From: Agromyces aurantiacus
GTDB lineage: Bacteria > Actinomycetota > Actinomycetes > Actinomycetales > Microbacteriaceae
Length of the DNA stretch: 64,000 bases
Direction: 5' to 3'
Assembly (NCBI RefSeq): GCF_016907355.1
Contig: NZ_JAFBBW010000001.1
Coordinates: 3,224,001 to 3,288,000, forward strand
In this document: piece by piece, positions 1 through 64,000 of the stretch
Layout: the number at the start of each line of letters is the position of its first letter
Position numbering within the stretch: position 1 is the first letter of the stretch
Notes under the pieces: model-generated
Databases searched by the model: none
Told to the model about the DNA's origin: nothing
What the model saw: the letters and a program-made list of their open reading frames with translations, nothing else
Position numbers and translations under genes: made by a program

Positions 1-410
1 GCCAGACGGCCCAGCGTCTCACGGTTGCGGACCCGGAGCATGGGCTCCCGGATGAACGGCGGCACGAACCGGCCGGGTCCCTCCGCGGGCTCCTCGGTGA
101 TGCGGACGAGGCACCCAGCACCTGCGGGACGCACCTCGACCTCGACGTCGGCCTCGCCGATGGGCCAGCCGCGCGCGCGGAACGACGCCCGTCGTGGCGG
201 CGCCCAGGAGCGGCTCGAGGTCGTGTCGTCGATGACGAACGGCCACACGCCGAACGAGTGGTGCAGTTGCGCGCCCGGAGCCGGCCAGTCGGCGCCGACC
301 CCTCGGATGCGGCTCGCGCCGACGACCCACGCGGGGTAGAGCCACCCGTCGGCCAGCACGTCGAACACCGCCTCCGGCGGGCATGCGAACCGTCGGACGT
401 TCCGCGACAT
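1..410 (-). CDS. SRPBCC (START/polyketide-cyclase fold) family protein, 3' end outside window
   Basis: A leftward reading frame opens with ATG at 410 and is still open at base 1, so about 136 residues of the N-terminal part are visible. It starts MSRNVRRFACPPEAVFDVLA, which is the usual opening of SRPBCC ligand-binding proteins (a beta strand, then the PxxVFxxLxD helix). It continues with WLYPAWVVGASRIRGVG and a later strand/loop IGEADVEVEVRP, both typical of the family. A GGGGAGG ribosome site lies just upstream. Members bind hydrophobic ligands or act as polyketide cyclases; the substrate cannot be read from sequence. The family call is good and the function is unknown. Confidence 0.75.
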   Translation of the reverse strand, partial: MSRNVRRFACPPEAVFDVLADGWLYPAWVVGASRIRGVGADWPAPGAQLHHSFGVWPFVIDDTTSSRSWAPPRRASFRARGWPIGEADVEVEVRPAGAGCLVRITEEPAEGPGRFVPPFIREPMLRVRNRETLGRL

Positions 411-736
411 CCGGACCTCCCCGGCGGGAACGGCTCGGTCGTCCGATCCCGTGCGGCCGATGGTACGGTCGCCCGCCGGGACTGCCGAGGGGGTTGACCC
501 CGGTCACCGCCCGGGCACCGCCCGGCGGGGTCGCGGGCGTTCGAGGCCACGTCGCCCCGCCACGGCGGCTCCTCCCCAGGTTCCCCTTCCGCGCCGCTGC
601 CGTGCGGTGGACTGAGCGTACGCGCTCATCGCACGCGCACCTACACCCTCGAACAGGGGATGGACGCGGTGGCGATCGTGGAACGAACTCAGGACCCGCC
701 TGCCGCGACGGACCGCGGATTCCTGCGGCGTGCCGG
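411..736. other. Intergenic region without a convincing gene
   Basis: These 326 bases separate the leftward SRPBCC gene from the 3' end of the leftward oxidoreductase. Both strands are open in several frames, as usual at this GC content, but none has family-like sequence or a ribosome site. A TACCAT box on the minus strand (465-460) lies about 50 nt in front of the SRPBCC start and could be its -10 element. Nothing else was recognised. Confidence 0.5.
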
Positions 737-1786
737 TCAGCCCACGAGCCGCCGGAGGCCGCCCATGAGGGCGACCCGCTCCGCCGAGCTCCGTGCGAGC
801 GGCGTGACCGTCAGCGTCGTCACGCCCGCCGCCGCGAACGCCGCGATGCGCTCGCCCACCTCGGACGCCGAGCCGATCAGCGACACGGCGCGCACGAGCT
901 CGTCCGGCACCGCCGCGATCGCCTCGTCGCGCCGGCCCGCCAGGTACAGGTCCTGGATCGTCGCGGCATCCTCGGCGTAGCCGTAGCTGGCGACGAGGTC
1001 GTTGTAGAAGTTCTTGCCGCGTGCGCCCATGCCGCCGATGTAGAGCGCCAGGTTGGGCTTCACGGCCGCGATCGCGGCGGCCGCGGCATCCGCTCGATCG
1101 GTGATGGCCAACGCCGGGCTCGCGAAGACGTCGAGGTCGCCGAGCTCGGGAGCGCGCCGGGCGAGGCCCGCGTCGAGCGACGCCCCCCAGACGTCGCGCG
1201 CCCGCTCGGGGTGGAAGAACATCGGCAGCCAGCCGTCGGCGATCTCGGCGGTCTGCTCGACCGACTTCGCGCCGAGCGACGCGACCGTGATCGGGATGCG
1301 CTCGCGCACGGGGTGGTTGATGAGCTTCAGCGGCTTGCCGAGGCCCGTGCCCTCGCCCTCGGGCAGCGGGATGCGGTAGTGGCGGCCCTGGTGGACGACG
1401 GGCTCGCGGCGCCACGTCATGCGGCACACGTCGATGATCTCGCGCGTGCGGCCGAGCGGCGCGTCGTACTTCACGCCGTGGAACCCCTCGATCACCTGGG
1501 GGCCCGACGCCCCGATGCCGAGCTCGAAGCGCCCGTCGGAGACGTAGTCGAGGCCCGCGGCGGTCATCGCCGTGAGCGTGGGCGTGCGCGTATAGAGCTG
1601 CAGGATGCCGCTCATGAGCGTCATCCGCGACGTGCGGGCCGCGAGGAACCCGAGCTGGCTGACCGCGTCGAACGAGTACGCCTCGGGGACCGCGACGAGG
1701 TCGACGCCGGCGGCCTCGAGCTCGGCGACCTCGTCGGCGACCTCGCGGAAGCCTCCGGCGTAGTTCAGGAACATGCCGACGCGCAT
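737..1786 (-). CDS. LLM-class (luciferase-like) F420-dependent oxidoreductase
   Basis: This 349-residue protein has the single-domain TIM-barrel pattern of bacterial luciferase-like oxidoreductases. The first strand is MRVGMFLNYAGGF, VDLVAVPEAYSFDA follows, then LGFLAARTSRMTLMSGI and YVSDGRFELGIGASGPQVIEGFHG, a classic F420-binding segment of actinobacterial members. The C-terminal half carries IADGWLPMFFHPE. Such enzymes use reduced F420 (or FMN) to reduce or oxidise small molecules in the cytoplasm; the substrate is not predictable. GAGGAG sits 7 nt before the ATG. It stands alone, 180 bp from the rskA stop, so probably has its own promoter. Confidence 0.88.
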   Translation of the reverse strand: MRVGMFLNYAGGFREVADEVAELEAAGVDLVAVPEAYSFDAVSQLGFLAARTSRMTLMSGILQLYTRTPTLTAMTAAGLDYVSDGRFELGIGASGPQVIEGFHGVKYDAPLGRTREIIDVCRMTWRREPVVHQGRHYRIPLPEGEGTGLGKPLKLINHPVRERIPITVASLGAKSVEQTAEIADGWLPMFFHPERARDVWGASLDAGLARRAPELGDLDVFASPALAITDRADAAAAAIAAVKPNLALYIGGMGARGKNFYNDLVASYGYAEDAATIQDLYLAGRRDEAIAAVPDELVRAVSLIGSASEVGERIAAFAAAGVTTLTVTPLARSSAERVALMGGLRRLVG

Positions 1787-1966
1787 GCAGCACTCCTCGT
1801 CGTCGTGGGGTGGTCGGGTCGGCCGGCGCGCGGCGCGGCCATCACGACCCTAGCCGACGATGAGCGGACCGCACGGCGCGTACGGACTCGCATCCGCCGG
1901 GGCGCTGGCCGGGGACGGATGCCGCGACGCGCCCGATCCCCCGGGAGGCGCCGCGGCATCCGGGTC

Positions 1967-2902
1967 TCAGGTCTCGAACGCGACGATCGGGACGGTCGTG
2001 GGTTCCTCGGATCCGCCGGCGGGCTCCACCGTCACCCCGACGAGCAGGCCCGGCTCGAACTCGCCGTCGAGCACGACGTACGCGGCGCCGCGCGACGGAT
2101 CGAAGGTGCCGGCGGGCATCGCGCCGTCGGCGTCGATGTACCAGAGCTCGTACGTCTGGTCGTCGCCGACGTCGGGCAGGTCCTGTGCGCGCACGGCCGA
2201 GCGGCCGAGCTCCTCGGACCAGACGAGCGTGATCTCGCCGCCGCCCTCGGCGGGCGACGTCGCCGTCTGCGCATCGGGCGCGCTCGCGATCGCCTGCACC
2301 TCGCGCTGGGCGCCCCAGCCGGCCGGGCCGACCCAGTTGAGGCCCACGACGGCGCCCGTGACGAGCACCGCCACCGCGGCCACGGAGGCGGCGATGGCCA
2401 GCGGGCGCTGGAACCAGCGGCGACGGGCCGCGTGTTCGACCGGGCCGACACGCTCGCCGGGCCGGGCCGCGTCGCCGGGGACGACCGGCGCCGCCGGGCC
2501 GATCCGGTCGGCCGGTTCCCCACCGGCGAGGCCGAGCGCATCGAAGGGATCCTCGGCCGGCGCGGTCGGGACGGCCGGCCCTCCCGCCTCGGCCGGCTGC
2601 GCCGGCGCCTCGGGCTCCGCCGCCTCCGCCATCCCGGCCGCCCCGGCCTGCGGCGCGTCGTCGAGCCGCGCGAACACCGCGGCCTTCAGCGACGGCGGCG
2701 GGGCGACGGGAGGCGCCGCATCGGCGAGCAGGCCCGCGGCCGCGCGGTACGCCTCGACCTCGGCGCGCGCGTCGGCCGACTCGGCGAGCCGGCGTTCGAC
2801 GAGCGCGCGCTCCTCGTCGGTCACCGCATCGAGCGCGTAGGCGGCGAGCAGGTCGTCGGGGTCGACGGGGCCCGGGCGACCGGGGAGGTCGGGTCCGGTC
2901 AT
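1967..2902 (-). CDS. rskA: Anti-sigma-K factor RskA-like membrane protein
   Basis: This 311-residue protein is built like RskA. A cytoplasmic anti-sigma helix bundle lies at about 15-62 (DLLAAYALDAVTDEERALVE). An Ala/Pro-rich linker follows at about 85-160, a single membrane helix at about 167-188, and then an outside domain with the signature LPDVGDDQTYELWYIDADG (242-260). Its ATG overlaps the sigK stop codon (ATGA), so the two are translationally coupled. In mycobacteria RskA holds SigK inactive at the membrane until regulated proteolysis frees it; that role is inferred here from family and gene order. The linker is longer than usual. Confidence 0.92.
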   Translation of the reverse strand: MTGPDLPGRPGPVDPDDLLAAYALDAVTDEERALVERRLAESADARAEVEAYRAAAGLLADAAPPVAPPPSLKAAVFARLDDAPQAGAAGMAEAAEPEAPAQPAEAGGPAVPTAPAEDPFDALGLAGGEPADRIGPAAPVVPGDAARPGERVGPVEHAARRRWFQRPLAIAASVAAVAVLVTGAVVGLNWVGPAGWGAQREVQAIASAPDAQTATSPAEGGGEITLVWSEELGRSAVRAQDLPDVGDDQTYELWYIDADGAMPAGTFDPSRGAAYVVLDGEFEPGLLVGVTVEPAGGSEEPTTVPIVAFET

Positions 2903-3567
2903 GCGGTCACCCCCAGGAGTCGGCGCAGGCGGATCATGCCGTCGCGCAATCGGGTCTTCACGGTGCCGAGCGGCACGCCGAGCCGCTCCGCGATCTCGGC
3001 CTGCGTCAGCCCGCCGTAGTACGCGAGCGCGACGCACTCGCGCTGCTGCTCGCTGAGGCCGGCCAGCGCCTCGTGCGCGCGCTCGTGCTCGATGCGCACC
3101 TCGGCGGATTCGGCGACCGTGTCGACCGGCACCTCCACGTCGCGCGCGCCGATGCGCAGGTCGCGATCGTGCGCGGACTGCGCCGAACGCACTCGGTCGA
3201 CCGCCCGCCGGTGCGCCATCGTGAACATCCACGAGAGCGCGGCGCCGCGATCGGCCATGAACCGCGGTGCGGTCTGCCAGATCTCGAGGTAGACGTCCTG
3301 CGTCACCTCCTCGGCCTGGGCCGGGTCGACGACGAGTCGGCGCACGAGCCCGAAGACGCGCGCGGCGGTGCGGTCGTACAGCTCCGCGAACGCGGCGCGG
3401 TCGCCGCGACCGGTGGCCTCGAGCAGGTGCTCGAGGGTCGCCTCGGATGCCGCGGGCTCGGAGATCGCGTCATCCACGCGTCCCAGCATGGCAGACGACG
3501 ACGCGCGGCGCTGTCGGATGCGCGGTGCGGGCCGGATCGGTGCCGGGGCGGTCAGCGTGACGGACAT
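2899..3567 (-). CDS. sigK: ECF RNA polymerase sigma factor SigK
   Basis: This 222-residue ECF sigma factor has a sigma-2 region ([20 protein letters not shown] and [15 protein letters not shown]) and a sigma-4 helix-turn-helix ([20 protein letters not shown]). It is followed by a coupled rskA, the usual SigK-RskA order. I chose the ATG at 3567: GGAG lies 10 nt upstream and a SigK-like promoter ends 32 nt upstream (3600-3626). A second ATG at 3489 would give 196 residues, closer to many homologues, so the first 26 residues are uncertain. The gene is probably self-activating. Confidence 0.92.
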
Positions 3568-3599
3568 GGGTGCGGGGCTCCTCGGAGGGGTCGCCGGTG

Positions 3600-3626
3600 A
3601 TTCGGCGCCGCCGGCGTCCGGGATTG
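3600..3626 (-). promoter_or_regulatory. Predicted SigK-type promoter of sigK-rskA
   Basis: On the minus strand CAATCC (3626-3621) is followed after exactly 15 nt by CCGAAT (3605-3600). CCGAAT is the -10 motif described for mycobacterial SigK, and the -35 resembles its CCATCC. The same layout occurs before the fasciclin gene at 4431-4457. Transcription would start near 3593, leaving a short leader before the ATG at 3567. Confidence 0.6.
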
Positions 3627-3640
3627 CCGCCGCGATCGGA

Positions 3641-4336
3641 TCAGATGCCGCCCTCGGTGGCCTCGCCGCGGGCGACGCGCCGGCGATGCTCGCGGATCCG
3701 GGCGATGCGCCGCACGACGAACACGACCACGGCCAGCACGACGGCGACGACCACGGCGAGCTGGAATCCGTCGGCCCAGGGCTCGACGAGGTGCCAGTTC
3801 TCGCCGAGCGCGTAGCCCGCAAGCACGAACACGGTGTTCCAGAGCGCGCTGCCGAGCGTCGTCAGGGCGAGGAACAGCCCCACGTGCATGCGCGTGACGC
3901 CCGCGGGCACCGAGATGAGCGAGCGGAACAGCGGCACCATCCGCCCGAAGAAGACCGCCCGTCGGCCGTGCCGGAGGAACCACGCCTCGGTGCGGTCGAC
4001 GTCGGCCACGTCGACGAGCGGCACGGCCTTCACGATCGCGCGCGTGCGCTCACGACCGAGGAGGGCGCCGACGGCGTAGAGCACGAGCGCCCCGACGACC
4101 GAGCCGAGCGTGGTCCAGGCGAGCACCTCGGCGAGCGTGAAGGAGCCCTGGCTCGCGGTGAAGCCGGCGAGCGGGAGGATGACCTCGCTGGGCAGCGGCG
4201 GGAACAGGTTCTCCAGCGCGATGGCCAGGCCGGCGCCGGGGGCGCCCAGCGTCTCCATGACGTCCACGGCCCACCCGGCGAGACCGGTGGGCTCGGATTC
4301 GGCGGCGGCGGTTCGGATCGCGATCGTCGTCGTCAT
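3641..4336 (-). CDS. DedA/VTT family membrane protein
   Basis: This 231-residue protein has the DedA hallmarks. A re-entrant segment [17 protein letters not shown] (42-58) carries the conserved acidic residue. The arginine motif [18 protein letters not shown] (129-146) follows, and several membrane helices extend to a basic tail. DedA proteins are proposed proton-dependent lipid transporters or flippases of the cytoplasmic membrane. The start MTTTIAIRT is chosen because family similarity begins just after it. It lies 73 bp upstream of sigK in the same direction and diverges from the fasciclin gene, so it sits between SigK and a likely SigK target. Confidence 0.9.
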
Positions 4337-4430
4337 GCGTCCGACGCTACGCGGGCGCGCCTGAACGGCCGGTGGACGCCTGGCGCGGCCGCGATGGACG
4401 AGGGTCTGACGCACCCGTCGCGCGCGCACC

Positions 4431-4457
4431 CAATCCGGCTGCACGAGGGCGCCGAAC
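4431..4457 (+). promoter_or_regulatory. Predicted SigK-type promoter of the fasciclin lipoprotein gene
   Basis: CAATCC (4431-4436), a 15-nt spacer and CCGAAC (4452-4457) match the arrangement before sigK, including a shared GGCGCCGAA stretch. It lies 50 nt before the ATG of the fasciclin gene. This suggests direct SigK control, as known for MPT70/MPT83 in mycobacteria. Confidence 0.55.
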
Positions 4458-4507
4458 ACCCCGATGACGGCCCCGAGAGGCGGGCCGCACACCGAAGGAG
4501 AAGACCG

Positions 4508-5173
4508 ATGCGAACCACGTTCCGCTCGCACCGCACCGCCCTGGCCGCATTCTCGATCGTGGCCGTCGCCGCGCTCGGCCTCGCCGGCTGCAGCGCCGGG
4601 AGCTCGGCCGAGACCGAGACCGACGACGAGAGCTCCATGAGCGAGGAGCCGATGGCGTCGGAGGACATGCAGGCCGACCCCGCCGCGAACCTCGTCGGCC
4701 CGGGCTGCGCCGCGTACGCCGAGGAGGTGCCCGACGGCGCCGGCTCCGTGGCGGGCATGGCCGAGGACCCGGTGGCGGTCGCGGCATCGAACAACCCGCT
4801 GCTCACCACGCTCGTCTCGGCCGTCTCAGGACAGCTGAACCCCGACGTCGACCTCGTCGACACGCTCAACGGCGACGAGTTCACGGTGTTCGCACCGATC
4901 GACGACGCGTTCGCGAAGATCGACCCCGCGACGATCGAGTCGCTGAAGACCGACAGCGCGACGCTCACGTCGATCCTGACCTATCACGTCGTGCCCGGAC
5001 AGCTCTCGCCCGACGAGGTCGTGGGCACGCACACGACCGTCCAGGGCGGCACCGTCGAGGTCACCGGCTCGGGCGACGAGCTCATGGTCGACGACGCGAA
5101 CGTGATCTGCGGCGGCGTCATGACCGCCAACGCGACCGTCTACCTCATCGACACGGTGCTGATGCCCCAGTGA
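4508..5173 (+). CDS. Secreted fasciclin (FAS1) domain lipoprotein, MPT83-like
   Basis: This 221-residue protein starts with a lipoprotein signal: basic N-terminus, hydrophobic stretch and lipobox LAGC with Cys28. An acidic Ser/Glu-rich linker follows. One FAS1 domain occupies about 86-220, with the H1 motif [14 protein letters not shown] and the YH motif [19 protein letters not shown]1 proteins are surface adhesion or matrix-binding proteins. GAAGGAG precedes the ATG. It faces away from dedA-sigK-rskA, and a SigK-like promoter lies upstream. In mycobacteria SigK drives the FAS1 antigens MPT70/MPT83, so this is a probable SigK regulon member. Confidence 0.93.
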
Positions 5174-5205
5174 CCGGATGACGCGGCGCACTGCCGGCAG
5201 AGGAC

Positions 5206-5250
5206 GCTGAAGGCGCCCGGGGGCGAGCCCACGCCCCGGGCGCCTTCAGC
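5206..5250 (+). terminator. Strong hairpin terminator after the fasciclin gene
   Basis: A perfect 17-bp stem (5206-5222 with 5234-5250) and an 11-nt loop lie 32 nt after the fasciclin stop. There is no clear U-run, which is common for actinobacterial terminators. Confidence 0.7.
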
Positions 5251-5304
5251 CTGTTCGGAGCCGGATGCGGGAGGCTGGTCCTCCGAGAGAACGGAGCGAC
5301 GCGC

Positions 5305-6483
5305 ATGCCCTGGAGCCTGGTCCTCGACATCGCGCTCGTCCTCGTCCTCGTCGCCGCGCTCGTGCACGGATGGCGCGCCGGCCTGCTGCGGAGCCTCGGC
5401 GGGCTGCTCGGGCTCATCGCGGGCGGCGTCGCCGCCTACATCGCGATGCCCTGGGTGGTCTCCTTCATCGCCGCGCCGGAATGGCGCGCGCCGGTCGCGA
5501 TCGCGGTCGCGCTGCTGCTGCTCATCGCCGGCGTGACCCTGGGCGCCTCGCTCGGGCGCGCGCTCCGCCGCGGTGCCGATGCGGTGAAGCTCGGCGTCGT
5601 CGACCGCGTGCTCGGCGCGATCGTGAACACCATGGTGACGGCGTTCGTCATCGCCTTGGTCGGCGCGGGCGTCGCCACGATGGGCGTGCCCGTGGTCTCC
5701 CCCGCGGTCGCCGGATCCTGGGTGGTGCGCGGCATCGAGCAGGTCACGCCGCAGCCCGCGCGCGCGCTCATGGCCGAGCTGCGGACCGCGACGGTCGGCC
5801 AGGCGATCCCCTGGCTCGTCGGCGTGCTCGACGGGCCGACGGTCGCCCCGGAACTGCCGAGGGGCGGCGTCGACGACCCGGAGCTGTCGGCGGCGGCCGC
5901 CTCCGTCGTGCGCATCACCGGCCTGGCCTACGAGTGCGGGGGCAACCTCACGGGCTCGGGCTTCGTCGTCGGCGATGACCGCGTGGTCACGAACGCGCAC
6001 GTCGTCGCGGGCGTCGACGACCCGATCGTCGAGGCGCCCGGGCACGAGCCGGTGGCCGGACGGGTCGTCGCGTTCGACGCCGAGCAGGATCTCGCGGTGA
6101 TCGCGACCGACGGCCTCGACGTTCCGGCACTCGAACTGGCCGAGCCGCCCGCGGCCGACGCCGATGTCGCGGTCGTGGGCTACCCGTTCGGCGGTCCGCT
6201 CGAGCTCCGGCCGGCGCGCGTCATGGCGACCGGCCCGATCACCATCGCGATCGACGGCGAGACGTCCTCGCGCGACGTGGTCACGCTCGCGGCCGACGTC
6301 GACCACGGCAACTCGGGCGGCCCGGTGCTCACGGGCGACGGGCAGGTCGGCGGCGTCGTGTTCGCGAAGTCGCAGACCGTCGACAACGTGGGCTTCGCGA
6401 TCCCCGTGGGCACGCTCGAGCCGTTCGCCGAGGAGGCGCCGTCGCTCAACGAGCGGGTCGACTCCGGCAGCTGCGTGGGCTGA
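5305..6483 (+). CDS. MarP-like membrane-bound trypsin-fold serine protease (CvpA + protease domains)
   Basis: This 392-residue protein has four CvpA/colicin V-type membrane helices (about 5-135), then a chymotrypsin-fold periplasmic protease. The triad is visible: His232 in TNAHVV, Asp262 in AEQDLAVI and Ser337 in GNSGGPV. Cys211 (YECGG) and the C-terminal Cys390 (GSCVG) match the pair that forms the regulatory disulfide in Mycobacterium tuberculosis MarP (Rv3671c). MarP is needed for acid and oxidative stress survival and acts on cell-wall targets; that role is inferred by family. It follows the fasciclin terminator and is a separate unit. Confidence 0.9.
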   Translation: MPWSLVLDIALVLVLVAALVHGWRAGLLRSLGGLLGLIAGGVAAYIAMPWVVSFIAAPEWRAPVAIAVALLLLIAGVTLGASLGRALRRGADAVKLGVVDRVLGAIVNTMVTAFVIALVGAGVATMGVPVVSPAVAGSWVVRGIEQVTPQPARALMAELRTATVGQAIPWLVGVLDGPTVAPELPRGGVDDPELSAAAASVVRITGLAYECGGNLTGSGFVVGDDRVVTNAHVVAGVDDPIVEAPGHEPVAGRVVAFDAEQDLAVIATDGLDVPALELAEPPAADADVAVVGYPFGGPLELRPARVMATGPITIAIDGETSSRDVVTLAADVDHGNSGGPVLTGDGQVGGVVFAKSQTVDNVGFAIPVGTLEPFAEEAPSLNERVDSGSCVG

Positions 6484-6487
6484 GCCG

Positions 6488-7414
6488 CTACTCCGCGGTG
6501 AACCCCGCGAAGCGGATGCCCCAGCTCAGCTCCCACTGCTCGCCCGGGTCGAGCCAGCGCAGGCCCTTGCCCGAGTTGAACGCGTCGGCGGGCGCGGTCA
6601 TGGGCTCGACGGCGATGGCCTTGGTCTCGCCGGGGTAGCTCTCGGTCGTGTACACCTGCACGTACGCGAACTCGTCGTCGGCCCAGATCGACACCGAGCG
6701 GCCGTCGGGCGCGAGCAGCGTGTGCTCGACGGTGCCGTCGACGGCCGCCAGGCCGCCGAACGCGTCGTCGAGCTGCACGTCGCCCACGCGACGACCCTCG
6801 CGGAAGTCCCACTCGGTGTCGTCGACGGGGACCTCGCCGGTCGGCAGCAGGCGGTCGTCGACCTCGATGTGGGTCGAGGCGTCGAGGCGCAGCACCAGGT
6901 CTTCGGTCGGGACGCCGCCGATCTTGAGGAACGGGTGCGTGCCCACGGCCACGGGCGCGGCCTCGGCGCCGAGGTTCTCGAGGAAGTGCGTGACCTTCAG
7001 GCCGTCGGAGACCAGCTCGTACCGGACCGCCGTGCGCACCGTGAACGGGTAGCCCATCTGCGGGTGGATCGTCGCGGCGAGCGTGACGGAGTCGCGCTCC
7101 TGCTCGACGGGCGTGTACTCGGCGTAGCGGAGCAGGCCATGGATCGCGTTGTCGCGAGCCGGCTCGGTGATCGCGAGCTGGTACTCGTGGCCGTCATGGC
7201 GCCACACGCCGTCGCGGATGCGGTTGGGCCACGGCACGAGCACGATGCCCGAGCCCGAGGGCGGGGTCTCGTCCTCGCCGTAGGGCGGGACGAGGTCGAT
7301 GTCGTTGATCGAGAGCGTGCGGAGTCCGGCGGCGACGGCGGTGATGGTGGCTCGCACGTCTCCGGTGGAGGTGGACGTCTCGAGCACGAACTGGTCGCCC
7401 GTGGGGTGCGTCAT
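6488..7414 (-). CDS. Aldose 1-epimerase (mutarotase) family protein
   Basis: This 308-residue protein follows the actinobacterial aldose epimerase pattern. It has VLVPWPNRIRDGVW, the active-site region NAIHGLLRYAEY, and the second histidine in VAVGTHPFLKIGG. EPMTAPADAFNSGKGL and a C-terminal LDPGEQWELSWGI follow. It interconverts alpha and beta anomers of sugars such as galactose, the first step before GalK. It begins 10 nt after the DeoR-type regulator gene, with AAGGTGG in between, so the two form one leftward operon. The stop is 4 nt from the convergent marP stop. Confidence 0.9.
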   Translation of the reverse strand: MTHPTGDQFVLETSTSTGDVRATITAVAAGLRTLSINDIDLVPPYGEDETPPSGSGIVLVPWPNRIRDGVWRHDGHEYQLAITEPARDNAIHGLLRYAEYTPVEQERDSVTLAATIHPQMGYPFTVRTAVRYELVSDGLKVTHFLENLGAEAAPVAVGTHPFLKIGGVPTEDLVLRLDASTHIEVDDRLLPTGEVPVDDTEWDFREGRRVGDVQLDDAFGGLAAVDGTVEHTLLAPDGRSVSIWADDEFAYVQVYTTESYPGETKAIAVEPMTAPADAFNSGKGLRWLDPGEQWELSWGIRFAGFTAE

Positions 7415-7424
7415 GCAGACCACC

Positions 7425-8249
7425 TTAGGGCCGCTCGGACCCCTCTGCGACGAGCACCTCGACCCCGACGTCGCGGAACTCGCCGACGAGCACCGCCGGC
7501 GCCGCGGCATCCGTCACGAGCGTGTCGAACGCGTCGAGCGGGGCGATGCGGCCGAGGTGGACCTCGCCGAGCTTGGAGGCGTCGGCCACGACGACGGCGC
7601 GGGCCGCACGCCGGAGCATGAGCGCCTTGACGGCGGCCTCCGGCAGGTTGGCGTTGGTCACGCCCATGCGGGCGTCGACGCCGTTGCACCCGATGAACGC
7701 GAGGTCGACGTGCACCTCGTCGAGCACCGAACCGGCGAGCGGGTGCACGAGCGAGTGCTGGCGGGGGCGGAGCGTTCCGCCCGTGACGACGACCGTGAAC
7801 CGCGGGATCTCGGCCTCGAGCTCGAGCGCGATCGAGAGCCCGTTGGTGAGGATGGTGAGGTCGTCGAGGTCGCTGCGGGCGCGGAGCGCGCGCGCGACCT
7901 GGAGCGTCGTCGTGCCGACGTCGAGGATGATGCTCTGTCCGCTGCGTACGAGGGAGGCGGCGAGTTCGCCGATCCGCTGCTTGGGCACGACGGAGGCCGC
8001 GAGCGCCTCCTCGAAGCTGGGCTCGCGCTCGGGCCGGGCCTCGGCCGCCGGCCCGCCGCCGACGGGCACGGCGCCGCCGTGGACCCGGCGGACGAGGCCG
8101 CCGCGCTCGAGCACGTCGAGGTCGGCGCGCGCGGTGACGGGCGTCACGCCGAACGACTCGCTGAGCTCGACGACGCGCACGAACCCGCGCTCGGCGACGA
8201 GGTCGGCGGCGAGCGCGCGCCGCCGCGCCGCGGTCAGTTCGGGGTCCAT
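7425..8249 (-). CDS. DeoR/GlpR-family sugar-responsive transcriptional regulator
   Basis: This 274-residue protein has an N-terminal DeoR helix-turn-helix (VRVVELSESFGVTPVTARAD, about 26-45) and the following LERGGLVRRVHGGA. The C-terminal sensor domain of the ribose-5-phosphate-isomerase fold carries ILDVGTTT, ILTNGL and FIGCNGVD. Such regulators bind phosphorylated sugars. It is divergent from galT across an 82-bp gap that holds a perfect GAAACA/TGTTTC inverted repeat, so it probably represses galTK and itself. The start at 8249 is chosen because the HTH begins right after it; an upstream ATG at 8294 would run into the operator. Confidence 0.9.
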   Translation of the reverse strand: MDPELTAARRRALAADLVAERGFVRVVELSESFGVTPVTARADLDVLERGGLVRRVHGGAVPVGGGPAAEARPEREPSFEEALAASVVPKQRIGELAASLVRSGQSIILDVGTTTLQVARALRARSDLDDLTILTNGLSIALELEAEIPRFTVVVTGGTLRPRQHSLVHPLAGSVLDEVHVDLAFIGCNGVDARMGVTNANLPEAAVKALMLRRAARAVVVADASKLGEVHLGRIAPLDAFDTLVTDAAAPAVLVGEFRDVGVEVLVAEGSERP

Positions 8250-8287
8250 ACGGCCATTGTCGGCTTCGTCATTCGACTTTGCAATAC

Positions 8288-8303
8288 GAAACACCCTTGT
8301 TTC
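8288..8303. promoter_or_regulatory. Candidate operator of the galactose regulator
   Basis: GAAACA-CCCT-TGTTTC is a perfect 6+6 inverted repeat in an unusually AT-rich patch between the divergent DeoR-type gene and galT. Its right half overlaps the predicted -35 of galT, so bound repressor would block polymerase. Confidence 0.55.
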
Positions 8304-8325
8304 TCAAACGAAAACGACGTACCGT
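8297..8325 (+). promoter_or_regulatory. Predicted leaderless promoter of galTK
   Basis: A -35 TTGTTT (8297-8302), 17-nt spacer and -10 TACCGT (8320-8325) place the start site 7 nt on, exactly at the GTG start of galT (8332). The mRNA is therefore predicted to be leaderless. Confidence 0.55.
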
Positions 8326-8331
8326 AGCGCC

Positions 8332-9485
8332 GTGCACCACACCGAACCCGGCATCCTCGACCCGCGCATCGCCGTGCGCCGCTCGACGCTCGCCGACGGA
8401 CGCGAGCTCATCTACTTCGACGACGCCGACACCGCGCTCCCCGCCGAGCGCGCGATCGACGCGCGCGCCCTCGACCCGCGACCGGCGACCGCCGAGATGC
8501 GCCAGGACCCGCTGACGGGCGACTGGATCTCGGTCGCCGCGGCCCGCCAGAACCGCGTGTTCCTCCCCCCGGCCGACGCCGACCCGCTCGCGCCGCAGAC
8601 CGAGACGAACCCGTCCGAGATCCCGAGCCTGTACGACGTCGCGGTGTTCGAGAACCGCTCGCCGTCGTTCGGGCCCGACCTGCCCGGATGGGCCGGCCCC
8701 GCGGATGCCGCGGCCGCCTCCGCCGCCCTCGCCGACGTGCGCGCGGTCGGTCTCGAGCGCCGGCTGCCCTCGCACGGTCGCTGCGAGGTCGTGTGCTTCA
8801 GCCCCGAGCACGAGGGCTCGTTCGGCACCCAGACCGTCTCGCGCGCCCGAACCGTCATCGAGGCCTGGGCGCACCGCACCGCGGCGCTCTCGGCCCTGCC
8901 GGGCGTGCAGCAGGTCTTCCCGTTCGAGAACCGCGGCCGCGACATCGGCGTGACGCTGCCGCATCCGCACGGCCAGATCTACGCCTACCCGTACGTGACG
9001 CCCCGCACCGAGCGACTGCTCGCGGCGATCGACGCGTACGGGCCCGGCCTGCAGGCCGACCTGCTCGCCCGCGAGCGGAACGGCGAGCGCGTGCTCCTCG
9101 CGGGCGAGCACTGGACCGCCTACGTGCCGTTCGCGGCGCGCTGGCCGATCGAGGTCCACCTCGTGCCGCACCGGCACGTGCCCGACCTCGCAGCGACCGA
9201 CGAGGCCGAGCGCGCCGAGCTCGCGCGCGTCTACCTGCGGCTGCTGCGCGGACTCGACCGGCTCTACGACACGCCGACGCCGTACATCGCCGCGTGGCAC
9301 CAGGCGCCCGTGCACGAGCGGCGCGACGAGGTGCGCCTGACCATGCAGATCACGAGCCCGCGCCGCGGCGCCGACCGGCTGAAGTACCTCGCCGGGTCCG
9401 AGGCCGCCATGGGCGCCTGGATCGGCGACGTCCCACCCGAGGCGCAGGCCGCGGCGCTGCGCGATGCGATCGAAGGAGTCGAGCT

Positions 9486-9489
<4 letters not shown>
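8332..9489 (+). CDS. galT: Galactose-1-phosphate uridylyltransferase
   Basis: This 385-residue protein carries the family active site LPHPHGQIYAYP with His211 and His213, the HPH motif whose second histidine is uridylylated. The N-terminal RQDPLTGDWISVAAARQNR is also typical. It swaps UMP between UDP-glucose and galactose-1-phosphate in the Leloir pathway. The GTG start has no ribosome site but lies 7 nt after a TACCGT box, fitting a leaderless message. The stop overlaps the galK start by 4 nt (GTGA). No galE is present in this window. Confidence 0.95.
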
Positions 9490-10646
<1,157 letters not shown>

Positions 10647-10679
10647 CCGGCCGGCGGGCGCGCGTTCGAGAGCGCTCGG

Positions 10680-11174
10680 CTACCGGGGCTCGACCGCCGT
10701 CGGCGTACCGCGCGTGATGCGCACGAGCTCGTCGTAGGTCGTCGGGAACACCGTCTTCGCGTGCCCGGCCGCGGCCCACACCTCGTCGTACGCCGCGAGG
10801 TCGGTGTCGACGAACGTGCGCACCGGCGCGGGATGGCCCAGGGGTGCGACGCCGCCGATCACCTGCCCGGTCGCGGACTTCACGACCTCCTTCGACGCGC
10901 GCCCGATGCGGCCGCCGAGCTGCTCGCCGAGCCACTCGGTGTCGACGCGGTGGCCGCCCGAGGTGAGCACGAGGATCGGCTCGTCGTCGAGCGTGAACAC
11001 GAGCGAGTTGGCGATCTGGCCGACCTCGACGCCGAGCGCGTCGGCGGCGAGTTGGGCGGTCGTGACGGCGTCGTCGAACCACACGACGCGCGCTTCGACG
11101 CCCTCGGCGGCGAGCGCGGCGATCACGCGGTCGACGGCGGCGTGCGACGGGAGGGAGGTCTGCTCGGCGGGCAT
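10680..11174 (-). CDS. YbaK/ProX-type aminoacyl-tRNA editing deacylase
   Basis: This 164-residue single-domain protein matches the YbaK/EbsC/ProX fold. It has VGQIANSLVFTLDDEPILVL and the catalytic-lysine segment ASKEVVKSATGQVIGGVAPLGH, then DEVWAAAGHAKTVFPTTYDEL. Such proteins hydrolyse mischarged Cys- or Ala-tRNA(Pro) in trans. It converges on galK with 33 bp between stops. The ATG lies 6 nt after a TAGGAT box and lacks a ribosome site, so the message is probably leaderless. Confidence 0.9.
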   Translation of the reverse strand: MPAEQTSLPSHAAVDRVIAALAAEGVEARVVWFDDAVTTAQLAADALGVEVGQIANSLVFTLDDEPILVLTSGGHRVDTEWLGEQLGGRIGRASKEVVKSATGQVIGGVAPLGHPAPVRTFVDTDLAAYDEVWAAAGHAKTVFPTTYDELVRITRGTPTAVEPR

Positions 11175-11180
11175 GCGTCG

Positions 11181-11186
11181 ATCCTA
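11181..11186 (-). promoter_or_regulatory. Leaderless -10 box of the YbaK gene
   Basis: TAGGAT on the minus strand ends 6 nt before the ATG at 11174, and no Shine-Dalgarno sequence is present. Confidence 0.5.
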
Positions 11187-11242
11187 CGAGCGGATGCCGC
11201 ATCCGCTCGCGCCGCCTCGCCTCGCGGTTCACCCGGCTGCCG

Positions 11243-11248
11243 TAGGGT
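11243..11248 (+). promoter_or_regulatory. Leaderless -10 box of the APC permease gene
   Basis: TAGGGT ends 6 nt before the GTG start at 11255, placing transcription start at or beside the start codon. Confidence 0.5.
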
Positions 11249-11254
11249 GCCGGT

Positions 11255-12583
11255 GTGAGCGCTTCCCCGTCGCCCTCCCCCTCGCACGACCGGCTGGCGC
11301 GCCGCCTGGGGCTGCGCGACGCGGTCGCGATCGGTCTCGCGGCGATGGTCGGGGCGGGCGTGTTCGCCGTGTGGGCGCCGGCCGCGCAGGCGGCCGGCGC
11401 GTGGTTGCTCGCGGGCCTCGCGATCGCCGCGGTCGTCGCGTTCGCGAACGCGGGATCGACGGCGCAGCTCGCGGTGCGGTACCCCGAGGCCGGGGGCGCG
11501 TACCGATACGGCCGCGAGCGGCTGGGCGCGTGGCCGGGGTTCCTCGCGGGCTGGGGGTTCGTGATCGGCAAGACGGCGAGCTGCGCGGCGATGGCGCTGA
11601 CCGCGGCCGCGTACCTCGTGCCGCCGGAGTGGCAGAAGCCCGTGGCGGTCGCCGCGGTGGCCGTGCTCGTGGGCGTGAACGTGCTCGGCGTCACCCGCAC
11701 GGCGCGCGTGGCGTCGGTGATCGTCTCGGCCGTCGTCGCGGTGCTCGTGGTGGTCGTCGCCGCGGGCGTCGCCGCGATCGCCGGCGCGGGCTGGGGCGCG
11801 GGTGCGGCCGGCCCGCAGGCGACGCTGACGACGGATGCCGCGGCCGGCCCGGTCGCGGGCGCGTACGGCGTGCTGCAGGCCGCCGCCCTGATCTTCTTCG
11901 CGTTCGCCGGATACGCCCGTATCGCGACGCTCGGCGAGGAGGTGCGCGACCCCGCGCGCACGATCCCGCGGGCCATCGGGGTCGCGTTCGGCATCGTGCT
12001 CGTGGTGTACGCGGCGGTGGGCACGGCCGCGCTCGGCGCGCTCGGGCCCGCGTCGCTGGCGGCGTCATCCGCCCCGCTCGTCGACGTCGTGGGCGCGGCC
12101 GGATGGCTCTGGGCCGAGCCCGTGGTCCGGGTCGCGGCCGGCGTGGCCGCGCTCGGGTCGCTCCTCGCGCTCATCGCCGGCATCGGCCGCACGAGCCTCG
12201 CGATGGCGCGCGACGGCGAGCTGCCGCGACCGCTCACCGCGGTGCATCCGCGATTCGGGGTGCCGCACGTCGCCGAGCTCACCGTCGGCGTCGCGGTGAT
12301 CGTGCTCGTGCTCGTCGCCGACCTCCGCGGTGCCATCGGCTTCTCGTCGTTCGGCGTGCTGCTGTACTACCTCGTCGCGAACGCGTCGGCGCTCACGCAG
12401 CCCGCCGGCGAGCGCCTCGTGCCGCGCTGGCTCTCGTGGGTCGGCGCCATCGGATGCGTCGTGCTCGTCGTCACGCTGCCGCTCGCCTCGATCGCGGCGG
12501 GCGTCGCCGTGTTCGTCGTCGGAGCGGCGGTGCGCGCCATCCGACTCGCGATCGTACGGCGCCGTGGCGGCGGGCCGGAATAG
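11255..12583 (+). CDS. APC-superfamily amino acid permease
   Basis: This 442-residue protein has about 12 predicted membrane helices. Its N-terminal APC signature is LGLRDAVAIGLAAMVGAGVFAVWAPAA, whose GxG region lines the substrate site. It continues with EAGGAYRYGRERLG, FFAFAGYARIATLGEEVRDP and TIPRAI, all conserved in amino acid/polyamine/organocation importers. It probably takes up an amino acid by proton symport; the substrate is unknown. GTG start after a TAGGGT box, no ribosome site. It is followed 10 nt on by the gamma-carbonic anhydrase gene, which has its own box. Confidence 0.9.
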   Translation: MSASPSPSPSHDRLARRLGLRDAVAIGLAAMVGAGVFAVWAPAAQAAGAWLLAGLAIAAVVAFANAGSTAQLAVRYPEAGGAYRYGRERLGAWPGFLAGWGFVIGKTASCAAMALTAAAYLVPPEWQKPVAVAAVAVLVGVNVLGVTRTARVASVIVSAVVAVLVVVVAAGVAAIAGAGWGAGAAGPQATLTTDAAAGPVAGAYGVLQAAALIFFAFAGYARIATLGEEVRDPARTIPRAIGVAFGIVLVVYAAVGTAALGALGPASLAASSAPLVDVVGAAGWLWAEPVVRVAAGVAALGSLLALIAGIGRTSLAMARDGELPRPLTAVHPRFGVPHVAELTVGVAVIVLVLVADLRGAIGFSSFGVLLYYLVANASALTQPAGERLVPRWLSWVGAIGCVVLVVTLPLASIAAGVAVFVVGAAVRAIRLAIVRRRGGGPE

Positions 12584-12586
12584 GCT
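12581..12586 (+). promoter_or_regulatory. Leaderless -10 box of the gamma-carbonic anhydrase gene
   Basis: TAGGCT, overlapping the APC stop codon, ends 7 nt before the ATG at 12594. Confidence 0.5.
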
Positions 12587-12593
12587 GGGGCGC

Positions 12594-13130
12594 ATGAGCG
12601 CCGACCCGTCCGCCCGCATCCTCACCATCTCCGGCACCCCGGCGCCCGAGCTCGACCCGACCGCGTTCGTCGCGCTCGGTGCCGTGGTCGTCGGCCAGGT
12701 GCGCCTCGCCGCGCAGTCGAGCGTCTGGTACAACGCGGTGCTGCGCGCCGAGGCCGAGACCATCACGCTCGGCGAGCGCTCGAACCTGCAGGACGGCGTC
12801 GTCTGCCACGTCGACGCGGGCTACCCCGTGACGATCGGCAGCGGGGTCTCGGTCGGGCACCGCGCGGTGCTGCACGGCTGCACCGTCGAGGACGACTGCC
12901 TCATCGGCATGGGCGCGACGATCCTCAACGGCGCCGTGATCGGCCGCGGCTCACTCGTCGCGGCCGGCGCCGTGGTGCTCGAGGGCACCGTCGTGCCGCC
13001 CGGCTCGCTCGTCGCCGGGGTGCCCGGCAAGGTGCGGCGCGAGCTCACCGCCGACGAGCAGGTCGGCATCCGACGCAACGCCGAGGCGTACCTCGCGCAC
13101 GTCGCCCGGCACACCGCGCCCGTCGACTGA
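12594..13130 (+). CDS. Gamma-class carbonic anhydrase-like hexapeptide protein
   Basis: This 178-residue protein is a left-handed beta-helix of hexapeptide repeats. It contains SSVWYNAVLRAE, NLQDGVVCHVDAGYPVTIG and GHRAVLHGCTVEDDCLIGMGATILNG split over several turns. The histidines in VCHVD, VGHRA and LHGC are at the metal-ligand positions of YrdA/CaiE-type gamma carbonic anhydrases. Activity in this subgroup is often unproven. The 3' end overlaps the convergent DUF6716 gene by about 180 nt if that gene's long tail is real. Confidence 0.88.
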   Translation: MSADPSARILTISGTPAPELDPTAFVALGAVVVGQVRLAAQSSVWYNAVLRAEAETITLGERSNLQDGVVCHVDAGYPVTIGSGVSVGHRAVLHGCTVEDDCLIGMGATILNGAVIGRGSLVAAGAVVLEGTVVPPGSLVAGVPGKVRRELTADEQVGIRRNAEAYLAHVARHTAPVD

Positions 13131-14486
13131 CGACGTCGGCGCCGGCGCCGGCGACGGCAGCGATGACGACGGGGCGGATGCCGCGGGCGCCGCGACCGCG
13201 CCCAGCCCGCGCCGCAGCATCCGCTCGAGCCGGCGCACCCGGCGCACGACCGCGCGCACCGGCACCCCGACGCCCCACGCGATCGCGCCGCTCACGGTGC
13301 GGTCGAACCCGCCGAGCATGCGACGTCGCTCGAACGCCGCCCGCAGCGCCCCGCCCGAGAGGTCGTACCGGCGCTCGATCGGCGGCAGCGGCACGATCTC
13401 GCGGGCCTCGACGAGCGCGCCGAGCCGGCCGACCCAGTCGTCGGCGTCGGTGCCGTGGAAGTAGTTGTCGGCGAGCCAGCGCGGGTCGGCGTGCCGGAAG
13501 CGGCCGGCGACGAGGTCGGACGTCGATCCGAACAGGCCCGCGCCCTCGAAGACCGTGTTGATCATCGCCGGCGAGACGCCGAAGTCGTCCACGAGCAGGG
13601 TCGGCACATCGCGCGCGACCGCCTCGAGCGCCGCCGTCGAGCTCACGGTCACGAGCGCGGCAGCGCGCGCGAGCTTCGCGGCCATCGGGCCGTCCTCGAC
13701 GACGAGGTTCGCGGGCACGTGGTCGAGCTCGGCGAGCAGGCCGGCGTAGTCGTGCTGCTCGGCGTGGGTCTGGGCCTCGCCGGCGCGCGCCCGCACCTTG
13801 ACGACGACACGGTGCGACGGGCTGCGTCGCGCGAGCTCGGCGAGCGCGCGGAGCAGCCGAAGGCGGTCGTCGCGTTCACCGGGCACCTTGGCCTGGGCCG
13901 CGAAGACGACGTCGTTCCCGGCGGTGCGTGAGGTCGCCGCCCGGCCCGCGGCGGGCCGGAGGAAGGGCAGCGTCGCGAGGCCGAACGACGTGTCGATGCC
14001 GAGCTCGGCCGCGTTCGCGCGGAACTCGCGCACCTCGCGCCGGCTGTGCAGCACGACGAGGTCGGCCTGCTCGCGATAGATCACGGCCTTCGGCACCGCG
14101 GGGATCGTGAGCCCGGGGAACCCGCTCACGATCGCGGGGCGGTTCGCTCGGCGCACGAGCCGCGGCGCGACGACGCGCACGAAGGGTCCGCGCAGCGCGA
14201 GCAGCACCGCGTGCGGGTCGAACGCGTCGAGCTCGTCGTCGAGGCCGCGTTGCACGCCGCGGCGGTCGAGCGGCACGATCCGCACGTCCTCCGGCGCGAA
14301 GCGCGTGCCCGAGAGCGCGTGCGCGAGCTGCCGCTCGCTCGGCATCACGGGCGACGCGATCACGACGAGGCGCGACGTCCAGTCCGCGGGCAGCGTCGAG
14401 GCGAGCGCCGCGCCCCACTTCACGTACGAGTCGGCGTCGGCGACGACGAGCAGGCGGCGCGGCGCGCCATCCGTACGGCCCCTCAC
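12951..14486 (-). CDS. DUF6716 putative glycosyltransferase-like protein of a nonulosonic acid locus
   Basis: This 511-residue protein is recognised as a DUF6716-type protein of unknown activity, often annotated as a putative glycosyltransferase. It opens LLVVADADSYVKWGAALAST, with later GFPGLTIPAVPKAVIYREQADLVVLHSRREV and a GT-B-like C-terminal half (VFAAQAKVPGERDDR, TVSSTAALEAVARDVPTLLV). Each of those longer stretches reads as two adjoining blocks. The GTG start overlaps the neuB stop (GTGA). A transferase that attaches the sugar made by NeuB/NeuA is likely. The last 60 or so residues lie antisense to the carbonic anhydrase gene and look non-conserved. Confidence 0.7.
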   Translation of the reverse strand: MRGRTDGAPRRLLVVADADSYVKWGAALASTLPADWTSRLVVIASPVMPSERQLAHALSGTRFAPEDVRIVPLDRRGVQRGLDDELDAFDPHAVLLALRGPFVRVVAPRLVRRANRPAIVSGFPGLTIPAVPKAVIYREQADLVVLHSRREVREFRANAAELGIDTSFGLATLPFLRPAAGRAATSRTAGNDVVFAAQAKVPGERDDRLRLLRALAELARRSPSHRVVVKVRARAGEAQTHAEQHDYAGLLAELDHVPANLVVEDGPMAAKLARAAALVTVSSTAALEAVARDVPTLLVDDFGVSPAMINTVFEGAGLFGSTSDLVAGRFRHADPRWLADNYFHGTDADDWVGRLGALVEAREIVPLPPIERRYDLSGGALRAAFERRRMLGGFDRTVSGAIAWGVGVPVRAVVRRVRRLERMLRRGLGAVAAPAASAPSSSLPSPAPAPTSSVDGRGVPGDVREVRLGVASDADLLVGGELAPHLAGHPGDERAGRHDGALEHHGAGRDE

Positions 14487-15355
14487 GCGAGCACCCGGCG
14501 GAGCTTGGCCTTCGGCGCCTCCTCGCCGGGGTAGACGCGCTTGACGCCGTCGCCGAGCGCGTCGCCGATGATGCGGATGTCGCGCACGAGGTGCTCGAGG
14601 CCCTGCGGCTCGAGCGACGCCGAATGGTCGGAGCCCCACATGGTGCGGTCGAGCGTGATGTGCCGTTCGACGCAGGTCGCGCCGAGCGCGACGGCCGCGA
14701 GCGAGATCTGCAGTCCCCGCTCGTGGCCCGAGTAGCCGACGGGCACGCCGGGGAACCGCCGCGTGAGCGCGGGGATCATGAGCAGGTTCGCCTCCTCGGG
14801 CGGCATCGGGTAGCTCGAGGTCGCGTGCAGGATCACGAGGCGCTCGGTGCCGAGCACCGTGACGGCGCGGTCGATCTCGTCCATGGTCGACATGCCGGTC
14901 GAGAGGATGACGGGCTTGCCCGTGTCGCGGACCGCCTCGAGCAGCTCGAGGTCGGTGACCGAGGCCGACGCGATCTTGTGCGCGACGACGCCGTACGACT
15001 CGAGGTCGGCGACCGCGGGCACGTCCCACGGCGAGGCGAACCAGTCGAGGCCGTGCAGCACGGCATGAGCGGCGATCTGCGCGTACTCGTCGCGGCCGAA
15101 CTCGACCCGGTGCCGGTACTCGAGGTAGGTCATGGTGCCCCACGGCGTCTCGCGCGGCATGAGCTTCATGTGCTCGGGCGTCGAGACGTCGGGCGTGCGC
15201 TTCTGGAACTTCACCGCCTGCGCGCCCGCCTGCGCGGCCACCTCGATGAGGCGCTTCGCGAGCTCGACGTCGCCGTTGTGGTTCAGGCCGATCTCGGCGA
15301 TGACGTAGACGGGCTCGTACTCGCCGATGGCGGCGTGGCCGATGCGCACGGACAT
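14483..15355 (-). CDS. neuB: N-acetylneuraminate synthase family protein (NeuB-like), short form
   Basis: This 290-residue protein has the NeuB barrel. Visible blocks are VIAEIGLNHNGDVELAKRLI, AQAVKFQKRTPDVSTPEHMK, the substrate loop STGMSTMDEID, LHATSSYPMPPEEANL, and GYSGHERGLQISLAAVALGA followed by CVERHITLD. It condenses PEP with an N-acetyl sugar to form sialic, legionaminic or a related nonulosonic acid. Typical NeuB proteins are about 340-350 residues because of a C-terminal SAF domain that closes the active site of the partner; that domain is missing here. It sits between the CMP-synthetase and DUF6716 genes. The exact sugar is unknown. Confidence 0.88.
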   Translation of the reverse strand: MSVRIGHAAIGEYEPVYVIAEIGLNHNGDVELAKRLIEVAAQAGAQAVKFQKRTPDVSTPEHMKLMPRETPWGTMTYLEYRHRVEFGRDEYAQIAAHAVLHGLDWFASPWDVPAVADLESYGVVAHKIASASVTDLELLEAVRDTGKPVILSTGMSTMDEIDRAVTVLGTERLVILHATSSYPMPPEEANLLMIPALTRRFPGVPVGYSGHERGLQISLAAVALGATCVERHITLDRTMWGSDHSASLEPQGLEHLVRDIRIIGDALGDGVKRVYPGEEAPKAKLRRVLA

Positions 15356-15396
15356 GGTGGCTCGCTCTCGTGTGGTTCGGGTCGGATCGGTTCGGG

Positions 15397-16959
15397 TCAG
15401 GTCGAGGTGACGGATGCCGCGGCCATCGCCTCGCGCTGCCCGCGCGTCGGATGGGCGGGGTCGAGCTCTCGCGGCTCGCGGGCCGGGTCGCGGTCGGCGA
15501 TCGCGTCGGCGTCGACGTCGGTGTCGATGGGTGCTTCGGCGCGGCGCCGCGCGTCGCGCGCGGCGAGCACGAGTTCGGCGAGCTCGCGCACTGCGCCGTG
15601 CCCGCCGTGCCGTTCGAGCACGTGCCGAGCCCGCTCGAGCGCGTCCGGCGCGGCATCCGGCACCGCCAGCGGCCAGCCCACGAGGTCGAGTGCGGGGATG
15701 TCGCCGCGATCGTTGCCGAGGTAGGCGATGCGGTCGAGGCGGATGCCGCGGGCGGCCGCCCACTCGCGGAGCGCCGCGCCCTTGTCGGCGAGCCCCTGGA
15801 TGCAGTCGACGCCGAGTTTCTCGGCGCGCCGGCTGACCACGGGGTTCGCTTCGGCGCTGAGAATGAGCATGGGGATGCCCGCCTCGCGCAGCCGGGCGAC
15901 GCCCGCGCCGTCGGCACGGCTGACCCGCACCGATTCGCGGCCGAGCTCGTCGAGACCGGCGGTGTCGTCGGTGTGGACGCCGTCGAAGTCGGTCACGACC
16001 GCGTCGACGTCGATGAACGGATGCCGCGGGTCGGCCACCCACGCCGTGCCGGCGCCGGCTCGACGCGCGAGCGCCGCGGCCACGCCGCCCGCGAGGCGCC
16101 GGTCGACGCGCGGCGCGAGCGCCCGCGCCCGCGCGAGATCGGCGGCGTCGTCGATCTCGATCGCGGTGTCGGGGTGCACGGCCTGGATGCCGATCCGGCC
16201 GAAGAAGCGGTGGCCCGCCGCCAGGAATCCGTCGGTGCGGAAGACGTAGAACGCGCCGGTCTCGAGGAACTCCGGTTCGCGGTCCTGGCGGCGTGCGCGG
16301 TGCGAGGCGTCGTGGTTGACGCCGATCGCGGTCGCGTTCGCCTCGTCCTCGCGCCAGAGGAACGCGTGCGTCGGCGTGGCCGCGAACACGACGTCCCGTT
16401 CGCCCGACGCGACTCGCTCGATCGCCGCAGCGAGGTCGGCGGGGTCGATGAACGGCGAGGTCGCCTGCACGAACACCGTGATGTCGTCGGCTCCCGACCC
16501 GGCATCCGCCGACCCCGGGCCCGGGCCCGAGGATCCCAGCACGCCCAGCGCGTGCCGCAGGGCGGACTCGCTCGAGGCCTCGGCCCCGGCCAGCTCGGCC
16601 GGCCGCTCGACGACCTCGGCGCCGGCCGCGATGGCGATGTCCGCGATCTCGTCGTCGTCGGTCGTCACCACGACCCGCCCGACCCGGTCGGCGGCGAGCG
16701 CGGCGTGCACCGCACGCGCGACCAGCGGCACGCCGCCGACGCGCGCGACGTTCTTGCCCGGAAGGCCCTGCGACCCGCCGCGCGCGGGGATGATCGCGAT
16801 CGCCCGCGCGGCATCACCGCGCTCGCGGGCGCGGCCACCTGCCGCCGCCGTGCCGCGTGCCGCACCCGCCCCGGCGGCGCGTTCCCCCGCGACACCGCCT
16901 CCCGCGGATGCCGCACGCGCCACGGCGGCGGAGTTCCCGGCGTCCTGGTTGCGACTCAT
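15397..16959 (-). CDS. neuA: CMP-nonulosonate cytidylyltransferase fused to a KdsC-like HAD phosphatase
   Basis: This 520-residue protein joins two enzymes. Residues about 53-290 are a NeuA-type cytidylyltransferase: AIAIIPARGGSQGLPGKNV, FVQATSPFIDPADL and ETGAFYVF. Residues about 318-475 are a KdsC-like HAD domain with the nucleophile pair Asp324/Asp326 in VVTDFDGVHTDD, LILSAE and YLGNDRGDIPAL. So one chain could remove the 9-phosphate and activate the acid with CMP. The first 50 residues are a low-complexity Ala/Gly/Arg stretch. An ATG 6 nt after TAGCTT suggests a leaderless mRNA. The three genes neuA, neuB, DUF6716 run leftward as an operon; no neuC epimerase is seen. Confidence 0.9.
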   Translation of the reverse strand: MSRNQDAGNSAAVARAASAGGGVAGERAAGAGAARGTAAAGGRARERGDAARAIAIIPARGGSQGLPGKNVARVGGVPLVARAVHAALAADRVGRVVVTTDDDEIADIAIAAGAEVVERPAELAGAEASSESALRHALGVLGSSGPGPGSADAGSGADDITVFVQATSPFIDPADLAAAIERVASGERDVVFAATPTHAFLWREDEANATAIGVNHDASHRARRQDREPEFLETGAFYVFRTDGFLAAGHRFFGRIGIQAVHPDTAIEIDDAADLARARALAPRVDRRLAGGVAAALARRAGAGTAWVADPRHPFIDVDAVVTDFDGVHTDDTAGLDELGRESVRVSRADGAGVARLREAGIPMLILSAEANPVVSRRAEKLGVDCIQGLADKGAALREWAAARGIRLDRIAYLGNDRGDIPALDLVGWPLAVPDAAPDALERARHVLERHGGHGAVRELAELVLAARDARRRAEAPIDTDVDADAIADRDPAREPRELDPAHPTRGQREAMAAASVTST

Positions 16960-16965
16960 GCCGCG

Positions 16966-16971
16966 AAGCTA
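16966..16971 (-). promoter_or_regulatory. Leaderless -10 box of the neuA operon
   Basis: TAGCTT on the minus strand ends 6 nt before the neuA ATG at 16959; no ribosome site is present. Confidence 0.45.
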
Positions 16972-17096
16972 TGCGCGCGACCCGTCCACTCCGTGCACGC
17001 CGGGTGAACGTCCGGCGACCACGCGGCTGACAACGCGTGGCACCCGACCCGCGGCGGGAATGCGGCCGCGCGCCCGGCCCCTCCCCATGCCCCGCA

Positions 17097-17250
17097 GTCC
17101 GCACTCCGCACGCCGCACGCCGCACGGACCCCGACGCACGCCGCACGCCGCACGCGGAGCGCCTCACGGACCCACGCCGCACGCCGGATTCCGCACGGCC
17201 CCACGCCGCACGCCTCGCGCCGCACGCGGAGCGCCGCACGGACCCGCGCC
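17097..17250. repeat. Low-complexity CGCCGCA heptamer tract
   Basis: About 150 bp are built from imperfect copies of the 7-mer CGCCGCA. A longer near-repeat around CACGCGGAGCG occurs at 17151 and again at 17223, 72 bp apart. Reading frames through it give only Arg/His/Pro-rich repetitive peptides with no ribosome site. I read it as non-coding simple repeat, lying between the neuA promoter and the 70-bp array. Confidence 0.7.
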
Positions 17251-17272
17251 GCGAATGCTTGCGAACGGCTCA

Positions 17273-17655
17273 TGTCAGCGCAGCCTCATTTGAGGCTGCG
17301 CTGACCTGCCACGTGGCGACGCAGCGCCAAGCCGCGACTCGTGTCAGTCCGGCCTCATGTGAGGCCCGATCGACAAACCCGCATCGCTCGCGCGGCCCGG
17401 CCGCGAACCCATGTCAGCGCGGCCTCAAGTGAGGCTCCATTGACACGAGCCAGGCACGCGGCATCCCTCGACCCGAAATCAGGTGAGCGCGGCCTCAGAT
17501 GAGGCTCCGTTGACACGAGCCGGGCACGCGTCATCCCCTGAACCGAAATCAGGTCAGCGCGGCCTCAAATGAGGCTCCGTTGACACGAGCCACGCGCGCG
17601 GCAACCCCTGACCCGAGATCGTCTCAGCCGGGCCTCATTTGAGGCGGCGTTGAAT
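17273..17655. repeat. Array of six palindromic units with an exact 70-bp period
   Basis: Six 34-bp imperfect palindromes start at 17273, 17342, 17412, 17482, 17552 and 17622 (steps 69, 70, 70, 70, 70). The core is GGCCTCA-NN-TGAGGC. Unit 1 is a perfect 15+15 bp inverted repeat (17274-17288 with 17291-17305) around TT. Units 3-5 end in TTGACA followed by CGAGC. The 36-bp inter-unit segments after units 3-6 resemble each other (CGAGCC, then a GC-rich part, then CCCGAAATC), so these are tandem duplications and not CRISPR spacers. The array lies after the folD stop and before neuA. Confidence 0.9.
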
Positions 17656-17741
17656 CGAGCCACGCGCGCGGCATCCCGCCGCACCATGCGCCAGCGCCGC
17701 GCGCGACCACCGGACGCGGCGGACGCCGCCTCGCCGGCCGG

Positions 17742-18629
17742 TCAGCGCCCGCGGAGCTTGACCTCCGCCGCCTTCACGACGTTCGCGAGGAGCATGGCGC
17801 GCGTCATCGGGCCGACCCCGCCGGGGTTCGGCGAGAGGTGCCCGGCGACCTCGGCGACGGCCGGGTCGACGTCGCCCGTGAGCCGGCCCTTGCCGGTCTC
17901 CTCGTCGGCGACGCGCGTGATGCCCACGTCGAGCACCGCGGCGCCCGGCTTGATCCAGTCGGGCTTGACCATGTGGGGCACGCCCACGGCCGCGACGACG
18001 ATGTCGGCTCGCCGCACCTCGGCGGCGAGGTCGCGCGTGCGCGAGTGCGTCAGCGTCACCGTGGCATCCAGGCCCTTGCGCGTGAAGAGCAGGCCGAGCG
18101 GGCGGCCGACGGTGAGACCGCGACCGATGACGGTCACGTGCTGGCCGCGGATCGGCACGTCGTAGCGCTGGAGCATCTCGACGATGCCCGCGGGCGTGCA
18201 CGGCAGCGGCGAGTGCAGCTCGCCCTCGATGCCGAGCACGAGCCGCCCGAGGTTCGTGGGGTGCAAGCCGTCGGCGTCCTTGAGGGGGTCGATGAGCTCC
18301 AGCATCGCGTTCTCGTCGTGCCCCGTGGGCAGCGGCAGCTGCACGATGTAGCCCGTCACCTCGCGCGCCGAGTTGAGGTCGCGGATCGCCGCGCGCACGT
18401 CGGCCGTCGTCGCCGACGCCGGCAGGTCGACGCGGATCGACTCGATGCCGACCTCGGCGCAGTCGCGGTGCTTTCCGGCGACGTACGAGCGCGAGGCGGG
18501 GTCGTCGCCGACGAGCAGCGTGCCGAGGCCCGGCACGACGCCGTGCGCCCGGAGTTCGGTGATGCGCGTCGACAGCTCCGACTTCACGGCCGATGCGGTG
18601 GCGACGCCGTCGAGGGTGATCGCGGTCAT
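17742..18629 (-). CDS. folD: Bifunctional methylenetetrahydrofolate dehydrogenase/cyclohydrolase
   Basis: This 295-residue protein has the FolD signatures: [17 protein letters not shown] with the catalytic lysine, [18 protein letters not shown], and the NADP-binding [16 protein letters not shown], ending with [19 protein letters not shown]. It interconverts 5,10-methylene-, methenyl- and 10-formyl-tetrahydrofolate. It lies 154 bp downstream of glyA in the same direction, so both one-carbon genes are neighbours, though a hairpin separates them. Length is normal. Confidence 0.96.
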
Positions 18630-18739
18630 GCTGGGTACCTCTTCCGAGCTGGTCGGCGGGAACGGGACGAAGGAGATTCCGGCCGACGCGCCGGCGGGCG
18701 GACGGCGCGTCGTCGCAGGTCTCCTTCAGCGTGCCGGTC

Positions 18740-18777
18740 GCGGCTCGGGAGCGGGCGAATGCTCGCCCCCGAGCCGC
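18740..18777 (-). terminator. Hairpin terminator of glyA
   Basis: A 10-bp outer stem (18740-18749 with 18768-18777) plus an inner GGGCGA/TCGCCC pairing begins 6 nt after the glyA stop. It probably limits read-through into folD. Confidence 0.6.
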
Positions 18778-18783
18778 CGGCGA

Positions 18784-20127
18784 CTACTGCTGCAGGCCCG
18801 GGTAGAGCGGGAACGCGTCGGTCAGCGCGGTCACGCGCGAACGGAGCGCCGCGACATCCGGGTTCGCCTGCAGCGCGAGCGCGATGACGTCGGCGACCTC
18901 GGTGAACTCGGCGTCGCCGAACCCGCGGGTCGCGAGCGCGGGCGTGCCGATGCGCAGGCCAGACGTGACCATCGGCGGGCGCGGGTCGAACGGCACCGCG
19001 TTGCGGTTCACGGTGATGCCGACCTCGTGCAGACGGTCCTCGGCCTGCTGGCCGTCGAGCTCGGAGGTGCGCAGGTCGGCGAGCACGAGGTGCACGTCGG
19101 TGCCGCCCGTGAGCACGTCGACGCCGGCCGCGCGCGAGTCGTCGGCGACGAGGCGCGACGCGAGGATGCCCGCGCCCCGGATCGTGCGGGCCTGGCGGTC
19201 CTTGAACTCCTCGGACGCCGCGATCTTGAACGCCGTCGCCTTCGCGGCGATGACGTGCATGAGCGGGCCGCCCTGCTGGCCCGGGAAGACGTTCGAGTTC
19301 AGCTTCTTCGCGAGTTCCATGTCGCGCGAGAGGATGAAGCCCGAGCGCGGGCCGCCGATGGTCTTGTGCACGGTCGAGCTCACGACGTCGGCGTGGGGCA
19401 CGGGGTTCGGGTGCAGGCCCGCGGCGACGAGGCCGGCGAAGTGCGCCATGTCGACCCAGAGCTTCGCGCCGACCTCGTCGGCGATCTCGCGGAACGCGGC
19501 GAAGTCGAGCTGGCGCGGGTAGGCCGACCAGCCGGCGATGATGACCTGCGGCTTGTGCTCGCGGGCCTTGTCGCGCACCACGTCCATGTCGACGAGGAAC
19601 GTCTCGGGGTCGACGCCGTACGACACGGCGTTGTAGAGCTTGCCCGAGAAGTTCAGCTTCATGCCGTGCGTGAGGTGGCCGCCGTGGGCCAGCTCGAGGC
19701 CGAGGATGGTGTCGCCGGGCGTCGCGATCGCGGACAGCACCGCGGCGTTCGCGGTCGCGCCCGAGTGCGGCTGCACGTTGGCGTACTCGGCGCCGAACAG
19801 CGACTTGGCGCGCGCGATCGCGAGGTTCTCGGCGACATCGACGAACTCGCAGCCGCCGTAGTAGCGGCGGCCCGGGTAGCCCTCGGCGTACTTGTTCGTG
19901 AGCACCGAGCCCTGCGACTGCAGCACCGAGACGGGCACGAAGTTCTCGCTCGCGATCATCTCGAGCGTGGTGCGCTGGCGGTTCAGCTCCTGCTCGAGCA
20001 CCTCGGCGATCTCGGGATCGACCTCGGCGAGGGGCTGGTTGAAGACGGATGCGGCGCCCGCGACGGCGTCGGCGGGGGCGTCGGTGGTGAGGGACTCGGC
20101 CAAGACTGGCTCCTTCGAAGATGACAT
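18784..20127 (-). CDS. glyA: Serine hydroxymethyltransferase
   Basis: This PLP enzyme (447 residues from the ATG) shows the family blocks [69 protein letters not shown] and the PLP-lysine segment [14 protein letters not shown]. It converts serine and tetrahydrofolate to glycine and methylene-THF, feeding FolD next door. The start is uncertain: the ATG at 20127 has no good ribosome site, while GAAGGAG inside the frame precedes a TTG at 20103, which would give 439 residues. About 200 bp upstream holds a TATGCT box but no riboswitch I can recognise. Confidence 0.96.
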
Positions 20128-20313
20128 GCGGACCTGCGGTTCAGCGCCTCGTGCGACTCGCGCCACGAGGCCTCGCGTACCGGCCCAGGCGTGCGGTCGG
20201 TCCGTTGCCAGTCGCTCCCCGATGGTCACCCATCTCAACGCCAGTCGCGACGTGGGCAAGCATACCAACGGATGCCGCGTGCGGCTGCCGCGTGACGGCG
20301 AGCGAGCGCGGGA

Positions 20314-20319
20314 TAACGT
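20314..20319 (+). promoter_or_regulatory. Leaderless -10 box of nagA
   Basis: TAACGT ends 6 nt before the GTG at 20326, with a -35-like GTGACG at 20291-20296 and a 17-nt spacer. Confidence 0.5.
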
Positions 20320-20325
20320 GGGCGG

Positions 20326-21483
20326 GTGAGCAGCGCGACCGTGATCCACTCCGCCCGCCTCGTCTCGGGCGGCGACACCGTTCCCGACGCGTGGGTGCGC
20401 TTCGAGGGCGACCGGGTCGTCGGGCGCGGCATCGGCGACGGATGGCGCGACGCCGACGGACGCGCGGCGGGCGAGGTGACGGATGCCGCGGGCCGCGTCC
20501 TCGCACCCGGCTTCATCGACCTGCACTGCCACGGCGGCGGCGGCGCGTCGGCCGAGGAGGGCGAGGACGCACTCGGCACGGTGCTCGCGACGCACCGCGC
20601 ACACGGCACGACGCGCTCGGTGCTCTCGCTCGTGACGGCGGCGGTCGACGAGCTCGAGACCCGTCTCGCCGCGATCGCTCGCGTCGCGGCATCCGACCCG
20701 CTGCTGCTCGGTTCGCACCTGGAGGGCCCCTTCCTCGACCACGAGTTCCGCGGCGCGCACGATCCCGCCCGGCTGCGGCGCGCCGACGCCGAGGCGATCG
20801 ATCGGCTGCTCGCCGCGGCCGACGGTTCGCTGCGGCAGATCACGATCGCGCCCGAGCACGACGGCGCAGCGGAGGCGATCGCGCGCTTCACCGACGCGGG
20901 CGCCGCGGTCGCGGTCGGGCACACTGGCGCCGACTTCGACACCGCGCTCCGCGCGTTCGACGCGGGGGCGGCGATCCTGACGCACGCGTTCAACGGCATG
21001 CGCGGCATCCACCATCGGGCGCCCGGGCCCGTGGTCGCCGCGATGCACGCCGACCACGTGACCCTCGAGGTGATCAACGACGGCGTGCACGTGCACCCCG
21101 ACGTGGTCCGGCTGGCGTTCGCGGGCGCGCCGGGGCGCGTCGCGCTCGTGACCGATGCGATGGCGGCGACCGGGTCGGCCGACGGCCGGTACGTGCTGGG
21201 ATCGCTCGAGGTCGACGTGGTCGACGGCGTCGCGCGGCTCGCCGAGGGTGGATCGATCGCCGGCTCGACCCTCACGCAGGACGTCGCGCTGCGCCGCGCG
21301 GTGCTCGAGGCGCGGCTCTCGCTCGAGGACGCCGTCACAGCGGTGACGATGACCCCTGCGGCCGCGATCGGCCGCGCCCACGACCTCGGCCGGCTCGAGC
21401 CCGGGTACGCGGCCGATGCAGTGCTGCTCGGCGACGACCTCGAGGTCGAGGCGGTGTGGGCGGCGGGCGTGCGCCGCTCCTGA
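20326..21483 (+). CDS. nagA: N-acetylglucosamine-6-phosphate deacetylase
   Basis: This 385-residue amidohydrolase has [55 protein letters not shown] and [10 protein letters not shown], the metal and substrate motifs of NagA. It removes acetate from GlcNAc-6-phosphate to give glucosamine-6-phosphate, the substrate of NagB at 28.4 kb. It has its own leaderless-type promoter and stands apart from the GlcNAc operon, so coordinate control would need a second operator; I see no copy of the 36159-36177 palindrome here. Confidence 0.95.
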
Positions 21484-21964
21484 CGAGCCGAGTGCCGCGT
21501 CGGGCGGGGCCGCGGCGTGCTCCCCATCGCCTGCAGCCCCGACCCGGATGCGGATCCGAATCCCCCGATCGGATCTCCCGCGTCCACCCCCGGACGTCGG
21601 TTGCAGGACCATCGTGCCGCGCCGTAGCCGTGGATTGGCTGTGACTGCGCCGAGGGTCCGCCCAGTGCGGATGAGGCCGCATGCGAGAGGGCCCGGCGAC
21701 CTGTTCCCCTCGGCCGCCGGACCCGGCTCGTGCCCCCGGATCCCCCGAGGAGCCGCATCCGCCCTTCCGGTTCGCGAACCCCTCGCGTGAGAGACGGCAC
21801 TCGGCCTGTTCGATGACGCGGAATCCCCCGGAAACCGGGAATCGCGCCACGTCGGCGCGATCTGCTGGAATGATCGGGCGACCGGCGTCATGATCGGGCC
21901 GGTCGCGCGTCTCTTCGGTCGGGCGCCCCCCCACGCCCATCCCCCGTTCCGAGAGGAAGCTCCC
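21484..21964. other. Intergenic region upstream of the sigma-fusion gene
   Basis: These 481 bases hold no convincing gene. Near the right end are two inverted repeats: CCCGG-AAA-CCGGG at 21827-21839 and a perfect 8+8 repeat ATCGCGCC/GGCGCGAT with a 5-nt loop at 21841-21861. TGATCGGGC is then repeated around 21870 and 21891. This cluster lies 100-140 bp before the fusion gene start and may be its promoter/operator region. The rest shows nothing recognisable. Confidence 0.5.
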
Positions 21965-23716
21965 GTGGCCCCTGCGCGCACCGCCGACGCCGACCTCGTC
22001 GAAGCCGCCCGCCGCGGCGACCGCGACGCCTACGCCGAGCTCTGGCGGCGCCATGCGGCGTCCGCCCGCACCGTGGCCGTCTCCCACTCGAGCTTCGACG
22101 CCGACGACCTCGTCGCCGAGGCGTTCACGAGGGTGTACGACGCGATCCGCGCGGGCGGCGGCCCGAACGGCGCGTTCCGCCCGTACCTGTTCACCACGAT
22201 CCGCAACACCGCCGCGAGCTGGGGGCGTGCGCGACGCGAGACGTCGATGGAGGCGCTCGACCAGCTCGAGGATCCGACCACGAGCGAGACGGCCGCGCTC
22301 GAGTCGCTCGACCGGTCGACGACCGCGCAGGCGTTCCGCGCGCTCCCGACGCGGTGGCAGGAGGTGCTCTGGTACTGCGAGGTCGAGCGGATGTCGCCGG
22401 CGCAGGTCGCACCGCTCGTCGGCATGTCCGCCAATGCGACGGCCGCACTCGCCTACCGTGCGCGTGAGGGGCTCCGCCAGGAGTGGATCCGCGCGCACCT
22501 GCGCGGCGCCGCCGCAGAACCCGAGTGCGCGTGGACGATCGACCGCCTCGGCGCCTACACGCGCGGCAGGCTGCGCTCGCGCGATACCGCGAAGCTCGAG
22601 GCGCACCTCGACGGGTGCGCGCGCTGCACCATCGTGGCCGCCGAGGCGAGGGAGGTCGGCTCGCGGCTCGCGCTCGTGCTGCTGCCGCTCGCAGCGGGGG
22701 CGGGTGCGGCGACCGCGTACTCCGCCTGGCTGCAGCAGGGCGCGCCGGTCGCGCAGTTCGCGGCAGGCGCCGCCGGCGCTGCGGGCGCGGTGCACGCCGC
22801 GGGCGACGTCGTGGTCGCCGGCGCGGCCGGCTCGGGCGGGGCCGCGTCCGGTGGCGCATCGGTCGGCACGGGTGCCGCGGCGGCCGGGTCGACCTCGGGC
22901 GGCGGGCTCGCCGCGGTCGGGGCCGGCGCAGGCACCCTCGCGCTCGCAGCGGCCGCGGTCGCGGCGATCGCCGTGATGCCGATGCTCGTGCCCGCACCGG
23001 CCGAACCGCCGTCCGCCGAGGCGGCCTCGCCCGCGGTCGATGCGGAGGCTCCCGCCGCGATCGCACTCCCGGCGCCGGCTCCGTCGCCGGCGCCGCCGGC
23101 TCCGGTCCCCGCCGACGAGGTCCTCCCGGCCGAACCGGCCCTCGCGGTTCCGATCGAGGCGCCGCCCGCCGCGCCCGCCGAGTCGGCGACGCCGCCCGCA
23201 CCGCCCGTCGACGCGATCGCGCTCCCCCCGGTCGTGACCCTCGTCGACACGGCCGGCGGACTCGTCGACCCGATCGTCTCGGGCACCGCGGAGGCCGGCG
23301 CGACCGTGACGGTCACCGCCTCGAGCGGAGGTGCGGCCCAGGCGGTCGCCGACGCGGGCGGCGCCTGGTCGGCCGTGCTGGTCGGGCTGCCCGCCGGTTC
23401 CGTCGAGATCACGGCGGTGCAGACGGATGTCGCGGGCAACCGGTCGGCGCCGTCGGCGCCGGTCGCGATCGCGCTCTCCGCCCCGTCGCTGGCCTTCACC
23501 GCGCTCGGCGCGTGGCTCGACACGGTCTTCACGGGCGTGCCGGGCGCGACGGTGCAGATCCTCGCCGACGGCGTGCCCATCGACGAGGTGGTGCTCGACG
23601 ACCGGGGCACGGCGGTCTTCGAGGTGCTCGCACCCGCCAACCACACGTGGTCGGCGAGCGTGCGCTACGTCGTCGACGACCGCACGGGCCCGGCCGCGAC
23701 CGCCGTGCGCGGCTGA
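21965..23716 (+). CDS. Membrane-tethered ECF sigma factor fused to zinc-finger anti-sigma and Ig-like domain
   Basis: This 583-residue chain combines modules normally on separate proteins. Residues 8-90 are sigma-2 ([30 protein letters not shown]). Residues 120-180 are sigma-4 ([20 protein letters not shown]). A zf-HC2 anti-sigma finger follows, with Cys188 and H214-x3-C218-x2-C221 in HLDGCARC. Two hydrophobic segments (about 236-256 and 322-342), a long Pro/Ala linker and an outside Ig-like repeat (about 400-490) complete it. I chose the GTG at 21965, which has AGAGGAAG upstream. Related sigma factors with C-terminal anti-sigma extensions are known in actinobacteria. The target genes are unknown. 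The 3' end overlaps the convergent MFS gene by 52 nt. Confidence 0.85.
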
Positions 23717-24969
23717 GCCGCCCGGGCCGAGACGGCGACGATTCCGGCCGCGAGCACCGCGAGCACGACGAGCGCGAGCGGGATCGAGGCGACGCCGAAC
23801 CCGCTGAACAGCAGGCCGCCGATGAGCGCCCCGCCGCCGATGCCGACGTTGAACGCGGTCGTGTAGAGCGCGCTCGCGGCGTCGCGCTTCTCGGGCGCGG
23901 CGGCGTGCAGCAGCCGCGTCTGGAGCAGCGGCGGCACCGCGCCGAACGCGAAGCCCCACACGAGGTATGCCCCGATCGCCGGCCAGAGCGCGGGCACCGT
24001 CGCCATGACGACGAGGGCCGCCGCGATCACGGCGAGTGCGACCACCAGGGCGCGAGCGCCGTTGCGCGCGACGGGCGTGCCGGCGACCGCGAGGCCGGCC
24101 GCGCCGGCGAGCCCGGACGCGAAGAGCAGCGGCGCGACGGCCGACGACGGCGCGCCGACCACCTCGGTCAGGATCGGTGCGATGTAGGTCAACGTCGCGT
24201 ACTGCCCGACCATGACCACGGCGGTCACGAGGCACACCGCGAGCACGGCCGCAGCACCGGGGTTCGCGCGCGTTCTCGCGATGCCGGGCGAGGCGGATGC
24301 CGCGTCCGCGCGATCGGCGGGCGCGGCGGGCGCGGTCGCGCCCTCGGCGACGGCGCGCGCGGCGGCGGTCTCGCCATCCGGCGGCAGCACCGCACGCAGC
24401 ACGAGCGCGCCGACGAGCGTCAGGGCGGCCACGAGCGCGAAGGCCGCGCGCCAGCCGACCGCCTGGCCGAGCGCGGTGGCGAGCGGCACGCCCGCGATGA
24501 GCGCGATGGTGCCGCCGCCGAGCACGACCGACACCGCCCGGCCGAGCTGCGCGTCGGCGACGATCCGCGCGGGGTAGGCGCCGACGAGCGCCCAGAACAG
24601 CCCGTGCGCCACGCCGCCGACGACGCGGACGCCGACGAGCATCCAGTACTCGGGCACGACCGCGCTGAGCAGGGTGGACGCGGCGAGCACGACCAGCACG
24701 GCCGTGAGCAGCGAGCGACGCGACATCCGCCGGGTGAGCGCGGTCAGCGGGGTCGACGTGACGACGACCGTGAAGGCGAAGACGGAGACGAGCAGCCCCA
24801 CGAGGGGCTCGCCCACGCCGAGATCGGCGCTCATCTCGGGCAGGAGGCCGGTCGGCAGCATCTCGATGGTGATGGACAGGAACACGGCCGAGGCGAGGGC
24901 GATGAGCACGCGCCAGGGCAGGGCGGAGGTGGTGGCCGCGCGGGCGCGCGACGATTCGGTGATCGACAT
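23665..24969 (-). CDS. MFS drug/sugar-efflux type transporter (DHA1 family)
   Basis: This 434-residue protein has about 12 membrane helices with a central cytoplasmic loop rich in Ala (about 195-235). The first half has FLSITIEMLPTGLLPEMSAD and the cytoplasmic motif LTALTRRMSRRSLL. GVRVVGGVAHGLFWALVGAY matches the AraJ/NepI-type efflux group. Substrate unknown; proton antiport efflux is inferred. It stands alone and converges with the sigma-fusion gene. Confidence 0.85.
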   Translation of the reverse strand: MSITESSRARAATTSALPWRVLIALASAVFLSITIEMLPTGLLPEMSADLGVGEPLVGLLVSVFAFTVVVTSTPLTALTRRMSRRSLLTAVLVVLAASTLLSAVVPEYWMLVGVRVVGGVAHGLFWALVGAYPARIVADAQLGRAVSVVLGGGTIALIAGVPLATALGQAVGWRAAFALVAALTLVGALVLRAVLPPDGETAAARAVAEGATAPAAPADRADAASASPGIARTRANPGAAAVLAVCLVTAVVMVGQYATLTYIAPILTEVVGAPSSAVAPLLFASGLAGAAGLAVAGTPVARNGARALVVALAVIAAALVVMATVPALWPAIGAYLVWGFAFGAVPPLLQTRLLHAAAPEKRDAASALYTTAFNVGIGGGALIGGLLFSGFGVASIPLALVVLAVLAAGIVAVSARAAQPRTAVAAGPVRSSTT

Positions 24970-25131
24970 GGTTGAGTCATCCCGACGGCGTTCCCCGCTC
25001 GCGGCCGTGCCTGCGGCGGGTCGACTACGCGCTCACGTGCGCGCCCGGGGCCGGCGGTGACCGCTCGACCGCCACCAGTCTACCCGGTGTCGGCTGGGCG
25101 GCGCCCGTGCGCCGCCCGGATGGCGGGCCGG

Positions 25132-25137
25132 TACGCT
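25132..25137 (+). promoter_or_regulatory. Leaderless -10 box of purU
   Basis: TACGCT ends 6 nt before the purU ATG at 25144 and no ribosome site is present. Confidence 0.5.
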
Positions 25138-25143
25138 GTGCGG

Positions 25144-26019
25144 ATGACCGATGCCGAGCCGCACAGCCCCCACCTGCACCACTGGGTCGTCACGCTGAGC
25201 TGCACCGACGGCCCGGGCATCGTGCACGCGGTGAGCGGCGCGATCGTCGCCGCGCGCGGCAACATCACCGAGAGCCAGCAGTTCGCGAGCCACGACACCG
25301 GGCGCTTCTTCATGCGCGTGCAGGTCGAGTCGTCGGCGGGCCGCGACGAGTTCGAGGCGGCGCTCGCGCCGGTCGTCGAGCGCTGGGGCATGGACCTCCA
25401 CCTCGACGAGGTCGGCCGGCCCCTGCGCACGCTCGTGCTCGCGTCGACCGCGGGGCACTGCGTGAACGACCTGCTCTTCCGTCAGCGGGCCGGGCAGCTG
25501 CCGATCGAGATCCCGCTCGTGCTGTCGAACCACGGCACGCTGCGCGACCTCGTCGACTTCTACGGCGTGCCGTTCGAGTCCGAGCCCGTGACCTCGCCCG
25601 AGACGAAGGCGGCGTTCGAGCGCCGCATCCTCGAGGCCGTCGAGGAGCACGACATCGAGCTCGTCGTGCTCGCGCGGTACATGCAGATCCTCTCGCCCGA
25701 GCTCTGCGACATCCTCGCCGGGCGGTGCATCAACATCCACCACTCGTTCCTGCCCGGGTTCAAGGGCGCGAACCCCTACCGGCAGGCGCACGCACGGGGC
25801 GTGAAGCTCATCGGCGCGACCGCGCACTTCGTGACCAGCGACCTCGACGAGGGCCCGATCATCGAGCAGAACGTCGTGCGCGTCGACCACTCGCGCTCGG
25901 TCGCCGAGCTCGTCGCGATCGGCCAGGACGAGGAGAGCCGCACGCTCTCGCAGGCCGTCAAGTGGTTCGCGGAGCGACGCGTGCTGCTCGACGGCCAGCG
26001 CACCGTCATCTTCCGCTGA
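25144..26019 (+). CDS. purU: Formyltetrahydrofolate deformylase
   Basis: This 291-residue protein has an N-terminal ACT domain (HHWVVTLSCTDGPGIVHAVS, about 12-31) and a formyltransferase-fold C-terminal domain. The latter has VLSNHGTLRDLVDFYGVPF, ARYMQILSPELCDILAGRC, INIHHSFLPGFKGANPYRQA and DLDEGPIIEQNVVRVDH. It hydrolyses 10-formyl-THF to formate and THF, balancing the one-carbon pool served by FolD and GlyA. The ACT domain in homologues senses glycine/methionine. Length is normal. Confidence 0.95.
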   Translation: MTDAEPHSPHLHHWVVTLSCTDGPGIVHAVSGAIVAARGNITESQQFASHDTGRFFMRVQVESSAGRDEFEAALAPVVERWGMDLHLDEVGRPLRTLVLASTAGHCVNDLLFRQRAGQLPIEIPLVLSNHGTLRDLVDFYGVPFESEPVTSPETKAAFERRILEAVEEHDIELVVLARYMQILSPELCDILAGRCINIHHSFLPGFKGANPYRQAHARGVKLIGATAHFVTSDLDEGPIIEQNVVRVDHSRSVAELVAIGQDEESRTLSQAVKWFAERRVLLDGQRTVIFR

Positions 26020-26020
26020 T

Positions 26021-26040
26021 CCTCGCCGCCGACGGCGAGG
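26021..26040. terminator. Bidirectional hairpin between purU and the YrdB gene
   Basis: CCTCGCCG-CCGA-CGGCGAGG is a perfect 8-bp stem with a 4-nt loop right after the purU stop; it can serve both converging genes. Confidence 0.55.
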
Positions 26041-26061
26041 CGGCCCGCTCGCTCGGCCCGG

Positions 26062-26427
26062 TCAGCCGCCGAATTCGCGACGGCCGTTGATCACGCCGCT
26101 GACCGCGGCGACCACGGCGAAGACGACGGCGACCACCGGCTGGCCCATGATCCACCACGCGATCGCGGCGGTCGAGAACACCGCGATCTCGACGAGCGCC
26201 TTCACGAACGGGTCGACCGCGAACACCGCCTTGGGCGATCGGAACAGCCCCCAGAGCAGGATCGCGAGGAGCGGCAGGCCGATGCCGAGGAGCACGCCCG
26301 GCCAGGGCAGCTCGAACGCGACGAACCCGAAGATGCCGAGCGACACGATCGCGAAGATCTCGAGCAGGAAGCGCAGCAGGTCGTTGAACCCGAGCTTGGG
26401 TGCGGGTTCGGGGGTGGCGTCGTTCAC
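26062..26427 (-). CDS. YrdB/DUF2568 family small membrane protein
   Basis: This 121-residue protein has four membrane helices: FLLEIFAIVSLGIFGFVAF, WPGVLLGIGLPLLAILLWGL, LVEIAVFSTAAIAWWIMG and VVAVVFAVVAAVSGVI. FNDLLRFLLEI at the start is typical of the YrdB family, whose function is unknown. The GTG start at 26427 is preceded by a TAGGCT box 8 nt away, so the message is probably leaderless or nearly so. Confidence 0.8.
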   Translation of the reverse strand: MNDATPEPAPKLGFNDLLRFLLEIFAIVSLGIFGFVAFELPWPGVLLGIGLPLLAILLWGLFRSPKAVFAVDPFVKALVEIAVFSTAAIAWWIMGQPVVAVVFAVVAAVSGVINGRREFGG

Positions 26428-26477
26428 GGACGTCCAGCCTACCCGCGCCCGCACCCGACCGGCTCGGAGGGTCGCGC

Positions 26478-27692
26478 TCAGATGACCGGCGTGAGCTCGC
26501 GATCCGTCGTCTCCGCCGGCGCGGCCTCTGCCTCGTCGGCGTGCGCGGCCTCGGCGTCGGGCTCCGCCCCGCCGGCCGTGCGGAAGTGGCCGACGAGCGA
26601 GAGCACGATGCCGCCCGTCGCCCAGGCCGCGAGGACCAGCCACGGGAAGGTGGCGTCGGCCGAGGGGAAGTACGAGAGGTCGCGCAGCAGCGTCGCCGCC
26701 GCACCCGGCGGGAACCACTGGCCCACCGCGCCCCACGGCGCGGGCAGGAACTCGACGGGGATCGCCGCGGCGGAGATCGGGTTGGCCCCGAGCAGGAACG
26801 TGACCGCCCCGAGTGCGATGCCCGCGCGGCCGATCAGCGCGACCAAGCCGGTGATCGGCGCCGCGATGGCGGCGAGCGCGAGCGCGATCGCGGCGCTGTT
26901 GACCCAGTAGTCGCCCTGCAGCGCGCCGAACCACCCCTGCAGGATCCCGGTGAGCAGCAGGCCGCCGACCGCGGAGTACACGACGACCGCCGCGACCCGG
27001 CGCATCGCCCCGATCACCGCGAGCGAGATCGCGATGCCGCCGAGCATGCCGCCGATCACGATCGGGAACATCGCCGCGGTCAGCCCCGTGCCTCGCGGAT
27101 CGGTGTCGGCGAGCGGCACGACGTCGGTGACCGCGACGGTGACGGTGGGGATCTCGGGAACGCTCGGCGCCGCGGGCGGCGCCGCGGGTGCCTGACCCGA
27201 GGCCTGCGCGAGCGCGGCCTGCACGGCGGCGCGCACGGCATCCTGCAGCACGCCCGACAGTTGCGCGGGCAGCTGCTCGCGCACCTGGGCGTCGATGCCC
27301 TGCTGCAGCTCGGCCGCCATGGCGCGCAGCGTCTGCGCGACGACCGGGCTCGCGGCCGACGCGACGAGCACCTCGGGAGCGTCGGTGGGGGCCTCGCCGA
27401 GGATGATCGCCCCGTAGACCTCGCGGGATTCGATCGAGGCGACGGCGGCGTCGCGGTCGTCGACGCGCTCGAGCGCGACCGCGCCGTCGGCCTGCTCGGC
27501 CACGCGGGACTCGACCTGCGCGACGCTCGCATCGGGCCCGGCGACGGCCACCGGAAGATCCTTGGGTTCGGCCGTGACCGACGGCCACGCGAAGGCGAGC
27601 ACGATGATGCCGACGACGAGCGCCAGCGCGGCCCCGACGGCGATCGCCCGGCGGAACGGCGTGCCGCCGGCGGGGTGTGGGCGGGATTCCAT
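26478..27692 (-). CDS. YhgE/ABC-2-type membrane permease under TetR control
   Basis: This 404-residue protein has an N-terminal helix (about 15-35), a large outside region (about 36-205) rich in Ala/Gln/Pro, and about six C-terminal helices including FPIVIGGMLGGIAISLAVIG and ALIGRAGIALGAVTFLLGA. This layout is that of YhgE/Pip and ABC-2 permease-like proteins, often next to TetR regulators and linked to export or envelope stress. The start at 27692 has AGGAG 6 nt upstream. No ATPase gene is adjacent. The divergent tetR and a shared operator at 27709-27722 suggest repression. Substrate unknown. Confidence 0.75.
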   Translation of the reverse strand: MESRPHPAGGTPFRRAIAVGAALALVVGIIVLAFAWPSVTAEPKDLPVAVAGPDASVAQVESRVAEQADGAVALERVDDRDAAVASIESREVYGAIILGEAPTDAPEVLVASAASPVVAQTLRAMAAELQQGIDAQVREQLPAQLSGVLQDAVRAAVQAALAQASGQAPAAPPAAPSVPEIPTVTVAVTDVVPLADTDPRGTGLTAAMFPIVIGGMLGGIAISLAVIGAMRRVAAVVVYSAVGGLLLTGILQGWFGALQGDYWVNSAAIALALAAIAAPITGLVALIGRAGIALGAVTFLLGANPISAAAIPVEFLPAPWGAVGQWFPPGAAATLLRDLSYFPSADATFPWLVLAAWATGGIVLSLVGHFRTAGGAEPDAEAAHADEAEAAPAETTDRELTPVI

Positions 27693-27708
27693 GATGACTC
27701 CTATCAAA

Positions 27709-27722
27709 AACGAATGTTCGTT
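27709..27722. promoter_or_regulatory. Candidate TetR operator
   Basis: AACGAA-TG-TTCGTT is a perfect 6+6 palindrome in the 96-bp gap between the divergent permease and tetR genes. It lies just before a consensus TATAAT box, so binding would control both directions. Confidence 0.6.
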
Positions 27723-27725
27723 CTT

Positions 27726-27731
27726 TATAAT
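27726..27731 (+). promoter_or_regulatory. Consensus TATAAT -10 box for tetR
   Basis: A perfect TATAAT stands out in this GC-rich window, 4 nt after the palindrome and 57 nt before the tetR ATG, which has AAGGAGG upstream. Confidence 0.5.
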
Positions 27732-27788
27732 GGAGCCTCGACCTAAGATCGTCAAGAGCCGGTCTCAGAAGCCGGGAAGGAGGCGCGG

Positions 27789-28382
27789 ATGCCGAAGGTC
27801 ACCGAGGCGCACCGTCAGGCGCGCCGCTCCGAGATCGCGGCCGCCGCGCTGCGATGCTTCGCCGCCAAGGGCTTCCGCGGCACGTCGATGTCCGACATCA
27901 TCGCCGCGTCGGGTCTGTCCGCGGGGGCGATCTACGGGCACTACGCGAGCAAGGAGGAACTGTTCTTCGCGGCCGCGCAGCAGGTGCTCTCCGCGCGGTC
28001 CGAGGAGCTCGAGGGCCTGCGCGCCGACCACGGTCCGCTCGCGCCGGGCGAGGTGATCGTCGCCCTCATCGACGGCATGCGCGGCGACGACCTCACTCCC
28101 GACCTGTTCCTGCAGGTCTGGGCCGAAGCCGCCATCGACCCCGCGGTGCGCGCGATGGTGCGCGAGTACCTCGCCCCGATCCGCGGGATGCTGCACCGGC
28201 TGGTCGCCGAATGGGCTGCGGTGAATCCCGGGCTCGCCGGCGGCGACCCCGAGGCCTACGCCACCCGCACGGTGCCCGTGCTCATGGGTCTCGCACCGGG
28301 GTTCATGGTCCAGCGCGCGGTGCTCGCGGAGTTCGACGAGGAGGCCTACCTGGCCACGGTGCGCACGCTCGTGCCCCGCTGA
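27789..28382 (+). CDS. TetR/AcrR-family transcriptional regulator
   Basis: This 197-residue protein has the TetR helix-turn-helix: RRSEIAAAALRCFAAKGFRG then TSMSDIIAASGLSAGAIYGHYASKEELF split over two blocks (about 13-60). The all-helical C-terminal half is variable, as usual for ligand sensing and dimerisation. A strong AAGGAGG site precedes the ATG. It is divergent from the YhgE-like permease gene with a palindromic operator between them, so it most likely represses that permease and itself. Confidence 0.92.
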   Translation: MPKVTEAHRQARRSEIAAAALRCFAAKGFRGTSMSDIIAASGLSAGAIYGHYASKEELFFAAAQQVLSARSEELEGLRADHGPLAPGEVIVALIDGMRGDDLTPDLFLQVWAEAAIDPAVRAMVREYLAPIRGMLHRLVAEWAAVNPGLAGGDPEAYATRTVPVLMGLAPGFMVQRAVLAEFDEEAYLATVRTLVPR

Positions 28383-28401
28383 GCCGAGCGCGGGCCGAGG
28401 C

Positions 28402-29187
28402 TCAGATGCCCTGCCAGTCGGGCTTGTTCGCCCACGCGTGCCGATAGTAGGCGGCGTGCTCGAGGCGGGATGCCGCGGCCTCGTCGACCACGACCGTGGC
28501 GTGCGGGTGCAGCTGGATCGCCGATCCCGGCCGGCTCGCCGAGACCGGGCCCTCCACGGCGTCGGCGACGGCCTGCGCCTTCGCGTCGCCGAACGCGAGC
28601 AGCACGAGGTGCCGGGCGCGGAGGATCGTGCCGATGCCCTGCGTGATGCAGTGCATGGGCACCTCGTCGGGCGAGTCGAAGAAGCGCGCGTTGTCGGCGC
28701 GGGTCTCCTCGGTGAGCGTCTTCACGCGGGTGAGCGAGGCGAGCGAGGAACCGGGCTCGTTGAACCCGATGTGGCCCGTTCGGCCGATGCCGAGGATCTG
28801 CAGGTCGACGCCGCCCGCGGCGTCGATCGCGCGTTCGTACTCGGCCGCGGCGATGCGGATGGTCTCGGGCGCGCCGTTCGGCACGTGCACGAGCTCGGGG
28901 CGCAGGCCGAGCGGCTCCACGACCTCGCGCGTGATCACCGCGCGATAGCCCTCCGGGTGCCCTGCGGGCAGGCCCACGTACTCGTCGAGCGCGAAGCCGC
29001 GCACGCGGGAGACGTCGAGCCGGTCGACCTCGATCCGCCGCGCGAGCGCGCGGTACGTCGACAGCGGGGTGGAGCCGGTGGCGAGCCCCAGCACCGAGTC
29101 GGGCCGGTCGACGATGAGCTCCGCCACCGCGCCGGCGACCAGCTCGCCCGCGGCGGCCTCGTCGGGGACGATCACGACCTCTGCCAT
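28402..29187 (-). CDS. nagB: Glucosamine-6-phosphate deaminase
   Basis: This 261-residue protein shows NagB motifs: VLGLATGSTPLSTYRALA, VRGFALDEYVGLP, and LQILGIGRTGHIGFNEPGSS holding the catalytic Asp/His region. It turns glucosamine-6-phosphate into fructose-6-phosphate and ammonia, the last step of GlcNAc use. It is the last gene of the leftward operon, and its start overlaps the 3' end of the ROK kinase gene by 16 nt. The allosteric C-terminal tail of some homologues is short here. Confidence 0.95.
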   Translation of the reverse strand: MAEVVIVPDEAAAGELVAGAVAELIVDRPDSVLGLATGSTPLSTYRALARRIEVDRLDVSRVRGFALDEYVGLPAGHPEGYRAVITREVVEPLGLRPELVHVPNGAPETIRIAAAEYERAIDAAGGVDLQILGIGRTGHIGFNEPGSSLASLTRVKTLTEETRADNARFFDSPDEVPMHCITQGIGTILRARHLVLLAFGDAKAQAVADAVEGPVSASRPGSAIQLHPHATVVVDEAAASRLEHAAYYRHAWANKPDWQGI

Positions 29188-30110
29188 GCCGGCACCTCCA
29201 GTTCTTCGCCGATGAGGGCCGCGCCGACGGCCGCGGCCGGGAACCCGCGCGGGATGACCTGCACCCGACGCGGCAGGTCGAGCGAGGCCAGGAACGCCGA
29301 TCCCGCCGCCCAGGACTCGAGCGTCGCGCGCGTGCCCGCCAGCAGGCGGTCGCCGAGCGCGGCGAGCCCGCCGCCGATCACGATGTCGTCGACGTCGGTC
29401 GTCAGGGCGAGCAGCCGCACGGCCGAGGCGACGCCGGTGAGGAACCGCTCGCGCACGCGCACGGCGTCGGCATCGCCCGCGTCCGCCCGGTCGAACAGGT
29501 CGACCGCGGGATAGCGGTGGGAGCCGGGCCAGAGCGTCGCGAGCGCCGACCCGGACGCGGTGGTCTCGAGGCAGCCCCGCTGCCCGCACGGGCACCGCTC
29601 CCCCGCGGGATCGACCGGGATGTGCCCGATCTCGCCGGCGACGCCGCGCCGGCCGCGCAGCAGGTGCCCGTCGAGCACGATGCCGGCCGCGAGGCCCGTG
29701 CCGAGGTTCAGGTAGGCCATCGAATGGGCGCGGATGCCGTCGGCGACGCCGAGCAGGTGGTGCGCGCCGAGCGCGGCCGCGTTCACGTCGTTCTCGACGC
29801 GCACGTCGACGCCCAGTCGACCCGTCAGGCGCGGCCCGAGGTCGAGCCCCTCGAGGCCGAGGTTCACGGCGTGCGTGACCCGCCCGGTGGCCGAATCGAC
29901 CGAGCCGGGGATCCCGATGCCGATCGAGCGGAACTCGCGTGCCTCGATGCCGGCGACCTGCGCCATCCGCTCGACCGTGCGCACCGCGGTCTCGACGACC
30001 GCCTCGGCACCGAACCCGGTGGGCATGCGGACCTGGTCGCTGAGCTCGCCGCCGTCGCCGATGGCCACGGCCGCGGTCTTCGTGCCGCCGATGTCGATGC
30101 CGAGCCTCAC
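29172..30110 (-). CDS. ROK-family sugar kinase (likely N-acetylglucosamine kinase)
   Basis: This 312-residue protein begins RLGIDIGGTKTAAVAI, the phosphate-binding loop of ROK kinases. It has VENDVNAAALGAHHL with the catalytic aspartate and the zinc-binding segment GEIGHIPVDPAGERCPCGQR with GCLE. There is no N-terminal DNA-binding domain, so it is a kinase, not a repressor. Between a NagZ-like hydrolase and nagB, GlcNAc is the most likely substrate. The GTG start overlaps the hydrolase stop by 4 nt. Confidence 0.88.
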   Translation of the reverse strand: MRLGIDIGGTKTAAVAIGDGGELSDQVRMPTGFGAEAVVETAVRTVERMAQVAGIEAREFRSIGIGIPGSVDSATGRVTHAVNLGLEGLDLGPRLTGRLGVDVRVENDVNAAALGAHHLLGVADGIRAHSMAYLNLGTGLAAGIVLDGHLLRGRRGVAGEIGHIPVDPAGERCPCGQRGCLETTASGSALATLWPGSHRYPAVDLFDRADAGDADAVRVRERFLTGVASAVRLLALTTDVDDIVIGGGLAALGDRLLAGTRATLESWAAGSAFLASLDLPRRVQVIPRGFPAAAVGAALIGEELEVPAWQRS

Positions 30111-31639
30111 GGCGCCTCCGCCGGAGCCGGTGCGGAGACCGCGCGCCCGAGCAGCTCGACGAGCGCCTCGGCGACCGCGCGCGATGCGCCGAAGGTCGCG
30201 ACGTCGGCGAGCGCACGGTCGTCGCTCGGCCAGCCCATGTCGACGGTGACGACATCCTCGCGCGCAGCGCGCAGTCGCGCGACCGCCTCGACGGCGAACG
30301 GATGGCGGTGCAGGTCCTTGCCGACGACGAGCACCGGGCCGGGCAGGCCGGCCGGGTCGCCGACGGGGGTCGCCGCATCGAGCGCGAGCAGCGCGGCATC
30401 CGTGAGCCACGCCGGCGCGGGACGCGACGGGTCGGGCTCGGCGAGGATCGCGAACGGTCCCCACGGCACGGCCCCGACCGCGATGTTCGCGGCCGTGTCG
30501 ATGCGCACGAGCGTGCCCACGCGGCCGGCGCCCGCGAGCCGCGCGACGGCGCGACCATCGACGTGGAACGACGCCGCGATGCGCTCCGCGAGATCCGCCG
30601 GCAGGAACGCGGCGGCTGGCGAGGGGCGGCCGCCGGCGGCCGCCAGCGAGCGCACGCGCGCCGCGGCATCCGCCACCCGCTCGGCCGGGAGCCGGCCCGA
30701 GTCGACCGCCTCGGCGACGGCCGCGACGATCTCCTCCATCTGGGGCCCGGTGTTGCCCGTGCCGATGCACAGCAGGTCGCAGCCGGCGGCGAGTGCGCGC
30801 ACGGCCGCCTCGGGGATGCCGTGCACGCCGCTCGCCCCGGCCATGTCGAGGGCGTCCGAGACGATGACGCCCTCGTACCCCAGCTCCCCGCGGAGCAGGC
30901 GTTGCAGGATGCGGGGAGACAGGGTGGCGGGCTGCTCCGCGTCGAGCTGCGGCAGCAGGATGTGCGAGGTCATGATCGAGCGCGTGCCGGCCGCGATGGC
31001 GGCGCGGAACGGCGCGAGCTCGCGCTCGCGGAGCCGCTCGAGCGGGAGGTCGACGACCGGCAGCGCGAGGTGGGAATCGGTCGCGGTGTCGCCGTGCCCC
31101 GGGAAGTGCTTGGCGGCCGCGTCGACGCCGGCCGACTGCACGCCCTCGACCCACGCGGCCGTGTGCCGTGACACGAGCGCGGCGTCGGCGCCGAAGCTGC
31201 GCACGCCGATCACCGGGTTGAGCGGGTTCGAGTTGATGTCGGCGTCGGGCGCGAACGTCATGGTGCACCCCACCGCGGCGATCGCGTCGCCGACCGCTCG
31301 GCCCACGGCGCGCGTGAGCTCGACGTCGTCGATGCGCCCCAGTACGGCGTTGCCCGGGTAGGGCGCGCCCCGGCGGGCGAAGAGGCGCGTGACGTCGCCG
31401 CCCTCCTCGTCGATCGCGACGACCGCGTGGGGGTTCGCGCCACGCAGCTCGGCCGTCAGGCCGGCCAGCTGCGCAGGCGAATCGACGTTCGAGCCGAACA
31501 GGCACACCCCGCCGAGGCCCTCGCGCAGCAGCGCGAGCAGCCAGCCGGGCGCGGCCGGGCCCTCGAAGCCGGGCAGCAGCGTCGTGAGGATGTCGCGGCG
31601 CAGGCCCTCGCCCGCACCGCCTCGGATCGCGGCGCTCAT
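30107..31639 (-). CDS. Glycoside hydrolase family 3 beta-N-acetylglucosaminidase (NagZ-like)
   Basis: This 510-residue protein has the GH3 barrel. VCLFGSNVDSPAQL and AIDEEGGDVTRL are followed by the NagZ-specific KHFPGHGDTATDSHLALP motif, whose Asp-His dyad acts as acid/base. The nucleophile region is GVIVSDALDMAG. A C-terminal domain of about 170 residues follows, unlike the short E. coli NagZ. No signal peptide is visible, so it should act on imported GlcNAc oligomers or anhydromuropeptides in the cytoplasm. It overlaps the upstream permease stop (ATGA) and is coupled to the ROK kinase. Confidence 0.9.
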   Translation of the reverse strand: MSAAIRGGAGEGLRRDILTTLLPGFEGPAAPGWLLALLREGLGGVCLFGSNVDSPAQLAGLTAELRGANPHAVVAIDEEGGDVTRLFARRGAPYPGNAVLGRIDDVELTRAVGRAVGDAIAAVGCTMTFAPDADINSNPLNPVIGVRSFGADAALVSRHTAAWVEGVQSAGVDAAAKHFPGHGDTATDSHLALPVVDLPLERLRERELAPFRAAIAAGTRSIMTSHILLPQLDAEQPATLSPRILQRLLRGELGYEGVIVSDALDMAGASGVHGIPEAAVRALAAGCDLLCIGTGNTGPQMEEIVAAVAEAVDSGRLPAERVADAAARVRSLAAAGGRPSPAAAFLPADLAERIAASFHVDGRAVARLAGAGRVGTLVRIDTAANIAVGAVPWGPFAILAEPDPSRPAPAWLTDAALLALDAATPVGDPAGLPGPVLVVGKDLHRHPFAVEAVARLRAAREDVVTVDMGWPSDDRALADVATFGASRAVAEALVELLGRAVSAPAPAEAP

Positions 31640-32550
31640 CCCTTGACGGCTCCGCTCACGAGGCCGCTCGTCATGCGGCCCTGCACGAACAGGAAGAACA
31701 CGATCACGGGAACGGCCATCAGTGTCGAGCCTGCCATGATCGCGGCCCAGTTCGTCGTGCCGTTCGCCACGAGGAACGTGCGCAGCCACACCGGCAGCGT
31801 CATCATGTCGGGCCGCGCGTTCAGCACGAGCGCCATCACGAACTCGTTCCAGGCCTGGATGAAGCCGAACACGCCGGTCGCGACGAGGCCCGGGGCGAGC
31901 AGCGGGAACGTCACGCGCCAGAACGCGCCCGCCCGGGAGCATCCGTCGATCATGGCGGCCTCCTCGAGGTCGGCCGGCACCCCGTTCACGAAGCCGCGGA
32001 GCGTCCAGATCGTGAAGGGCAGGACGGTCGCGACGTACACGATCGTCAGGCCGATGAGCGTGTTCAGCAGGTGCCATCCGTCGATCACCCGGAAGATCGA
32101 GACCATCATCGCCTCGCCCGGGATCATCTGGATCACGAGGATCGCGATGATGAAGGTGCGCCGGCTGCGGAAGCGGAACCGCGTGACGGCGAGCGCCGCG
32201 AGGAACGCGAAGACCAGGGCGACCGCGACCGTCGTGATCGTCACGATGAGCGAGTTCGCCGCGGCCGGGAGGAACGGCGTGCGGCCCGGATCGAAGAGCA
32301 CGGTCTCGTAGTTGCGCAGCGTGAAGTTGTCAGGCCAGAAGTGGATCTCGGAGCCGCGGATCTCGTTGTTCGGCTGGAACGACGTGTTCACCATCCAGTA
32401 GACGGGGAACGCGAAGAGGGCGAACAGCACGACCGAGAGCGCGCTCCAGCCGACCGTGGCCAGGCGCGTCCGGCGACGGCCGGTGCGCGGGGCGCGCGCA
32501 CGTGCGGCGGGCCCGGCGACCTGGACGCCGGGGGTGATCGTGGCGGTCAC
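31636..32550 (-). CDS. Carbohydrate ABC transporter permease (MalG-like)
   Basis: This 304-residue protein has six membrane helices. The EAA loop is LEEAAMIDGCSRAGAFWRVT, which docks the ATPase. The opening FAFPVYWMVNTSFQPNNEI and the end AVPVIVFFLFVQGRMTSGL are typical of CUT1 sugar transporters. It pairs with the MalF-like permease upstream (GTGA overlap). As in many actinobacteria no ATPase gene is in the operon; a shared MsiK-type ATPase elsewhere is expected. Confidence 0.92.
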   Translation of the reverse strand: MTATITPGVQVAGPAARARAPRTGRRRTRLATVGWSALSVVLFALFAFPVYWMVNTSFQPNNEIRGSEIHFWPDNFTLRNYETVLFDPGRTPFLPAAANSLIVTITTVAVALVFAFLAALAVTRFRFRSRRTFIIAILVIQMIPGEAMMVSIFRVIDGWHLLNTLIGLTIVYVATVLPFTIWTLRGFVNGVPADLEEAAMIDGCSRAGAFWRVTFPLLAPGLVATGVFGFIQAWNEFVMALVLNARPDMMTLPVWLRTFLVANGTTNWAAIMAGSTLMAVPVIVFFLFVQGRMTSGLVSGAVKG

Positions 32551-33548
32551 AGCTCCTCCTCCTTGACGACGCGACGGATGTAGAACAGCGAGACGGACAT
32601 CAGGATCAGCGCCGTGATCACGGCGATCGCGCCGCCGGTGCCGAAGTCGCCGCCCGCGATCGAGACCTGGTAGATGTACACGCCGAGCGTGTTCGTCTTC
32701 TCCCGGATGCCGCCGATGTCCTGGAGCGCGAAGATCTGCGTGAAGACCTTGAGGTCCCAGATGATCTGCAGGATCGTCGTGATGAGGAAGATCGGCTTGA
32801 GGTAGGGGAACACGATGAGGCGGAACCGCGAGAACCCGCCCGCCCCGTCGAGCTGCGATGCCTCGAGCACCTCGTCGGGCACCTGGGTGAGGCCCGCGTA
32901 GAGCGCGAACGCGACGAACGGCACCGCCCCCCAGACGATGATCACGCCGGCGACGAGGAAGAAGCTGAGCGGCTCGATGAGCCAGGAGTGCTGCGTGAAC
33001 TGCTCGAGCCCGAACGTGTTCACCAGCACGTGGTTCACGACGCCGTAGTCGGTGTCGAACATCCAGCCCCACACGATGGTCGCCGAGAGGGGCGGCATCG
33101 CCCAGGCGAGCAGGAGGCCGAGCGAGAGCAGCAGGCGGAAGCCCTTGGGCAGGCGCTGCAGCAGCAGCGCGACGGCGGTGCCGAGCGCCATCGTGACGAT
33201 GACGCAGCCCGCGGCGAAGACGAGGCTCCGCGCGAGCACCTCGTAGAAGGTCGCGTCGGTGAGCACGGCGACGTAGTTCTCGAACCACACGAAGGCGGGC
33301 GGGGCGCCGAAGACCTGTGCGCGGCCGAACTCCTGCATCGAGGTCACGAGCAGCTGGATGAGGGGCCAGCCGACGATCGCGGCGAGCACGATCGAGGCGG
33401 GCACGAGCAGGGCGTAGGGGGTGAAGCCGCCAGTGGGGGCTCGGCGGCTGCGGCGGCCGGAGCGCGGCGAGCCGGGCTCCGGGGCGGTGAGGCGCTCGCC
33501 CTCGACCGCGCTCACGGCCGGAGTGAGGCCGGCGTCGGTGGTGGTCAT
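32547..33548 (-). CDS. Carbohydrate ABC transporter permease (MalF-like)
   Basis: This 333-residue protein has six membrane helices after a 45-residue basic N-terminus. The first helix is YALLVPASIVLAAIVGWPLI, and the EAA loop is VLEASQLDGAGGFSRFRLIV. It is the MalF-type half of the CUT1 importer. AGGAG lies 7 nt before the ATG. An 80-nt gap with a 12-bp stem separates it from the binding-protein gene, which may make the binding protein more abundant than the permeases. Confidence 0.92.
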   Translation of the reverse strand: MTTTDAGLTPAVSAVEGERLTAPEPGSPRSGRRSRRAPTGGFTPYALLVPASIVLAAIVGWPLIQLLVTSMQEFGRAQVFGAPPAFVWFENYVAVLTDATFYEVLARSLVFAAGCVIVTMALGTAVALLLQRLPKGFRLLLSLGLLLAWAMPPLSATIVWGWMFDTDYGVVNHVLVNTFGLEQFTQHSWLIEPLSFFLVAGVIIVWGAVPFVAFALYAGLTQVPDEVLEASQLDGAGGFSRFRLIVFPYLKPIFLITTILQIIWDLKVFTQIFALQDIGGIREKTNTLGVYIYQVSIAGGDFGTGGAIAVITALILMSVSLFYIRRVVKEEEL

Positions 33549-33576
33549 GTGCGTTCTCCTGCGTCGGACATGCGGA

Positions 33577-33615
33577 GGGTGCGGCCGCACCGCCATTCTG
33601 CGCGCGGCCGCACCC
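33577..33615 (-). terminator. Intra-operon hairpin after the binding-protein gene
   Basis: A perfect 12-bp stem GGGTGCGGCCGC/GCGGCCGCACCC with a 15-nt loop lies between the binding-protein stop and the first permease. A partial terminator or mRNA-stabilising stem is typical at this place in sugar ABC operons. Confidence 0.6.
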
Positions 33616-33627
33616 CATCGGAACCGA

Positions 33628-34893
33628 TCAGCCGTTGAGGATGTCCTCGATCTGCTGGTCGGCCTCTTCGGCGAGCGCCTTCACGTCGCCGCCCTGCGCG
33701 ATGTTGACGAAGAGGTCCTGCAGGATGCCCGCGGCCTCGACGTCGGCCCACTTCGGCGAGGCCGGGGTGAGCTTGGCGTTGCCGGCGGCCGCCGCGATCG
33801 CCTGCGCGACCTCGTCGGTGCCGAGCGTGTCGGCGAGCGAGAGCTTGGCGGGAACGAGGCCGTTCTCGCCGTAGATCGTCTGGAACTCGTCGGAGAGGAT
33901 GATCTTCAGCGCGTCGATCGCGAGCTCGGGGTGCTGCGACTTGGCCGAGATGCCGATGTTCGAGCCGCCCGCGAAGACCTGTGCGGCCCCGCCGTCCTTG
34001 CCCGGCAGGGCGTAGACGCCGAGGTTCTCCTCCTGCTCGGGGCAGCCGGGGGTCTCGGCGTCGGCCGGCGCGAGGATCGACCACTTGACCCAGCTCGGGG
34101 CCGACAGCTGCAGCGTGGTGCCGTCGCAGAAGCCGACCTGCGGGTTCGTCTCCTGGCCGTCCTTCGGCGCCCGCGACGCCTCGGTCATGACCTTCTGCAC
34201 CTGCTCGAGGCCCGCGACCGACTCGTCGCTGGAGAGCTGCGCATCCCACGTGTCTCCGTCGGGCACGGCGACCTCGCCGCCGTTCTCCCAGATGTACGGG
34301 AGGGCGTTGTACCAGTCCTGGCCGGGCCACCAGATGCCCGACTTGCCGGGGTTCGCCTCGGCGAGGGCGATGCCCTGGTCGACGTACTGGTCGAGCGTGG
34401 TCGGCGCCTCGAGGCCCGCCGCGGCGAGCGCGTCCTTCTTGTAGAACACCAGGCGCGCGCCCGAGTACAGCGGAGCGGCGTAGAACTTGCCGTCGTACGA
34501 GCCCGCCTCGACGAAGCCGGGCAGCAGGTCGTCACCGCCGAGCTCGTCGTACTGGTCGCTCAGGTCGAGGAAGGCGCCGGCCGAGGTGAAGGCCGCGGCC
34601 TGGGTGTTGCCGACCTCGACGACGTCGGGGCTGTCCGAGCCCGAGAGGCTCGTGGTGAGGCGGTCCACCAGGCCGTCCCACGACTGCTCCTCGATGACCA
34701 GCGTGGAGCCGGGGTGCTCCTCCTCGAACGTGCTCTTCAGGTACTCGCGCGCCTCGTCGGGCGTGTCGGTGCCGACGAGCCAGACGCGGATCTCGGCGCC
34801 CTCCTCGGAGGCGGCGTCGCCTCCGGAGGTGGCGCACCCGGCGAGGGTCAGCGCAGCTGCGGCGCCGAGCGCCACGATGCCGAGTTTCCTCAT
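33628..34893 (-). CDS. Extracellular sugar-binding lipoprotein of the ABC importer
   Basis: This 421-residue protein has a lipoprotein signal (MRKLGIVALGAAAALTLAGC, Cys20). The family-1 solute-binding fold follows: EIRVWLVGTDTPDEAREYLK, SDSPDVVEVGNTQAAAFTSA and FVEAGSYDGKFYAAPLYSGA. NgcE-like chitobiose/GlcNAc binding is suggested by the operon, not by the sequence alone. A 70-bp gap separates it from the upstream ROK repressor gene, so the two may be co-transcribed. Confidence 0.9.
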   Translation of the reverse strand: MRKLGIVALGAAAALTLAGCATSGGDAASEEGAEIRVWLVGTDTPDEAREYLKSTFEEEHPGSTLVIEEQSWDGLVDRLTTSLSGSDSPDVVEVGNTQAAAFTSAGAFLDLSDQYDELGGDDLLPGFVEAGSYDGKFYAAPLYSGARLVFYKKDALAAAGLEAPTTLDQYVDQGIALAEANPGKSGIWWPGQDWYNALPYIWENGGEVAVPDGDTWDAQLSSDESVAGLEQVQKVMTEASRAPKDGQETNPQVGFCDGTTLQLSAPSWVKWSILAPADAETPGCPEQEENLGVYALPGKDGGAAQVFAGGSNIGISAKSQHPELAIDALKIILSDEFQTIYGENGLVPAKLSLADTLGTDEVAQAIAAAAGNAKLTPASPKWADVEAAGILQDLFVNIAQGGDVKALAEEADQQIEDILNG

Positions 34894-34963
34894 TGCGTGG
34901 ATTCCTTTCGTAGGGCGAGGGGTGGGAGCGGGGCCGCCGCCACCCTTGGTGCGGGGTGGGGCT

Positions 34964-36154
34964 CTACGAGACCCCGAGTTGTCCGGACAGGACCATGACG
35001 GCCGCGCCGCGCAGGACGATGTCCTGCCCGTACGCGGTCATCCGGAGCCTCAGATCACGGTGGTGTTCCGCCATGGTCCGATTCCGGAGCGTCTCGACGG
35101 TCGCCTCGAGCAGCGGTCCGTCAAGCAGTTCCGCCGGTCCGCTGAGCACGACCTCCGAGAGGTTCAGCGCACCGACGACGGGGGCGAGCACGATGCCGAG
35201 GCGCCGGCCCGCTTCCCGCAGGGTCTCTTCGCGGGCGGATGCCGCGGCATCCGCCTCGCCGAGCCGTTCGAGCTCGGCGGTCAGGCGCGGCACGGCCAGC
35301 CACGCCTCGAGGCAGCCGTCCTTGCCGCACGCGCAGCGCGGGCCGCCGTCGGTGCCGACCACGACGTGGCCGATCTCACCCGCGGCCGAGCCGGCGCCGA
35401 GCACCGGGCGGCCGCCGACGATGAGGCCGGCGCCGACGCCGTGGCCGACCTTCACGAGGATCAGGTCGCCGGGCGCGCTCGCGTGCTCGGCGAGCACGGC
35501 GACGTTCGCGTCGTTCGCGACGTGCACGGGCAGGTGGAACGCGGCCGCGAGCCGCTCCTGGAGCGGCAGGTCGGTCCAGCCGAGGTTCGGTGCCGAGCGC
35601 ACCACGCCGTTGGGCTCGACCACACCGGGCGAGCCGACGCCGATGCCCAGCACGCGCGCGTTCGTGAGCGCGAGCAGCCCGTCGAGCAGCTCGTGCACGA
35701 GCGTGACGGCACGCTCGCCCGTGGCGCCGTCGAGCGCGACCTCGGCCTGCGCGACGATGGTGCCGTCGAGGTCGAGGATGGCGCCGCGGAACCGGGTGTG
35801 CTCGGAGAGGTCGAGCGCGACGATGTGGAAGCCCGTGCGGTCGACGTCGATCAGCGTGGCGGGCTTGCCGGGTCGCGCGTCCTCGCGCTGTCCGAGCTCG
35901 ACGACGAGGCCCTCGCCGATGAGCTCGGCGACGAGGTCGGAGATCGTGACGCGCGTGAGGCCGGTCTCGCGCGCGACATCCGCCCGGCTCTGCGCGCCGT
36001 TCGTGTAGAGCGTCTGCAGCACGAGCGAGCGGTTGTGGCTGCGCGCGTGCTCGGGCAGCACCTTGCCCGAGGCACGGAGGACGCGATCGGCGAAGAGCGG
36101 CACGCTCGCGCTCGAGGCGGGGGCGGCGGGTCGCGAGGCATCCGTTGCGGTCAC
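34964..36154 (-). CDS. ROK-family transcriptional repressor (NagC-like)
   Basis: This 396-residue protein has an N-terminal winged helix-turn-helix (NRSLVLQTLYTNGAQSRADV then ARETGLTRVTISDLVAELIG, about 41-80). A ROK sensor domain with GEIGHVVVGTDGGPRCACGK and DGCLEAW follows. It should bind GlcNAc or a related sugar and control the genes downstream. The start is GTG. The region directly upstream is AT-rich and holds a 19-bp palindrome at 36159-36177 that begins 5 nt before the start, so it is probably autoregulated. Confidence 0.92.
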   Translation of the reverse strand: MTATDASRPAAPASSASVPLFADRVLRASGKVLPEHARSHNRSLVLQTLYTNGAQSRADVARETGLTRVTISDLVAELIGEGLVVELGQREDARPGKPATLIDVDRTGFHIVALDLSEHTRFRGAILDLDGTIVAQAEVALDGATGERAVTLVHELLDGLLALTNARVLGIGVGSPGVVEPNGVVRSAPNLGWTDLPLQERLAAAFHLPVHVANDANVAVLAEHASAPGDLILVKVGHGVGAGLIVGGRPVLGAGSAAGEIGHVVVGTDGGPRCACGKDGCLEAWLAVPRLTAELERLGEADAAASAREETLREAGRRLGIVLAPVVGALNLSEVVLSGPAELLDGPLLEATVETLRNRTMAEHHRDLRLRMTAYGQDIVLRGAAVMVLSGQLGVS

Positions 36155-36158
36155 GTTT

Positions 36159-36177
36159 GTTAGTAAACCTTACGAAC
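36159..36177. promoter_or_regulatory. Candidate ROK repressor operator
   Basis: GTTAGTAA-ACC-TTACGAAC is a palindrome with one mismatch (arms 8 nt, spacer 3) in an AT-rich patch immediately before the ROK repressor gene, first gene of the GlcNAc operon. Its position over the start region fits repression. Confidence 0.55.
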
Positions 36178-36314
36178 AAACTCTTCGCAAGCGTTCGTTA
36201 CCGCTCCGTGACCCTCGAGTGTGCGGGGGCTCTCGACTCGAACGGTCGCAGATGGTCGCTTCCACCCGCCATCCGCGACGTCTCGAACCGGCCGGGCGCG
36301 ACTCCCGGGACCAG

Positions 36315-38189
36315 TCAGCGAGCGGATGTCGCGGCACGCGGCCGCACGGGCTCGGCCGCCGCGTCGCGACGTCCCCCGATCGCCCGCAGCGCCGCGAGGA
36401 TCGCCGCGAGGTCGACGAGCTCCTGCAACAGTGCGCCGGCGGTCGCGGGGATGAAGCCGAACGCGGCGACCAGCATCAGGCCCACGCTCACGATGATGCC
36501 CAGCCAGATGCTCTGCAGCGCGATCCGCACGGTGTCGCGGCCGATCTCGACGGCCTTCGCCGTGCGCGAGATGTCGTCGACCAGGATCACCGCGTCGGCG
36601 GACTCGCTCGCCGCCGTCGCGCCGCGCGCGCCCATCGCGATGCCGACGTCGGCCGCGGCGAGCACGGGCGCGTCGTTCACGCCGTCGCCCACCATGACCA
36701 CGGGGCGCTCGGCGATCGCCGCGACCTCGTGCACCTTGTCGGCCGGGAGGCACTCGGCGCGCACGCGCTCGATGCCGATCTCGGCGGCGATGTGCTCGGC
36801 TGTCGCCTGCGCGTCGCCCGTGAGCATCATCGTGTGGTGCACGCCGAGCCGGTCGAGCCGCTCGAGCGTGGCATGGGCGTTGTCGCGCAGGCGGTCGCGC
36901 GCGAGCAGCGCGCCGGCATACCGGCCGTCGACGGCGACGTAGACCGCGAGCTCGCCCGGCGCGATGGCGGTGCGGCGCGCGTCGGGCGCGTGCTCGAGCA
37001 CGTAGCCGAACTTGCCGACCACGACCTCGCGCCCGCCGAGGCGGGCCACGACGCCGTTCGTCGCGTCCTCGCGTGCGGCGTCGGCCTCCACGAGCCGGAG
37101 CCCCTGCTCGCGTGCGGCGTGCGTGATCGACGCGGCGAGCACGTGCGAGGAGTACTGCTCGGCCGACGCGACGAGCGCCAGCAGCTCGTCGGCGCCGAAG
37201 CCGGCCTCGGGGCGCACCGCGACCAGCTCGGGCTCGCCGTGCGTGAGCGTGCCGGTCTTGTCGAACACCGCGGTCTTCGCGCGCGCGAGCTGCTCGAGCA
37301 CTCCCCCGCCCTTGACGATGACGCCGTTGCGGGCGGCACGGCTCATGCCGCCGATGAACGCGACGGGCGCGGCGATGAGCAGCGGGCACGGCGTGGCGAG
37401 CACGAGCACCTCGGCGAAGCGCACCGGGTCGCCCGACACCCACCACGCGAGTCCGGCGAGCAGGAGCGAGAACACCGTGAACGGCACGGCGTAGCGGTCG
37501 GCGAGCCGCACGACCGGGGCCTTGCTGGCCGCGGCCTCCGCCACGAGCGCGACGATCTGCTGGTACTGGCTGTCGGCGGCGCGCGCGGTGGCGACGACCT
37601 CGACGGCGATCGGCCCGTTCACCGAGCCGCTGAGGAGCGCGTCGCCGGCGCGCTTCTCGACGGGCACGCTCTCACCCGTGATGGAGGACTCGTCGACCGA
37701 GGTCTCGGCCGAGCGGAGCGTGCCGTCGACGGGCACGATCTCGCTCGGCCGCACGAGGAGCACGTCGCCCGGCACGACCTCGTCGACGGGCACGTCGACG
37801 TAGTGGTCGTCGAGCACGCGGTGCGCGCGCTGCGGCGCGCGCGTCAGGAGCGCGTCGAGTTCGCGCTTGGCGCGCCGCCCGGCGTAGTCCTCGAGCGCCT
37901 CGCCGCCCGTGAGCATGAGCACGACGATGAGGGCGGCGACGTACTCCCCGACCCAGACCGTCGCGATGATCGCGGTCACGGCGAGGATGTCCAGGCCCCA
38001 GTGGCCGCGCAGGATGTCGCGCACCATCCCGACGGCCTGCCACGCCGCGACGCCGAGCGCGTAGATGCTGAAGATCCACGCGACCAGCCACCCCTGCCCG
38101 ACGAGCGCGAGCACGATGCCGAGCACGCCGATCGCGAGGGTGAGGGCGACGACGGGGTAGCGACGGATCAGGCGGATGGCGCGGGTCAC
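36315..38189 (-). CDS. P1B-type heavy-metal translocating ATPase with TPCP motif
   Basis: This 624-residue protein has the P-type ATPase core: TGES (171-174), DKTGT with phosphorylated Asp310, and MVGDGVNDAPVLAAADVGIA. The membrane metal site reads ATPCPLL (TPCP 266-269) instead of the common CPC. TPCP is the mark of the P1B-5-like subgroup reported for Ni/Fe transport, but the C-terminal hemerythrin domain of those proteins is missing, as is any N-terminal HMA domain. It exports a metal across the inner membrane; which one is open. The GTG start has GGGGAGG upstream. Confidence 0.88.
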   Translation of the reverse strand: MTRAIRLIRRYPVVALTLAIGVLGIVLALVGQGWLVAWIFSIYALGVAAWQAVGMVRDILRGHWGLDILAVTAIIATVWVGEYVAALIVVLMLTGGEALEDYAGRRAKRELDALLTRAPQRAHRVLDDHYVDVPVDEVVPGDVLLVRPSEIVPVDGTLRSAETSVDESSITGESVPVEKRAGDALLSGSVNGPIAVEVVATARAADSQYQQIVALVAEAAASKAPVVRLADRYAVPFTVFSLLLAGLAWWVSGDPVRFAEVLVLATPCPLLIAAPVAFIGGMSRAARNGVIVKGGGVLEQLARAKTAVFDKTGTLTHGEPELVAVRPEAGFGADELLALVASAEQYSSHVLAASITHAAREQGLRLVEADAAREDATNGVVARLGGREVVVGKFGYVLEHAPDARRTAIAPGELAVYVAVDGRYAGALLARDRLRDNAHATLERLDRLGVHHTMMLTGDAQATAEHIAAEIGIERVRAECLPADKVHEVAAIAERPVVMVGDGVNDAPVLAAADVGIAMGARGATAASESADAVILVDDISRTAKAVEIGRDTVRIALQSIWLGIIVSVGLMLVAAFGFIPATAGALLQELVDLAAILAALRAIGGRRDAAAEPVRPRAATSAR

Positions 38190-38223
38190 CCGTCCATCCT
38201 CCCCGATTCCCGGGCGGGAACGC

Positions 38224-38258
38224 CGGAGGGGCCGGATGCGACGCATCCGGCCCCTCCG
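38224..38258 (-). terminator. Terminator downstream of icd
   Basis: A perfect inverted repeat of two 17-nt arms around one base lies 16 nt after the icd stop, before the metal ATPase gene. Confidence 0.7.
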
Positions 38259-38273
38259 AACGGGAGCGAGGGC

Positions 38274-39491
38274 TCAGGCGGCCAGGCGCGCCTTGAGGTT
38301 CGCGTCGATCGAGTCGAGGAACTCCTCGGTCGTCTGGTAGGCCTGCTCGGGGCCGACCAGCAGCGCGAGGTCCTTGGTCATCGCGCCGGACTCGACGGTC
38401 TGGATCACGACCTCCTCGAGCACCTTGGTGAAGTCGATGAGCTCCTGGTTGCCGTCGAGCTTGCCGCGGTGCGCGAGGCCGCGCGTCCACGCGAAGATCG
38501 AGGCGATCGGGTTGGTCGAGGTGGGCTTGCCCTGCTGCCACTGGCGGTAGTGGCGCGTGACGGTGCCGTGCGCCGCCTCGGCCTCGACGATGCGGCCGTC
38601 GGGCGTGGTGAGCACCGAGGTCATCAGGCCGAGCGAGCCGAAGCCCTGCGCGACGGTGTCGGACTGGACGTCGCCGTCGTAGTTCTTGCACGCCCAGACG
38701 TAGCCGCCCTCCCACTTGAGGCTGGCCGCGACCATGTCGTCGATGAGGCGGTGCTCGTAGGTGAGGCCGGCCTCGTCGAACTGCGCCTTGAACTCGGTGT
38801 CGAAGACCTCCTGGAAGATGTCCTTGAAGCGGCCGTCGTAGGCCTTCAGGATCGTGTTCTTCGTCGAGAGGTAGACCGGGTAGTTGCGGGCGAGGCCGTA
38901 GTTCAGCGACGCGCGCGCGAAGTCGCGGATCGAGTCGTCGAGGTTGTACATGCCCATGGCGACGCCCGAGCCGGGCGCCTGGAAGACCTCGAACTTCATC
39001 GGCTCGGAGCCGTCGGCGGGCTCGAACGTCATCGTGAGCGTGCCGGCGCCCTCGAACTTGAAGTCGGTCGCGCGGTACTGGTCGCCGAACGCGTGGCGGC
39101 CGACGATGATCGGCTTGTTCCAGCCGGGGACGAGCCGCGGGATGTTGGAGATGATGATCGGCTCGCGGAAGATCACGCCGCCGAGGATGTTGCGGATGGT
39201 GCCGTTCGGCGAGCGCCACATCTTCTTCAGGCCGAACTCCTCGACGCGCGCCTCGTCGGGCGTGATCGTCGCGCACTTGACGCCGACGCCGTGCTTCTTG
39301 ATCGCGTTGGCCGCGTCGACCGTGATCTGGTCGTCGGTCTCGTCGCGCTTCTGGATGGAGAGGTCGTAGTACTCGAGGTTCACGTCGAGGTACGGGTGGA
39401 TGAGCTGGTCCTTGATGGCCTGCCAGATGATGCGGGTCATCTCGTCGCCGTCGAGTTCGACGACGGTGCCTTCGACCTTGATCTTCGACAA
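38274..39491 (-). CDS. icd: NADP-dependent isocitrate dehydrogenase
   Basis: This 405-residue enzyme follows the monomer-fold eukaryote-type [75 protein letters not shown] and [19 protein letters not shown]. It oxidises isocitrate to 2-oxoglutarate in the TCA cycle. The start is TTG at 39491, with GGAG 8 nt upstream and conserved sequence beginning at once; no ATG or GTG fits. A near-palindrome at 39589-39606 overlaps the likely -35 region. Confidence 0.95.
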
Positions 39492-39588
39492 GGGGCGGTC
39501 TCCTTGGGATCTCGTGGGGATTGCGTGGGAAGCGAGGAAGTCTCGGGGTGTCCGACACACCGCCTGCCAGCTTACCGCGTCGGCGGGA

Positions 39589-39606
39589 TATCTCGACATC
39601 GAGAGA
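39589..39606. promoter_or_regulatory. Near-perfect palindrome in the icd / GNAT intergenic region
   Basis: TATCTCGA-CA-TCGAGAGA has 7 of 8 paired positions. It lies 15 nt upstream of a TAAGCT box (minus strand, 39574-39569) that could be the icd -10, so it would cover the -35. The bound regulator is not identified. Confidence 0.45.
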
Positions 39607-39640
39607 ATTCGCGGGCTACCGTGCGCGCCGACGTGGCGGT

Positions 39641-39646
39641 TAGGCT
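39641..39646 (+). promoter_or_regulatory. Leaderless -10 box of the GNAT gene
   Basis: TAGGCT ends 7 nt before the ATG at 39654; no ribosome site is present. Confidence 0.5.
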
Positions 39647-39653
39647 GCGATGC

Positions 39654-40112
39654 ATGGCTGAACTGCGACTCGAAGAACTGAACGCGACGAACATCGTGGC
39701 CGCGAACAACCTGTCGCTGAAGCCCGGCCAGGAGCAGTTCATCGCTCCCGTCACCTACGCTGCCGAACAGGCGGTCGTGAACCCCACCACGGCGTGGCAG
39801 CGGGTCGCGCTCAACGGCGACAAGGTCGTCGGCTTCATCCACGGCAACTTCGACCCCGACAACGAGCACGAGGAGTTCCGGGCCTGCATCTGGCGCATCA
39901 ACGTCGACGCCGAGGCGCAGGGCAAGGGCGTCGGCCGGTTCCTCGCGCACGCCCTCGCCGAGGAGGCGAAGCGCCGTGGGTTCGACCACATCACCGTGCT
40001 CTGGGAGCCCGACGCGAGCGGTCCCGGCGAGTTCTTCCACCGCATCGGCTTCCGCGACGTCGGCGAGACGCAGTACGGCGACGTCATCGGCTCGCTCCAG
40101 CTGAAGAGCTGA
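39654..40112 (+). CDS. GNAT-family N-acetyltransferase
   Basis: This 152-residue protein has the GNAT fold. The acetyl-CoA motif A is [20 protein letters not shown] (V-x5-QGKGVG), preceded by [13 protein letters not shown] and followed by [20 protein letters not shown] with GFRDVGE. This resembles the SpeG/diamine-type acetyltransferases, which often start with a segment like [20 protein letters not shown]. The substrate is not proven. It is divergent from icd and followed 35 bp on by the alkyltransferase-like gene. Confidence 0.85.
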
Positions 40113-40147
40113 GCGCCCGCGCAGCGGGCCCTGCAGAGGGGCGGCGG

Positions 40148-40462
40148 ATGGCGCGGAACGGCGACGCGTTCGTCGAGGCCGTGCTCGCCGTCGTCGCCGA
40201 CATCCCGCCGGGTCGCGTCATGACGTACGGCGACGTCGCGGCGGTGCTCGGTTCGCGCGCCGCGCGCGCCGTGGGGCAGGTCATGGCCCGGTACGGGCAT
40301 GCGGTGCCGTGGTGGCGCGTCGTCCGCGCCGGGGGGCGCCCGCCCGCCGGCCACGCCGAGCGCGCGCGCGAGCACTACGACGCGGAGGGCGTGCCGTTGC
40401 GACCGGTCGACGACGTCGACGGCTACCGCATCGACCTCGCGGCCTGCCGCTGGCGCGGCTGA
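40148..40462 (+). CDS. Alkyltransferase-like (ATL) DNA repair protein
   Basis: This 104-residue protein has the MGMT C-terminal fold: [17 protein letters not shown] with the DNA-recognition helix [14 protein letters not shown]. The active-site PCHRV is replaced by PWWRVV (54-59), so Trp55 stands where the acceptor Cys should be. ATL proteins bind O6-alkylguanine, flip it out and recruit nucleotide excision repair without dealkylating. The start ATG follows GGCGG rather than a strong site. It may be co-transcribed with the GNAT gene. Its stop is 16 nt from the convergent kinase gene. Confidence 0.9.
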
Positions 40463-40478
40463 GCGCGACGGGTCGGGC

Positions 40479-42445
40479 TCACACGTCGGCCGGCGTGCCG
40501 ATGCCGCCGGGAGCGAGTCCCGCGGACGCACCGGATGGGGACGCGTCGGGCGCGTGGTCGCCCGCGTCGGCCGCCACGAGCAGCCCGGCGCCCGCGAGCG
40601 AACGGCGGGGCGCGTCGGGATCCGGTCCGGCGCCGGACGCCGGGGCGACCGCGACGGCCGGAGGTTCGGCGGGCGGGAGGTCGACGGGCATCCGCACGGT
40701 CACCGTGGTGCCCGCGCCGCGGGGGCTGTCGAGCTCGATCGTGCCGCCCACCGCGTCGACGCGGTCGGCGATGCCGAGCATGCCGGTCCCCGAGTCGAGC
40801 GACGCGCCGCCGACCCCGTTGTCGCGGACCACGAGCACGAGCTCCTCGCCCACGACCTGGGCGCGCACCCACGCCCGGGTCGCGGCCGAGTGCTTGGCGA
40901 TGTTCGCGAGCGACTCCGCCACGGCGAAGTACGCGGTCGACTCGATCAGCTCGGGCAGGCGCCCCTCGGCCTGCACGTCGATCTCGACGGGCACCGGGCA
41001 GCGTCCGGCGAGCTCGGGCACCGCGAGCGCCAGTCCGCCCTGCGAGAGCAGGCTCGGATGGATGCCGTGGGCGAGCTCGCGCAGCTCCTTCAGCCCCTGG
41101 TTGAGCGTGGCGATGCAGTCCTCGAGCTCCTCGGCGAGCGCGTCCTGTCCAGCGCCGCGCGCGTCGTTCGCCGCGAGCCGCAGCCGCATGCCGAGCGACA
41201 CGAGCTGCTGCTGGGCGCCGTCGTGCAGGTCGCGTTCGATGCGCCGCCGGGCCTCGACGCCGGCCTCGACGATGCGCTGGCGCGACTGGCGCACGTGCTC
41301 GAGCGTGCGCTCGACCTCGGAGCGGAGGCGCCCGTTGTCGACCGAGAGGCGCAGTGCGCTCGAGACGCCGTCGAGCAGGCGCGAGTTGTCGGTGAGCACC
41401 CGGTCGTGGCGGATCAGCGCGATCGGCAGTCCGCTCGGCGACGCGACGGGGAGGATGCTGTGGCCCCGACCGGCCTCCTGCGAGTCGATGGGCTGCCCCG
41501 CGGCATCGACGTACCGGCCGCGCTCCTCGTCCCACCAGTAGACGCGCACGCTGTCGTCGCGGAGCGTGCGCGCGAGCGACTCGGCCCAGAGGCCGCGGTC
41601 GGCGCCCTCGCGCGTGATGCGCATGAGGTCGGCCACGCGCGCCCGCATGTTGCGCGCGTGCGCGATGCCCGCGACGAAGCAGACGGGCACCGAGGCCATC
41701 GCGATGAGCGACACCGTGTCGATGACCATGTCGGCGGGGCGCCGGCCGCGTAGCCGACCGCCTGCACCGCGAGCGTCGTCGCCCACGCCATGAGCGCGAC
41801 GGGCATGAGGAACGCGACCGTGCGGGCCGGCACGCTGCCGCGCACCCAGCGCACGAGCAGGCGCACCGCGATCGCGAGCGCGAGCGCGCCGCCCACGATG
41901 CGGTAGCCGGTGTCGATCAGCGCGAACAGGCCCGGCGCCTCCGCGATGCGGTAGGGGTTGGGCACGCAGTCGCAGGGCACCGCATCGGTGCCGGCGAGCG
42001 CGAGCACCGCCAGGAAGTTCACGAGCGAGGCGACGAGGGCGGTGGTCGCGATGAACCGGTCGAAGCGGTCGCCGAGCCATCCGCGCGGGTAGACCAGCAC
42101 GAGGATGCCCGCGATGACGGCCCACGTGAGGTCGATGCCGCGCAGGATCGGCCAGAGCCATCCGACCTGCTCGATGACCTGGTAGAACGACTGCGGGATC
42201 CACATCACGACGAAGGCGATCATGAGCCGCGCCGGCACGTCGTTGGGCCCGATCGCCCAGGCGATGCCGGCGCACGCGGCGAACACGATCGGCACCGCCG
42301 CGTGCAGCGTGGTGTACGACACCTCCGGACGCAGGTCGGCGGGGGTCGCGAGGAACCCCGAGATCTCCATGGCGAGGCTCAGCACCACGACCGTGGCGAT
42401 GATCGCGGTGCGGCGTGCGATGCGTCGACGGCGTCCGGCGGCCAT
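40479..42445 (-). pseudogene. Sensor histidine kinase (HisKA_3 / NarL-type), split by a frameshift
   Basis: The N-terminal part (from ATG 42445) encodes seven or so membrane helices, ending ALMAWATTLAVQAVGYAAG. The C-terminal part in another frame continues with DMVIDTVSLIAMASVPVCFV, a GAF-like region, the DHp box RRRIERDLHDGAQQQLVSLG, and an ATPase domain (VAESLANIAKHSAA, VRDNGVGGA). The two frames meet at about 41735-41750, inside GGCCGGCGCCCC; one missing base (or two extra) would rejoin them. An ATG at 41729 could start a separate C-terminal protein. It may be a true mutation, a sequencing slip or two proteins. It follows the response regulator gene by 7-10 nt. Confidence 0.8.
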
Positions 42446-42455
42446 CACCTGGGCA

Positions 42456-43127
42456 TCACCTCTGGCCGAGGAGCGTCAGCACCGCGAGCACGCGGCGGTG
42501 GTGCTCCGGCGACTCCTCGAGATCGAGTTTCTGCAGGATGCTGCGGACATGGGTCTCCACGGTCTTCAGGCCCAGGAACAGGGTCTGCGCGATGCCGCCG
42601 TTCGAGTACCCCTGCGCCATGAGCTCGAGCACCGAGCGCTCGCGCTCGGTGAGGCGCGCGAGCGGGTCGTCGGCGCGCGTGCGCTGCACGAGCTGCTCGA
42701 CGACCTCGGGGTCGACGACCGAACCGCCCGACGCGACGGTCTGCACGGCGCGGACGAGGGTCTGCGGCTCGGAGACGCGCTCCTTCAGCAGGTAGCCGGT
42801 GCCGCTGCCCGCGCCCATGACGCGCAGCGCGTACTCGGGCGTCGCGTACATCGACAGCAGCAGCACGCCCATCTCGTCGCCGCGCTGCCGGATGCGCTCG
42901 AGCGCGACGATGCCCTCGTCGCGGTGCGTGGGAGGCATGCGGATGTCGAGGACCGCCGCATCGAGGTCGAGCTCGTCGATCGCGTCGAGGAGCTCGTCGG
43001 CGGTGCCCACCGAGGCCACGACCTCGATACCGCCGCCCTCGAGCACCTTCGCGATGCCCTCGCGCAGCAGCAGGGCATCGTCGGCGATCGCGACCCGCAA
43101 CGGGCGCTCGCCCTCGACCTGTTCCAT
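42456..43127 (-). CDS. LuxR/NarL-family response regulator
   Basis: This 223-residue protein has a receiver domain with the acidic pair in VAIADDALLLREGIAKVLEG, the phosphorylated aspartate in AAVLDIRMPP and the lysine in GYLLKERVSEP. A LuxR helix-turn-helix follows (LTERERSVLELMAQGYSNGG then IAQTLFLGLKTVETHVRSIL). It should be driven by the adjacent kinase, which is interrupted. GGAGG precedes the ATG at 43127. A TAGCCT box on the minus strand (43190-43185) is a likely -10. Regulated genes are unknown. Confidence 0.93.
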   Translation of the reverse strand: MEQVEGERPLRVAIADDALLLREGIAKVLEGGGIEVVASVGTADELLDAIDELDLDAAVLDIRMPPTHRDEGIVALERIRQRGDEMGVLLLSMYATPEYALRVMGAGSGTGYLLKERVSEPQTLVRAVQTVASGGSVVDPEVVEQLVQRTRADDPLARLTERERSVLELMAQGYSNGGIAQTLFLGLKTVETHVRSILQKLDLEESPEHHRRVLAVLTLLGQR

Positions 43128-43342
43128 GGCACCTCCGTTCGAAGGCGTGCGTGAGCCCCCGACGTCCAAGCGCCGCCCATCGCGAGGCTACCGCGCCACG
43201 GGCGCACCCGGCCGGTCCCCGTTCTGGGGACAACCCGGATGCGACGAGCCGCTCGGTCTGCCACGCTGGAGGCATCCGCGCGCCCTGCCCACCCGCGCGG
43301 CCCCGCCGAGGCGCCTCGTGCGCCACCCACCCGAGGAGCGCC

Positions 43343-46300
43343 ATGATCCGCAGCGCTGCGCCCGCCGCATCCGCCGCATCCGCACATCCGCCGAGCGCGG
43401 ATGCCGTGACCGCGTCGACCCGTCCGGTGCGACTCATCGTCGTGCGCCCCGGCGAGCGCATCGAGCAGGTCGTGGCGCGCCATCCCGGCGCCGCCCCATC
43501 GTTCAACCGCACGCTGCGGATCGCGCTGGCCATGCGCGGGGGCGTGAGCCTGGCGGTCTGGATCGGCGGCGCCGTCGCCGAGCTCGACCTGCTGCGACGG
43601 ATCAGGCTCTACGACGCGGGTGCGGAGACCCTCGCGCTCGTCCCCGAGACCGCGAGACGCCCGCTGACCGGGCCGGTGCTCGCGCGGTTGCAGGCCTACG
43701 CCGAACTGCTCGACGCCGCCGGGTTCGACCGCGTCGAGTTCGACCTGCTCGCCGGCGCGAGCGCCGGCGGCCTCAACGCGGTCGTGTACTCGGTCGCGCA
43801 GCGCGCGGGCACGGGACTCGACACGCTGCTCGACACCTGGGGTCGCGTCGGCGGGTTCTGGGGCCTGCTGCACCCGCCCGGTTCGCGCCGCATCCTCGCG
43901 CTCATGCAGGGCGAGGACTACTTCCGCGCGCACACCTACGACGCGCTCACCGAGATCTACGGCACGGAGGACCGCCACCCCGACCTGGTGTCCTCGTACA
44001 CCGCCGTCGACCTCTCGGCGACCGTCATCGACGCGGCCGACGAGTTCGAGGAGGACGCGAACGAGGGCCGGGGCCACTTCCGCTTCGTCGGCAGCGACGA
44101 CCACGACCTCGACAACCGCATCCCCACGCCGAGCGACGACGAGGACCGGCGCCGCGACGACCTCGTGAACCTCTCGCGGCTCGCGCTCGCGGCGCGCTCG
44201 ACGTCGTCGCTGCCCGGCGGATTCGAGCCGGCCCACGTCGACTCGTTCGGCGGCGTCGCCGGCGACGCCGAGCAGGAGACCGGCCCGGGGATGCGCTTCG
44301 CGTTCGCCGCGCACCGCGAGGGACCCGACACCCCGTATCGCATCGTCGACGGCGCGGTGTTCGACAACGTGCCCATCGAGCGCGCGCTCCGCGCCGCGCG
44401 GTTCCGGGTCTCGGACCGCCGGGCCGACCGGGCCATGCTCTTCCTCGACCCCGAGCCCGACCCGCCCGTGGGCGGCGAGGTCGCCTGGGATGCGAACGCG
44501 TCCCGGTTCTTCCGCGCGATCGGCGCGATGATCTCGCGCCAGTTCCGGCGCGAGTCGGTCGCGCGCGAGGTCGCCGAGCTCGAGCGCTTCAACGCCGAGC
44601 GCGTGGTGGCCGCCGCCCGGTTCGACAGCGCGGCCCCGCTCGTCGCGGGCGCGGGCTGGGATCACGACGCGATCCACCAGCGCCGCGTCGCGTACGTGCG
44701 CGCGCTCGGCATCGACCTGGCCGACCACCTCGCCGAGACGATCGCGACGCCGAGCCTCTGGCAGCTGCACTCGAGCCTGACCAGCCGCCGCCGGTACCGG
44801 CCGATCCCGCTCATCCGCCTCGACGGGCTCGCGCGCGCCGCCGCCCGGCGCTTCGCCGCGCTCAGCAGCACCGAGCGCGCGGCGATCGCGAAGTCGCCCC
44901 TCGCGCTGGCCGACGCCGCGAACTGCACGCTCGGCTGGACGCGCGCGCTCGAGGCGCTCCCCCAGGAGGCCGGGTCGCGGCGCGGCCTGTCGCTGCCCGA
45001 GGTGCGCCGCGCGGCGTACGACGCGCTCACCGCCGCGAACGCCTGGCTCGACGAGCTGACGGCGCGCGTGCTCGTGCGCACCGACGAGCTCGCCGCGAGC
45101 GGGCGCACCCCGACCGCCGCCGACTTCGACGAGTGGATCGACGCGTGGCTCGCGGCATCCGCACGCATCCGCACCAACGAGCACTGGCACGAGCTCGACA
45201 AGGCCGTCGCGCGACTGCGCATCACCACGCTCCGCGTGGAGCAGGACGCCGCCGCGGGCAAGCGCGACCTCACGCCCGAGTGGGCGGGATCCGGATGGCG
45301 GCCGCTCGGGTCGGCGCCGTCGCCGGCCGCGGGCGACCTCGCCCCGCTCTACCACGCGAGCGGCATCCCCGCCGCGCTCTCGCACGTGCGCTACTGGGCC
45401 ATCGGCGTCGACGAGGCGCCCGACGACCCCGCGAGCTTCCGCGCGCTCGCGACCGACCGCTGGTACTCGTTGCTCGGCGCGGCCCTGCGCACCCCGGGCA
45501 CGACCCCCGAGCAGGCGGCGTCGGCGCTGCGCCGCGCGTCCGAGAAGGTCGTGCTCGACCGGCAGTCCAAGCTCGCCGGGTACGGCATCGGCAACTTCCT
45601 CGGGTTCCTGGCCCGCGACTGGCGCGTGAACGACTGGTGGTGGGGGCGCCTCGACGGCGCAGCCGGCATCGCCCGCTTCTTCTCGTCGCTGCAGCCCGAG
45701 CTGGTCCGAACGGATGCCGCGATCCGGCTGCTGCAGGACGCCGTGCTCGAGGAGGCCGACGCCCCGGACCTCGCCGCGCGCGGACTCTCGCCCCTGGAGC
45801 CGCGGCGCGCTGCCGCGAGCGCGCCGGTGCCACCGTCCGCCGCGACCACGGCGGTGCTGCCCTCGGCTCCGGGCGAGCCGGGCGACGCGCGCGCCGCGCG
45901 GCGTTCACGCCTGCGGGCCGGCACCGACACCATCCTCAACCTCGACCCGTCGTACCGCTTCGCGATCGCCTCGCGAACGGTGCGGCTGCTCGACCGCGTC
46001 GTCGTCCAGCCCGTGAACCGGGCCGTCGCGGTCGGCGCCCAGGCCGTGCTCGCCCTCGCCCGCCCGATCCTCGCGGCGGCGCCGACGGTGTTCGACCCGC
46101 CCCGCCTCGCGCTCGTGTCGGGCTTCGTCGCCGCGGTCGCCTGGCTGCTGACGTGGGACGACGTCGAGCTGGGCGCCCCGTGGTGGCTGATCGCGTCGGG
46201 CGTGATCGGCGTGGCCGGCATGGCCGCGATCGCCTGGGGCGTGTGGTCGGCCCAGCGCCGGTGGGCGGCCGTGGCCGCCGCCCTGGACCCGCCGCTCTCG

Positions 46301-46960
46301 GATGCCGCCGAGGCGGCGCGGCGGCGCGCCGCGCGTCCCGCGTGGATCATCGCCGGCGTCGGCATGGCGAGCCTCGTGCCGTTCGTGATCGCGCTCATCG
46401 GCAGCAACTTCCTGCTCATCCTGCTCTCGGGCGCCGTCACGACGATCCTCGCGCTGATCGCCATCCGGCTCGCGACGGCCGCCACGCGCGCCTCGATCCC
46501 GGGGCGCGACGCCCGGACGATCTCGATGGTCGTGGTCTTCGCCGTCCTCGGCGGCGTGCTGCCCGCGGTCCAGCTCGTGGTCGAGCTCGTCGTCGGCGAC
46601 CCGATGCCGGTGTTCCTGCAGGTGCCCCGCCAGTGGAACTGGCTCGTGCTCGCCGTGGGCGCGGCCGCCGTGACGATCGCGCTGACCGTCGACTGGCTCC
46701 GCGTCGGCCGGACCCCGCGGGCGATCGCCGACACCCGCGGCGTCAACTGGATCACGGTCACGATCCTCGCCGTCGCCGTCGCGCTCGGCGCCGACTGGGT
46801 CGCCCAGCAGCTCACGCTGGGCATCGCGCCGCTGCTGGCCGACACCGTGGCCGCGACGGTCTTCATCGTCGCCTGGGCCAACGTGCTCTGGTGGATGCCC
46901 GAGCTGGTCCGCCGCATCCCCGAGGTCGACGACCGCGTGGTGCGCGCACCGCTGGACTAG
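43343..46960 (+). CDS. Giant patatin-like phospholipase with DUF3376 and C-terminal membrane domain
   Basis: This 1205-residue protein has a patatin hydrolase at about 55-345: oxyanion segment AMRGGVSLAVWIGGAVAE, nucleophile Ser140 in LLAGASAGGLNAV, and the catalytic Asp336 in VDGAVFDNVP. A long DUF3376 region follows (about 390-850). The last third has about 6-8 membrane helices, such as LALVSGFVAAVAWLLT and FVIALIGSNFLLILLSGAV. Patatins cleave acyl chains from lipids; the biological substrate of DUF3376 members is unknown. GAGGAG precedes the ATG. It stands alone, divergent from the response regulator gene, and ends at a strong terminator. Confidence 0.88.
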   Translation: MIRSAAPAASAASAHPPSADAVTASTRPVRLIVVRPGERIEQVVARHPGAAPSFNRTLRIALAMRGGVSLAVWIGGAVAELDLLRRIRLYDAGAETLALVPETARRPLTGPVLARLQAYAELLDAAGFDRVEFDLLAGASAGGLNAVVYSVAQRAGTGLDTLLDTWGRVGGFWGLLHPPGSRRILALMQGEDYFRAHTYDALTEIYGTEDRHPDLVSSYTAVDLSATVIDAADEFEEDANEGRGHFRFVGSDDHDLDNRIPTPSDDEDRRRDDLVNLSRLALAARSTSSLPGGFEPAHVDSFGGVAGDAEQETGPGMRFAFAAHREGPDTPYRIVDGAVFDNVPIERALRAARFRVSDRRADRAMLFLDPEPDPPVGGEVAWDANASRFFRAIGAMISRQFRRESVAREVAELERFNAERVVAAARFDSAAPLVAGAGWDHDAIHQRRVAYVRALGIDLADHLAETIATPSLWQLHSSLTSRRRYRPIPLIRLDGLARAAARRFAALSSTERAAIAKSPLALADAANCTLGWTRALEALPQEAGSRRGLSLPEVRRAAYDALTAANAWLDELTARVLVRTDELAASGRTPTAADFDEWIDAWLAASARIRTNEHWHELDKAVARLRITTLRVEQDAAAGKRDLTPEWAGSGWRPLGSAPSPAAGDLAPLYHASGIPAALSHVRYWAIGVDEAPDDPASFRALATDRWYSLLGAALRTPGTTPEQAASALRRASEKVVLDRQSKLAGYGIGNFLGFLARDWRVNDWWWGRLDGAAGIARFFSSLQPELVRTDAAIRLLQDAVLEEADAPDLAARGLSPLEPRRAAASAPVPPSAATTAVLPSAPGEPGDARAARRSRLRAGTDTILNLDPSYRFAIASRTVRLLDRVVVQPVNRAVAVGAQAVLALARPILAAAPTVFDPPRLALVSGFVAAVAWLLTWDDVELGAPWWLIASGVIGVAGMAAIAWGVWSAQRRWAAVAAALDPPLSDAAEAARRRAARPAWIIAGVGMASLVPFVIALIGSNFLLILLSGAVTTILALIAIRLATAATRASIPGRDARTISMVVVFAVLGGVLPAVQLVVELVVGDPMPVFLQVPRQWNWLVLAVGAAAVTIALTVDWLRVGRTPRAIADTRGVNWITVTILAVAVALGADWVAQQLTLGIAPLLADTVAATVFIVAWANVLWWMPELVRRIPEVDDRVVRAPLD

Positions 46961-46978
46961 GCCGGGCCGACGAGGGGT

Positions 46979-47016
46979 GGGCGGATGGCGCGGGCGCTCC
47001 CCCGCGCCATCCGCCC
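46979..47016. terminator. Bidirectional terminator between patatin and ABC exporter genes
   Basis: A perfect 16-bp stem (46979-46994 with 47001-47016) and 6-nt loop sits between two converging genes, 19 nt after one stop and 4 nt after the other. Confidence 0.75.
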
Positions 47017-47020
47017 CGCC

Positions 47021-48829
47021 CTACACGAGCGAGTCGCGCCAGGCCGCGTGCAGCGCCGCGAACCGGCCCGAGCCCGCGATGAGCTCGGCGGGCGCGCCGT
47101 CCTCGACGATGCGCCCGTGCTCCATCACGAGCACCCGGTCGGCGATCGCGACCGTCGAGAGGCGGTGCGCGATGATCACCGCGGTGCGGTCGGCGAGCAG
47201 CGTCTGCAGCCCCTCCTGCACCATCCGCTCGCTCGGGATGTCGAGCGAGGAGGTCGCCTCGTCGAGGATCAGCACCGCGGGGTCGGCGAGGAAGGCGCGC
47301 GCGAAGGAGATCAGCTGGCGCTGGCCCGCCGAGACCCGGCCGCCCCGCTTGTTCACGTCGGTGTCGTAGCCGTTCGGCAGGCCCTCGATGAACTCGTGCG
47401 CGCCGACCGCCGTGGCGGCCGCGACGATCTCGTCGTGCGTCGCGTCGGGCTTGCCGAGCGCGATGTTCTCGGCCACCGAACCCGAGAACAGGTAGGCCTC
47501 CTGCGTGACCATGACGATCGCACGGCGCAGGTCCTTCGGGTGCAGGCGGCGCAGGTCGACGCCGTCCAGGTCGACGACGCCGTCGCTCGGGTCGTAGAAC
47601 CGCGCGATGAGCTTCGCCAGCGTCGACTTGCCCGCGCCGGTGGAGCCCACGAGCGCGACGGTCTGCCCTGCCGGGATGTCGAGGTCGAACCTCGGCAGCA
47701 CCACGCGGTCGCGCGTGTACGCGAACTCGACGCCCTCGAACCGCACGCGACCGTCGGCCGCCCAGAGGTCGACGGGGTCCGCCGGGTCGGGCACGCTCGG
47801 CTCCTCCTCGAGGACGCCCGAGATCTTCTCGAGCGCCGACGCGGCCGACTGGTAGGAGTTGTAGAACATCGCGAGCTCCTCCATCGGATCGAAGAAGCGC
47901 TTCGTGTACAGGACGGCCGCGAGCAGCACGCCGACCTCGAGCGCCCCGTCGACGACCCGGAAGCCGCCGATGAGCAGCACCACCGCGACCGCGACGTTGC
48001 CGATGAGCGCGAGCGACGGGTTGTAGATCGCGAACAGGCCGAGCACGCGCGCGTTGACCTCGCGGTTGTCCTCGACGAGCTCGCCGAAGACGCGCTCGTT
48101 GCGGCGCTCCGTCCGGAACGCCTGCACCGCGCGGATGCCCGTCATCGTCTCGACGAACTGCACGATGAGCGACGCGCTGGCCACCCGGGAGCGCCGGAAC
48201 AGCTTCTGCGAGCGCACCTGGAACCACCGGCTGAGCAGCGCGAGCGGCAGGAGCGTCGCCACGAGCACGAGTCCGGAGACCCAGTCGAGCCACACGAGCG
48301 CGATCGCGGTGAACACCATGTAGAGCACGCCGCGCACGAGCTGGTTGATGCCCTCGTCGAGCAGCTCCCGGATCGCGTCGAGGTCGCTGGTCTGGCGCGA
48401 GATGATCCGGCCCGACGTGTACGACTCGTGGAACTCGAGCGAGAGCTTCTGCGTGTGCAGGAAGACGCGCGTGCGCAGGTCGATCAGGACGGCCTGGCTG
48501 ACCCGGGCGGCCAGCCGGATGTACCACGCGATCAGGAACGCGCCGGCGGCACCGGTCGCGAGATACGCGAGCCCGGCGAGCGTCACCGGCATCCACTCCT
48601 GCCGCATGAGCGCGGGCAGGCCCTGGTCGATGCCGTAGGCGATGAGCGCCGGGCCGGCGACCTGGGCCGCGGTCGACACGACGATGATCGCCATCGTGGC
48701 CCACAGCTGCGCGCGCAGTGGGCGCAGCAGCGATCCGAGCAGCCGCAGGCTCCGCGCCCGCAGCGAGCGGGACTCGGCCTTGCTGAACTCGTGCCGCTCC
48801 TCGCCCTGCACTCCGGTCAGGGTGCTCAT
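47021..48829 (-). CDS. Heterodimeric ABC exporter, subunit with catalytic glutamate
   Basis: This 602-residue half-transporter has six membrane helices (about 35-320) and an ATPase domain. Walker A is GSTGAGKST, Walker B with catalytic glutamate is [10 protein letters not shown], and the signature is the altered VSAGQRQ. The H-loop is IAHRLSTV. Its partner upstream has Asp instead of Glu. In asymmetric exporters of the BmrCD/TM287-288 kind the degenerate site uses the partner's Walker B and this subunit's altered signature, which is exactly the pattern here. Multidrug or lipid export is inferred. Start ATG overlaps the partner stop (ATGA). Confidence 0.93.
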
Positions 48830-50766
48830 CGGACCGCCTCCTCTCGTGCGTCGTTCCCGGGTGATCGCGTCGCGGCCGACGCGGTCGCGGGCGCCTCGAG
48901 CTCCTCGTCGTCGATGAGGTCGGATTCCTCCGCGTGCACGCGGCGCTCCTCGTCCTCCAGGCTCGAGATGACGAACCGGTAGTGCTCCGACTCGGCGAGC
49001 AGCTCGGAGTGGGTGCCGACCGCGGTGATGCGGCCGTCCTCGAGCAGGGCCACCCGGTCGGCGAGCATGACCGTCGAGGGGCGGTGGGCGACGATGAGCG
49101 CCGTGGTCGAGGCCAGGACGTTCCGCAGCTCGGCCTCGACCTTCGCCTCGGTCGCGACGTCGAGCGCCGAGAGCGGGTCGTCGAGGACGAGCACGGCGGG
49201 CTTCGCAGCGACCGCGCGGGCGAGCGCGAGCCGCTGGCGCTGGCCGCCCGAGAGGCTCATGCCCTCCTCGCCGACCTTCGTGTCGACCCCGTCGGGCAGG
49301 CCGTACGCGAAGCCGGCCTGGGCGATGCGCAGCGCCTCGGCGAGCACGCGATCGGCCTCGGCCGAGACATCCGGGTCGGATGCCGCGTCGCCGGTCAGGT
49401 CGGGACGCCCGAGCAGCACGTTGTCGCGCACCGACGCGGAGAACAGCGTCGCATCCTCGAACGCCATCGCGACGTGGCGGCGCAGCTCCTCCCGCGAGAG
49501 CGCGCGCACGTCGACGCCGTCGAGGGTCACCGACCCCGACGTGACGTCGTAGAGGCGCGTGGTGAGCGCGGTCATCGTCGTCTTGCCCGAGCCGGTGAGG
49601 CCGACGAGCGCCATGGTCTCGCCGGGGCGCAGCACGAGGTCGACGCCGTCGAGCAGGTCGCCGAAGCGGTCGGGCGAGTCCTGGTAGCGGAAGTGCACGT
49701 CGTGGAACGCGAGCTCGCCCCGGGGCCGCTCGATCGCGACGGGCCGCTCGGGGTCGGTGATGGCGTTCTCGGTGTCCATGATGTCGAAGTAGCGGTCGGT
49801 CGCCGTGCGCGCGTCCAGGGAGAACGCGAGCAGGAACCCGATGGACTCGATCGGCCAGGCGAGCACGGCCGCGGTCGCGAAGAACGCGACGAGCTGGCCG
49901 ACCGACATCTCGCCCTGCGCCGCGAGCCAGACGCCGAGCACGAGGCAGATCGCGAGCGCCACCGTGGGCACGATGAGGATCCAGATCCAGATGTCGGCGT
50001 CGAGGCGCGCCTTCTCGATCTCGGTCGAGCGCAGCCGTTCGGCCTGCGCCCGGAACGAGGTCAGCGCGTGCTTGCCGCGACCGAACGCCTTGAGCACGCG
50101 GATGCCGTGCACCGATTCCTCGACCGCGGTGGCGAGGTCGCCCGACTGGTCCTGGCTGCGCCGCGACACCTCGGAGTAGCGGCCCTCGAAGCGGTAGCCG
50201 ACGATCCAGAGCGGCACGGCGCACGCGAGGAACACCAGGCCCAGCACCCAGTTCATCGCGATGAGGATCACGGCGCCCACGACGATGACCACGAAATTGC
50301 CGACGAGCAGCACGAAGCCGAACGCGAGCCACCGGCGGATCAGGCTGAGGTCGCTCACCGCGCGCGAGAGCAGCTGGCCGCTCGGCCAGCGGTCGTGGAA
50401 GCTCACGGGCAGCTCCTGCAGCTTCGCGTAGAGCGCGTCGCGCATGCGGGCCTCGACCCGCGTCGTCGGCGTGAGCACGAGCCAGCGCCGCAGCGCGAAC
50501 ATCGCCGCCTCGCCGGCGCCGAGCGCGAGCACCAGCAGCGAGAGCGGAACGACGGCGTCGCGATCGCCGTCGGCGAGGGGTCCGTCGACGATCGACTCGA
50601 GCACCTGCGGGATCGCGAGCGCGATGAGCTGCGCGACCAGGTACGCCGCCATGCTCGCGACGATCGCCGGCATGGCGGGGCCGACGTAGTCGCGGAGGCG
50701 TGCGAGCGCGCGGACGGTGCCCAGGCGCGGAGCATGCGGAGGGTGGGACTGGTGGGTGGCGGTCAC
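48826..50766 (-). CDS. Heterodimeric ABC exporter, subunit with degenerate ATP site
   Basis: This 646-residue half-transporter has six membrane helices (about 35-320) and an ATPase with Walker [10 protein letters not shown], canonical signature LSGGQRQR and Walker [11 protein letters not shown], where Asp replaces the catalytic Glu. H-loop VAHRPSTV. A Glu/Asp-rich tail of about 40 residues follows. The GTG at 50766 has AAGGAA 7 nt upstream. It lies 154 nt after a 31-codon leader ORF with several hairpins between, suggesting attenuation control. First gene of the exporter operon. Confidence 0.93.
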
Positions 50767-50920
50767 GCCGGTTCCTTCCGGGAAGCGCGACGGGTCGCGT
50801 CGATGCGGACCTCGTCGAAGAGACGCGAAGCGGCGCACGTGTTCGTGCGCGCGAAGCGGTGCGGAGGCCATGGGCCCCGCGGGGAACGGCCGGCATCCCG
50901 CCGGCTGGACGATCGGCGGG
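50767..50920 (-). promoter_or_regulatory. Structured leader between the small ORF and the ABC exporter
   Basis: On the transcribed strand this 154-nt stretch can form CCCGCCG/CGGCGGG (50914-50920 with 50897-50903) directly after the leader stop. Alternatively GCCGGC copies at 50924-50929 and 50900-50905 can pair, which excludes the first stem. A 7-bp stem with AACA loop follows at 50833-50850, then CGCGAC/GTCGCG at 50786-50799 next to the exporter's ribosome site. No U-run is seen. Competing stems in this position fit translation-dependent attenuation. Confidence 0.45.
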
Positions 50921-51016
50921 TTAGCCGGCGGCGATCGTGGCGGGGGCGGCGAGGGACGCCGGGACGAGCGGACCGAACGCCGCGACCGTGCGGGCGGGAA
51001 TCTCGATGGTCTGCAT
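50921..51016 (-). CDS. 31-residue leader or signal peptide ORF
   Basis: ATG at 51016 has a very strong AGGAGG 5 nt upstream and reads [11 protein letters not shown] through to PATIAAG and TAA. It has no Cys, no signal cleavage site and no known family. It is Ala/Pro/Thr-rich with one acidic and one basic residue. Codon use is normal for this genome. It precedes the ABC exporter on the same strand with a structured gap. It could be a leader peptide for attenuation, as bmrB is for bmrCD in Bacillus, or a small exported peptide. Real translation is likely from the ribosome site; the role is open. Confidence 0.6.
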
Positions 51017-51084
51017 GTCGTCCTCCTGCGTCGTCGTACGAACCCCTCGGTCGGCCGGATGGTTCCCCGGACGGCCAGCCCTTC

Positions 51085-51114
51085 AGAGTACGGGGTGGGT
51101 GCGGTGGCGCGCAA
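51085..51114 (-). promoter_or_regulatory. Predicted promoter of the leader ORF-ABC exporter operon
   Basis: On the minus strand TTGCGC (51114-51109), an 18-nt spacer and TACTCT (51090-51085) predict a start near 51078, giving a leader of about 310 nt before the first exporter gene. Confidence 0.4.
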
Positions 51115-51213
51115 GACCGGAGGGTCGTATACGCTTTGTCGATCCCGACACGCGCCGGATCCCGGCGAGCCCCCTGCATCCCCGCGCGTGCGACCCGTCG
51201 ATGAGGAGGTCGC

Positions 51214-54200
51214 GTGGCCGACGCGCGCATGCAGTCGACGCCGCCGCGCGCGCGCCCGGGCCTGCTCCTGGCGCGCTCGCGGGCCCGCGCCGGCGTGCTC
51301 GCGGGCGTCGCGACGGTGGCGCTGCTGCTCGCGGCGTTCCTCACGGCGACGGTCGGCGTGCTCGTCGTCGCCCCGACGGCCGGCGCGCGCGACGGGCTCG
51401 CCGCGGCATCCGGAGCCGACCGGGCCGTGCGATGGCAGACCCGCCTCGCCGACGATGCCGGCGCCCAGGCGGATGCCGCGGCCGGCGTGCTCGACCGGCT
51501 CGTCGCGGTGCACGGCGCCCCGTGGTCCCGCTCGGTGCAGAGCTCCCCGGTCCCCGCTGCCGCGGGTGGCGGACTCCCGGTCGCCGAGGGGGCCGACGCC
51601 GCCGCGCCCGGGGCGGTGCTCCTCGCCGATCCCGAGGCGGCCGGCCGGTCCTCGCTCGTCTCCGGGGCCTGGCCCGACGACCCGGCGGCGGTCGCCGCAG
51701 CCGACGCGGCGAGCGCCGAGCCCGCGGCGCTCCACGCCGGCGCGGCGGGTGCCACGGGCCTCGGGGAGGGCTCGATCGTCGAGCTCGACGGCCTGCGGCT
51801 GCTCGTGGTCGGCACGTTCCTGCCCGACGACCCGCAGGCGCCGGAGTGGGCGGGCGACCCGCTCGTGGCGACCGGGCTCGACGCCGAGGGCGTCGGCCCC
51901 TTCCTCGTCGACGAGTCCGCGCTCGCCGACGTGGCCGCCGCGGTCGCCGTGCGCTGGACCGCGGTCGCCGATCCGTCCGAAGCGACCGCCGAGTCGCTCG
52001 CGGCGCTGCGCGCGGCGCTCCCGGCGGTGACGCCGGCACTCGGGAACGAGCCCGACCTCGGCGGCGACGGCCTCATCGACACCGGTCGGCTGCCGGCCAC
52101 GCTCGACCGTCTGCTCGCCGGCCTCGGCGCGGCCCGCGCACTCGCACCCCTCCCCCTCCTGCTCGTCGGCGTGGCCGGGATCGTCGCACTGCTGCGGCTC
52201 GCCGTGCTCCTCGTCTCGGCCAGGCGTCGCGAGACCACCCTGCTGCTCGCGCGGGGTGCCGCGCCGATCGGCCTCGCCCGCGACGCGGCGCTCGAGGCGG
52301 TCGTGGTCGGTGGGCCGTCCGCGGCCGTCGGCGCCGTGGCCGGCGCGACCGTGCTCGCCGCGGTCTCGCCGCTCGCCGCCGCGCAGCAGGGGTCCGCGTG
52401 GCTCGTCGGCGCCGGCGTCACGGCGACCGTGACCCTGGTGCTCGCGGTCTCCGCGTGGCGCGATGCGGGACGGCCCGTCGTGCGCGGTGCCGGCGACGAG
52501 ACCGGACGCGCACGGCGTGCGCTCGCGGCCGGCGCCGTCGTGATGCTCGCCGCGACGGCCGCGATCTCGCTCTGGCAGTTCCGGCTCTACGGCTCGCCCC
52601 TCGTGCGCTCGGCGTCGGGCGGCATCCGGGTCGACCCGCTCGCGGCCCTCGCCCCGGTGCTCGTCCTGCTCGCGCTCGCGGTCGGTGCGCTCGCCGTGAC
52701 CGGCGGCGCCGCGCGGCTGCTCGAGCGGTGGGCCGCGGGGCGGCCCGGGCTCGTGCCGTCGCTGCCCGCACGGCAGCTCGCTCGTCGCACGCCGCTCTAC
52801 GCGTCCGCGATCCTCGTGCTCGCGTTCGCGGCCGGCGGCCTCACGCTCGCCGCCGTGGTCGACGGATCGTGGCGCGCAGCCGACCGCGCCGCCGCGGCGG
52901 CCGAGCTCGGCGGCGACCTGCGCGTCGACCTGCCGGCGCGCGACGTGGTGCGCGGACCCGATCCGCTCGCCGCGGCCGAGGCCGACGCGATCGCCGCGCT
53001 CGACGGCGTGGTGGCCGGGCCGGTGTTCCGCGGCGAGGCCCGCGTCGGCTCCGACCCCGTCGACCTCGTGGCCGTGCCGATCCCCCGCCTCGCCGAGATC
53101 GCGCCGGGTGCCGGGACGCCGCTCGGCGCCGGCACGCGCGAGGTGCTGGCCGGCGCAGACCGCGGCCCAGCCATCCCGCCCGCCGCGACGCTCGCCCTCG
53201 ACGTCGACGTCCGGCCGGCCGCCGGGGCCGGCCCCGCCGCCGCCGGGGCGCGTGCCGACCTCGCGGTGTGGCTGCAGGATCGCGACGGCGTCGCGCTGCG
53301 GCTCGACGCGGGCTCGGTCGAGCCCGGTCGGCGCGCGACCCTCTCGACGCCGGCGCCCGACCTGCCCGGGCTCACCATCCTGGGCGTCGAGGCGCGCCTC
53401 GCGGGCGGCGGCGGCGACCTCGATGTCGCGATCGGCGGCGTCGACGTCGGCTCCGATCCGCTCGACCTCGCGGGCGAGCTCTCGGTGTCCTCGACCGCGC
53501 CGTCCGCGCGCCTCTCCGCACTGCCCGATGGGGGAACCCCGGTTCCGGTCGTCGTCGACCGCGAGCTCGCCCACCTCGTCGACGCGGGGATCGGGGACCC
53601 GCTGGAGTTCCGCGTGCAGACGGGTGGCGCGACCGTGCTCGCCGAGGTGGCCGGGATCGTCCCCGTCGTGCCCGCGGGCGACCGGGCCGTGCTCGCCGAC
53701 CTCGGCGCCGTCACCGCGGCCGCCTTCTCGTCCGACGCCGGCGTGCCGCAGCACGACGAGCTGTGGCTCGCCGCCGACGAGCCCGCGGCCGTCGCCGACG
53801 CGCTGCTCCAGGACCGCACGACGCCGATCACGGTGACCACGCGCGCCGACGTCTCGAGCGACCGGCTCGTCGCGCCCGCGCTGACCGCGCTGTGGATCGG
53901 CGCCGCGGGCGCCGCGATGTTCGCGCTCGTCGCGCTCGCCGCGCTCGTCGCCGCGCTCGCGGCCGCACGAGCCGGCGAGACCGCCGTGCTCCGGGCACTC
54001 GGCACGACCGCGCGCGGCCAGGCCGCCGCGCGGCGCGACGAGCTCCTCGTCCTCGCGGCCGTCGCCATCGCCGTCGGACTGGCGATCGGCGCCGTCGTCG
54101 CCCTGCTCACCGCGCCGGAGCTCGGGCGTGCAGCCGTCCCGTCCGCCGCCGCCGGCATCCCGCCGATCGCCGCCGCGACGTGGATCCCGCTCATCGTGGC

Positions 54201-54303
54201 GACGGCCGTGCTCGGCGCCGGCGCGACCGCCATCGCGATCACCGCGGGAGGCGCGGTCCGCCGCCTCGCCGCGTCCGCGCTGCCGGGGACGGAGGACCGA
54301 TGA
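51214..54303 (+). CDS. FtsX-like ABC permease with large extracellular domains (first subunit)
   Basis: This 1029-residue protein has an N-terminal helix (about 25-50), a large outside region, four helices in the middle (about 305-480), a second outside region, and FtsX helices near the C-terminus ([20 protein letters not shown]). The pattern is that of MacB/FtsX-type permeases with two FtsX modules. GAGGAGG lies just before the GTG start. It starts a tightly coupled four-gene operon with a second permease and two ATPases. Such complexes move lipids or peptides from membrane to outside, or signal; the cargo is unknown. Confidence 0.85.
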
Positions 54304-57092
54304 GCCGCCGCTCCCGCAGCTCCGCCGCCGGGCTCGTGCTCCGCTGGGCGAGCACCGGCCCGCTCCCGTCCGTCGCCGTCGCCATGCTGGTCCTGGCCGC
54401 GGCGCTCGTCGCCGTGGTCGCGCCGCGCGCGGTCGCCGACATCCACACCGCGTCGCTCGCGCGACAGCTGGCCGAGCGGCCGGCATCGGAGCTCGACCTC
54501 ACCGCGACCTCGCCGTTCGGGCCCGACAGCGGACCGTCGACCTCCGGCACCACGCTGCCCGACGACGTCGACGCCGTCTGGGGCGGGCAGGAGGAACGGC
54601 TCGCCGGCATCCGCGACGCGCTCCCCGAGCCGTTGCGGAGCACGACCGACGCGCCCATGTCGGTCGCGGTCTCCGGTCCCGTCCAGGCGCGCGTCCCGGG
54701 CGCCGGGCCCGGCAGCCCCGTCTACCGCATCGAGCCCGGCTTCGATCCGCGCATGCGCGAGCACGTGCGCCTGGTCGAGGGCGACTGGCCCGCGCCCCTG
54801 CCCGGCCCGCTCGCCGAGTCGCAGGCCGAGGCGGCCGAGATCGTGCTCGCCGCGCCCGTGGCCGAGGCGATGCGCTGGCAGGTCGGCGACGAGCGCACCG
54901 TCGACGAGGCGGGCCTGCGCGCCGTGGTGCGGCTCGCGGGGATCGTCGAGGCGGTCGACCCCGACGCGGGCTTCTGGACCCACCTGCCCACGGCGCTGCG
55001 CGCGTCGGTCGTCGACAACGGGGTGTCGCCGCCCCAGTACACCGCCGTGGCGTGGTTCGACCCGGCATCCTGGCCCGACTTCGCCGAGGTCGCCCTCGCG
55101 CTGCGGATGGACGCCTGGATCCCCGTCGACGCGTCCGCGATCGACGCCGCCGACGCGGATCGCATCGCCGGCCAGCTCGGCGAGTTCTCGAGCACGTCGC
55201 AGGTGCTCGGCTCGGGCCGCTCGGTCGAGGTCACGATCGCGGGCGCCGCGCCGGGGACCGTCATCCCCTACATCTCCTACTCCACGGTCGGCGTGGTGGG
55301 CTTCACGACCGGACTGCGCGACGCCCTCGTCGAGATGACGACGGCGGCGGCCTCGGTCGACGCCGTGCTCGCGACCGTCGCGTCCGGACCGCTCGGCGTC
55401 GCGGTCGCCGTGCTCGTACTCGGCGCGCGCGTCGTGTTCGAGCGGCGTCGCACCGGGCTCGAACTCGCCGCGGCGCGTGGCGCGTCCCCCGCGCAGCTCC
55501 GGACCGTCCTGCTCGCCGAGGGGCTCGTGCTCGGCATCCCCGCGGGCGCCGCCGGCGCGGCCCTCGCGATCGCGCTGACGCCCGGATCGACGGGCCTCGC
55601 GGGGTGGTGGATCGCGGCGGTGCTCGCCGTGACGCCGGCCGTGCTGCTCGTCGCCCGCGCGGGCGAACTGAGCCCGCTGCGACGGGCCCGAGCCGACCTC
55701 GGCGGCACGGCCGGAGGGCGATGGCGCGTCGTGGTCGAGGCGCTCGTGGTCATCGTCGGCGCGGCGTCGGTCGCACTGCTGCTCCAGCGCGGCACCTCCG
55801 GCGCCGCCGAGGTCGGCGTCGACCCGCTCCTCGCCGCAGCGCCGCTCCTGCTCGCCCTGGCCGCGTGCGTGCTCGTGCTGCGGCTCTATCCCCTGCCGCT
55901 CGCCGCGCTGGTGCGACGGATGTCGCGGCGCCGCGACCTCGTGCCCTTCCTCGGGTCGGCGCGCGCCCTGCGCGATCCCAGCGCGGGACTCGTACCGGTG
56001 CTCGCCGTGGTCGTGGGCGTGTCGGTCGCCGTGACGTCGGCGGTCGTGCTCGCCACGCTCGACACCGGCATCGACGTCGCGAGCGACCGCCGTGTCGGCG
56101 CCGACCTCGCCGTCTCGGGCGTCCCGATCACGCGCGCGCAGCTCGCCGAGATGCGGGAGGCCGACGGCGTCGAGGCGATCGCCCCCGTGTACTCCACGCG
56201 ACCGGCGCTGCTCGAGGTCGACGGCCGGTCGCGCGCGACCACGCTCATCGTGGTCGACCGGGCCGAGCTCGCCGCCGTCCAGCAGGGCCGCGAGGACGCC
56301 CTCGTGCTGCCGGCGGAACTCGCCGAGACGGGCGCCGACCCGGCGCCCGTGGTCGTGTCGCGCTCGGTCGGCGAGGCCATCGCCGACGCGCCCGACGTCT
56401 CGCTCGAGGGCCGGGGCATCCGCATCGCCGCCACGGTCGACGCGCAGAGCCCGTTCACCCCGCGCTCCGCCTGGGTGCTCGTCGACCGGGCGAACGCCGA
56501 GCCGTTCACCGACACCCTCGTGCCGCGCAACGTGCTCGTGCGACTGGACCCCGGCGCCGATCCCGACGAGGTCGGCGCCGCGCTGACCGCGATCGCCGGG
56601 GACGGCGCGACCGCCGCCACGCCGGCAGGGCTGGCCGCCGGGATCCGCGCGCTGCCCGACTCGCAGGGCCTGCGGATCGGCCTGCTCGCGGGGATCGCGG
56701 CGGCGACCGTGCTCACGGCGCTCGCCCTCGCGCTCACGCTGCTCGTCGGCCAGTCCGCGCGGGCGCGACTGCTGCCGCTCCTCGCCACGCTCGGCCTCGG
56801 GCGGCGGGGCGAGCAGGCGCTCGTCGCGTGGGAGATCGCCCCCGTCACGGCGGTCGCGGTGCTCGCCGGGGTCGCGCTCGGCGCGATCGTGCCCGTCGTC
56901 GTGCTCCAGGGCGTCGACCTCCGTGCGTTCACCGGCGGGTCGACGCCGCCCGCCGTCACCTACGACTGGGCGCTCATCGGCGCCGTCGTGATCGCATCCG
57001 TCGCGGTGTCGGCGGTCGCCGCCGGCATCGCCTCGCACGTCGGCGGACGCGTCAGCGCCGCACGCGCGATGCGCAAGGAGGAGGAAGGCTGA
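54300..57092 (+). CDS. FtsX-like ABC permease with large extracellular domains (second subunit)
   Basis: This 930-residue protein has an N-terminal helix ([20 protein letters not shown]), a large outside region up to about residue 330, and helices with the FtsX cytoplasmic loop [21 protein letters not shown] second outside region and C-terminal FtsX helices ending [10 protein letters not shown] follow. It probably forms a heterodimer with the preceding permease. ATG overlaps its stop (ATGA), with GGAGG upstream. The next gene, an ATPase, begins 3 nt after this stop. Confidence 0.87.
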
Positions 57093-57094
57093 CC

Positions 57095-58105
57095 ATGCCG
57101 AACGAGACCGAGCCCGACATGCTCTGCGCCGACCTGGTGCGCATCTTCAGCGCCGACGGCATCGAGGTCCAGGCGCTGCAGGGCCTCAACCTGCGCATCG
57201 ACCCCGGCGAGCTGGTCGCGCTCGTGGGTGCCTCCGGCTCGGGCAAGTCGACCCTGCTCACCATCCTCTCGGGGCTCGACACCGCCACCGCCGGCGTCGC
57301 CCGCGTCGCCGGGCACGACCTGCTCGCGATGCGCTCGAAGGAGCGCGTCGCGTACCGTCGGCACACGGTCGGCTTCGTCTGGCAGCAGACCTCGCGGAAC
57401 CTCCTGCCCTACCTCACGGCCGCCGAGAACGTGTCGCTCGCGATGGCCGTCGCCCGGAACGGCCGCGGCGCCGCGCGCGCGGCGCGCGCCGCCGAGCTGC
57501 TCGACCTGCTCGAGGTCGGCGACGTGGCGGACCGCCGACCGGCGGAGCTCTCGGGCGGGCAGCAGCAACGCGTGGCGATCGCGGTCGCCCTCGCCAACTC
57601 GCCGCGGGTGCTGCTCGCCGACGAGCCCACCGGCGAGCTCGACGAGGCGACCTCGGTATCGGTGCTCGAGGCGATGCGCAGCGTCAACGAGCAGCTCGGC
57701 GTGACCATGCTCATCGTCACGCACGACCCCTCGGTCTCCGAGCACGTGCGCCGAACCGTGCAGATCCGCGACGGCCGTACCTCCACCGAGGTGCTCCGGT
57801 CGACCCGGCTCGACGAGCACGGCGCCGAGCTCGCCGTCGCCGAGGAGTTCGCGGTGCTCGACCGGGTCGGGCGACTCCAGCTGCCGCACGAGTTCGTCGC
57901 GAAGCTCGACCTGCGCGATCGCGTGCGACTCGCGCTCGAGCCCGACCACGTCGCGGTGCGGCCGGGTCACGACGGGGCGCCGCCGCCCGGCGAGGCGACC
58001 GAGACCGGCGAGACCGGCGAGCCCGCCGCGCCCGCGACATCCGGCGAACCCGCGGCACCCGATCGGCCCGCATCGACCGGCGATCACGAGGAGGATGCCC
58101 GATGA
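57095..58105 (+). CDS. ABC transporter ATPase with C-terminal extension
   Basis: This 336-residue protein is a LolD/MacB-type ATPase: Walker A LVGASGSGKSTLLTILSGLD, Q-loop FVWQQTSRNLLPYLT, signature [15 protein letters not shown] and Walker [13 protein letters not shown]. An extra C-terminal part of about 100 residues includes LPHEFVAKLDLRDRVRLALE and a disordered Pro/Thr/Glu tail. It powers the preceding permeases. Its stop overlaps the second ATPase start (ATGA). The extension could sense a regulator or partner; that is inference. Confidence 0.92.
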   Translation: MPNETEPDMLCADLVRIFSADGIEVQALQGLNLRIDPGELVALVGASGSGKSTLLTILSGLDTATAGVARVAGHDLLAMRSKERVAYRRHTVGFVWQQTSRNLLPYLTAAENVSLAMAVARNGRGAARAARAAELLDLLEVGDVADRRPAELSGGQQQRVAIAVALANSPRVLLADEPTGELDEATSVSVLEAMRSVNEQLGVTMLIVTHDPSVSEHVRRTVQIRDGRTSTEVLRSTRLDEHGAELAVAEEFAVLDRVGRLQLPHEFVAKLDLRDRVRLALEPDHVAVRPGHDGAPPPGEATETGETGEPAAPATSGEPAAPDRPASTGDHEEDAR

Positions 58106-58800
58106 CCGTGCTGCGCGCCGAATCCGTCACGCGCGTCTACGAGGGCCGCGGCGGTGCCGTCCGTGCCGTCGACGACGTGTCGATCGAGGTCGCCCCGGGT
58201 GAGCTCGTCGTCGTCACGGGCCGCTCGGGCGCCGGCAAGACCACGCTGCTGAACCTGCTCGGCGGCCTCGACCGCCCGAGCTCGGGTCGGGTGCGACTCG
58301 GCGACGACGACCTCTCGGCGCTCGACGACGACGCGCTCGCCGCCTTCCGGCGCGACCACGTCGGCTACGTGTTCCAGTCGTTCGGTCTCATCCCGGTGCT
58401 CTCCGCGGCCGAGAACGTCGAGGTGCCGCTGCGGCTGCAGGGCATCGACCCGCGCGAGCGCGAGCAGCGGGTCGCCGAGGCCCTGCAGCTGGTCGGGCTC
58501 GCGGCGCACGCCGCGCAGCGCCCGTACGAGCTCTCGGGCGGCCAGCAGCAGCGCGTGGGCATCGCGCGCGCGCTGGCCGCGCGCCCCACCGTGCTGCTCG
58601 CCGACGAGCCGACGGGTCAGCTCGACAGCGGCACGGCCGCGACCGTGATGGGGCTCATCACCGATCTCGTGCACTCGCGGCGGGTCGCCGCGGTCGTGAC
58701 CACGCACGACCCCGCGCTCGTGCAGCGCGCCGACCGCGTCGTGGAACTGCACGACGGCGCGGTGACGCGCGTCAGCGCACCCGCACCGACAGGCACGTGA
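58102..58800 (+). CDS. ABC transporter ATPase (LolD/MacB type)
   Basis: This 232-residue ATPase has Walker [22 protein letters not shown]-loop [14 protein letters not shown], signature [15 protein letters not shown] and Walker [13 protein letters not shown]. It lacks the extension of its neighbour. Two different ATPases with two different permeases in one operon suggest a fully asymmetric complex or two paired systems. The last 29 nt overlap the convergent DDAH-like gene. Confidence 0.93.
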
Positions 58801-60028
58801 CGCAGCCCTCGAGCTTCTCGAACTCGCCGATGTCGACCGTGACGACGCGGTAGCCGAGGCCCGACAGCAGCTCGGCCGTGCGCGGAGCGGACGCCGACAT
58901 CAGCAGCGTGTCGTCGGAGAGCACGACCACGGCGACGCCCTCGCGCTCGGGAACCGGGAGGAACCGCGGGAACAGCGACGGCGCGTCGACCAGGTCGGCG
59001 TGGCCGATCACGGTGCCGTCGGGCAGCGCCGTGACGGTGCTCTTCAGGTGCAGGGCCCGGGTCACGGGCACCGCGACGACCGTGTAGCCGCGGGGCGCGA
59101 GGATGGCGCGCAGCTGCCGGATGCCCTCGGCGTTGGTGCGCGAGGAGGCGCCGACGTACACGACCCCGCCCACCTTGAGCACGTCGCCGCCGTCGAGCGT
59201 GCCGGGCGCGGCGATGCGGGCCACGGCGATCCCGGGCATGGCGCGGACGGCGCGTTCGACGGCCTCGACCTCGGCCCGCCGCGACTCGGCGCCCGGATTC
59301 GCGAGGACGGCCACGTCGCCGAAGAACACCACGGTGTCCTCGATGAAGACCGAGTCGGGAAGGTCGGGCGCAGCGTCGACCTCGACGGTCTCCCAGCCCT
59401 CCGCGACGAGCGCGGCGCAGTAGTCGTCCCACTGCTCGTCGGCCTTGGCCTGGTCGACGGGGCGGCGCTCGAGGTGCGTGAGCTCGCCCTCGTCGAGGTT
59501 CGAGGCGGGGATGCGCACGAGCGCCACGCGGCGCGCGATCGCGCGCGGGCGGTGGCGGAGCACGCCGCGCGCGACCCGCGGGGCGAGCAGGGTCTCGGCG
59601 AGGACCGCGGCGACGATGAAGACGAGGTTGACGCCGACGAGCGTGCCGAGCAGGAGGGAGAACACCTCGGCGCTCACGGCCACGCCCTGGCCGAGCACGT
59701 TCGCGCTCGCGGCGAGGAGGGTCGCGAGGACCGCGGAGGTGAGGCCCACGGGCAGGGCGAGGAACCACGCGCGCAGGGCGCCCGCCGCGTTGCCGACGCA
59801 GAGCAGCCCCCAGAGCACCACGGCGGCGAGCGAGAAGTACGGCAGGGCCTGGGCCAGGATGGCGGGGTTCTGGCCCTGTCCGATGAAGGTCGCGAGGACC
59901 CCGGCGGCGAACGCGATCGCCGCGACGACGGCCGCGGACGCGATCGCGGCGATGGAGCGACGTGCCACCGACGCCTGCGCGTGGGTTCGGGCGGGGATGA
60001 CCGGCGGACGGGTCGCAGGGGGCGTCAT
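58772..60028 (-). CDS. Membrane-anchored DDAH-like (dimethylargininase/arginine deiminase superfamily) hydrolase
   Basis: This 418-residue protein has four predicted membrane helices (about 25-50, 62-82, 88-110, 120-145), then a guanidino-group hydrolase domain. Key residues are visible: Glu230-Asp231 in [21 protein letters not shown], His327 in [12 protein letters not shown] and the C-terminal nucleophile Cys412 in [13 protein letters not shown] turns methylated arginines into citrulline and methylamines; related enzymes act on arginine. The membrane domain is an unusual fusion. ATG lies 7 nt after a TAGGCT box, so the message is probably leaderless. Confidence 0.88.
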
Positions 60029-60035
60029 GGGCACG

Positions 60036-60041
60036 AGCCTA
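60036..60041 (-). promoter_or_regulatory. Leaderless -10 box of the DDAH-like gene
   Basis: TAGGCT on the minus strand ends 7 nt before the ATG at 60028. Confidence 0.5.
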
Positions 60042-60107
60042 TCGGCCGGGACGAACCCGGCCCGACCACGCGCGACCACGGCGAGGTCGTCGCAGCGGGG
60101 TCGATGC

Positions 60108-60142
60108 GGAAGGGGGCCGCGCACGCGTGCGCCGCCCCCTCC
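60108..60142 (-). terminator. Terminator of the dehydrogenase gene
   Basis: AGGGGGC/GCCCCCT (60111-60117 with 60134-60140) plus GCGCAC/GTGCGC (60119-60124 with 60127-60132) form a long, slightly bulged stem 7 nt after the stop. Confidence 0.65.
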
Positions 60143-60148
60143 GGACGT

Positions 60149-61246
60149 TCAGCGTGCGGCGTCGAGGCGGGCCTGCGCGAGCCGCTCGGCGGCCTCGAGC
60201 GTCGTGATGCCCGCGTCGTCGGCATCGCGGAGCACGGCGCCGACGACGTCGCCGATGCCGGCGATCCGCCGGTCCAGCTCCGCCTGGCCGATCCCGGGCG
60301 CCGAGGCGAGGTCGAGGTAGACCACGCCGCCGGCGTTCACGACGAAGTCGGGCGCCCACGCGATGCCGCGCTGCCGCAGCAGGCGGGCGACGTCGCGATC
60401 GGCGAGCTGGTTGTTCGCGGCGCCGACGACCGCGCGCACCCGGAGCTCGTCGACGACCTCGTGCGTGAGCACGCCGCCGAGCCCGCACGGCACGAAGACG
60501 TCGGCCTCGACGCGGTGCGCGTCGGCGGGGTCGACCCAGGCGGCGCCGAGCTCGTCGGCGAGCGCGCGCTTCGCGGTCGCGACATCCGTCACGGTCAGGC
60601 GCGCGCCGCCGGCGGCGAGCGCGCGCGCGAGGCGACCGCCCACCTGGCCGAGTCCCGAGATCACGAAGTGGCGCGCGGCCACCTCGCGCGAGCCGAACAC
60701 GTGGTCGAGCGTGGCGAGGATCCCGGCGTGCACGCCGGCCGCCGTGGCATCCGCCGGCTCGCCCACCCCGCCCTGGTCGGCGGGCAGGCCGCAGACGTGC
60801 TCGGTGCGCTCGTGCACGACCGCCATGAGCTCGGCGCTCGTGCCCACGTCCTCGGCCGTCATGTAGGCGCCGCCGAGCGACTCGACGGCGTCGCCGAGGT
60901 CGAGCATGGCGTCGTGGCGACGCGCCTCGTCGAGGGTCTCGCCGGCGGGGATGCACACGACGGACTTGCCGCCGCCGCGCGCGAGGCCGGCCGCGGCGTT
61001 CTTCAGGGTCATGGCCTGCGAGAGACGCAGCGCGTCGCCGAGCGCGTCGGTCCAGTGCTCGTACTGCCAGACGCGGGCACCGCCGAGCGCCTGGCCGAGC
61101 GCGGTGCTGTGCACCGCGACGATGATGGTGAGTCCGGAGCGCGGACCGCGCGTGATGAGCACGCGCTCGTGGTCGGGCGCGTCGACGGGCAGTGCGACGT
61201 GGACCTCGGGGGCAGGGGCGGGGACGGGGGCGTCCATGATCGTCAT
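60149..61246 (-). CDS. Glu/Leu/Phe/Val dehydrogenase (leucine/valine dehydrogenase-like)
   Basis: This 365-residue enzyme has the catalytic-lysine segment GLARGGGKSVVCIPAG, YMTAEDVGTSAELMAVV, and the NAD-binding ISGLGQVGGRLARALAAGGA. It ends with ANNQLADRDVARLL and FVVNAGGVVYLDL. The length and ARVWQYEHWTDALGDALRLS place it nearer leucine/valine/phenylalanine dehydrogenases than hexameric GDH. It would deaminate a branched-chain or aromatic amino acid with NAD. AAGGAG is 8 nt before the ATG. A 133-bp gap separates it from purH, so it is not clearly in the purine operon. Confidence 0.9.
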   Translation of the reverse strand: MTIMDAPVPAPAPEVHVALPVDAPDHERVLITRGPRSGLTIIVAVHSTALGQALGGARVWQYEHWTDALGDALRLSQAMTLKNAAAGLARGGGKSVVCIPAGETLDEARRHDAMLDLGDAVESLGGAYMTAEDVGTSAELMAVVHERTEHVCGLPADQGGVGEPADATAAGVHAGILATLDHVFGSREVAARHFVISGLGQVGGRLARALAAGGARLTVTDVATAKRALADELGAAWVDPADAHRVEADVFVPCGLGGVLTHEVVDELRVRAVVGAANNQLADRDVARLLRQRGIAWAPDFVVNAGGVVYLDLASAPGIGQAELDRRIAGIGDVVGAVLRDADDAGITTLEAAERLAQARLDAAR

Positions 61247-61379
61247 CGATCGTTCTCCTTGTTCATCGCCTTGTGGGCGCGGCGGTGCGGACGCCTTGTG
61301 GGCGCCCTCACCTCAAGGGTACTGCCGCGCGGATGCCTCGGCTCACGCGCTCGCGGCCGTGCCCGGATCGAGGCGCGGC

Positions 61380-62990
61380 TCAGTGGAAGAAGTGGCGCTC
61401 CCCCGTGAAGTACATGGTCACGCCGGCGGCCTTCGCGGCCGCGACGACCTCCTCGTCGCGCACCGATCCGCCTGGCTGGACGACGGCCTTCACGCCGGCG
61501 TCGAGCAGGATCTGCAGGCCGTCGGCGAACGGGAAGAACGCGTCGGATGCCGCGACCGAGCCGGTCGCGCGGTCGCCGGCCCGCTCGACCGCGAGGCGGC
61601 ACGAGTCGACGCGGTTGACCTGGCCCATGCCGACGCCGACCGACGCGCCATCCGACGCCAGCAGGATCGCGTTCGACTTCACGGCACGACAGGCGCGCCA
61701 GGCGAACTCGAGGTCGGCGAGCGTCGCCTCGTCGGCGGGCTCCCCCGCGGCGAGCGTCCACTCCGACGCGGGCGCGAACGACCGGTCGGCCTGCTGCAGC
61801 AGCAGGCCGCCGGAGACCTGGCGGATCTCCACCGCGGGCGGCTCGAAGCCCTCGGGCAGGCGCAGCAGGCGCAGGTTCTTCTTCTGCGTGAGCACCTCGA
61901 CCGCCTCGGGCTCGAAGCCGGGCGCGACGAGCACCTCGGTGAAGATGCCGGCGACGGTCTCGGCCATCTCGCGCGTCACGGCGCGGTTCGCGGCGATCAC
62001 GCCACCGAAGGCCGACACGGGGTCGCACTCGTGCGCGCGGCGGTGCGCGTCGGCGATCGGGTCGGCGGCGCCGGATGCCGCGACGGCGATGCCGCACGGG
62101 TTGGCGTGCTTGATGATCGCGACGGCCGGCGCGTCGAAGTCGTACGCGGCCCGCACCGCGGCATCCGCGTCGACGTAGTTGTTGTACGACATCTCCTTGC
62201 CGTGCAGCTGCTCGGCCTGCGCGATGCCGGGGCGCCCGCCGACGGCGGAGTACCGCGCGGCCCTCTGGTGCGCGTTCTCGCCGTAGCGCAGGTCGGCGTC
62301 CTTGGTCCAGGCGGCGCCGACCCACGCGGGGAACGGGGACTCCTCGGCCGGCTGGTCGGGCGCGAGGACGTTGCCGATCCACGAGGCGACCGCGATGTCG
62401 TAGGTCGCGGTGTGCCGGAAGGCCTCGCGGGCGAGGTCGCGGCGCTGCGCGAGCGTGGTGCCGCCGGCGCGGACGGCCGAGACGATCTCGTCGTAGCGGT
62501 CGGGCGAGACGACGACGGCGACGTTGGCGTGGTTCTTCGCCGACGCGCGCACCATCGCGGGGCCGCCGATGTCGATCTGCTCGACGACCGCGTCGCGTTC
62601 GGCACCCGAGGCGACGGTCTGGACGAAGGGGTAGAGGTTCACCACGACGAGCTCGAACGGCTTGATCGCGAGCCCGGCGAGCTCGCGCTCGTGGTGCTCG
62701 AGCCGGAGGTCGGCGAGGAGGCCGGAGTGCACGCCCGGGTGCAGCGTGCGGACGCGACCGTCGAGGTGCTCGGGGTAGCCGGTGACGTCGGCGACCTGCG
62801 TGACGGGGAGCCCGGCGTCGGCGATGGCCTTGGACGTGCCGCCGGTTGAGACGATCTCGACACCGGCCTCGACGAGGGCGCTCGCGAGCTCGACGAGGCC
62901 GGTCTTGTCGCTCACCGCGATGAGCGCGCGGCGCACGGGCACCACGTCGCGTTCGCGATACAGGCTGGGGTCGATCGCGGCTCCGCTCAT
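61380..62990 (-). CDS. purH: Bifunctional AICAR formyltransferase/IMP cyclohydrolase
   Basis: This 536-residue protein has the N-terminal cyclohydrolase ([46 protein letters not shown]) and the C-terminal formyltransferase ([44 protein letters not shown]). It makes the last two steps to IMP using 10-formyl-THF. It ends ERHFFH, the conserved PurH C-terminus. The ATG overlaps the purN stop (ATGA), so both purine genes are coupled. Confidence 0.96.
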
Positions 62991-63577
62991 CGGGCGAGCT
63001 CCTTCAGGTCGAGGTGCGAGTTGGCGATGTCGAGCACGGCCTGGATGAGCAGGCGCCGCTCGACGGGCTTGATGCGGTCGTGGAGGGTCGTCTCGGTGTC
63101 GTCGGGCAGCACCGGCACGCGCTCCTGCGCGATGATCGGTCCGCCGTCGACGGAGTTGTCGACCACGATGAGGCTGGCCCCGGTCTCGGTGACGCCGGCG
63201 CCGAGCGCGTCTCGCACGCCGTGCGCGCCCGGGAACTCGGGCAGGTAGGCGGGATGCGTGTTGATCAGGTGGGGGCTGAACGCGTCCACGACCGCCGGCG
63301 GGACGAGCCGCATGAGCCCCGAGAGGATGACCAGGTCGGGCTCCCAGCGTCGCACCTGCTCGATGAGCGCCTCGCCCCACTCGTCGCGGGAGCCGTAGGC
63401 GGTGAAGGGGACGGTGAAGGCCGGGATCCCGAACTCCTCGCCGAGCGCGAGACCCTCGCAGTCGCGATCGGCGCCGATGGCGACGACGCGGGCGGGGAAC
63501 TCGGCGTCCTCCGACGCCTCGAGCAGGGCGCGGAGGTTCGATCCCGTGCCCGAGATCAGCACGACGAGCTTCAGCAC
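62987..63577 (-). CDS. purN: Phosphoribosylglycinamide formyltransferase
   Basis: This 196-residue enzyme has [19 protein letters not shown] at the N-terminus, [19 protein letters not shown], the catalytic histidine region [20 protein letters not shown] and [20 protein letters not shown]. It adds a formyl group from 10-formyl-THF to GAR in purine synthesis. I chose the GTG at 63577: the family sequence begins there and TACCCT lies 6 nt upstream, fitting a leaderless mRNA. An upstream start at 63616 would add 13 unrelated residues. Confidence 0.95.
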
Positions 63578-63583
63578 CTTACG

Positions 63584-63589
63584 AGGGTA
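63584..63589 (-). promoter_or_regulatory. Leaderless -10 box of purNH
   Basis: TACCCT on the minus strand ends 6 nt before the GTG at 63577 and supports that start. Confidence 0.5.
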
Positions 63590-63651
63590 CCGGGCGCGCG
63601 GGCGAGCGGATGACACGGGGCGCGCCGCTCATCCGAGCGAACCGCCACGCG

Positions 63652-64000
63652 TCAGGGCATGCGGCTGCCGCGCACGAGTCCGTCGAGCGGCACGGTCTCG
63701 GCCGACGCGGGGTCGTCACCCGGATCGCCGTCGGGTGCGTCGACGGGGCGGGACGCACGGCTCGGCGTGGGCGCCGCGCGGGCGGGCGATGGCGCCGCAG
63801 GGCGCTCGGCCACCGGGTCGAGGGCGTGCCGGGCGCGCGACCGTGCCGCGAACGCGCCCGCCACGGCGCCGACCGTCACGCTCGCGGCGGCCGCCGCCGC
63901 GACCAGGAGCGCGTCGGGTCCGACGTCGGAGAGTCGACCCGGGCCGACCGACCCTGCGGAGCACGCCGCGAGACCACCGAGCACCGCGCCCGCGATGCCG
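63652..64000 (-). CDS. C-terminal part of a probable DUF6350-like membrane protein
   Basis: The frame is open to the window edge, so only about the last 115 residues are seen. They include LGGLAACSAGSVGPGRLSDV followed by GPDALLVAAAAAASVTVGAV, a membrane helix, then a charged Pro/Ala/Asp-rich tail ending GLVRGSRMP. The GPGRLxDVGPD segment and the place upstream of purN fit the actinobacterial DUF6350 membrane proteins of unknown function. Most of the gene lies outside the window, so the assignment is tentative. Confidence 0.5.
   Translation of the reverse strand, partial: GIAGAVLGGLAACSAGSVGPGRLSDVGPDALLVAAAAAASVTVGAVAGAFAARSRARHALDPVAERPAAPSPARAAPTPSRASRPVDAPDGDPGDDPASAETVPLDGLVRGSRMP

Follow-up and report, generated by a model that had tools for sequence, protein, structure and literature searches.

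A dispersed family of long palindromes in Agromyces, arrayed between folD and a neuA-like gene and linked to a putative ArsR/SmtB-family binding protein

The DNA analysed was a stretch of 64,000 nucleotides from Agromyces aurantiacus (hereafter the window), in which an array of six palindromic units lies 3' of folD and upstream of a neuA-like gene (Table 1). The initial annotation had named these two flanking genes, and both names were upheld by the domain matches listed in the table. About 85 bp separate the end of the last unit from the folD stop. A GC-rich degenerate satellite of about twenty 7-bp CCGCACG units (window 17099-17240) adjoins the palindromes on the side of the neuA-like gene. 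Genes for a NeuB-family synthase, a cytidylyltransferase-HAD hydrolase fusion and a DUF6716 putative glycosyltransferase were located at 12951-16959, and the group looks like a sialic-acid-type sugar cluster.

Table 1. Features of the array and its flanking genes (window coordinates)
Feature	Position	Strand	Remarks
Palindromic unit 1	17273..17306	.	Perfect 15+15 inverted repeat around TT; left outer arm GGCTCATGTCAGCG kept
Palindromic unit 2	17342..17375	.	
Palindromic unit 3	17412..17445	.	
Palindromic unit 4	17482..17515	.	
Palindromic unit 5	17552..17585	.	
Palindromic unit 6	17622..17655	.	
Whole array, six type-A elements	17254..17674	.	Match to covariance model R2 (G000:C1:3241254-3241674)
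folD	17742..18629	-	3' end toward array; Pfam PF02882/PF00763
neuA-like gene	15397..16959	-	Cytidylyltransferase and HAD-hydrolase matches; start codon uncertain, gene finder favours 16731

Re-measured coordinates bore out the six units, their start positions and the perfect inverted repeat of unit 1 reported in the initial annotation; the cores lie at 17283, 17352, 17422, 17492, 17562 and 17632, with spacings of 69, 70, 70, 70 and 70 bp. The core GCCTCA-NN-TGAGGC was unchanged in all six units while the outer arms and intervening segments differed, in agreement with the earlier statement that the palindromic halves are better kept than the sequence between them. Within the window the 15-base core pattern was not found elsewhere with up to one mismatch; two places carried it with two mismatches. 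An Rfam search of 16500-18300 gave nothing at gathering score, the only hits being two microRNA models far below it.

The exact core was present in 50 copies in the 3.88-Mb genome and its reversed pattern in none, so the array is far beyond chance. Forty-seven of these cores fell into 16 clusters; the other three (L027, L033 and L034) were dropped as they had no outer arms. The core of L033, at 2001 (G000:C1:3711579), is accompanied by quite different arms (GCGCCCGCGGCATCCG...) and by these is not a member. Alignment A2 held 46 of the 47 units, one unit close to its neighbour being left out, and covariance model R2, built from the 46 units, replaced model R1, which contained 5 base pairs only. 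Searched against the same genome at E up to 1, R2 returned 98 matches, which reduce to 51 distinct units, all within these 16 clusters. The case named in the initial annotation as a refutation, a unit occurring once only in this strain, therefore does not apply. The earlier reading had missed this genome-wide spread as well as the ArsR-family gene described below. All 16 clusters were intergenic according to a codon-usage gene finder, with one array overlapping the end of a called gene by 2 bp. The largest chromosomal stretch with none of the clusters runs from about 1.80 to 3.24 Mb of G000:C1.

In the genome-wide profile the half-site consensus extends about 33 bases from the centre, and the whole element measures about 66-74 bp. 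The 70-bp unit is thus approximately one whole element with no unrelated spacer, and the description of a 34-bp palindrome followed by a separate 36-bp segment had to be given up for a longer palindrome. Nor is the 70-bp period a special feature: the 31 within-cluster spacings in this genome span 47-207 bp, 14 of them being 69 or 70, so 70 bp is not a general phasing. Helical phasing was rejected on the same ground, as periods differ from array to array. Within the arrays, a stretch of about one element has been duplicated head to tail.

An ArsR/SmtB-family gene (G000:C1:1802707-1803168) with five elements directly 3' of it was identified in the same genome. Its locus, between IMP-dehydrogenase-like and CNNM/CorC genes, was an orthologous cluster place in five genomes, four of which carried a small ArsR-family gene just before the elements; in G035 the element is present without the gene. 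A protein search, together with reading of the DNA 3' of the matches, set a group of 24 ArsR genes in 22 of 60 Agromyces genomes apart from weaker paralogues. Eight of these (type A) were always found at the IMP-dehydrogenase-like/CNNM-CorC locus and 16 (type B) mostly beside a LysE-family gene. In the ArsR tree, from which G043 was left out for its broken reading frame, type A formed one clade (99/99) and type B required 2 changes. The ArsR gene was absent from the type-A home locus in G044.

The two gene types are accompanied by different palindromes. A core-bearing palindrome lay 3' of six of the eight type-A genes (a variant in G026 and G020); in the remaining two (G053 and G057) the gene end carried an outer pair without the core, CTCATGTG...CACATGAG. 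For type B, TATGCCAGTTCCSCCTCA palindromes or half-sites lay 3' of 15 of 16 genes, the sixteenth (G051) lying at a contig end; among the 15, the half-sites of G039, G012 and G028 formed no compact palindrome, and the palindrome of G036 had a wide centre. Downstream of the type-B gene of G020 (locus L178), five half-sites follow one another at 117-bp steps, and a complete palindrome is present at one of the five. Genomes G052 and G020 each combine the two ArsR types with the two palindrome types. At eight loci of weaker ArsR matches, neither type was among the top four palindromes of each locus.

Judged by its sequence, the linked protein is ArsR/SmtB-like, with a predicted ArsR-type helix-turn-helix: PF12840 was found in 15 of 15 aligned members of the group and PF01022 in 14 of 15, and SmtB chains and other ArsR structures were matched by sequence (E about 1e-9 for SmtB). 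The A. aurantiacus protein scored 46.3 bits with the NCBIfam metalloregulator model NF033788, below the cut-off of 55, and contains no cysteine. Its helix (L102) reads SASAV, where the other 23 proteins have SR or TR before AV or an equivalent; among the arms of its genome TCAR is commoner than TGAR, which is not so in relatives, and a co-variation of the helix change with the TCAR arms is possible. The idea that the recognition helix changed only where the palindrome was lost was rejected, since G052a and G020a, with palindromes present, are also without the Arg (SHHLA). The helix of G053 and G057 is SHRLG, yet their outer inverted pair is kept. In G019 and G006 a block of about 680 bp, holding both the ArsR gene and the palindrome in A. 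albus, is missing between flanks that match A. albus at 95.6-98.7%; each of the two genomes has one dispersed unit (R2). We read this as a probable loss of the pair, and a gain in A. albus is also possible.

Dispersed copies were counted in the 60 Agromyces genomes. Fourteen genomes had 18-40 type-B half-sites (up to 2 mismatches, both strands summed) and the remaining 46 had 0-13; the reversed control gave up to 15 (median 7), a maximum near the cut of 18. At least 18 half-sites were present in 14 of 16 genomes with a type-B ArsR gene versus none of 44 others (Fisher 7e-12, with a cut set after the counts were seen and a p-value that ignores kinship). The two genomes under the cut were G039 (11) and G051 (0; 77% complete); G032 had variant type-B pairs and no type-B ArsR gene. 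The loop of the type-B palindrome was 4 bases in 28 of 38 units, 5 in five, 3 in four and 1 in one. For type A, exact matches were sought in 84,980 species genomes, among which records very near the A. aurantiacus genome may be absent; 23 stretches were obtained, 19 of them in Agromyces. The remaining four (Roseomonas, two Euryarchaeota MAGs and a Deltaproteobacteria MAG) were treated as chance; the Roseomonas stretch scores 30.5 bits with R2 (E 0.0012). R2 matches occurred in 11 of the 60 Agromyces genomes, by far the most in A. aurantiacus itself, and comprised 4 of 8 genomes with a type-A ArsR gene versus 7 of 52 others. In two of these seven (G025 and G038) the matches are type-B elements, and with these omitted (5/52) p was 0.013; the co-occurrence of type-A elements and type-A genes is weak. 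In G050 (A. tardus) about eight units are present, including an array of four, but neither the home locus nor the rest of the genome has an ArsR gene of this group. Shared ancestry may inflate the co-occurrence of ArsR genes and palindromes.

Elsewhere in the family, an ArsR homologue (1e-20) was found in 35 of 299 genomes, three of them Agromyces, and in 19 of 85 genera, and 18 of 30 homologue loci were examined for an adjoining palindrome. Palindromes scoring 20.8-27.8 lay beside the gene in four of the 18, downstream in G167 and upstream in G208, G121 and G127, and weaker ones in G164, G279, G264 and G104; none was seen at the remaining examined loci. Random 450-base windows had a 95th percentile of 15.6 in a sample that includes element-bearing loci; those drawn from the 64-kb window had one of 12.5 and a highest score of 18.5 among 396. 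The G127 palindrome recurs genome-wide as six inverted pairs, though its half-site total of 20 is little above the 12 of the reversed control, and that of G167 as two inverted pairs in its own genome. In two non-Agromyces genera, then, the ArsR gene goes together with dispersed palindromes whose sequence differs from that in Agromyces.

Orthologous sites were compared to measure constraint. At five type-B places shared by G058 and G025, where the genes on either side also corresponded, the arms were identical at 155 of 160 positions, the loops at 10 of 22 and the 110-bp flanks at 777 of 1100, although at one of the five (L174/L187) the flanks were kept too (203/220). Over all 24 non-array pairs, mixed-type and one-flank pairs included and 9 array-containing pairs left out, the values were 738/856 for arms, 45/76 for loops and 3208/5280 for flanks. 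At some gene ends the palindrome is of type A in one species but of type B in another, as at L072/L180 (both flanking proteins 95-96% identical) and, with one flank matched, at L031/L165 (88%), L093/L193 (96%) and L095/L193 (77%); L086/L175, which rests on 54%, was not counted.

Elements favour convergent gene ends. Outside the ArsR-linked loci, which were left out of the count, 74 loci comprised 35 convergent, 32 tandem, 4 divergent and 3 of unknown context, as against 9, 64 and 51 in a background of 124 gaps 60-900 bp long; the p-values of 3e-11 and 2e-8 are too strong because orthologous places entered the count more than once and the background lacks short convergent gaps. The clusters of A. 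aurantiacus were convergent in eight cases, tandem in eight and divergent in none. Over 43 loci, the 3' end of the nearest flanking gene was a median of 75 bp away.

Pairing between the two arms of a copy differed among the sets. The A. aurantiacus units showed no covariation (67.8% of cells paired versus 67.4% when shuffled), and none in the near and outer blocks. Thirty-five pooled units of relatives were positive (p 0.009-0.019 for the four middle bases, 0.002-0.004 for the outer block), and a set of 23 relatives' units gave no signal, either close to the centre or in the outer block. Within type-B copies the two arms do covary (633/684 versus 606.9 expected), to 20 bases from the centre and no further. 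Single windows far out also had low p: -32..-29 in A. aurantiacus (0.006), -36..-33 in relatives (0.002) and one in type B (0.027). Arms that vary independently around a changeable centre are what separate binding of the two arms would lead one to expect, and the type-B covariation may leave room for a hairpin. Mutational correction of palindromes is another possible source of such covariation.

Taken as a whole, the observations are best explained if the elements are dedicated binding sites of the linked ArsR/SmtB-family winged-helix protein, to which we assign a probability of about 0.6. The folD array would then belong to an Agromyces palindrome family with 16 clusters and 51 units in this genome, bound by a protein encoded elsewhere, at G000:C1:1802707-1803168, and such arrays would have arisen by tandem duplication of the whole element. 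Each arm probably holds one ArsR dimer, whereby the element would amount to two operators back to back. Known SmtB/ArsR operators include 12-2-12 repeats with TGAA-N6-TTCA and TGAA-N6-CTCA, according to the part of PMC8790569 consulted. The type-A arm reads TSAR-N6-CTCA; the fit to operator geometry is weaker in A. aurantiacus, with TGAR in 27 and TSAR in 65 of 94 arms, and relatives' type-A arms read TGAR-N6-CTCA in 35 of 44. The TGAR-N6-YTCA half-site geometry of most relatives' arms may be a likeness to these operators beyond that of protein family. The type-B arm, CCAG-N6-CTCA, falls outside this geometry, and its covariation, which two separate operators do not require, speaks against the two-operator arrangement. 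The Agromyces elements differ from classical operators in their proposed doubling, in their dozens of copies and in lying at gene 3' ends, not promoters. The sites are kept 3' of genes, with convergent pairs the most frequent setting, so the protein, once bound, probably exerts its effect at gene ends. It would block or insulate against read-through there, or help to organise the nucleoid, and would be no promoter repressor. A roadblock or insulator function in particular is put forward as a tentative idea with the odds against it.

Of the three options offered in the initial annotation, a protein target is the best supported and the REP-like pattern was also seen, with an RNA hairpin role, to which the type-B covariation speaks, less probable. 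The palindromes could instead be a selfish, non-autonomous REP-like repeat that spreads by copying, in which ArsR gene and palindrome form a source unit and the protein helps or hitch-hikes. This would accommodate the great differences in copy number between species of one genus, the mixture of arrays and lone copies, and the presence or absence of gene and palindrome as one 680-bp block. Like REP/BIME elements with their RAYT genes (REPtrons), these are short dispersed extragenic palindromes, single or arrayed, and in both cases a copy of the palindrome adjoins the linked gene; here that gene is of the ArsR family and not a RAYT transposase. The defining RAYT gene (Y1_Tnp, PF01797) was found in none of the 60 Agromyces genomes by a search whose control was positive in 5 of 14 named genomes, and a REP/RAYT system was rejected. 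REP elements carry a GTAG/CGTC tag (PMC3733652, as far as consulted); neither GTAG nor CGTC was found as an end tag in the half-site profile, and the element is two-fold symmetric. Insertion-sequence ends or a MITE were likewise rejected, as no insertion sequence with such ends was found and only one half-site lies outside the 16 clusters of A. aurantiacus. With arms kept while loops diverged at orthologous sites, and types A and B at the same gene ends, a selfish repeat appears unlikely, though it is the strongest of the alternatives.

Alternatively, the elements may act as RNA hairpins at gene ends, as two-way terminators or 3' stabilisers, the ArsR gene merely having one as its terminator. 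The location 3' of genes at the short distance given above, often between convergent genes, the strong predicted stems of two lone copies (z -12 and -8), the type-B covariation and the type-B loop length of 1-5 bases all suit such a role. It is nonetheless improbable, given that the A. aurantiacus units do not covary, that arm sequence and not pairing alone is conserved, and that a general terminator would not track the presence of an ArsR gene. Least probable is an ordinary metalloregulator regulon in which ArsR represses promoters through these operators; family membership and the CNNM/CorC transporter genes adjoining the type-A gene point that way, against which stand the avoidance of divergent (promoter) regions (4 of 71 loci of known context), flanking genes with no common pathway and a protein without cysteine.

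Noc, SlmA and MatP are chromosome-organising proteins with dispersed sites, and CRISPR arrays are regular palindromic repeats. The Agromyces elements resemble the sites of the former in being many dispersed palindromes for one, here putative, DNA-binding protein, and differ in the ArsR fold and in strong variation between species. With CRISPR they share regular palindromic repeats, but the in-between segments of the Agromyces array repeat each other.

In a literature search covering titles and abstract openings, with most subscription journals outside it, no paper was found that deals with this repeat or with a family of palindromes linked to an ArsR gene. One Agromyces genome paper reportedly uses a palindrom- word a single time. 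The text of PMC12306157 has no mention of Agromyces, Microbacteri or ArsR. Genome comparison leads us to suggest, at somewhat below even odds, that Microbacteriaceae possess an undescribed two-part system of an ArsR-like protein and co-evolving long palindromes placed at gene ends chromosome-wide, whose protein and palindrome would diverge together between genera and between paralogous types. Such pairing would resemble the joint divergence of RAYT and REP, with a partner that is not a transposase.

Dispersed bacterial palindromes have mostly been explained through transposases, and the question of their function where convergent genes end is a long-standing one. In the present case the partner would seem to be a protein that binds DNA sequence-specifically and whose type goes with that of the palindrome. 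Since the hosts are harmless soil bacteria, with a protein that can be purified and sites that can be deleted, the role of palindromes at gene ends would become directly testable.
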